From: a virus
Direction: 5' to 3' (one strand)
DNA: 26,545 nt
IMG/VR virus record: IMGVR_UViG_3300032294_001730
Coordinates: 1 to 26,545 of that record
In this document: positions 1 to 26,545 of the stretch, piece after piece
Layout of the letters: each line of letters opens with the position of its first letter
Position numbering within the stretch: the stretch's first letter is position 1
Notes under the pieces: generated by a model
The model's input: only the letters and a program-made list of their open reading frames with translations
The model's database searches: none
What the model was told of the DNA's origin: nothing
Position numbers and translations under genes: made by a program

Positions 1-551
1 ATTTTACAAGCTTGTTGTACTGAACCATATTTTACACCATCAATAGTAATCTGTATTGAAAATGGATGATCCTCACCTTCTTTAAAGGCTGATTTATGTT
101 TAATACCATGCCACATATGATCTTTACCTACTTTGTATTCTCTTTGACCTATTTTTTTTCTTGATTCTTCTGTGTGTTTTTTACCATAAAATGGATTTTT
201 TTCACCAGAAAAATCGGCATGATTTTTATTTGGTTCACCAATTTCACCACCTAATGTTGAATTATAACCTAATTTGTATGTGTCATATTTATTAATGTAA
301 AATATTTCCATTTCTAATGCTTTTGATTTATCATTACACTCAAAAAGTAACTCAATTATGAAATTATCTAAACCATATTTGAGTAAAGCCTTTGCGAATT
401 TGTTATTTAACATAGAATTTTTTTTAGCGCACCTAAAGTGAGTACTCAATCTATGTTTCAAGGTATGTTTAGTAAACCCAATATAAAGTTTACCATTAGA
501 TTGTGAGGTTATTTTATAGACTTTATAATTATTTGTTTCCATAATACTCAT
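1..551 (-). CDS. GIY-YIG homing endonuclease, C-terminus cut off by the window edge
   Basis: Reading leftward from an ATG at 551 (alternative in-frame ATG at 542), the translation opens with a GIY-YIG nuclease core: YKVYKIT, then a 9-residue gap, then LYIGFT, followed by the basic helix KHTLKHRL. Further on a NUMOD3-type repeat, KNPFYGKKHTEESRKKIG, is visible, the DNA-binding module typical of free-standing phage homing endonucleases. At least 183 codons are present and no stop is reached at the window edge. Such enzymes cut an allele lacking the insertion and spread by repair. The start overlaps the end of the small gene at 529-675 by 23 nt, suggesting translational coupling. The family call is secure; target and activity are unknown. 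Confidence 0.85.
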   Translation of the reverse strand, partial: MSIMETNNYKVYKITSQSNGKLYIGFTKHTLKHRLSTHFRCAKKNSMLNNKFAKALLKYGLDNFIIELLFECNDKSKALEMEIFYINKYDTYKLGYNSTLGGEIGEPNKNHADFSGEKNPFYGKKHTEESRKKIGQREYKVGKDHMWHGIKHKSAFKEGEDHPFSIQITIDGVKYGSVQQACK

Positions 552-675
552 TTAATAATTTCTCAATTAATTTTGATTTATTTATTAGACTATCTTCCAT
601 CTTTTTATTAATTTTTGGAGATACTGTTATTGAGAGTTTAACTTTTTTGTCTTTATCATCTATTTTATGTCTCAT
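529..675 (-). CDS. small ribbon-helix-helix-like protein
   Basis: This 48-residue ORF starts at ATG 675 and stops at 529. It has the pattern of an Arc/CopG-type ribbon-helix-helix protein. A short beta-strand (KVKLSITVSP, residues 11-20) is followed by two helices, the second containing INKSKLIEKLLNEYY. Members of this fold dimerise to pair the strands and usually act as operator-binding repressors. It overlaps the downstream GIY-YIG start, so the two probably form one two-gene unit, possibly with the small protein restraining nuclease expression (inference). The preceding TATTTAT element lies 8 nt upstream of the start. The assignment rests on pattern only, since the protein is very short. 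Confidence 0.6.
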   Translation of the reverse strand: MRHKIDDKDKKVKLSITVSPKINKKMEDSLINKSKLIEKLLNEYYGNK

Positions 676-683
676 ATATATAT

Positions 684-690
684 ATAAATA
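684..690 (-). promoter_or_regulatory. TATTTAT element upstream of the RHH/GIY-YIG pair
   Basis: On the minus strand TATTTAT is read 8 nt before the ATG at 675. The same heptamer precedes several tagged genes and the other GIY-YIG genes. It is proposed as a phage-specific (late?) promoter core by position only. The surrounding DNA is a run of alternating A and T, so chance occurrence is likely enough to keep confidence low. Confidence 0.3.
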
Positions 691-759
691 TACAGTAAAT
701 GTAAAAAATACTACTTTTTATAATATTTTTAATTAAAAAACCTATTTAAGGCACCAATA

Positions 760-766
760 TATTTAT
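760..766 (+). promoter_or_regulatory. TATTTAT element, candidate late promoter
   Basis: TATTTAT ends exactly 4 nt before the ATG at 771. The same element with the same 4-nt spacing precedes the starts at 14258, 19075 and 25016 (minus). If it is a -7/-10 equivalent, the transcript would begin at or next to the start codon, giving a leaderless mRNA. This is inferred from recurrence; no experiment supports it. Confidence 0.4.
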
Positions 767-770
767 TATT

Positions 771-2018
771 ATGGGAAAAATCATTATTACAGAAAACCAA
801 CTTAACCAACTAACAAAAAAACTTTTAAGTGAAGCTGTTGGTGTGCCTGAAAACATATTAGAAGAAGGAAAAAAACTATTTGAAATAGTTAAAGATCAAT
901 TAAAAAATATAACATCAATTGAAGGTCAATATGAAATTGAAGATATTGAAATAGATTTAAATATTTCTGATGTTAATTTTACACATTTAAATTTAATGGT
1001 TAAAGTAGATGAAATTGAAGATTATGATGGAGACGAAGCGTTAATCGCGTCAATGGGTGTTGGAAACGAATTTAATTTTGACGAAGGGATTATGATGCAA
1101 GTTAATGCTGAAACATCTACAATAGATTTATTTATACAATTTATTGTTTCTGAAAATTGGAATGAAAGTGATTTATATAATGCTTTTGTAAAAAATAAAA
1201 CAGACAGTATATCTGTAATGTCTCATGAATTAATGCACAGATTTAGAAGAAGTAAAAAACCAAAAGGGTTAGCTGGTGAAACTGCAGATTACCAAGCATA
1301 TTCATCATCAGGATTGAATTTTGGAATACCGGTTATGAGTGATTTTATGAGGTATAGTTACTTTATTCAAAATGAAGAAAACGTAGTAAGACCAACGGAA
1401 GTAGCATCAAGAATGATTGAGATGGGTATAACAAGAGAACAATTTTATAATTTTATAACTGAAGATCAAGTTTTTAAAGAATTAAAACAAATACAAAACT
1501 TTTCATTTGAATATCTAATTAATAGTTTACAAGAACAAATGGAAAGGGTAGATGTGTTACTTGAACATATTGGTGAAGAAACTGAAGGAAAATCTGAAGA
1601 TGAAAAAATTAGAATGGTTTTAGAATTAGTTTATATTAATTTATCTAATGCAAAAATGGTTAATTTTGAAAGATACATACTGACAAGAAACGAAATGATG
1701 TTTTCACAATTAGGTCCATTTGCTCAATTAATGGGTGCTAAACAACCATCAGAAAACAAAGTAAAACTTCTAAAAAAATATCAGAACCACGTAACAAAAT
1801 ATGAAAATAGAGAAATAGAGTTTTTTAAAGATGAATGTGAAAGATTTAATTATGTTGCAACAAAACTTATGAAAAGAATATCAAAAGTTTATTCATTAAT
1901 TCCGGATGAAAAAGAACAAACAAACGAATCTATATTAGATTGGGACCTACACCAGAAATTTATGGAAAAGAAATACGGTAAAAGACCAATAGAAACTTCC
2001 TACAAACACAAAAAATAA
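771..2018 (+). CDS. tagged HExxH zinc metalloprotease-like protein
   Basis: This is a 415-residue protein. Residues 1-11 (MGKIIITENQL) match the N-terminal tag shared by genes at 18036, 20577, 21515, 22087, 22452 and 22856. The tag region ends with LLSEA (18-22), a possible L-x-E prohead-protease site. HELMH at 152-156 fits the zincin HExxH motif, and E170 in GLAGE is a candidate third ligand. The middle part is acidic and the C-terminal third is helical and basic. It may be a virion-packaged protease, either acting in the head or delivered to the host (inference). No wider similarity to a named peptidase family was recognised. Its stop codon directly abuts the left 33-bp repeat of the mobile element. 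Confidence 0.7.
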   Translation: MGKIIITENQLNQLTKKLLSEAVGVPENILEEGKKLFEIVKDQLKNITSIEGQYEIEDIEIDLNISDVNFTHLNLMVKVDEIEDYDGDEALIASMGVGNEFNFDEGIMMQVNAETSTIDLFIQFIVSENWNESDLYNAFVKNKTDSISVMSHELMHRFRRSKKPKGLAGETADYQAYSSSGLNFGIPVMSDFMRYSYFIQNEENVVRPTEVASRMIEMGITREQFYNFITEDQVFKELKQIQNFSFEYLINSLQEQMERVDVLLEHIGEETEGKSEDEKIRMVLELVYINLSNAKMVNFERYILTRNEMMFSQLGPFAQLMGAKQPSENKVKLLKKYQNHVTKYENREIEFFKDECERFNYVATKLMKRISKVYSLIPDEKEQTNESILDWDLHQKFMEKKYGKRPIETSYKHKK

Positions 2019-2051
2019 TTTGTTTAATCAAATTTAATTTCTTAACTTTGT
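2019..2051 (+). repeat. left 33-bp direct repeat (attL-like), also a promoter
   Basis: This 33-bp segment matches 5264-5296 at 30 positions; the mismatches are at repeat positions 11, 24 and 27. It contains TTG (2020-2022), a 20-nt spacer and TAACTTTG (2043-2050), a Bacteroidota-type promoter. It starts directly after the stop of the metalloprotease gene. It could be an attachment site left by tyrosine-recombinase integration, or simply a duplicated promoter. Confidence 0.55.
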
Positions 2052-2145
2052 TATAACGGTTGGGTGTATATGTAGTTTTTTTATTTGGGAATGTCAAAAC
2101 TTATTCGTACCTTTGTAAAAAAATTACATATACACCTTGTTATAC
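2050..2145 (+). repeat. attC-like recombination site 1
   Basis: R'' box GTTATAAC (2050-2057) is followed by left arm GGTGTATATGTA (2063-2074). The right arm TACATATACACC (2125-2136) is its exact reverse complement, and R' box GTTATAC is at 2139-2145. The predicted crossover is between G2139 and T2140. The loop contains an ATG (2091) in phase with the GTT and a TTG-N20-TACCTTTG promoter. The box forms fit the integron consensus RYYYAAC / GTTRRRY loosely. The site is not a terminator, since no T-tract follows it. Confidence 0.65.
2085..2115 (+). promoter_or_regulatory. promoter inside attC-1 loop, Pc-like
   Basis: TTG (2085-2087), a 20-nt spacer and TACCTTTG (2108-2115) match the Bacteroidota housekeeping promoter form. 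Its position in the loop of the first attC, pointing into the array, would let it serve as the cassette promoter, as Pc does in classical integrons. Role inferred from position. Confidence 0.5.
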
Positions 2146-2162
2146 ACAGTACGGTTTATTAA
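2091..2162 (+). CDS. abortive 23-residue leader in attC-1
   Basis: From ATG 2091 a 23-codon frame (beginning MSKLIRTF and containing KKLHIHLVIHS) reads across the crossover codon GTT at 2139 and stops at 2162. Its middle resembles the leaders of the ORFs at 2519 (KKLNISDVIHS) and 3518 (KKLHISGVIAS). The following cassette has no in-frame continuation and uses its own ATG at 2178. The putative promoter at 2108-2115 lies inside this frame, so it may be unused here. Probably a vestigial leader. Confidence 0.3.
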   Translation: MSKLIRTFVKKLHIHLVIHSTVY

Positions 2163-2177
2163 CTAAAAAATATAAAT

Positions 2178-2447
2178 ATGAAACTAATAATTAATAACAA
2201 AATCTTCATTGGGAGATACAACGAAAATGGTAGATTACAAATACAATTGGATGATGAAAATGATGTTAAATTTTTCAAAAACTGGCAAGATAAATGTAAA
2301 AATTCCAATAGTAAGACAGATTATGTAGATAATATAGAATTTCACAAAATAACTGAACGTGGATTTTTGAAAAATTGTTTTCCTTTACTAAGTATAAATG
2401 AAGATTTTGTTACACTCCACTATGATTTATATGATGTAGTATCGTAG
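2178..2447 (+). CDS. cassette 1 protein, function unknown
   Basis: The product has 89 residues and no recognised domain. It is a mixed alpha/beta-looking polypeptide rich in Asn, Lys and Asp, with a central charged stretch and a C-terminus rich in Tyr and Asp. The gene occupies the body of cassette 1 (2140-2603). Unlike the next ORFs it begins within its own cassette, at an ATG behind an A-rich stretch. Its stop lies four bases before the R'' region of attC-2 begins at 2451. Expression probably comes from the promoter in the attC-1 loop. The style is not obviously different from phage structural accessory proteins, so it may have been captured from a phage (inference). Confidence 0.65.
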   Translation: MKLIINNKIFIGRYNENGRLQIQLDDENDVKFFKNWQDKCKNSNSKTDYVDNIEFHKITERGFLKNCFPLLSINEDFVTLHYDLYDVVS

Positions 2448-2450
2448 TAT

Positions 2451-2609
2451 TGTGTATAACGACACTCAGATATATTTAGTTTTTCTGAATTTTCAATATT
2501 TATATATAAAATAAAATTATGAGCAAAGAAATGAGAGAACACATTGACAACTTTAGGAACTTCCTTACAGAAAATTCAAAGAAAAAATTGAATATATCTG
2601 ATGTTATAC
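2451..2609 (+). repeat. attC-like recombination site 2
   Basis: R'' is TGTGTATAAC (2451-2460), whose reverse complement equals the first ten bases at the start of cassette 1 (2139-2148). The left arm at 2468-2484 pairs with the right arm at 2583-2599 at 15 of 17 positions, and R' GTTATAC is at 2603-2609. The 98-nt loop holds the start codon of the next ORF (2519). The arm sequence closely resembles that of attC-5. Confidence 0.65.
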
Positions 2610-2815
2610 ATAGTCAAATTAAAGACTTGGAAAAAGGTGATGAGATAATTATACGCAAACCATCACAAAAGGGGGAAGGTATAAATACACCAGTTATTTT
2701 TCTTAAATATAACAGATGGTGGGATTGGGTTATAGTAGAAAAAGATGGTAAAGAAATGAAAGTTAGCATATCACAAGACCCAACAGAAGATGTTATATTT
2801 ATTGAAAAACTTTAA
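2519..2815 (+). CDS. cassette 2 protein with attC-encoded leader
   Basis: The product has 98 residues and no recognised family. The first 28 codons are encoded by the loop and right arm of attC-2, which belongs to cassette 1. Codon 29 is the crossover GTT at 2603, and the body lies in cassette 2 (2604-2949). The junction peptide is KKLNISDVIHS. The body has short strands and aromatic residues (RWWDWVIV) suggestive of a small beta-rich or SH3-like fold, but this is only an impression. The leader also contains FRNFLTEN, which resembles the L-x-E-ended tags of phage head proteins; that may be coincidence. A TATTTAT heptamer lies at 2497-2503, 15 nt upstream of the start. Confidence 0.7.
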   Translation: MSKEMREHIDNFRNFLTENSKKKLNISDVIHSQIKDLEKGDEIIIRKPSQKGEGINTPVIFLKYNRWWDWVIVEKDGKEMKVSISQDPTEDVIFIEKL

Positions 2816-2821
2816 TTTGAT

Positions 2822-2955
2822 TGTGTATAACGTTTTGCAGGTTGCTTTAGTGGCGACCTTAACCGATAAACTTAAATAGAATTACAAATTTTAAATTACA
2901 GATAAAATGTCAAAAAAGAACGAAACTAAGCCATTGAAGCAACCTGCTGTTAGCG
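2822..2955 (+). repeat. attC-like recombination site 3
   Basis: R'' TGTGTATAAC (2822-2831) is complementary to the start of cassette 2 (2603-2612) at nine of ten positions. The left arm GCAGGTTGCTT (2837-2847) and right arm AAGCAACCTGC (2937-2947) are exact reverse complements. R' is GTTAGCG (2949-2955). This site is distinctly more GC-rich than the surrounding phage DNA. The ATG of the next ORF (2907) lies in the loop. Confidence 0.7.
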
Positions 2956-3107
2956 GTTCGTTGCTTGTGGAAATTAAAACATTACTGGAACAATACAGAG
3001 ATGAACAAATGCCTAATTGGAATGAACCCTATCATTATGAAGCAGAGGGGTGGGCATCAATGAAATACTTTATTCAATGGTTGGAGCGTAGGAGCAATGA
3101 CCGCTAA
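2907..3107 (+). CDS. cassette 3 protein with attC-encoded leader
   Basis: A 66-residue protein. Fourteen leader codons come from attC-3, and codon 15 is the crossover GTT at 2949, within the peptide QPAVSGSLL. From memory, small proteins with a similar VSGS leader occur in Bacteroidota cassette regions, but I could not check this. The body (EIKTLLEQYRDEQMPNW onward) has a Trp-rich central segment and a basic C-terminus. Its stop codon TAA (3105-3107) lies inside the R'' box of attC-4, so gene end and recombination site are physically fused. Function unknown. Confidence 0.7.
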   Translation: MSKKNETKPLKQPAVSGSLLVEIKTLLEQYRDEQMPNWNEPYHYEAEGWASMKYFIQWLERRSNDR

Positions 3108-3443
3108 CGTTTTGGGGCTATGAATATGTAAAACCCCTTTTTGTGCGGTGGGGAATAATTACTGCACGTAACTTAATACATAATAAAATGGAAAACAAAT
3201 TTTTACAAAGTGTTGAAAGATACACTGACAATGAGCGAGGTACGACAGGCTACAAAGCTATTTATAGCAATGGTCTTGATTTTGAAACTTTATTATTTGC
3301 AATTAAAAACGGTGTGGATAACATAGATATCCCATCTATCGTAAAATCTGTAAAGACCATTGAGGAAATAGAAGCTATTGGTGCTGAATTACCTTAATGC
3401 GGTGTGCTGGCAGGGGTTTTATTATTTATAGCCCCTGTTAGCA
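3100..3443 (+). repeat. attC-like recombination site 4 with a gene in its loop
   Basis: R'' ACCGCTAAC (3100-3108) is complementary to the start of cassette 3 (2949-2957), 9 of 9. The left arm (3114-3137, GGGGCTAT to AAAACCCC) pairs with the right arm (3413-3435, GGGGTTTT to ATAGCCCC). R' is GTTAGCA (3437-3443). The loop is about 275 nt, far longer than in the other sites, and holds the ORF at 3188-3397. Either the site has acquired an insertion, or very large loops are tolerated here. Confidence 0.65.
3188..3397 (+). CDS. small protein encoded inside the attC-4 loop
   Basis: The product has 69 residues and no recognised domain. The ATG at 3188 follows an AATAAA stretch and is preferred over an in-frame GTG at 3143 that falls in the site's left-arm flank. 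The sequence includes YKAIYSNGLDFETLLFAIKNG and a C-terminal helix rich in Glu. The frame is in phase with the crossover GTT at 3437 but stops 40 nt earlier. Continuing past the stop in that frame would give FIAPVSKSF, which echoes the VSGS leader of attC-3. This suggests the ORF is an elaborated or terminated leader. Function unknown. Confidence 0.55.
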   Translation: MENKFLQSVERYTDNERGTTGYKAIYSNGLDFETLLFAIKNGVDNIDIPSIVKSVKTIEEIEAIGAELP

Positions 3444-3456
3444 AATCGTTTTAATG

Positions 3457-3589
3457 TTTGCTAACGGTTACAGATATATGTAGTTTTTCTTAATTTGAAA
3501 CACAGAACTTAAATAAAATGGAAGAAGTAAATAAAAACACAAAACTTGATAATACAGATAAAAAATTACATATATCTGGTGTTATAGCG
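3457..3589 (+). repeat. attC-like recombination site 5 (body of an ORF-less cassette)
   Basis: R'' TTTGCTAAC (3457-3465) is complementary to the start of cassette 4 (GTTAGCAAA, 3437-3445), 9 of 9, with only 11 nt between them. Arms AGATATATGTA (3472-3482) and TACATATATCT (3567-3577) are exact reverse complements. R' is GTTATAGCG (3581-3589). Cassette 4 (3438-3581) is therefore almost nothing but an attC. Its loop supplies the start of the ORF at 3518. The arms resemble those of attC-2. Confidence 0.65.
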
Positions 3590-3838
3590 AGTTTTTTGTG
3601 TGGTGTTGGGGTTGAAAATGTTAATGTTGTTGATTTAGAAACAGCAAAGTATTTGAAGAAAATGGGGTTTAATAAACCAACACACTGGTATTGGCAAGAT
3701 AAAACATTAACATTTGTTGAGAAAGGGTTGAAACGTGTAAAATACGGTAAAAGGCGAATGAACCACAATAAGTATGATGAATGGATATATTCAGCACCAA
3801 CACAGGATGAAGTTGAGCGTTGGGTAAATTCGCTATAA
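3518..3838 (+). CDS. cassette 5 protein with attC-encoded leader
   Basis: The product has 106 residues and no recognised family. The first 21 codons lie in attC-5, codon 22 is the crossover GTT (3581), and the junction peptide is KKLHISGVIAS. The body begins with a hydrophobic stretch and continues with an alpha/beta pattern containing GFNKPTHWYW and a basic segment KRVKYGKRRMNHNKY, ending in a short helix. The stop TAA (3836-3838) lies inside a terminal R''-type box CGCTATAAC. An antiparallel open frame over this gene has no comparable features. Confidence 0.65.
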   Translation: MEEVNKNTKLDNTDKKLHISGVIASFLCGVGVENVNVVDLETAKYLKKMGFNKPTHWYWQDKTLTFVEKGLKRVKYGKRRMNHNKYDEWIYSAPTQDEVERWVNSL

Positions 3839-3839
3839 C
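3830..3839 (+). repeat. orphan R'' half-site closing the cassette array
   Basis: TCGCTATAAC is the exact reverse complement of the first ten bases of cassette 5 (3581-3590), as expected for that cassette's own R'' box. I could find no matching arm or R' box downstream before the recombinase gene at 3891. The last attC is therefore truncated, or it abuts an attI-like region. Confidence 0.5.
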
Positions 3840-3890
3840 TAGTATATATCAACACCCATTTAAAAACAACTGAAAAACAAGGTTTTAAAG

Positions 3891-4302
3891 ATGAATAAGA
3901 CAAATTATTATGAAATTTGTAATCAAAAATTGAAGTATTTAAACTACTCGGATAGGACAATAAAGTCCTATCTTTTTTATATAAAACAATTTTTGGATAA
4001 TACCAAAATACCACCAACCAGATTAAAATCTAATGATTTCCAATCCTATTTAGATCAATATGATTTTACGTCAATATCACAACAAAACCAAGTTATAAAT
4101 GCCATTAGGTTTTTATATAAATTTGGTTTAGAAAAAAAATACGATAAAGTAAGTTTTAAAAGACCAAAATCCGAAAAGAAATTACCAGTTGTTATTGATG
4201 GAGAATTTATAAAAGAACAATTATTAAAAATTGAAAATATAAAACATAAAACAATTCTTACTTTAACATATTCAGTTGGATTGAGAGTGTCAGAAGTGGT
4301 TA
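3891..4302 (+). pseudogene. tyrosine recombinase, N-terminal fragment
   Basis: About 137 codons of a XerD/IntI-type tyrosine recombinase. The SAM-like core-binding domain contains YSDRTIKSYLFYIKQFL and SISQQNQVINAIRFLYKFGL, followed by the start of the catalytic domain with box I GLRVSEVV carrying catalytic Arg at residue 132. Homology ends there, and the frame runs out a few codons later inside the antisense GIY-YIG gene. The segment with the Lys, His-x-x-Arg and surrounding residues (about 110 residues by comparison with XerD spacing) is absent. The SxSxQNQ pattern occurs in both integron-type and Bacteroidota phage-type integrases. It follows the cassette array in the same orientation, 51 nt after the last ORF. 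Confidence 0.85.
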
Positions 4303-5088
4303 ATCACCTTCATAATATCTGAAATCTGTATCATTTTTTATTTGACCAAGTAATTTTGCTTTTAATGTCCTAACTTTCATCCCAATTGAATCGGCAGCTT
4401 CTCTTTTACTTGGAAACACAATTCCAGACTTAATGTTAATTATAGGTCTTTTATTGTGAGCCACTCTACCTCTATTCGATTTACTTATTTTATCTTTTGT
4501 TTCTTTTGTGTGAGACTTCCCCAACATAGGTTTATGATGTGCGTGATTATCACTTATTTTTTGTTTAGTTTCTTTAGATAATTTTACACCTTTCCTATTT
4601 GTATTGTTTTTAGTGTGGTTATTTCCTAATTCCCAACCATCAGATAAAAACTCATCAATCAATTTAGAATCTAATACCTTTGTTTCGTCGTTTTTGTGAA
4701 TCCATACTTTCCCATACATAGGATTCTTATTTCCATAAAGTAGACCTTTTTTGGATTTAGACATTTTAAGTTTAGATTCTTCTGACATTTTACTACTATC
4801 ACCACCTTCCCTTAAATTCATCCCGCGTTCGGTATTTAACGAACCGTATAGTTCAATATAATACTTTTCTAATCTATTTAATTCCTCCCTACAGCACTCT
4901 TCTATAATAGTTAAGGTGTGGGATGACCAACCATATTTCAAAATAGAATTATATAAAAACCTTTGTTCTTCACAATCACCCCGTTTATATTGATTAGTGC
5001 GTCTTTTAATATCAATTGATTGTCCTATATAAATCCTATTAGTTGGGGATGTAATGATGTAAATTCCACATATTTTCTCTTTTCCCAT
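4300..5088 (-). CDS. GIY-YIG homing endonuclease inserted in the recombinase gene
   Basis: A complete 262-residue enzyme. The N-terminal nuclease core has CGIYIITSP and then RIYIGQSIDIKRR, with the family's catalytic Arg, and a Glu-containing segment near residue 70. Two or three NUMOD3-like modules follow (LLYGNKNPMYGK; PMLGKSHTKETKDKIS). The C-terminus has an IENR1/NUMOD1-like helix-turn-helix (IKSGIVFPSKREAADSIGM). Its stop codon overlaps the last recognisable codons of the recombinase fragment on the other strand. Insertion is accompanied by loss of the recombinase centre, so this is not a clean intron or intein. A TATTTAT element lies 12 nt upstream of its start. Confidence 0.9.
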   Translation of the reverse strand: MGKEKICGIYIITSPTNRIYIGQSIDIKRRTNQYKRGDCEEQRFLYNSILKYGWSSHTLTIIEECCREELNRLEKYYIELYGSLNTERGMNLREGGDSSKMSEESKLKMSKSKKGLLYGNKNPMYGKVWIHKNDETKVLDSKLIDEFLSDGWELGNNHTKNNTNRKGVKLSKETKQKISDNHAHHKPMLGKSHTKETKDKISKSNRGRVAHNKRPIINIKSGIVFPSKREAADSIGMKVRTLKAKLLGQIKNDTDFRYYEGD

Positions 5089-5100
5089 AATCTTTTTATT

Positions 5101-5107
5101 ATAAATA
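5101..5107 (-). promoter_or_regulatory. TATTTAT element before the GIY-YIG gene
   Basis: Read on the minus strand, TATTTAT ends 12 nt before the ATG at 5088. All three homing endonuclease units in the window have this heptamer upstream, at 12, 8 and 4 nt. Weak on its own because of base composition. Confidence 0.3.
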
Positions 5108-5162
5108 TCAAGAATTATTCAAAAAGTAGGTGGACACAAAAATATTTTGTATATTTGGAATA

Positions 5163-5261
5163 ATGATCCAAAAAATTGCGGGTCATACTAATGTTAAAAC
5201 CACAGAAATCTACACCCACGTTTCAAATCAAATGTTAAGTAAAGTAAAATTACCAATTTAA
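5163..5261 (+). pseudogene. tyrosine recombinase, C-terminal fragment
   Basis: A 32-codon frame carries the end of a tyrosine recombinase: IQKIAGHTNVKTTEIYTHVS. It includes the GH box (catalytic His/Trp position) and the nucleophilic Tyr in EIYTHV, then a short Lys-rich tail. Together with the fragment at 3891-4302 it shows that one integrase gene was interrupted. Homology may begin a few codons before the ATG. A TATATTTG sequence at 5150-5157 sits 5 nt upstream, so the fragment could be transcribed, but a functional peptide is unlikely. The stop lies two bases before the right 33-bp repeat. Confidence 0.8.
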
Positions 5262-5263
5262 TA

Positions 5264-5296
5264 TTTGTTTAATTAAATTTAATTTCCTACCTTTGT
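5264..5296 (+). repeat. right 33-bp direct repeat (attR-like) and promoter
   Basis: Copy of 2019-2051 with three mismatches. It contains TTG (5265-5267), a 20-nt spacer and TACCTTTG (5288-5295). The TAnnTTTG box ends exactly 4 nt before the GTG start at 5300, so the predicted transcript would be leaderless. The shared region extends through the whole spacer, not only the promoter boxes, which favours duplication over convergent promoters. Confidence 0.6.
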
Positions 5297-5299
5297 AAG

Positions 5300-5494
5300 G
5301 TGAAAAAACCTTGTAAAGAATGTCCCCACTTTATTCGTAATCGTCATAACGATATGATTGTTGATTTTGCCTATAGAACCGGCAAGAAACACAATTGTCA
5401 TATGACAGAAGGAAAAAAAGATTTATGGAATGTTAAAGATAAAAAATTAGAATGTTATGGAAGTAAAACAGACAGCAGTAGAATGGTTATATGA
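5300..5494 (+). CDS. small Cys/His-rich protein
   Basis: A 64-residue protein with a GTG start chosen because it lies 4 nt after TACCTTTG and gives the Cys-rich N-terminus. CKECPHF (5-11), HNCH (31-34) and a late Cys (52) could bind one zinc ion. This pattern is common in short phage proteins of unknown role. It overlaps the next gene by 38 nt. If the mobile element is subtracted, it would be the first gene after the metalloprotease gene. Function unknown. Confidence 0.7.
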   Translation: MKKPCKECPHFIRNRHNDMIVDFAYRTGKKHNCHMTEGKKDLWNVKDKKLECYGSKTDSSRMVI

Positions 5495-5972
5495 CCAAAT
5501 AGAGAATGAAGGAAAATGTATCTATGAAGTATTTGAACAAGCCAAACAAATGGATAATGAGTTTTTAGAAAAACTTAAAGACTTTGATGTTTGGAAAGAA
5601 TGGAAAAATTCTAGTACGAAAACAAAAGAAACTAAATTTGGAACTTATATGGAAACAGAAAGACCAACAAAACTAACCGGTGATAAAATCACAAGGTTTG
5701 TTGAAAGATTGAAAAAAATTGGTATTGACGTAAAACTATCAGGAAACTTTCCTTGGGTTTATATTGATGAAATCTGTGGTATAAGAGTAACAGAAAAATT
5801 TCTAGCAAACCACGGATTTACTTTGATATTTCTTCCTGGTAGAAATGATAGTCCAGTGTCTGAATTTACGGACATTACAGAGATATTCAAACTTATACGA
5901 AAGTATTCGAGAGAAGCTAGATTGATTCAAATGATGAAAGACGATGAAAAAGACGGATTATATGAAAAATAA
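5457..5972 (+). CDS. conserved-looking phage protein, function unknown
   Basis: A 171-residue protein. It begins with an amphipathic segment (KQTAVEWLYDQIE, residues 4-16) that I have the impression is frequent in Flavobacteria-phage proteins. The C-terminal half forms a compact alpha/beta region with GNFPWVYIDEICGIRV and GFTLIFLPGR, ending in helices. No catalytic motif was recognised. It overlaps the preceding gene by 38 nt and the next by 11 nt from the chosen start, consistent with one operon from the 5288 promoter. Confidence 0.7.
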   Translation: MEVKQTAVEWLYDQIENEGKCIYEVFEQAKQMDNEFLEKLKDFDVWKEWKNSSTKTKETKFGTYMETERPTKLTGDKITRFVERLKKIGIDVKLSGNFPWVYIDEICGIRVTEKFLANHGFTLIFLPGRNDSPVSEFTDITEIFKLIRKYSREARLIQMMKDDEKDGLYEK

Positions 5973-6375
5973 CAAATTATTCTTGGATGACGTGCGGTCA
6001 CCAAAGGACGCAATTGGATTGGTTCCGGATAAACATAATAAGTTTTATTGGGAGAATGATTGGGATGTTGTAAGAAACTATGACGAGTTCGTACAATACC
6101 TAGAAGTAAATGGTGCTCCTGAGTTTGTATCATTTGATCACGACCTTGGTGATACTGCAATGGATGAATATTTTAGAAATGTTGCAACCAAAGGAACTTT
6201 GGATTACGACAACATCAAAGAAAAAACTGGTCTTGACTGTGCAAAATTCCTTGTTGAATACTGCGCGGACGAGAACCAACCATTACCGGAATATATTGTT
6301 CATTCGGCAAATCCGGTTGGAAAGAAAAACATTGAGTCATTTTTAGAAAATGCAAAAAAACATTTATCTTTGTAA
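5962..6375 (+). CDS. cyclic-phosphate-processing receiver-domain protein
   Basis: A 137-residue protein from ATG 5962; an in-frame ATG at 5944 would add six residues but lies deeper in the preceding gene. It begins KLFLDDVRSP, continues with FVSFDHDLGD and ends with IVHSANPVG, the pattern of the stand-alone receiver-like family linked to processing of cyclic phosphates on RNA ends. The Asp pair in LDDVR and the Asp-His-Asp in FDHDLG are probable metal or catalytic residues. With the RNA ligase at 7565 and the HAD protein at 12992 it suggests RNA repair against host tRNA-cutting nucleases (inference). Confidence 0.75.
   Translation: MKNNKLFLDDVRSPKDAIGLVPDKHNKFYWENDWDVVRNYDEFVQYLEVNGAPEFVSFDHDLGDTAMDEYFRNVATKGTLDYDNIKEKTGLDCAKFLVEYCADENQPLPEYIVHSANPVGKKNIESFLENAKKHLSL
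6365..6372 (+). promoter_or_regulatory. TATCTTTG promoter core, leaderless spacing
   Basis: TATCTTTG lies within the last codons of the preceding gene and ends exactly 4 nt before ATG 6377. No TTG was found at the expected -33 position. It decides the start at 6377 over an in-frame ATG at 6350 that would span the promoter. Confidence 0.5.
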
Positions 6376-6376
6376 T

Positions 6377-6628
6377 ATGAAACTAATTAAATTAACATCC
6401 CATAAAGACGATAGTTTCATTTACATCAATATTAATGAAATTGGACATTTTTACGAAGTAAAGGAAAGTCAAATGTGGCATCAAGGAGAACCAACAACAA
6501 AAAAACATACTGTGGTTGGTGTAACGACACATAATAACGGAGGTTTCAAAGTTAAAGAAACGCCAGAAGAAATACTTGAAAAAATTAGAATGATACGTAA
6601 TGCTTCATCAACATACATAATACTATGA
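6377..6628 (+). CDS. small phage protein, function unknown
   Basis: An 83-residue protein from ATG 6377. The first half is beta-rich (SFIYININEIGHFYE) and the second contains a KKHTVVGVTTHNNGG segment followed by a helix. The pattern of a short protein with an INEI strand and a T-x-V-x-x-x-T hairpin recalls small single-domain beta proteins, but no family is named. It overlaps the next gene at ATGA (6625-6628), so the two are probably translationally coupled. Confidence 0.7.
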   Translation: MKLIKLTSHKDDSFIYININEIGHFYEVKESQMWHQGEPTTKKHTVVGVTTHNNGGFKVKETPEEILEKIRMIRNASSTYIIL

Positions 6629-7146
6629 ACTTAGATAAACTAACAATGGACGAACTTATTTCATTACGAAATAAAATTGAATATAAAATAAATTCTTATG
6701 AAGATGGTTATTTGTATATCTGTTCTGTCCGTCAGTTCGGTAGTGTATGGGAAGAAAGACCAAGTAGTTTATATGCTCTAAGAGAACTTTGTGATTCATA
6801 TTACGGTGACAATGGTATTGTTGATGTATATACTAACAATCCAAATTTAGAATTTCCTGAAATGGGGTTTGAAAATTATGGTGACGTTATGTATATTAAA
6901 TCCGAGGATGATTACAGAGAGTGGGTTAAATACAATAAAGAAAAAAACTTTGTTGAAGATGTAAACAAAAGAGTAAATGAGTGGGAAGAATGTAAAGATA
7001 AACCATTAAGATATAGGCCTATGTTTGCACCTATTTGGACAAAAGAGGAAGTTGACGAGATGACCAAAAAGTTTGAAAGTAAGACGTGGGACTTTACAGA
7101 ACCAAGATCTATGAAGAAAAATTATTTTGAGGACGATGTTGAATAA
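6625..7146 (+). CDS. acidic phage protein, function unknown
   Basis: A 173-residue protein. It begins with a coiled-coil-like helix (LDKLTMDELISLRNKIEYKI) followed by a mixed region with several Tyr/Trp-containing strands and an acidic C-terminal tail. No domain was recognised. The start overlaps the stop of the upstream gene by four bases. A TTG-N20-TACCTTTG promoter begins in its last codons and serves the next gene. Confidence 0.7.
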   Translation: MNLDKLTMDELISLRNKIEYKINSYEDGYLYICSVRQFGSVWEERPSSLYALRELCDSYYGDNGIVDVYTNNPNLEFPEMGFENYGDVMYIKSEDDYREWVKYNKEKNFVEDVNKRVNEWEECKDKPLRYRPMFAPIWTKEEVDEMTKKFESKTWDFTEPRSMKKNYFEDDVE

Positions 7147-7169
7147 TTAAAAAATAATTTATACCTTTG
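7139..7169 (+). promoter_or_regulatory. TTG-N20-TACCTTTG promoter, leaderless spacing
   Basis: TTG (7139-7141), a 20-nt spacer and TACCTTTG (7162-7169), ending 4 nt before ATG 7174. Both boxes match the Bacteroidota promoter form seen at 2019 and 5264. Confidence 0.6.
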
Positions 7170-7173
7170 TAAT

Positions 7174-7305
7174 ATGAAATATTTAGGAATTAGTTTGATT
7201 TATTTAGGGTTCTTTGGATTGATAGGAACCGCATTATTTGTTACGAAAGATGTGAATTGTCTGTTGGCGTTATTGTTAACACCAAGATTAAAAATGAATG
7301 ACTGA
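7174..7305 (+). CDS. 43-residue membrane protein
   Basis: A 43-codon ORF placed directly after a promoter. Residues 3-22 (Leu, Ile, Phe and Gly rich) form one clear transmembrane helix; after KDVN a second short hydrophobic stretch (CLLALLL) follows, and the tail is basic. The stop codon shares its A with the start of the next gene (TGATG at 7303-7307), a strong sign that it is translated. Function unknown; a small membrane-disturbing or anchoring role is possible. Confidence 0.6.
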   Translation: MKYLGISLIYLGFFGLIGTALFVTKDVNCLLALLLTPRLKMND

Positions 7306-7562
7306 TGGAATTTGAAAATTTTGAAAGAGCTAAAAAACTTAATGAACAAATCGTTAGGTTAGAACATAGAAAACGTAAATTAGAAGAATCTATGAAATCT
7401 AATTGTTTATCTGTTACGGTTTTTTACACTGCGGGTCCGTTTTTAAGAGATGATGAAGTCAGATTACAAAATACGGACAATATTAAAGAAATGATTTTAA
7501 GGGAAATCCGAGACACCTCAATTGAGATAGAAAGTTTAAAAGAAGAATTTGAAAGTATATAA
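7305..7562 (+). CDS. small coiled-coil protein
   Basis: An 85-residue protein. An N-terminal helix (FERAKKLNEQIVRLEHRKRKLEE) and a C-terminal helix rich in Glu, Ile and Leu flank a central strand-like stretch. The heptad-like pattern suggests a helical hairpin or dimer. The start shares a base with the stop of the upstream membrane protein and the stop is two bases before the RNA ligase start, so all three are probably co-expressed. Function unknown. Confidence 0.65.
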   Translation: MEFENFERAKKLNEQIVRLEHRKRKLEESMKSNCLSVTVFYTAGPFLRDDEVRLQNTDNIKEMILREIRDTSIEIESLKEEFESI

Positions 7563-7564
7563 AA

Positions 7565-8680
7565 ATGGAAAATTTAAATAGTGTTGCATATGTTGGTAAG
7601 ATAGGTTCAGTATCTGAAATACCAAATGCCGATAATATAGAGTTAGTATTAGTTAATGGTTGGCAAGCAATAACCAAAAAAGGTGAATACCAGGTTGGTG
7701 ATATGGTTGTTGTTTCTACTACTGACGCTGTAATACCAAAGAAACTTTCTGATGGATTGGGTGTTACAAATTATTTAAGAAAAGGACAAAGAGTAAGAAC
7801 CGTAAAACTTCGTGGAGTTTACTCTGAATGTTTAATAATACCAATAGGTTTTGTTCCGGATAAATATAGATACGAAGGGGCAGATTGTATGGAACTACTT
7901 GAGATATTCAAATACGAACCACCAGTTAAAACCATAACTTTACAATCTGGAGGTAGAAAAATAAAATACCATCAAAATCCTAACTTCCACGTTTACTACA
8001 AATTTCCTAACCATAAGAATGTTCCGGATATGTTTAACGAAGAAGATGAAGTTGTTATAACTCGTAAACTTCACGGAACAAATGCCAGATTTGGGATTAT
8101 AAGAAAGAAAAAACTTTCTTTATTGGACCGAGTTAAAATGTTCTTTGGAAATAAATGGGCAGGGTTTGATTACATAGTGGGTAGTCATAATGTTGAAAAG
8201 GGATCCGATTCACAAGGATTTTACGATACCAATGTTTGGGAAGAAATATCTATCAAATACGACATAAGAGAAAAATTATGGTCTCATGTAAAGGAAACTT
8301 ATAATTACCTTGAAAATAGTTTTATAATATATGGTGAAATATATGGTGCCGGTATACAAAAAAACTATGATTATGGGTTAGAAGATATAAAATTTTCCGG
8401 ATTTGATGTTGAAGTTGACGGTGAATATCAACCATACGATAAAGAAGTTGTTCATTTTGAATGTTTGGACTTACCACAAGTTGAACTATTATACAGAGGT
8501 AATTGGAATAAAGAAACCCAAGATAGTTTTGTATTTAATAATTTTATAGATGGAACCAAAGTTCCACACGAAGGTATAGTTGTTAAATCTGTTACTGGTG
8601 ATCGTAAAAAAGTGTCAAAATGTATAAATCCGGATTATTTAATTTTTGGTGAAAAAAATAATGTTGGTGACTCCCATTGA
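7565..8680 (+). CDS. RNA ligase, Rnl5/DraRnl type
   Basis: A 371-residue protein with an N-terminal OB-fold-like domain (about 1-100, with VGKIGSVSEIPNADNIELV) followed by a nucleotidyltransferase domain. Motif I is KLHGTNAR with K168 as the expected AMP-accepting lysine, motif III is FIIYGEIYG, and motif IV is HEGIVVKS near the end. The OB domain preceding the catalytic core is the arrangement of DraRnl-like (Rnl5) ligases, which seal nicks with a 3'-OH on RNA. A likely role is repair of phage- or host-tRNA damage. The stop codon lies in the loop of a strong terminator hairpin. Confidence 0.88.
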   Translation: MENLNSVAYVGKIGSVSEIPNADNIELVLVNGWQAITKKGEYQVGDMVVVSTTDAVIPKKLSDGLGVTNYLRKGQRVRTVKLRGVYSECLIIPIGFVPDKYRYEGADCMELLEIFKYEPPVKTITLQSGGRKIKYHQNPNFHVYYKFPNHKNVPDMFNEEDEVVITRKLHGTNARFGIIRKKKLSLLDRVKMFFGNKWAGFDYIVGSHNVEKGSDSQGFYDTNVWEEISIKYDIREKLWSHVKETYNYLENSFIIYGEIYGAGIQKNYDYGLEDIKFSGFDVEVDGEYQPYDKEVVHFECLDLPQVELLYRGNWNKETQDSFVFNNFIDGTKVPHEGIVVKSVTGDRKKVSKCINPDYLIFGEKNNVGDSH

Positions 8681-8697
8681 TGGAGTCACCTTTTTTT
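8666..8697 (+). terminator. intrinsic terminator after the RNA ligase gene
   Basis: GGTGACTCC (8666-8674) and GGAGTCACC (8682-8690) form a perfect 9-bp stem with a 7-nt loop, followed by seven Ts. The ligase stop codon TGA (8678-8680) is in the loop. Confidence 0.9.
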
Positions 8698-8723
8698 GTT
8701 ACTTTTATAAAAAAATATAAATT

Positions 8724-8990
8724 ATGAGTAGTATTAGAGTTTATGTGGATTTGGATAATGTCTATGATGAAATGGATAGACACGATAAAAAAACAATTGC
8801 CGAGTGGTTATACGAAGATGGTATTTTAGATACACACCCAAATCCAGAAATAAGAAAAATGGTTAGAGGTGACCAAGAATCAATCGTTGAAAAATATTTA
8901 AGAGATGATTTAATGAAAATTTGGAACTCATATTACCAACTAACTAATGAAGAAGAAGAAATTATTAAAAAAATAGCAAATAGATTATGA
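8724..8990 (+). CDS. small acidic phage protein, function unknown
   Basis: An 88-residue protein. It begins with a strand (SIRVYVDLDNVYDEMD) and continues with three charged helices. The VDLDNV start recalls metal-binding Asp clusters, but no HAD or NYN family signature completes it, so no enzyme is called. Its stop overlaps the next start at ATGA (8987-8990). First gene of a new unit after the 8666 terminator; no clear TAnnTTTG box was found before it. Confidence 0.65.
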   Translation: MSSIRVYVDLDNVYDEMDRHDKKTIAEWLYEDGILDTHPNPEIRKMVRGDQESIVEKYLRDDLMKIWNSYYQLTNEEEEIIKKIANRL

Positions 8991-9226
8991 TACAGCCAGC
9001 AAGAGAAATTATTTACGGTGTTTGTGATAAAACCGGAAATTGCGATTCATATTTTGGATTCTTCAAGAATGAAGAAGATGCAAAAAAAGAAGTTAAAATT
9101 CAAGCCGAAAGGTTGAAAAATGAACTTGGTATGATGGAAATTGAACTCAAAGGTGATAGGGCGGTAATACAACAAGACAGGGTAGAAACATTAATAATTG
9201 TAATACACCCATATGTCCTTAGATAA
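8987..9226 (+). CDS. small phage protein, function unknown
   Basis: A 79-residue protein with a Gly/Phe-containing N-terminal part (IIYGVCDKTGNC, then YFGFF), a charged helix and a C-terminal strand (TLIIVIHPYVL). The architecture suggests a small alpha/beta protein. It is tied to its neighbours by a 4-nt overlap upstream and a 14-nt overlap downstream. No family recognised. Confidence 0.6.
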   Translation: MIQPAREIIYGVCDKTGNCDSYFGFFKNEEDAKKEVKIQAERLKNELGMMEIELKGDRAVIQQDRVETLIIVIHPYVLR

Positions 9227-9428
9227 AGAAACAAAACCTTTGGGTTTAAAAATAACAAACTTTATTGTTTCAAACGTTGTTTGGTATTTAATTTTTTCTT
9301 TGATTTATTTGAATATGGATCCAAGAGAATGGTGGTTAATCCAATCTGTTTGGGGTAGAGCAGTATTAATTTTATTAGAACTTATAATATATGGAAGATC
9401 ATTTTCAGAAGACAACAGAAAAAGTTGA
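9213..9428 (+). CDS. small membrane protein with two hydrophobic helices
   Basis: A 71-residue protein. Residues 14-34 (ITNFIVSNVVWYLIFSLIYL) and about 42-61 (IQSVWGRAVLILLELIIY) are hydrophobic enough to span a membrane. The N-terminus is basic and the C-terminus is charged. Two close helices in a phage protein this size would suit a holin or superinfection-related role, but it is not next to the lysozyme, so no function is assigned. It overlaps the previous gene by 14 nt and the next by 38 nt. Confidence 0.65.
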   Translation: MSLDKETKPLGLKITNFIVSNVVWYLIFSLIYLNMDPREWWLIQSVWGRAVLILLELIIYGRSFSEDNRKS

Positions 9429-9609
9429 GTTATACGTTAGATTAGCTAACGAAAGTGCTTATTACAATAAGTTAATCGTTAACCCATCAAAAATAGAGGA
9501 TCCAAGGATTTTTAAGGATGAGGTCTTTGTTTTAATTGACGGTATAACCGTAGCAATAAAAAGAGAAGATTGGAATAAAATTGAACAATGGACTGGAAAA
9601 AAGAATTAA
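9391..9609 (+). CDS. small phage protein, function unknown
   Basis: A 72-residue beta-rich protein with strands around VELYVRLAN, EVFVLIDGITVAI and a final helix. It is embedded by long overlaps between the membrane protein and the AAA+ ATPase gene (38 nt and 22 nt). No family recognised. Confidence 0.6.
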   Translation: MEDHFQKTTEKVELYVRLANESAYYNKLIVNPSKIEDPRIFKDEVFVLIDGITVAIKREDWNKIEQWTGKKN

Positions 9610-10652
9610 AAGAAACCTTAAAAAAAATTAATATGTGTGAGGATTATATTGAAGAAACCATTGAGTATGGTGATAACCAAATAAAAGAATCGGAAACAGA
9701 TGAAACATCTTTAACTACAGATGAAATACTACATAGAAACCGCAAAATTATAGGTGAGTCAATAAATGAAGAAAAAAAAGAATTAGATATTCCTTGTTGT
9801 TGGAGTAATTTAAAAAATGATGAATATGCTCCGGCTTATGTAACAGTACCAAAAGTTCCTGCCGGTGTTTATGAAATTGGTTGGAACAATAATTTGGGAA
9901 CACATACATTAAAAAAACAACCATTCAAAACTGATGAGTTATATCATTTACCATCACCTGAGATTACAGACATATTACAGGACATCGATAACTTTTGGAA
10001 TAGGGTTGATAAATACAAACAATATAACTTTGTTCACAAAAGAGGTATTTTGATGTATGGGGAACCTGGATGTGGTAAGTCAGGTATTATACAATTAATA
10101 TCGCAACAGTTGATTAAAAGGGATGGTATTGTAATAAATGTTAAAGATGAAGAAGATGTTGAAAGGTTCACATCATTTATTGGGACATTTAGAAAGGTAG
10201 AACCAAATAGACCACTTGTTGTTTTATTGGAAGACATTGATTCAATTGCCAGTGAAAACAGATACCAAACAGCAAGGTTATTAAATATTTTAGACGGAGT
10301 TAAACAAATTGAAGGTGTTGTTTATATTGCAACAACAAACTACCCTGAAAAACTACAGGAACGAATAACAAATAGACCTTCTCGTTTTGATAGAAGATAT
10401 AAAGTCGAAGCACCAAACGAAGAAATCAGAAGAGCATACATCAAACATAAATTAAATAATGAAGATATTAAAAATATTGATATCGAAGAATGGGTTAGAA
10501 GAACCGATGGTATGTCACTTTCACACTTGAAAGAAGTTGTTATTTCAGTTATTGTTATGGGTAGAACATTTGAAGAAACCATTGGTAACTTGGAAGAATT
10601 GGCAGAAAAACCAAGAATTAAAGGATCTGGTAGTATGGGATTTGGAAAATAA
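9588..10652 (+). CDS. AAA+ ATPase
   Basis: A 354-residue protein. An N-terminal region (1-145) with a beta domain (YAPAYVTVPKVPAGVYEIGW) precedes one AAA+ module. Walker A is GEPGCGKS (158-165), Walker B is VVLLEDID (211-218), sensor 1 is ATTN (ending N251), and Arg-finger candidates lie in NRPSRFDRRY. The layout resembles BCS1-like or other single-AAA unfoldase/remodelling proteins rather than clamp loaders. The partner is unknown. It closes the operon begun at 8724 and is followed at once by a TATATTTG box. Confidence 0.9.
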   Translation: MDWKKELKETLKKINMCEDYIEETIEYGDNQIKESETDETSLTTDEILHRNRKIIGESINEEKKELDIPCCWSNLKNDEYAPAYVTVPKVPAGVYEIGWNNNLGTHTLKKQPFKTDELYHLPSPEITDILQDIDNFWNRVDKYKQYNFVHKRGILMYGEPGCGKSGIIQLISQQLIKRDGIVINVKDEEDVERFTSFIGTFRKVEPNRPLVVLLEDIDSIASENRYQTARLLNILDGVKQIEGVVYIATTNYPEKLQERITNRPSRFDRRYKVEAPNEEIRRAYIKHKLNNEDIKNIDIEEWVRRTDGMSLSHLKEVVISVIVMGRTFEETIGNLEELAEKPRIKGSGSMGFGK

Positions 10653-10656
10653 TTAG

Positions 10657-10664
10657 TATATTTG
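10657..10664 (+). promoter_or_regulatory. TATATTTG promoter core
   Basis: TATATTTG lies 14 nt before ATG 10679, directly after the AAA+ stop. No TTG at N19-20 was found upstream. Confidence 0.5.
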
Positions 10665-10678
10665 TAAAAAAAAAAGAT

Positions 10679-10843
10679 ATGGGAATAAGTCAAATTTTAA
10701 TGTTAGCACTATTAAGTTTAAATCTATTAATGGGTGCACATTTTCACGGAAAAGAAAGAACGGGAAAATATAGTTTTTGGATTACAGCTCTAAGTGTTGC
10801 AATATATATGTCAATACTAATGACTGGTGGTTTTTTTAATTAA
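10679..10843 (+). CDS. 54-residue membrane protein
   Basis: A short ORF after a promoter box. Two hydrophobic helices (about 4-19, LMLALLSLNLLM; about 34-50, ITALSVAIYMSILMTG) flank a polar loop with HFHGKERTGKYSFW. The polar loop with two His and a Trp gives it a distinctive look; I have seen similar small proteins in Bacteroidota phages, but that is from memory only. The next gene starts 6 nt after its stop. Function unknown. Confidence 0.6.
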   Translation: MGISQILMLALLSLNLLMGAHFHGKERTGKYSFWITALSVAIYMSILMTGGFFN

Positions 10844-10849
10844 AACATA

Positions 10850-11035
10850 ATGTCAAAACACAAAAAAGTAACTTGGGAATGTTTAAGTTGTAATAAACAA
10901 CACGAATCATATTCTGATAGAAGATGGGATATGCAAGTTTGTGAGTGCGGGAAAAGCGGTTATGATTTAGAAGAATTTTATTCAAGAACTATGGGTGAAA
11001 TAAAAATCATCAAGGAAGAAATATTTGAAAAATGA
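10850..11035 (+). CDS. small zinc-ribbon-like protein
   Basis: A 61-residue protein. CLSC (13-16 region) and CEC (32-34 region) provide Cys pairs for a probable zinc ribbon, followed by a short helix. Its stop overlaps the next start (ATGA). Function unknown; such ribbons in phages often bind nucleic acid or a protein partner. Confidence 0.65.
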   Translation: MSKHKKVTWECLSCNKQHESYSDRRWDMQVCECGKSGYDLEEFYSRTMGEIKIIKEEIFEK

Positions 11036-11454
11036 GATATCATGCAAACTTTTATACAAATAGGTTGGTAACCGAATGGTTAAAAAATGGTAAGATTATA
11101 ATTGCTTGTGATCTTGATGATACAATTATTCCTTACAACGAAGAAATAAAAGACAACTGTAAAAAGATGGTTGATTTAATTTTGGAATGTCAAAAGGAAG
11201 GTATTATATTTTTAATCAACACGGCAAGAAGTGAGTCACAATTAGAAAAAGCAAAAGATCAAGTTGAAAACTTGGGTATTGAGGTCCACGGAGTTAATGA
11301 AATGCATACAGAATGGAATAGACCTTATGGATTAAACGGTAAGTTATATGCTAACATATTTTTAGATGATAGAGGTGGGTTTTGGGATGGTTATGAAACA
11401 CTATCAAACGCACTTACAATAGTAAGAAAAGAAAGAAAAAATGAGAATGAATGA
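11032..11454 (+). CDS. HAD-superfamily phosphatase
   Basis: A 140-residue single-domain HAD protein. Motif I is ACDLDDTII with the nucleophile and acid Asp pair, motif II is the Thr/Ser of FLINTAR, and motif IV is the Asp pair in IFLDDRGG. No cap insertion is visible, so it probably acts on an exposed phosphate such as a nucleic acid or protein end. It might belong with the phage's polynucleotide-repair genes (7565, 12992), but substrate cannot be read from sequence. It is coupled to both neighbours by 4- and 14-nt overlaps. Confidence 0.8.
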   Translation: MRYHANFYTNRLVTEWLKNGKIIIACDLDDTIIPYNEEIKDNCKKMVDLILECQKEGIIFLINTARSESQLEKAKDQVENLGIEVHGVNEMHTEWNRPYGLNGKLYANIFLDDRGGFWDGYETLSNALTIVRKERKNENE

Positions 11455-11998
11455 TAATCATAGAACAGACCAAGAGTTTGAAAACTTTTTGAAAAACATT
11501 GGTGGCGTGACAATACAACACAAACCACATTTGGGACCGATAACAGAAAGAAGATATTTTGGTGTCAATAACGGATGGTTAGGAATTATTCAAAGACTAT
11601 TTGATGTTTTAATTAGACTTGGTTGGGATAAACAATTCATCAACGTAAAAGAAAAGTTTGGTGGTATGAGTATTTTTATTGACAATATACCTGAAAACGG
11701 ATTTAATTTTATTTTGGATTCAGAAAAAGAAACTTTTAAAGTTTGTGAGATTTGTGGAGAACCAGGTGAACAACATAAATTCAAAGGTTGGATACATACA
11801 CTTTGCGAAGAACATAGAGACGAAAGACTTATGATTGAAGATGAAGGTAGAAAATATCTAATAAAAGAAAAAGAAAAGGTTAATAATGGTGATTTATATT
11901 ACAACGCCCAAACACATAAGGTATTAAAATGTGAAGTAGATAACTTTTTTGATCCTTGGTCAGTTAAAGTTATTGAAATAATTAAAAATAATGATTGA
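11441..11998 (+). CDS. phage protein with Cys4/His zinc-binding region
   Basis: A 185-residue protein. The N-terminal part has a Trp/Gly-rich helix region (NNGWLGIIQRLFDVLIRLGW) followed by VKEKFGGMSIFID, then a zinc-finger-like stretch CEICGEPGE and GWIHTLCEEH that supplies three Cys and a His. This combination recurs in hypothetical phage proteins, to my memory, without known function. The last third is polar and may be a separate domain. The stop overlaps a consensus-like TTGACA. Confidence 0.7.
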   Translation: MRMNDNHRTDQEFENFLKNIGGVTIQHKPHLGPITERRYFGVNNGWLGIIQRLFDVLIRLGWDKQFINVKEKFGGMSIFIDNIPENGFNFILDSEKETFKVCEICGEPGEQHKFKGWIHTLCEEHRDERLMIEDEGRKYLIKEKEKVNNGDLYYNAQTHKVLKCEVDNFFDPWSVKVIEIIKNND

Positions 11999-12023
11999 CA
12001 ATTAAAATAGAATTATATATAAT
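11995..12023 (+). promoter_or_regulatory. E. coli-consensus-like promoter
   Basis: TTGACA (11995-12000), 17-nt spacer, TATAAT (12018-12023), upstream of ATG 12045. Both hexamers and the spacer are exact for the E. coli sigma-70 consensus. This is unlike the TAnnTTTG promoters elsewhere in the window. Chance is possible in such AT-rich DNA. Confidence 0.35.
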
Positions 12024-12044
12024 TACAAAACAAAAACAAAAGAT

Positions 12045-12479
12045 ATGACAATTAAACAAGCACTAAAACAAAAAAACAAATTAATCAAAAGTATTACTGA
12101 AAATACTAAGTTGATGCAACAATACAACTCAGTTGAAGTTGGTAATAAAAGACCATATAGTACAACAACATTATATGATAGAATATCACTTGATATGGAT
12201 GAATTGGCGACTTTAAAAACTAAAATCCATATAGCAAACACGCCTGTGTTAAATAAGATTTTTGAAATGTCAGAAACGAAATCTTTAATCGCATCCCTTA
12301 AAAAAATGGATTGTACCGAAGGTAAATCAAATAGAGATAGATACCGTCTTGAAAGTGAAGTGGTTTTAACTTCAGAAATAGATTTAGTTGTAAGAAATGA
12401 AATGGTAAGAGTATTAGAAGAAAAAGTAGAAAAAATCCAAGATGAGTTGGATGTGTTTAACGCAACAACCACAATATAA
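12045..12479 (+). CDS. coiled-coil protein, possibly DIP1984-like
   Basis: A 144-residue, nearly all-helical protein (TIKQALKQKNKLIKSITENT at the start, and VRVLEEKVEKIQDELD at the end). Helix layout, with an N-terminal helix, a central MDELATLKTKIHIANT helix and a late helix, recalls the small DIP1984/septicolysin-type family, but the match is by feel only. It is alone between an unusual promoter and a long intergenic stretch. Confidence 0.65.
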   Translation: MTIKQALKQKNKLIKSITENTKLMQQYNSVEVGNKRPYSTTTLYDRISLDMDELATLKTKIHIANTPVLNKIFEMSETKSLIASLKKMDCTEGKSNRDRYRLESEVVLTSEIDLVVRNEMVRVLEEKVEKIQDELDVFNATTTI

Positions 12480-12663
12480 TATGATTTGAGGATAGTGTTA
12501 AAAAGTATTGCTTGTTCTATACAGAAAACTGAATAGTTGATAATTGATTGTGATTAAGTAATGTCCTAATTTTAACAGAAAATTCAAACACTCAAACGTC
12601 ATTTTATTAAAACTTAAAACTCTTAAAATTTGAGCTTTTTTAATAACTTGAACCAAATCATAT

Positions 12664-12695
12664 AAAACCCTCAGTAGAAATATTGGGGGTTTTTT
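12664..12695 (+). terminator. intrinsic terminator
   Basis: AAAACCCTCA (12664-12673) pairs with TGGGGGTTTT (12684-12693) with one G-T pair, followed by Ts. It overlaps the TTG of the next promoter. Confidence 0.8.
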
Positions 12696-12723
12696 GATTT
12701 TTAAAATATTTATTGTATATTTG
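12694..12723 (+). promoter_or_regulatory. TTG-N19-TATATTTG promoter
   Basis: TTG (12694-12696), 19-nt spacer and TATATTTG (12716-12723), 21 nt before ATG 12745. A textbook Bacteroidota promoter form, immediately after a terminator. Confidence 0.7.
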
Positions 12724-12744
12724 TAAAATAATAATAGATAAAAC

Positions 12745-12930
12745 ATGACAACAAAACTTCCTTTTACTTTTAATTATACCAAAGAAATGTCAGAATCTTT
12801 TAATAGAGAATTTAAAGAATCTGGTAAATGTTCGGTTCAAAATCCTGACTTTTATGGTAAATGGAATATGGTTAAATTTGGTACTCCTGAATATGACGTT
12901 GCATTTAGTAAAAATAGGAAAAATAAATAA
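12745..12930 (+). CDS. 61-residue phage protein, function unknown
   Basis: A short protein beginning TTKLPFTFNYTKEMSESF and ending in a basic tail (FSKNRKNK). Aromatic residues are spread through the sequence. No family recognised. It is well placed behind a strong promoter, which supports it being real. Confidence 0.6.
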   Translation: MTTKLPFTFNYTKEMSESFNREFKESGKCSVQNPDFYGKWNMVKFGTPEYDVAFSKNRKNK

Positions 12931-12979
12931 AGAAGTATTGGAAGAATCTTGTAATATTTTTTAATTAAAATATTTTTAC

Positions 12980-12987
12980 TATATTTG
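12980..12987 (+). promoter_or_regulatory. TATATTTG promoter core, leaderless spacing
   Basis: TATATTTG ends exactly 4 nt before ATG 12992. No TTG at N19-20; the closest is 28 nt upstream. Confidence 0.5.
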
Positions 12988-12991
12988 TATT

Positions 12992-13537
12992 ATGAAAATA
13001 ATGTTTTTAGATTTTGATGGAGTTTTGGCTCTTTCTTCAGAATGGGGAGGACGATATAAGAAAAAAGGATTTGATTCAAATCCCGAAACTCCTATGGATA
13101 TCCGAATGGATAACTTTAACGCAAAAGCAGTTAAAGTATTAAAAGAAATCATAGAAAAAACTGGTTGTGAATTAGTTATTTCATCTGATTGGAAACGACA
13201 CGGAACTTTAGAACAACTAAAAGAAATGTTTATTACTCGTGGAATTAAACCACCAATAGATATTACACCATTTTATACTGATTTAGCAGTTAAACAACTA
13301 TTACCAAAAGATTTTGTTTTACCGTATTTTGACAAAATAGAAATTGAACGACATATCGAAATTTTACATTGGTTAAAAGAACATCCTGAAGTTACACATT
13401 GGGTTGCTGTTGATGATCTTGATATGTCAAAAAAAGATGGTTGGGGACTTGAAAACTTTGTTCACTGCAAACGACCATATAATGAGGGTATTAAACAATC
13501 AGGTTTAAAAGAAAAAATATTAAAATTTTTGATTTGA
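12992..13537 (+). CDS. HAD-domain RNA-repair-type phosphatase
   Basis: A 181-residue HAD protein. Motif I is MFLDFDGVLAL with D7 and D9, motif II is the Ser of ELVISSDWK, and the acidic motif is AVDDLDM. The ISSDWK motif and size match the HAD family of Swiss-army-knife RNA repair proteins, which remove phosphates from RNA ends before ligation. With the ligase at 7565 and the receiver-like protein at 5962 this would complete an end-healing and sealing set (inference). Its start follows a TATATTTG box by 4 nt. Confidence 0.8.
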   Translation: MKIMFLDFDGVLALSSEWGGRYKKKGFDSNPETPMDIRMDNFNAKAVKVLKEIIEKTGCELVISSDWKRHGTLEQLKEMFITRGIKPPIDITPFYTDLAVKQLLPKDFVLPYFDKIEIERHIEILHWLKEHPEVTHWVAVDDLDMSKKDGWGLENFVHCKRPYNEGIKQSGLKEKILKFLI

Positions 13538-13614
13538 GGTTTTTAAAAAAAATATTATTTTGGTTGTCATATAGATTACCAAAAAACAAAAGAAAAACTA
13601 TTTGGGACTTATGA
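13534..13614 (+). CDS. possible 26-residue peptide, TTG start
   Basis: From TTG 13534, inside the HAD stop region, a 26-codon frame reads MRFLKKILFWLSYRL, then a basic segment, and stops at TGA 13612-13614, overlapping the next ATG (13611). Hydrophobic-basic composition and the tight stop/start overlaps at both ends make translation possible. Very short and with a rare start, so weak. Confidence 0.3.
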   Translation: MRFLKKILFWLSYRLPKNKRKTIWDL

Positions 13615-13925
13615 TAAATATAAATAAATTATTTAGTAGAAATCCAGGACTTCTTGACAAACCGGAGGTTAAACAACTTGTTACATATATCCAAGACCTT
13701 GAAGGTGAAATCTTTGAGAAAAAAATTGAAGAAAATTATGACAAAGAACATATGTTAAAAGATATGTTGTCAGATATACTATTAAGTTGTAGAGAATACC
13801 AAGAAAACAAATTACTTCAAGGCCGTTATCCTGAACTATATGAAAAAGTAGATGCGGACACTTTAGTTAAAAACTTAATGACTTATATTTTAGACATGAA
13901 TAGAAAAAATGATTTAAGAATATAA
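13611..13925 (+). CDS. helical phage protein, function unknown
   Basis: A 104-residue protein from ATG 13611. It is helical throughout, with KPEVKQLVTYIQDLEGEIFE and a C-terminal helix rich in Asp, Leu and Met. No family recognised. Located at the border between the early-type and tagged gene blocks. Confidence 0.65.
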   Translation: MININKLFSRNPGLLDKPEVKQLVTYIQDLEGEIFEKKIEENYDKEHMLKDMLSDILLSCREYQENKLLQGRYPELYEKVDADTLVKNLMTYILDMNRKNDLRI

Positions 13926-13933
13926 ATAACAAA

Positions 13934-14242
13934 ATGGAAAGATTTAAACTATTTTATAAAAATGAAGAATACTTTTTAACAAAAGATGAAGACGTTATTA
14001 TTGGAGATACTGCAATTGTTACGGTAAATGATTTATTTCCTTCAGTTGTTGAATGCCAAAATGAAGATCAAATCAACATAATACAAAAACCATTAACAAA
14101 ATCTACAAAAAGATACAAAGTGGTTGAAAGATTAAAAACTGATTCTTTTGATGAAAAAATAAATAAACTTTTACAAGAAAAAGAAGGTGCTGTTGTTGTT
14201 GAATACAATGACGGTGAAATTAAAATTGTGGAAGATTTATAA
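13934..14242 (+). CDS. small beta-rich phage protein, function unknown
   Basis: A 102-residue protein. Short strands alternate with polar turns (EYFLTKDEDVIIGDTAIVTV; AVVVEYNDGEIKIVEDL), and a charged helix is in the middle. The IGDTAIVTV segment suggests a small beta-barrel. No family recognised. The start is 8 nt after the previous stop. Confidence 0.6.
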   Translation: MERFKLFYKNEEYFLTKDEDVIIGDTAIVTVNDLFPSVVECQNEDQINIIQKPLTKSTKRYKVVERLKTDSFDEKINKLLQEKEGAVVVEYNDGEIKIVEDL

Positions 14243-14246
14243 AACA

Positions 14247-14253
14247 TATTTAT
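14247..14253 (+). promoter_or_regulatory. TATTTAT element, candidate late promoter
   Basis: TATTTAT ends 4 nt before ATG 14258, in the sequence CATATTTATATGT. The same 14-nt stretch through ATG recurs on the minus strand before 25016. Confidence 0.4.
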
Positions 14254-14257
14254 ATGT

Positions 14258-14614
14258 ATGTCAATAAAAAATTCTGTTAAAAGTTACGTTAAAGAGTTTT
14301 ATGAAATATCATATGACCCAAAACACAAACAAATAATACTTCACGATGAATTTGAAACATACAGTAAAAGAAACTACATAGATATTGGTAGGGTTGGTAG
14401 AAATAAAATTACTTTATGTTGGGGTAAAATAGAAGAGGTAACAGGAATACAATATCATCACAAAGAGTTTCAATCAGAATTATCAAATTTATTTTTTACT
14501 ATTATCACTGAAAAAAAATCAAAAGAACTATTCAAGTTATTGGTTGAAGAAAATATACCAGTTAAATTAAGAATTAATGAGGTTTTAGAAGAATTTCCAA
14601 TTCTAAATGATTAG
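14258..14614 (+). CDS. phage protein after a TATTTAT element, function unknown
   Basis: A 118-residue alpha/beta protein. It has no clear N-terminal tag but starts with a basic amphipathic helix (SIKNSVKSYVKEFYEI), then strands around KQIILHDEF, a helix pair and a final VKLRINEVLEEF. No family recognised. It opens the late-type block (14258-16145). Confidence 0.6.
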   Translation: MSIKNSVKSYVKEFYEISYDPKHKQIILHDEFETYSKRNYIDIGRVGRNKITLCWGKIEEVTGIQYHHKEFQSELSNLFFTIITEKKSKELFKLLVEENIPVKLRINEVLEEFPILND

Positions 14615-14616
14615 AG

Positions 14617-14623
14617 TATTTAT
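14617..14623 (+). promoter_or_regulatory. TATTTAT element, candidate late promoter
   Basis: TATTTAT ends 5 nt before ATG 14629, between the stop of one gene and the start of a tagged one. Confidence 0.35.
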
Positions 14624-14628
14624 TTAGT

Positions 14629-14991
14629 ATGAGAAGGCTAATACTATCAGAAGAAGAAACAAATGACATCAAATCACAACACGATGATATTGATAGAAAA
14701 CTTATGAGTTTTTTATTAAGAAGATCTAAAGTTGAAAAAAGAAAATTTGGTAATGATGAGTTCTATGATAGTTTACTTGAAGTTACTGAATATCGTTTTG
14801 AAGGATTACCCGGTTATGGATTTAATTCTTTTGCTTCAAAAAAAGAAATGGAAAAAAAAATAATCGATATGTTATATGAAAATGATATATTAGATAATTG
14901 GACATATGATTTAGATCAACAAGATCCAAAAAGAGTTAAAACAATTAAAACAATAAGAAAGTTTTTAGATTTTATATTAGTAAAAAAATGA
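14629..14991 (+). CDS. tagged protein (variant tag), function unknown
   Basis: A 120-residue protein. Its start MRRLILSEEETNDIKSQH is a divergent form of the M-K-I-I-I-T-E tag: a hydrophobic strand, Ser-Glu, then a helix. The rest is mixed, with an YRFEGLPGYGFNSFASKKEM segment and C-terminal helices. Its stop overlaps the next start at ATGA. No enzymatic motif was seen. Proposed as a virion cargo or structural protein on tag and context only. Confidence 0.6.
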   Translation: MRRLILSEEETNDIKSQHDDIDRKLMSFLLRRSKVEKRKFGNDEFYDSLLEVTEYRFEGLPGYGFNSFASKKEMEKKIIDMLYENDILDNWTYDLDQQDPKRVKTIKTIRKFLDFILVKK

Positions 14992-15386
14992 TAAACAAGA
15001 ATAAAAAACTATCAAATACATTAAAAAAAATGTATGAAGGTAAAGAGTACTCAACCTCATTTGAAGATGAGATTTATAGTTTTACTAATGACCAAATTGT
15101 TTATGAAGATTGGGATATAAGGTATTACTTAAAATTAAATCAAGTATTAGGTGAAGGGTTAGATGCTGTTGTTTCTTTTGATGTTATAATAACTGATATA
15201 ATTTATGATGGTGATCGTAATAGATTAGATATATGGGCTGATACCGAATATGATGAATTTGCTTGGTTCATTAATAGAGTAAGAGATGATATATATGATA
15301 ATATCTTAAATGATTTTCCTATTTCATTTTATTTTGATTTTTACACTGAAGAACAGTATAAAAATATGGATAATAAAACACAATAA
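14988..15386 (+). CDS. acidic phage protein, function unknown
   Basis: A 132-residue protein. After a basic N-terminus (INKNKKLSNTLKKMYEGKEY) it is very acidic and aromatic with repeated hydrophobic strands (VVSFDVIITDIIYDG, LDIWADTEYDEFAW). Composition resembles the proteins at 15429 and 21515. No family recognised. Confidence 0.6.
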   Translation: MINKNKKLSNTLKKMYEGKEYSTSFEDEIYSFTNDQIVYEDWDIRYYLKLNQVLGEGLDAVVSFDVIITDIIYDGDRNRLDIWADTEYDEFAWFINRVRDDIYDNILNDFPISFYFDFYTEEQYKNMDNKTQ

Positions 15387-15414
15387 TTCAAAAATTACAG
15401 TTTGAAAATTGATA

Positions 15415-15421
15415 TATTTAT
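15415..15421 (+). promoter_or_regulatory. TATTTAT element, candidate late promoter
   Basis: TATTTAT ends 7 nt before ATG 15429, in a palindromic AT stretch. Confidence 0.35.
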
Positions 15422-15428
15422 ATAAATA

Positions 15429-16145
15429 ATGAGAACTGTTTTACCAGAAAATTTAAGAAAGGAATTTAAAAGATTCTGTATGTATTTATCGGCCATTTCA
15501 GGGATGGAAAAAATGAATATTATGTATATAGAATATGATTTTGATTATATGGGTATTGAATGGGGTAGCTCACAAAAATACGTTTATTTAGGATCGGAAA
15601 AAATTGAAATACCACCAGGTCTTGATAAGTACCTTTCAGGCTTACTTGAAAATACAATAAGTGAAGAAACAATTTATGACAATTTACCACCAAATATTTC
15701 TGATGATTTTAAAGAACGAGGTACCATAGATGTTACATTATTTCCAGAAGAATTTAGAATGGAAATAGGTATTGATTACGACTACACAAAAGGAGAAACT
15801 AGTGTTGGTGGATATGATATTGATAATGTAATTGGAAGAATTTCACCAAAATTAATTAAAGAGTATATTGATAACGGAGACATTTTCACAGTTTACTTTA
15901 ACGGCGGTGGAGATAATGGTAATGTAGAAGAAAATGGTTTAGTAAATAACGAATACGATAGAATACCTGATCCTGTACAAGGTTTAGTATATAATACATT
16001 AGATAGGTATTATGGTGCTTGGATAGAAGGTGCTGGTAGTACCGGTGAAATGGAGGTAGATTTTTCAAATTTAACAATAGATGTCGAATATACTGAATAT
16101 GATACAGGTTATGAATATATAACATATGGAGAAATAACGATGTAA
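15429..16145 (+). CDS. acidic phage protein, function unknown
   Basis: A 238-residue protein. The N-terminus has a basic helix (RTVLPENLRKEFKRFCMYL). The remainder is strongly acidic with alternating strands and Gly-rich turns (YFNGGGDNGNVEENG; GAWIEGAGSTGEMEVDF). The pattern suggests a beta-sandwich or jelly-roll-like domain that may bind calcium, by composition only. Similar acidic proteins of the 21515-23467 group carry the tag; here the tag is absent. Confidence 0.6.
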   Translation: MRTVLPENLRKEFKRFCMYLSAISGMEKMNIMYIEYDFDYMGIEWGSSQKYVYLGSEKIEIPPGLDKYLSGLLENTISEETIYDNLPPNISDDFKERGTIDVTLFPEEFRMEIGIDYDYTKGETSVGGYDIDNVIGRISPKLIKEYIDNGDIFTVYFNGGGDNGNVEENGLVNNEYDRIPDPVQGLVYNTLDRYYGAWIEGAGSTGEMEVDFSNLTIDVEYTEYDTGYEYITYGEITM

Positions 16146-16153
16146 TAAAAAAT

Positions 16154-17008
16154 ATGCTAAAAGAAGAAATAAATAGAATAAAACAAATGATGGGTATTAC
16201 TTTAAATGAAAGTAAAAGAACATTTGGTTGTCAAAGGTTTAATAATGATGAAAAAAAACAAGAACTATGTTTAAAAATTTCTGATTTAAAATCTTGGTTA
16301 CATAAAGACGATGGTTTAGGAATGAAGACCATTATTAATAATAAATTAAAAAGTTTAAATACTGAAACACCCGAAGAATTAAAAAATCAATATATCAAAG
16401 GAGTTGAATTATTAAATAGTATAGGTAAGATAACAAACGGACAAAAAGAATGGTTCATTAATAAAGTATTGGGAGAATCAAATTTAGTTTATATCAATAA
16501 TGAATGGAGTTTTGTAAACAAACTAAATACTAATTATAGTGATTTAGCTGAACTACTAACTGATTTATTATTTATGGGAGGGGAAAGAGCTGAATCATTC
16601 ATTAATAAAATTAATGAAAATCCAAAAGAAGGATTATTAAACATAAAAAATTATTTACCGGGATTAATTAACAAATATTTTGAAAACCCTGAAAAATTAA
16701 TTGATTATACTGAAAATACAAAAATAACTTCCAGTTTTGGTGAAATGGCTGAACAAAAAGTTAAAGACAAATTAATTGAAAATGGTTTTACTGTCGATTA
16801 CGAAGGAGGTAATGGTGATTTAATTGATATGGTTTATGGGACTGATTTAATAATGACACACCCTGATTATGGGACAAAAACAATCCAAGTTAAAAATACA
16901 GAATCTGCGTGGAACAAAAATGATGAATATAAATATGTTGATTGGGTAGTCATTTCAAAACCATTCACTATTTATGATAATAAAACTAGAAAGACTATTA
17001 ATTTGTAA
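16154..17008 (+). CDS. tagged PD-(D/E)XK nuclease-like protein
   Basis: A 284-residue protein. The first 20 residues (MLKEEINRIKQMMGITLNES) form an amphipathic helix ending L-N-E-S, an L-x-E site. A long helical middle leads to a C-terminal nuclease-like domain: FGEMAEQKVKDKL with E197, GGNGDLIDM and TDLIMTH with D231, and the strand TIQVKNT with Q245-x-K247. E, D and QxK spacing fits the PD-(D/E)XK fold. It may cleave host DNA or process phage DNA, and may be delivered with the genome (inference). Its last base is shared with the next start (TAATG). Confidence 0.7.
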   Translation: MLKEEINRIKQMMGITLNESKRTFGCQRFNNDEKKQELCLKISDLKSWLHKDDGLGMKTIINNKLKSLNTETPEELKNQYIKGVELLNSIGKITNGQKEWFINKVLGESNLVYINNEWSFVNKLNTNYSDLAELLTDLLFMGGERAESFINKINENPKEGLLNIKNYLPGLINKYFENPEKLIDYTENTKITSSFGEMAEQKVKDKLIENGFTVDYEGGNGDLIDMVYGTDLIMTHPDYGTKTIQVKNTESAWNKNDEYKYVDWVVISKPFTIYDNKTRKTINL

Positions 17009-18039
17009 TGAGTAGAGATGCGGCACAACATTTATTAGATGAATTTAATGAAGGAAATTGGGATGAGGTAGGTGCATACTTCAACGAGGACTTTGCCCTA
17101 TTTATGGACTATTTAGGTAAATACGGTTTAGATGTTGAAATTGATTTTAATAATATTGATGACGAGTTTAAAAATAAATTACTATTAATCAAATTAGAAA
17201 AACATCCACAAGAAACACTAAAATATATTTGTGATAATTTAATTACAGACGTTTATCCAATGAAAGATGGGTATTATTTGTATTTAAAAGATAGAACAGA
17301 ATTAGCTGATTTATTTAAAACATACAGTAGAGACACCTCACCATATGATGTTGCAAAGATGGTTTTAGGTGAAGATAGTTGGGAACCATATTGGGACACA
17401 ACAGATGATGTTTATAGAGATGTTATAGATGAATTAAATGAAGAAAATTTACAACATTTAGGTAACTATATTTTAAAACATATTGGAAATCAAGATTTAA
17501 ATATTGAAGACTACGAATCTGATTTTTTTGATGAATTAACAGAAACTCAAAATAGGGAAGGTTTTTTTAGAATCACAGAAAACGATGTTATGGGTCTTAT
17601 AAAAGATGAATCAGCAATGAATGAACTTTTAAATGGTGATTTAGAAGAATTAAAAAGTGAACTTGATTCATTACATAATAGTTCATATAACAGTGCATAT
17701 GAAGAAGAAATATATACCGATGTTTGGAATGAATTAGAAACTTATTTTGTTCCAAAATCTTGGGAATATGAAGAAAAAGAAAGATATGATGGAAAAAAAA
17801 TAAGTCATGAATATCTTAAAATAAGAGATTTTTATAGTGATATATATGATTTTTTATCTAATAACGAATGGCCTTCTTGGAGTGATGGATATTTAGGGTA
17901 TAATAGTAGTTATTGTGGGCTTATTAGAAATATGATGGATAACGAAGAAAAAGAATGGTTATCATTTAGAATACCTGAATACCCAGATTGGAGTCTGATA
18001 AAAAAAGCAATTAATGAAATGCTTACAAGTTATATATGA
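17008..18039 (+). CDS. large acidic phage protein, function unknown
   Basis: A 343-residue protein, highly acidic and helical, rich in Tyr and Trp, with segments such as DAAQHLLDEFNEGNWDEV, TDDVYRDVIDELNEENL and WPSWSDGYLGYNSSYCG. No catalytic motif was found. It lies between two tagged genes, overlapping the first by one base and the second at ATGA (18036-18039), so its level is probably tied to theirs. Structural or cargo role possible. Confidence 0.65.
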   Translation: MSRDAAQHLLDEFNEGNWDEVGAYFNEDFALFMDYLGKYGLDVEIDFNNIDDEFKNKLLLIKLEKHPQETLKYICDNLITDVYPMKDGYYLYLKDRTELADLFKTYSRDTSPYDVAKMVLGEDSWEPYWDTTDDVYRDVIDELNEENLQHLGNYILKHIGNQDLNIEDYESDFFDELTETQNREGFFRITENDVMGLIKDESAMNELLNGDLEELKSELDSLHNSSYNSAYEEEIYTDVWNELETYFVPKSWEYEEKERYDGKKISHEYLKIRDFYSDIYDFLSNNEWPSWSDGYLGYNSSYCGLIRNMMDNEEKEWLSFRIPEYPDWSLIKKAINEMLTSYI

Positions 18040-18689
18040 AAATATTAATCACACAAGAACAACTTAATTTATTAAATGAAACCAAAAAAGAAAAGGTTTC
18101 TTGCTCAAAGTGCGAACATTCTTGGGAGGTAGAAAAAAATGATGAACATCCACATTTATGTCATATGTGTGGATATGATTCAAAATCAAAAAAACATAAC
18201 TACGAAGAATTAGAAAACTTTTGGAAAAACCACAAAAAAGAAGAAGTTACTGAAAAATGGTCAGAAAAATATAAAAAAAGTATTGACTGTAATTCACCAA
18301 AAGGGTTTAGTCAGAGAGCTCACTGCCAAGGAAGAAAGAAACATTTAAAAGAATCTAAATTGATTCATGGTTACGATTTAGATAAAATAAAAAAAGCGTT
18401 AAAAATACTTTCACAAATATCAGATTCTTTTGGTGAGTATATTCCTTTAAATTTTAAGTTATATGGTTATGAAGTAAAAGGGACTGGTGGTATGAAAATT
18501 ATGGTTTTATATATTGATGTTGATAGTGAAGATGGTGTTTATGATACGATGAGTAGGGTATGGTATGAAATATCACAGCAATTATTAGAAATATTTCAAA
18601 TGATGGGAATTAGGGATGAAATAATTATGTATCCACTTTATGATTTTAAATTTAATAAAAGACCATTAGAAAATATCACAATTATTTGA
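18036..18689 (+). CDS. tagged protein with Cys4 ribbon and DUF5872-like segment
   Basis: A 217-residue protein. Tag: MKILITQEQLNLLNET (1-16), ending L-N-E. A Cys4 ribbon follows (CSKCEHSWEVE, then CHMCGYD). After it comes a segment with KWSEKYKKSIDCNSPKGFSQ and HCQGRKK that resembles the DUF5872-type module found in large DNA viruses and phages, from memory. Then HLKESK (a second L-x-E) and a C-terminal alpha/beta domain. The stacking of tag, ribbon and basic module suggests nucleic-acid binding in the head (inference). Confidence 0.7.
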   Translation: MKILITQEQLNLLNETKKEKVSCSKCEHSWEVEKNDEHPHLCHMCGYDSKSKKHNYEELENFWKNHKKEEVTEKWSEKYKKSIDCNSPKGFSQRAHCQGRKKHLKESKLIHGYDLDKIKKALKILSQISDSFGEYIPLNFKLYGYEVKGTGGMKIMVLYIDVDSEDGVYDTMSRVWYEISQQLLEIFQMMGIRDEIIMYPLYDFKFNKRPLENITII

Positions 18690-18708
18690 TTATTCAAAAT
18701 AACTTTTA

Positions 18709-18716
18709 TACATTTG
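18709..18716 (+). promoter_or_regulatory. TACATTTG promoter core
   Basis: TACATTTG lies 36 nt before ATG 18753, and a terminator follows that gene. It marks a single-gene early-type unit inside the tagged block. Confidence 0.45.
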
Positions 18717-18752
18717 TACTATTAATCATTTAAAATAAACATTAAAAAAATT

Positions 18753-19001
18753 ATGGGAACAAAATCAGGTAACAAAGGAAGGTACATTTGTAAAGTAGGT
18801 TTTTATGATATCTACGCTAAGGATACTTATAAACCAAAAAAAGAAAGTAAGTATAAGTTTGCTAAGGCGGACGTAAAATCAACGGTTTATAATGTGTTAC
18901 ACGCAAAAAAATTGGTTAAAGGTAATTTAAATACCAAAAATGAAGCAGTAAATGAGGCTATTACGTTACTTGGTAATAAAGCATCCATTTACGGACTTTA
19001 A
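18753..19001 (+). CDS. small basic phage protein, function unknown
   Basis: An 82-residue basic protein, Lys-rich, with GKSGN-like start (GTKSGNKGRYICKVGFYDIY) and a C-terminal helix rich in Ala and Asn. Composition suggests nucleic-acid contact. It has its own TAnnTTTG promoter and a terminator, so it is expressed separately from the tagged genes on both sides. No family recognised. Confidence 0.6.
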   Translation: MGTKSGNKGRYICKVGFYDIYAKDTYKPKKESKYKFAKADVKSTVYNVLHAKKLVKGNLNTKNEAVNEAITLLGNKASIYGL

Positions 19002-19023
19002 AACATAAATAACATTTATAAAT

Positions 19024-19052
19024 AAGTCAGGGCAAATAGTCCTGACTTTTTT
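19024..19052 (+). terminator. intrinsic terminator
   Basis: AAGTCAGG (19024-19031) and CCTGACTT (19041-19048) form a perfect 8-bp stem, loop of 9, then a T-tract to 19052. Confidence 0.9.
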
Positions 19053-19063
19053 GTTTTAATTTG

Positions 19064-19070
19064 TATTTAT
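19064..19070 (+). promoter_or_regulatory. TATTTAT element, candidate late promoter
   Basis: TATTTAT ends 4 nt before ATG 19075, directly after a terminator, so a new promoter is expected here. Confidence 0.5.
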
Positions 19071-19074
19071 TAAT

Positions 19075-20580
19075 ATGGAGTTTAAAAAACAAGATTTATT
19101 AGTGAAAGAAAAAAATTCAGAAGATGGTATTGTAAAAAAAGTATTAGATAAATTAGGAAAAATAAAAGATAGAGCAACTTCTGAAGTTAAAGAAACAAGA
19201 GCATTAATAAAAATATTAACTCACGCAGTAAAATCATATTCTAAAAATAGAGAGTTTGATCTAAATGATGATGATAGAAAATTTATAAAAGGACAATCTG
19301 TAGATGTTATAAGATCTTTAATTCTTACGATTGTTGCAATCATACCATTACCAATCCCATTAACACCTTTTTTAATTATTTTTGGAAATAAAATAGGAGT
19401 AGATTTAACACCAAAAGAACATGAAATACCAGATAAAGGAAAACCAAACAATTTAAAAGAATCTAAACTGAATATTATACTAACAGAAAAACAATTAAAA
19501 TTTATAAATGAAATAACAAAAAAAAATATAAATATTATTGATAAACTTTGTAAAAATCAAAAAGAAAATAAACCTTTTTGTCAATTAAAAGAATTACAAC
19601 AAAAATTAGATAATGACACTCGTGTTGATTTAGAAGTGTCAATAGAAGTCTTAAATGATTATTTCAGATATAAAAACGTTGGGATGTTTCCTGAAATTGT
19701 AAAATTGGCATTACAAGATGAAGGTAGAACCGTCACTTATTTAAAATTAATTTCTGACTTTATTGAAGATGATTCATTTGATAATTCAAAAACAAAAAAA
19801 ATATTAAATAAACAAAGAAACACTAAAGAAATTCCTAAAGATATTGAAGAATTATTAAAACAAGCAAGAGCTGCAGAACATCAAAAATATGAAGAAAAAT
19901 TTGTTGGTGATTATTTTGATAAAAAGGCGACATTTTTAAGACTTAACTATAATTGTGGTGATGATGCAAAAGATACTCTTTTTACAATATTAACAAAAGT
20001 TAAATCAGAAGAACACACACTTGATCTTGTTTTTGAAAAAATAACAAATTGTATTCAAAAATCTTTAACTCAAGGAACCTATTATTTAAAAGCCGATTTA
20101 GTTTCAAAACAAGATTTAAAATATAGTGGAGAAACCATATTTCCTTCGGGGACACATTTTGAAGTTAAAAAGATGGATCCATTTATTGATAGTTATTTAT
20201 CTGAATTTTTTTCCATATTTAAACAAACTGAGTTAATGTCATATAAAGAAGAATATGTTTCATTATATAATGAATTAATTGATAGAATATTTGATTGGTT
20301 ATTAAATAACCCAGATGCTAATGAATATTTAGAAAAAGTTAAATCACAAATGGGGGGTATTATTTATGAATATGACACAATAGTACCAACTGAATATATT
20401 GATTTATACTGGTCAAATAAAGGACAGAGAGGGTGTGATGAAAAAAGATTATCAATTAGATTTAAAATTAAAGATGGAGTTGATAAAATAAAAACATATA
20501 AATTTAAAAATAATGATGAACTTGAGCCTGTTATTAAATCGGTCCCTGTAAATCAAAAAGAAAAAGTTATTTGCAAATGA
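19075..20580 (+). CDS. membrane-segment protein (LETM1-like?) with internal tag
   Basis: A 501-residue protein. The first ~125 residues have helices and a hydrophobic segment rich in Ile, Leu and Pro (about 80-100: VIRSLILTIVAIIPLPIPLT), resembling the LETM1-like N-terminal membrane domain by look only. Then NNLKESKLNIILTEKQLKFI carries an L-K-E-S site and an internal copy of the tag (N-I-I-L-T-E-K-Q-L). The rest is long, mixed and Lys/Asp-rich with no recognised motif. If the tag marks a mature N-terminus, the membrane part would be removed by cleavage (inference). Confidence 0.65.
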   Translation: MEFKKQDLLVKEKNSEDGIVKKVLDKLGKIKDRATSEVKETRALIKILTHAVKSYSKNREFDLNDDDRKFIKGQSVDVIRSLILTIVAIIPLPIPLTPFLIIFGNKIGVDLTPKEHEIPDKGKPNNLKESKLNIILTEKQLKFINEITKKNINIIDKLCKNQKENKPFCQLKELQQKLDNDTRVDLEVSIEVLNDYFRYKNVGMFPEIVKLALQDEGRTVTYLKLISDFIEDDSFDNSKTKKILNKQRNTKEIPKDIEELLKQARAAEHQKYEEKFVGDYFDKKATFLRLNYNCGDDAKDTLFTILTKVKSEEHTLDLVFEKITNCIQKSLTQGTYYLKADLVSKQDLKYSGETIFPSGTHFEVKKMDPFIDSYLSEFFSIFKQTELMSYKEEYVSLYNELIDRIFDWLLNNPDANEYLEKVKSQMGGIIYEYDTIVPTEYIDLYWSNKGQRGCDEKRLSIRFKIKDGVDKIKTYKFKNNDELEPVIKSVPVNQKEKVICK

Positions 20581-21518
20581 AAATATTAATAACAAAAAAC
20601 CAACTTAATTTATTAAAAGAAAGTTTGGTTAATGATGAAGAACTAAGAAACACAATTAAAAGTTTTGAATCGACAGTTGTTGATAAAAATGGTAACCACT
20701 ATGTTTTTGACGATAAGGATCCAAAATCACCAAAAACTTTTGTCAAATCACCTAAAGATAAAAAAGGTGGAACACTAACTATAGGTTGGGGACACACTGG
20801 TGATCTTGCTAAAATAGGAAAAAAAATATCAAACTCAGATGCTGAAAGATTATTAAGTCAGGATATTAAAAAAGAAGAAGAAAAAACAAAAAAGTTGTTT
20901 CCAAAATACAATACATATCCTGATTATGTTCAAAGAGCTTTGGTTAATGCTGTTTATAGAGGAGAAGCCAAAAGTTCTTATGAGTGGGTTAAAGAAATTA
21001 ATAATGATAATTGGGAAACTGCATCAAAAAAATACTTACAAGGTTGGAATGTGGATTTTTCAAAGGCCGATGATCCAAGATATCAAGGAGGTGTTGCTGA
21101 TAGAATGAAAACAAACCAAAGAGCGTTTTTAAAATACGCAAAAGAAAGAAAAAATAAAACAATTCAAAAACCAAAAACCACACAATCGGTAGAAAAACAA
21201 ACAACAAATAAAGATGAAAGAAAACTTGATTTATCCGACCCAAATGGGTTAAAAAAATACATATACGGTAGAAAATATTACGTAACAAAAATAAGAGATA
21301 ATGATTTTGTTAATATCAGAAATACGCCAGAAGTTAATAATGGTTTAATAGATAATAAAATTGGAATGGTTAAATATCCAAATCCTGTTGGTATTGTAAA
21401 AGACGTAAAAACTGTTGGTTTTGATACTTGGTTATATATGAAATTGGACCCAAGTGTTGATGCTGAAGATGATTACGGATGGGTTAATTATAAATACGTT
21501 AGTAAAGTACAACAATGA
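20577..21518 (+). CDS. tagged GH24 (T4-type) lysozyme with SH3-like C-terminus
   Basis: A 313-residue protein from ATG 20577, which overlaps the previous stop at ATGA. Tag MKILITKNQLNLLKES (1-16) ends L-K-E. The GH24 domain has catalytic E31 (IKSFE) and the LTIGWGHT motif of T4 lysozyme relatives, plus VQRALVNAVYRGE. C-terminal residues about 215-313 look like an SH3b wall-binding domain (ending WLYMKLDP and GWVNYKYV). It hydrolyses peptidoglycan. A tagged lysozyme suggests packaging in the virion, for entry rather than lysis, though this is unproven. Confidence 0.85.
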   Translation: MKILITKNQLNLLKESLVNDEELRNTIKSFESTVVDKNGNHYVFDDKDPKSPKTFVKSPKDKKGGTLTIGWGHTGDLAKIGKKISNSDAERLLSQDIKKEEEKTKKLFPKYNTYPDYVQRALVNAVYRGEAKSSYEWVKEINNDNWETASKKYLQGWNVDFSKADDPRYQGGVADRMKTNQRAFLKYAKERKNKTIQKPKTTQSVEKQTTNKDERKLDLSDPNGLKKYIYGRKYYVTKIRDNDFVNIRNTPEVNNGLIDNKIGMVKYPNPVGIVKDVKTVGFDTWLYMKLDPSVDAEDDYGWVNYKYVSKVQQ

Positions 21519-22084
21519 AAATAATAATAACAGAAGACCAATATAGGTTACTAAAAGAAACCAATATGACCGAAGATAATTTATATCGGTTTTTATATTC
21601 ATTATGGGATAGACAAAAAAAGATGGGAGAGTTACCTCATCTTGATGACGTAATATATGATGTTACTGGTATTACAAAAGGTAGTGAAGAAGATAACCAA
21701 ACAATACGACCAATATGGTTTGAATATAATGGAGGTTATAATAATTTACTTGAAAAATTAAAAGAAGAGTTATTAGATAAAGAATTAAGTTTTGAAGGTG
21801 ACCAAAATTTAAAACTAAAATTTATGGTGGACGATATAGAATCATACAATGATGTAAGATGGGTTATTACCTGCCAATTGTTAGATGGTACAGTTGATGG
21901 TTATAAGTATGATTATGTAAGTGGTGAGATGGTAACGGCACCAAACATGTATATTGGTGATCAGTATGCTGAATTGGAATATGATACACAAGATTTTGAT
22001 TATTTTTTAAAAGAAGAAATAAGAAATTTTTTGAACCCTATAATGGAAAGGTATGGGATACCTTATTATGTTGAAATAAATTAG
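21515..22084 (+). CDS. tagged acidic protein 1 of four in tandem
   Basis: A 189-residue protein. Tag MKIIITEDQYRLLKETN ends L-K-E. The rest is acidic and strand-rich (LKLKFMVDDIESYNDVRWVI), and resembles the neighbouring proteins in style. ATGA junction with the lysozyme. Its first codons repeat at nucleotide level in the three following genes. Function unknown. Confidence 0.7.
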   Translation: MKIIITEDQYRLLKETNMTEDNLYRFLYSLWDRQKKMGELPHLDDVIYDVTGITKGSEEDNQTIRPIWFEYNGGYNNLLEKLKEELLDKELSFEGDQNLKLKFMVDDIESYNDVRWVITCQLLDGTVDGYKYDYVSGEMVTAPNMYIGDQYAELEYDTQDFDYFLKEEIRNFLNPIMERYGIPYYVEIN

Positions 22085-22086
22085 TA

Positions 22087-22452
22087 ATGAAAATAATAAT
22101 AACTGAAGACCAATTAAAATTAACGGTATTCCAAATGGCTGTTGATAATGCTTGGCAAGATTTCAAAGACGAATGCAACGAAAAAAACTTTGGATGGGAT
22201 TATTGTGATGATACTGAATTTGTTACAAGAATTGAAGTTGTAACCGCATATAAAACAGAACCATATGCCGTTAAAGGGATGGAAGTTGTTGAACTTGGTA
22301 TTATATTTTATATTGATACAGTTTTTGATTCAATTGATGTCGGTGAATATTTTTGGGAATTAGAAAAATACCTTGAACCATATTTAGGTAAAGGTAATTT
22401 CAAATTAAAACTACTTAATGTGATAAACGAAAACCCAAGAGCTAATTGGTAA
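22087..22452 (+). CDS. tagged acidic protein 2 of four in tandem
   Basis: A 121-residue protein. Tag MKIIITEDQLKL; no L-x-E follows, only the I-T-E of the tag. Body with VELGIIFYIDTVFDSIDVGEY and a short helix; it ends in Asn-Trp. The stop TAA shares one base with the next ATG. Function unknown. Confidence 0.7.
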   Translation: MKIIITEDQLKLTVFQMAVDNAWQDFKDECNEKNFGWDYCDDTEFVTRIEVVTAYKTEPYAVKGMEVVELGIIFYIDTVFDSIDVGEYFWELEKYLEPYLGKGNFKLKLLNVINENPRANW

Positions 22453-22856
22453 TGAAAATAATAATAACAGAAAGTCAGTATAAAATGTTGTTGGAGTCAA
22501 ATACAGATTCCATGCAAAGTCTTATTGACATGGCTTTTGATCAGGTAAAAGAAAATTGTGAAGGTGGATATTATATTAGATCACATCAAAATCTTATTTG
22601 TGACTCTGTAGATATGATTGAAGAAATTAAAGTAGTTGACGTATCAAAAGTAACATCTATGGACTATTTTGAAAAAAATAAAATGGATATTGTATACATA
22701 AAAGTTAATTGTTACATTGATTCAATGCGTGAATATAATAATTTAGATAATTTTATTTATGAACTACAAGAAGAAGTAAGAAATATAATTGGTGGTAGAT
22801 TCATTTTTTTAAAAAAAGGAAATATAATTAATAAAAGAAAAGATTTTAATTGGTAA
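22452..22856 (+). CDS. tagged acidic protein 3 of four in tandem
   Basis: A 134-residue protein; ATG 22452 shares the A of the previous stop (TAATG). Tag MKIIITESQYKMLLES. Body with SMQSLIDMAFDQVKENC and MDIVYIKVNCYID, ending in Asn-Trp like the previous protein. Function unknown. Confidence 0.7.
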   Translation: MKIIITESQYKMLLESNTDSMQSLIDMAFDQVKENCEGGYYIRSHQNLICDSVDMIEEIKVVDVSKVTSMDYFEKNKMDIVYIKVNCYIDSMREYNNLDNFIYELQEEVRNIIGGRFIFLKKGNIINKRKDFNW

Positions 22857-23467
22857 TGAAAATAATAATTACAGAAGATCAATTTAATAAGTTACAAGAT
22901 AGTGACAAGGAATTTAACAAGACAAAAAAACTTGTTAATTCTATGTTTGATCAAGGTTATGATGTTGATGACATACTTAAAATTACTGGTTTAGATAAAG
23001 GGGCGGTTATTGTTTTACTTTATGACCGTGAAGTTATAAATGATGAGATAGAGGACTGCCAAAATAAGCACGATTATTTATATGGGTTACTTTGGGATAG
23101 TGGTTTAATAGAAAAGGTATATTCTTATGAAGACGAAACAGTTGTTACAATTAACAAAGACACTTGGACTGGAAGTCTTGATTTTGGATATGTATCTGAA
23201 GGTTATAAAATGAATGGTATGGCAACTTTAATGTGGAATGCAGAACCAAAATTACCCGTAGATATTACTACTTTTTATGATATTGATAGAACTGAATATG
23301 ATGTTGATGCTTCGGAATATTCAAGTGTTGATTTAAGAACTGATGATAAATTCAATAATATTAAAACATTTAGACAGCTGGTTGATTATTTTAATAATGA
23401 TTATTATATTATGTTAAAAGAAGAATTGGATCCTTTATTAAAAAGATGTATTAATTACTATTTATAG
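22856..23467 (+). CDS. tagged acidic protein 4 of four in tandem
   Basis: A 203-residue protein from ATG 22856, also in a TAATG junction. Tag MKIIITEDQFNKLQDSD; the position of L-x-E is L-Q-D here. Continues with a helix-turn region (MFDQGYDVDDILKITGLDKG) that may be a small HTH-like element, then acidic strands. Function unknown. Confidence 0.7.
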   Translation: MKIIITEDQFNKLQDSDKEFNKTKKLVNSMFDQGYDVDDILKITGLDKGAVIVLLYDREVINDEIEDCQNKHDYLYGLLWDSGLIEKVYSYEDETVVTINKDTWTGSLDFGYVSEGYKMNGMATLMWNAEPKLPVDITTFYDIDRTEYDVDASEYSSVDLRTDDKFNNIKTFRQLVDYFNNDYYIMLKEELDPLLKRCINYYL

Positions 23468-23469
23468 TC

Positions 23470-23721
23470 ATGAAAACATTTAGACAGAATTTACATATTT
23501 GGTTAGAAGAACAAAAAAACACATCTAATAATGATGAGGTAATAGAAATGTTAACTAATGTTCAAAAACACATTAAAAATGTTGAAAAAGAAGAAGAACG
23601 ATTAGTTAATACCGCATATGAAAATGGGTATTATGATTGTGAATTAAAAAAAGGTTATAGACACGGATATTATAAAAATACATATAAAGTCCATGACTAT
23701 ATAAAAGGTTTATTAAATTAA
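23470..23721 (+). CDS. small helical protein with head-tag-like start
   Basis: An 83-residue protein. Its start, MKTFRQNLHIWLEEQ, resembles T4-type capsid-targeting starts (Met-Lys-Thr, aromatic, then L-x-E) more than the ITE tag. The rest is a long charged helix and a Tyr-rich end. A TATTTAT at 23459-23465 ends 4 nt before the ATG but coincides with the last codons of the previous gene. Function unknown. Confidence 0.65.
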   Translation: MKTFRQNLHIWLEEQKNTSNNDEVIEMLTNVQKHIKNVEKEEERLVNTAYENGYYDCELKKGYRHGYYKNTYKVHDYIKGLLN

Positions 23722-23722
23722 A

Positions 23723-24037
23723 ATGGAAATAACAGCAAAAGAATTACAAGAAAAAATTCAAAATGGGGATAAACTAATCGTAGATTTCTTAGCAAATTGG
23801 TGCGGCCCGTGCTTAATGATGAAACCAACCTTTGAAAAGGTTGCAACTACAAACGATACTGATGTTCAAATGTATACGATGGATATTGAAGAAAATAAAG
23901 ATTATGTAATGTCATTAGGTATTAAAAGTATACCAACAATAAAAACATTTAATAATAAAGAATTGGTTGAAACTAAGGTTGGAGTATTAAACGAAAATCA
24001 AATTAAAAATTTGGTTGAAAACCTTTTATTAAATTAA
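23723..24037 (+). CDS. thioredoxin
   Basis: A 104-residue protein, the usual thioredoxin length. Active-site WCGPC at residues 26-30 is preceded by the LIVDFLAN strand, and the cis-Pro loop SIPTIKTF is present. It reduces disulfides or supports ribonucleotide reductase or phage polymerase; the partner is not visible in this window. It begins one base after the preceding stop. Confidence 0.93.
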   Translation: MEITAKELQEKIQNGDKLIVDFLANWCGPCLMMKPTFEKVATTNDTDVQMYTMDIEENKDYVMSLGIKSIPTIKTFNNKELVETKVGVLNENQIKNLVENLLLN

Positions 24038-24069
24038 AATTAAAAAACTTATTGGTATTAATTTTTTTG

Positions 24070-24077
24070 TATATTTG
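24070..24077 (+). promoter_or_regulatory. TATATTTG promoter core
   Basis: TATATTTG lies 25 nt before ATG 24103. A TTG at 24052-24054 is 15 nt upstream, shorter than the usual 19-20. Confidence 0.5.
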
Positions 24078-24102
24078 CGTTCAATAATAAAGTTGTAATG
24101 AT

Positions 24103-24237
24103 ATGGAAACACAAAAAAAATTGGTTAAAGTTGAACTAACCATCCAAGATATTTGGATGGCAACAAGACCTATAATACAAAAAAGTAAAAATGTTTATTC
24201 AAGAAAAGATAAACATAAGAAAAAGTTTGGATATTAA
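24103..24237 (+). CDS. 44-residue basic protein
   Basis: A short ORF behind a TATATTTG box. Start METQKKLVKVELTIQDIWMA is followed by a basic tail (SRKDKHKKKFGY). Its stop overlaps that of the convergent GIY-YIG gene. The KxVYxRKxKHK pattern recurs in small phage proteins in my memory. Function unknown. Confidence 0.55.
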   Translation: METQKKLVKVELTIQDIWMATRPIIQKSKNVYSRKDKHKKKFGY

Positions 24238-25016
24238 CTGTTACAATATATAACTTTACCTTTTTTTATGTATCTATAAATAGATGTGTGTGATATCCCT
24301 ATATCTTCCGCACATTCCTTTATTGATGGATAAATTTTACCTGTATTTACATCCATTACTTTTTTTGCGTTAGGGCTTTTACCCCCTTTATTATCCCTTA
24401 AAAGTGCCGACCTTCTTATTTTTTCAACAACCTCTGGATTTTTAGCGGGGTTATTAATTAGGTTTCTTAATCTAAGATCCTCTCTAGGTTTGTTTTTTCT
24501 TGGATGGTTTTCAGTACCATTAACCCACAATAATTTTTGAGAATCACTCACTTTTTTTTTCGTTTCAATATTCTTCATTGGGTTATTTTCTTTTATTCTA
24601 ATACTTTGTTTTAATTTGTTATACGGACTTTTCATAGGATTTTTATCTGATAACATTTTATTTTTTTGTGTTAATCTAGAATGATCCGAAACGATTAATC
24701 TTTTGGATCCTTCGCCACCATCAGTATAGTTTACTAAAGTCCCCTCATTTAAATTCAACCTACCATATTTTTTTATATAAAATATTTCAGACAAAATTGA
24801 TTCTTCCCAAGATAAGTTATCCTCAATAATCTCAACAGACCAAGATGTTTTTTTTGTTATTCTTAACCATTGAATGTTATGGGTATGTTTTGCAAATGCC
24901 CTACTATACGTATTGGTATCACATTTACCACTAACTTTCTTACTAACAGTCCCCCTACCGACATAAAACACTTCATTAGTATCTAATCTTCTATGTAAAT
25001 AAACATAACATCTCAT
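24234..25016 (-). CDS. GIY-YIG homing endonuclease (free-standing)
   Basis: A 260-residue enzyme from ATG 25016, chosen because it follows TATTTAT-N4 and removes a non-homologous extension. Core: CYVYLHRRLDTNEVFYVGRG (GIY-YIG variant with YVY and YVG), then a catalytic-Arg helix and the Glu of IIEDN. Weak NUMOD3-like motifs (KNPMKSPYNK, ENNPMKN) follow. An IENR1/NUMOD1-like HTH (DVNTGKIYPSIKECAEDIGI) closes it. It lies between the small basic gene and DUF932 without visibly breaking a gene. Confidence 0.88.
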   Translation of the reverse strand: MRCYVYLHRRLDTNEVFYVGRGTVSKKVSGKCDTNTYSRAFAKHTHNIQWLRITKKTSWSVEIIEDNLSWEESILSEIFYIKKYGRLNLNEGTLVNYTDGGEGSKRLIVSDHSRLTQKNKMLSDKNPMKSPYNKLKQSIRIKENNPMKNIETKKKVSDSQKLLWVNGTENHPRKNKPREDLRLRNLINNPAKNPEVVEKIRRSALLRDNKGGKSPNAKKVMDVNTGKIYPSIKECAEDIGISHTSIYRYIKKGKVIYCNS

Positions 25017-25020
25017 ACAT

Positions 25021-25027
25021 ATAAATA
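25021..25027 (-). promoter_or_regulatory. TATTTAT element before the GIY-YIG gene
   Basis: Read on the minus strand, TATTTAT ends 4 nt before ATG 25016, with a surrounding sequence identical to that before 14258. The strongest of the three endonuclease examples. Confidence 0.45.
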
Positions 25028-25074
25028 TATGGGTTTGGTATAAACAACCCATAAATTATTTTTTTTATTAGCTT

Positions 25075-25104
25075 TTGGATATTAAAAATAAATTATTATC
25101 TTTG
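25075..25104 (+). promoter_or_regulatory. TTG-N19-TATCTTTG promoter
   Basis: TTG (25075-25077), 19-nt spacer and TATCTTTG (25097-25104), 24 nt before ATG 25129. Confidence 0.65.
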
Positions 25105-25128
25105 TTAAACATTTAAAACAATAAAGAT

Positions 25129-25884
25129 ATGCTATACACACCAGAATTAATTAAGACAATTGCCCCATCAGTTTTTGCGACCCAACCATCAGAAAAACTT
25201 TCAGATAAGTATGTGTTTGTACCAACAGACCAAATTATTGAATTTTTTTTAAAAGAGGGTTGGAAAATTTCTGAGGTTAAACAGAATGGAAAAGGGGTTT
25301 ACGGAGTACACCAAATTAAATTTCGTAACGGAGAACTCCCAAAAGTAGGTGATACTTTATTTGAAGCGGTTGTAGGAAATTCACATAACGGAATGTCGGC
25401 CTTATCTGTATCTGCCGGGTTATTTAGATTATGTTGTTCTAATGGACTTACAGTACCAACATCAACAGCAGAGTCTTTCAAGGTTAAACACCAAAGGTTT
25501 GAACTTGATGACGTTAAAAGACTTACTGAGTCTTTTGCATCTAAATTACCTAAAATTGAGATGTCAGTAAATCGTATGATGCAGAAGGAACTATCTACAG
25601 ATGAGAAGATTGATTTTTTATGTAAATCATCTGAGGTGAGATTTGGTCAAAACAAAGTATTAACAGATTTAGAAATGGTTGGTCTATTAGCACCAAACAG
25701 AAAAGAAGACGAGGGGGACGATTTGTGGAGAGTATTAAATGTAGTACAGGAGAAGTTTGTCAGAGGAGGGGTGGAAATGACATCACCAAAAGGACGTAGA
25801 ACTAAACTTAGAGGACTACAAAATATAATGGCCATGAACAAAGTAAATACAAAACTTTGGGAGTTGGCTGAAGAAATGATCTAA
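25129..25884 (+). CDS. DUF932 family protein
   Basis: A 251-residue protein. The segments FVPTDQIIEFFLKEGW, GVHQIKFRNGELPKVGD and GLFRLCCSNGLTVPTSTAE fit the DUF932 family, common in phages and plasmids near recombination and replication genes. A defined role is not known to me. It has its own strong promoter and a bidirectional terminator. Confidence 0.8.
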   Translation: MLYTPELIKTIAPSVFATQPSEKLSDKYVFVPTDQIIEFFLKEGWKISEVKQNGKGVYGVHQIKFRNGELPKVGDTLFEAVVGNSHNGMSALSVSAGLFRLCCSNGLTVPTSTAESFKVKHQRFELDDVKRLTESFASKLPKIEMSVNRMMQKELSTDEKIDFLCKSSEVRFGQNKVLTDLEMVGLLAPNRKEDEGDDLWRVLNVVQEKFVRGGVEMTSPKGRRTKLRGLQNIMAMNKVNTKLWELAEEMI

Positions 25885-25890
25885 AAAGAA

Positions 25891-25912
25891 AAAGGAAGTG
25901 AAAACTTCCTTT
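25891..25912 (+). terminator. bidirectional terminator
   Basis: AAAGGAAGT (25891-25899) and ACTTCCTTT (25904-25912) pair perfectly around a GAAA tetraloop, with Ts on the right and As on the left, so it can end both the DUF932 unit and the minus-strand gene at 25915. Confidence 0.85.
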
Positions 25913-25914
25913 TT

Positions 25915-26181
25915 TTATTTCATATTCTTTAAAACCATTTCTAAAGAGTAGATAGACTCCTTATCTTGTTTGGTCTTAACTTTCTTATTTTTAAGATAGT
26001 TTAATGAGTCAAGGATCTCATCTTTTTTAGATTTTGTGTTTTGAACTGACACAACAGGCGTGGAGTTATCGACATAAATAACTTCCTTTTGATTTGGATA
26101 AAGGGTGTTATAAACATCAATCGCAGTTTTTGCGTGACGAGTGGTCATACGAATAACGAGATATTTGAGTAGTTCTTTCAT
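25915..26181 (-). CDS. small phage protein on minus strand, function unknown
   Basis: An 88-residue protein; ATG 26181 is chosen because it follows TATCTTTG by 4 nt, whereas an upstream in-frame TTG would span the promoter. It starts KELLKYLVIRMTTRHAKTAI and has a Lys-rich C-terminal helix. No family recognised. Convergent with DUF932 and sharing its terminator. Confidence 0.65.
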   Translation of the reverse strand: MKELLKYLVIRMTTRHAKTAIDVYNTLYPNQKEVIYVDNSTPVVSVQNTKSKKDEILDSLNYLKNKKVKTKQDKESIYSLEMVLKNMK

Positions 26182-26185
26182 ATAA

Positions 26186-26193
26186 CAAAGATA
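26186..26193 (-). promoter_or_regulatory. TATCTTTG promoter with overlapping inverted repeat
   Basis: On the minus strand TATCTTTG ends 4 nt before ATG 26181. On the + strand CAAAGAT (26186-26192) and ATCTTTG (26199-26205) are an inverted repeat covering the box. It could act as operator or as terminator for the gene at 26206. Confidence 0.5.
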
Positions 26194-26205
26194 CAAAAAT
26201 CTTTG

Positions 26206-26328
26206 TTATTTACCTAACTCCTCATAGTATTTTTGAAGTAATAAATTATTATTTTCAATCAATCTTAAAGTTTTTAAAATGCTTTTTCTTGATTTGCCTT
26301 TTTTACCTTCTTTTCTTGCTTTAGCCAT
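26206..26328 (-). CDS. 40-residue basic peptide
   Basis: From ATG 26328 to TAA 26206. It starts with a very basic tract (MAKARKEGKKGKSRKS) and continues with a helix of LRLIENNNLLLQKYYEEL type. Such a start suits a nucleic-acid-binding peptide. Very short, but in a tight space with no alternative frame. Confidence 0.5.
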   Translation of the reverse strand: MAKARKEGKKGKSRKSILKTLRLIENNNLLLQKYYEELGK

Positions 26329-26364
26329 TTTTTATTTATTTACCAATAAATACTTTTAAAGTAA

Positions 26365-26371
26365 TATTTAT
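26365..26371 (+). promoter_or_regulatory. TATTTAT element, candidate late promoter
   Basis: TATTTAT ends 8 nt before ATG 26380, in a region between divergent genes. Confidence 0.35.
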
Positions 26372-26379
26372 AATATTAT

Positions 26380-26545
26380 ATGAGAAATATCATTAGAAAA
26401 ATATTAAAAGAAGAGATTGAAAATCTTGACCAAGTTAAAAAAGGTATTGACATTGCTGTTAAAATATTAAAACAAACATATCCATATATTGATGGATGGC
26501 GGTTTGATAATAATTGGAATGGAAAATATATTATTAATATTGTTA
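26380..26545 (+). CDS. start of a tag-like gene, cut by the window edge
   Basis: 55 codons remain. The start, MRNIIRKILKEEIENLD, is a short basic-hydrophobic helix ending L-K-E, a second tag form also similar to the gene at 16154. The next residues, KQTYPYIDGWRFDNNW, resemble the acidic, aromatic style of the tagged proteins. Truncated by the window. Confidence 0.6.
   Translation, partial: MRNIIRKILKEEIENLDQVKKGIDIAVKILKQTYPYIDGWRFDNNWNGKYIINIV

Follow-up and report, generated by a model that had tools for sequence, protein, structure and literature searches.

An integron variant in phages and a cultured Flavobacterium whose cassette genes appear to be reversed and to begin at or inside their own attC sites

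The array described here lies in the window, a 26,545-base IMG/VR virus record whose phage genes include an RNA ligase and an endolysin, and is best explained as an integron with reversed cassette genes, a reading to which we give a probability of roughly 0.83. In canonical cassettes, the attC lies behind the gene. Here, in the reading direction of the gene, a cassette would consist of an attC followed by a gene, would enter at an attI beside the recombinase gene, and would be joined by a crossover at TAA|C. The attC before a gene would thus be the 5′ end of that gene, which would start after the attC, start from its loop, or lie wholly inside the loop. At sites of 106–150 nt, the start codon would lie in the hairpin loop, with the 3′ arm and the GTT core read as codons (...LNISD-V), and at sites above 150 nt a small gene would sit mostly or entirely within the loop. 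Since leader and body would normally travel together as one gene, the frame would be kept. The unit, its junctions, the gene orientation and the frame are evident from the sequence comparisons set out below.

Positions 2054–3839 of the window held five attC-like hairpins with TAACG / TGTTA-type cores, each followed by a body ending in TAAC, and a tyrosine recombinase gene came next (Table 1). Our detector, which combined TAACG...GTTA cores with arm complementarity, scored the five hairpins at 15.5–22. The boundaries of cassette 1 were deduced from TAA|CG breakpoints found in relatives. The leader of the gene at 2519 was also present on another body in locus L009 (ATG at about 2122), and that of the gene at 2907 on another body in L031. 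The RNA fold of cassette 3 had z = −5.9. A search of Rfam and a DNA-level search of a phage database gave no match. We also observed a 34-nt repeat, 91% identical between positions 2018–2051, before the array, and 5263–5296, after the recombinase; it fits a Bacteroidota promoter.

Table 1. Features of the cassette array and its surroundings in the window.
Feature	Position	Strand	Description
Candidate Bacteroidota promoter	2021..2051	+	TTG ... TAACTTTG, ahead of the array; consensus match only
Cassette 1	2057..2459	+	attC1 2054-2139 (85 nt) and body; gene 2178-2447 (89 aa) with its own start after attC
Promoter-like motif in attC1 loop	TTG 2085-2087, TACCTTTG 2108-2115	+	TTG-N20-TACCTTTG; Bacteroidota-type motif match
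Cassette 2	2460..2830	+	attC2 2457-2603 and body; gene starts in attC loop
Gene of cassette 2	2519-2815		Leader MSKEMREHIDNFRNFLTENSKKKLNISD, then V (GTT 2603)
Cassette 3	2831..3107	+	attC3 2828-2949 and body; loop-start gene 2907-3107 (MSKKNETKPLKQPA|V), whose stop TAA (3105-3107) belongs to the following core site
Cassette 4	3108..3464	+	Oversized attC4 3105-3437 (332 nt) and 29-nt body 3437-3465
ORF (69 aa)	3188-3397		Whole ORF within attC4 loop
Cassette 5	3465..3838	+	attC5 3462-3581 and body; adjoins attI
Gene of cassette 5	3518-3838		Leader MEEVNKNTKLDNTDKKLHISG, then V; stop TAA 3836-3838 within core site; phrog_12005 match starts only at residue 37
attI-like junction	3839..3890	+	Constant CTAGTATATATCAACACC... 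beside variable TAA; other strand ...TATATACTAG|TTA
Tyrosine recombinase gene, broken	3891..5261	+	N-terminal part 3891-about 4301, C-terminal remnant 5160-5261
GIY-YIG/NUMOD3 endonuclease gene	4300-5088	-	Replaces the middle of the recombinase gene (Pfam Phage_int_SAM_4, Phage_integrase, GIY-YIG/NUMOD3)

An earlier note on this DNA had proposed that attC loops supply a start codon and an in-frame leader to the gene that follows. The coordinates on which it relied are correct: the ORFs at 2519, 2907 and 3518 start in an attC loop and read across GTT in frame. The GTT cores lie at 2139, 2603, 2949, 3437 and 3581, and the distances from these three starts (84, 42 and 63), from the ATG at 2091 (48) and from the ORF at 3188 (249) are all multiples of 3. 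For the last two, the phase stood but the proposed role as leaders did not. The ATG at 2091 sits in the spacer of the promoter-like match, its frame stops 7 codons past GTT, and TGA directly follows the ATG in the L002 homologue; as for the ORF at 3188, it is small and lies complete within the 332-nt attC loop. Three of three in-phase ORFs in the window alone are weak evidence; the related set is not.

Relatives were gathered through the recombinase, through three attC arms (viral contigs) and through one arm (cellular genomes). Across 143 loci, the detector found 471 sites; Markov-shuffled sequence gave about 1.7. The 388 distinct attC-like sites, cellular loci included, came from related phage and Bacteroidota contigs, and phase was counted on the first 375. 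Phase 0 dominated across these arrays, though it was not universal: main ORFs that began at a loop ATG and ran at least 30 codons past GTT were in phase 0, 2 and 1 in 140, 28 and 7 cases, respectively (67, 28 and 7 without the sites matching our own search patterns). Counted by arm family, 38 were in phase 0, 15 in phase 2 and 3 in phase 1, and 3 were mixed. The ATG-to-GTT distances ranged from 24 to 108, and as an internal control the TAAC-to-ATG distances were spread over the three residues modulo 3 (49/32/50). The start lay inside the attC at 162 of 216 sites of 106–150 nt, versus 3 of 117 sites of 60–105 nt. Moreover, where the same attC preceded different or unrelated bodies, both members were in phase 0 in 353 pairs, and no pair mixed phases 0 and 2. 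The proposal that the loop provides a start codon and an N-terminal leader is thus borne out by a phase kept across relatives and by single leaders found on many unrelated bodies.

The leaders were also conserved as peptides. In the families KLHISD, LNISD and L[GN]IGA, lengths differed by multiples of 3 nt, and close pairs of leader loops had pN/pS of 0.45–0.61. In two of the three families, LNISD and L[GN]IGA, the leader frame had the lowest pN/pS of the three frames; the frame signal of KLHISD was weak over all pairs (0.90, with 0.60 in one shifted frame) and was seen in close pairs only. Known domains began behind the leader, MT-A70 from residue 37 and Phage_integrase from residue 90. These observations are consistent with translation beginning at the loop ATG. 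When attC3 and attC5 were folded as RNA, the start codon was in the loop region and the arms were paired; a ribosome starting in the loop would have to open the 3′ arm while reading into the body. One cassette ORF with an LNISD leader (L086:5844-6566, minus strand) encodes a tyrosine recombinase domain (Phage_integrase, E = 8.7e-35). We also considered the leader as a phage capsid-targeting signal, given that the LNISD leaders (MKDLKHIKRFNESEEN...) resemble such N-termini, and rejected it: ORFs outside the cassettes on these contigs showed no enrichment of the leader motif (34 vs 32 expected; for a stricter motif 7 vs 2.7, with a shuffle maximum of 8).

Canonical ownership, in which the attC belongs to the upstream cassette, predicts that a body is accompanied by its downstream attC. 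Among non-identical pairs of bodies, the upstream attC alone was shared in 27 and the downstream attC alone in 1, whereas 4 pairs had both attC in common and 13 had neither. At the level of single bases, identity began at TAACG and stopped at the next TAACG, and the unit between two cores moved whole, as in integrons. Because the bodies kept their upstream attC and the breakpoints fell at TAACG, we take attC, leader and body as one cassette and GTT as not being the usual crossover.

The same crossover was found beside the recombinase gene. A conserved junction of the TAAC-TA...TATAT type preceded 35 of 36 integrase genes; its gene side was constant and its array side varied. Within the sets L002/L003 and L004/L005/L007, the 200 nt on the recombinase side were 100% identical, whereas identity on the array side was 22–44%; the cassettes changed exactly at TAA|C of the attI-like junction (G|TT in the complementary strand). 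Integrons likewise have an attI adjoining the recombinase gene, at which cassettes change. Read on the other strand, the arrangement is that of a normal integron: the recombinase gene faces away, attI ends in G and the cassette enters with TTA.

It is the genes that are turned. They did not point away from attI with the attC behind them: 302 viral units were inverted and 2 canonical, the remainder being ambiguous or lacking an ORF, and on cellular contigs 11 were inverted and 4 canonical. The gene-sense strand gave the more stable hairpin in 327 of 362 sites and the antisense strand in 33; in two class 1 reference attC sites, with canonical genes, the antisense strand folded better. In gene sense, the core flanks were TAACG...TGTTA (T before GTT in 401 of 405), as opposed to AACA/AACC...CGTT for the class 1 reference. 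In canonical integrons, recombination uses the bottom strand (PMC11023631, PMC3053210). Junctions, unit, core flanks and folding thus agree that the cassette genes are inverted relative to canonical ones. In consequence, a Pc promoter in attI could not drive genes that read toward it, and they would instead be read from cassette-borne or phage promoters.

The adjacent recombinase presumably performs the exchange. In intact relatives of the window enzyme, such as L002, it has 265 aa. The L002 protein matched the NCBIfam model integrase_gron with 155.5 bits, below the cut-off of 265, and also matched XerA/Xer models; it has 38 residues where IntI4 (2a3v) has 86, a region that includes the attC-contacting residues 209–241 named for IntI (PMC3053210). 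Judged by the cut-off score and the insertion, the recombinase is not an IntI, though its gene sits at the intI position. In the window, the middle of this gene has been lost to the GIY-YIG gene, so that the array is probably frozen unless another recombinase acts.

Three other explanations were weighed. The earlier note had suggested that ordinary recombination joins each new body at GTT to a resident leader, the attC belonging to the upstream cassette and any incoming body being fused in frame. The conserved frame, the occurrence of one leader on many bodies (the 353 pairs) and two cases in which one body follows different leaders, each in frame, speak for it. As the main route, it is already contradicted: the bodies follow the upstream attC (27 vs 1), the breakpoints are at TAACG, the attI junction uses the same TAA|C crossover, and the strand asymmetry is the reverse of that expected. 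Moreover, with frame classes 0 and 2 both present, bodies swapped freely would often end up out of frame. We consider this explanation improbable.

Only marginally less improbable is that the loop ATGs are chance open frames, produced by AT-rich arms and the R-box, with the real start after GTT. Phase 1 (xGT TRR) usually meets a stop in the core, the sites of 60–105 nt have genes with their own later ATG, and some bodies begin with GTTATG, in which the ATG just after GTT could serve as start. However, the next in-frame ATGs of the window genes lie 153, 60 and 81 nt inside the body, the leaders are conserved as peptides with 3-nt indels only and pN/pS below 1, and phase 0 outnumbers phase 2 by family (38 vs 15). 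The least probable of the three, and very unlikely in our view, is that the repeats are phage intergenic hairpins spread by homologous recombination, with no recombination system of their own. Homologous exchange between phages is common, the window integrase is broken, and the recombinase scores below the IntI cut-off. Nevertheless, the breakpoints fall at single core sites with unrelated sequence beyond, cassettes vary beside a constant attI in sister phages, and the recombinase stands at the same place in many loci.

Exchange at GTT in the manner of the earlier note does exist, as an in-frame swap of bodies, but it was seen in two events and is not the main route. In one, L032, L039 and L042 share a 211-nt body (99.5%) with L114, behind the leaders MEEDKKLEQNLDKSNKKLHISD and MKDNKIKRFNENSELNISD, both in frame. 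The other is an in-frame exchange at GTT between L113 and L121. These cases suggest that leader and body are separable on a longer scale, being swapped at GTT only rarely. The joints may arise through a second core site, through the opposite strand or by homologous recombination within the shared arm. It is possible, if rather doubtful, that the same recombinase (or the opposite attC strand) also exchanges bodies at GTT and that frame-matched leader-attC families act as reusable N-terminal exons. If so, a route to new integron cassettes would be visible, and fusion to a resident leader would be a secondary reaction on an evolutionary scale.

The sites were found on phage-like contigs (with terminase/PhoH-like and thymidylate synthase matches near two arrays) and in cellular Bacteroidota. 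Scaffold NZ_NOXV01000124 of the cultured Flavobacterium cyanobacteriorum TH021 carries two loop-start ORFs next to a gene that, judged by eye, is chorismate synthase-like; the predicted leader peptides of this array are such as MKLENENSNEPQNPQLNIGA-V. Integrase relatives near cellular arrays were only 31–44% identical in their best matches, and an attC-like site lay near one of them. The cellular CTTGCGTATAGGTGATG sites (L156-L178) were without loop-start ORFs, and their genes were canonical where the unit could be scored; the inverted architecture is thus not general in Bacteroidota. These loci hold a near-identical 124-nt attC-like element, which occurs in several Bacteroidota genomes and, in G773, in four places on two contigs. 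We must also note an array of the same type (L143) on a contig binned as Candidatus Nitrosotalea, an archaeon; this binning is probably an error.

As far as its sequence goes, the array is an integron variant new to the literature that we found, present in phages as well as in at least one cultured Flavobacterium. No open-access paper that we found describes an integron in which the genes are systematically reversed and start in or within the attC of their own cassette. With class 1 and sedentary chromosomal integrons, the arrays share an attI by the recombinase gene, the G|TTA crossover, arrays of cassettes, and attC-like imperfect hairpins with R″/R′ cores (of the RYYYAAC and GTTRRRY types) and complementary ends of each body. 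In contrast to integrons, the genes here point toward attI and start at or in the attC, the recombinase falls below the IntI cut-off and is without the full IntI insertion, and the attC reaches 332 nt, compared with 57 to 141 bp (PMC3053210). According to section 3.4 of one report, attC arrays (phage integrons or CALINs) are known from phages, including a Polaribacter phage, and phage attC sites are active with IntI1 (PMC9892861). That section describes neither inverted genes nor starts in attC, whereas the phages here carry a recombinase and an attI. In Polaribacter phage P12002L, our detector gave no comparable site.

Translation from a recombination site across its core is also known for ORF-11 and ORF-18 in attI1 and for short ORFs in attC, whose frames stop within the core or shortly beyond it and act by reinitiation or coupling (PMC8876359); here, the frame stays open and the leader would be part of the protein. 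Similarly, the predicted aac(6')-Ib ORF of L189 begins in attI1, upstream of the cassette boundary. That is one canonical gene started from attI, whereas here, as a rule, one size class of attC supplies the start of its own gene. In Treponema integrons, intI is turned and transcribed toward attI, with recombinase and cassette genes in the same direction (PMC3607928). The common direction is shared with our arrays, in which, however, it is the cassette genes that are turned, the recombinase gene standing in the usual place of intI.

The direction of a gene with respect to its attC is regarded as fundamental to integrons; correct orientation and expression from Pc are said to require selectivity for the bottom strand (PMC11023631). 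A lineage with inverted genes would represent another way to express cassettes, in which the attC both encodes protein and serves recombination. In-frame joints of three leader-attC families with more than 80 distinct body starts make the origin of new cassettes testable. Annotation tools that assume canonical orientation and an attC shorter than about 150 nt could overlook or misassign such arrays along with their N-termini.

The attC size classes differed in where the gene begins. At the shortest sites (44–60 nt) and at those of 70–105 nt, the gene started after the attC, and some had a promoter-like motif of the Bacteroidota type (9 vs 2.4 expected and, with attC1 included, 13 vs 3.6, respectively). 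This excess was modest, and there was none in the leader class (106–150 nt). Sites above 150 nt, with 32 raw detector matches vs about 1.3 expected by chance, had ORFs in the loop in 24 of 24 cases, attC4 of the window among them, and in 17 of these at least 60% of an ORF of at least 45 codons lay there; several loop ORFs ended 14–18 nt before GTT. The attC of 216–309 nt in L011, L033, L008, L019, L032 and L120 had small genes mostly or wholly inside the loop. Elsewhere in the window, seven ORFs with unrelated bodies (771, 18036, 20571, 21515, 22087, 22446 and 22850), one of them an endolysin, had a common N-terminal tag like MKIIITEDQ..LL, which is possibly a targeting or packaging signal.
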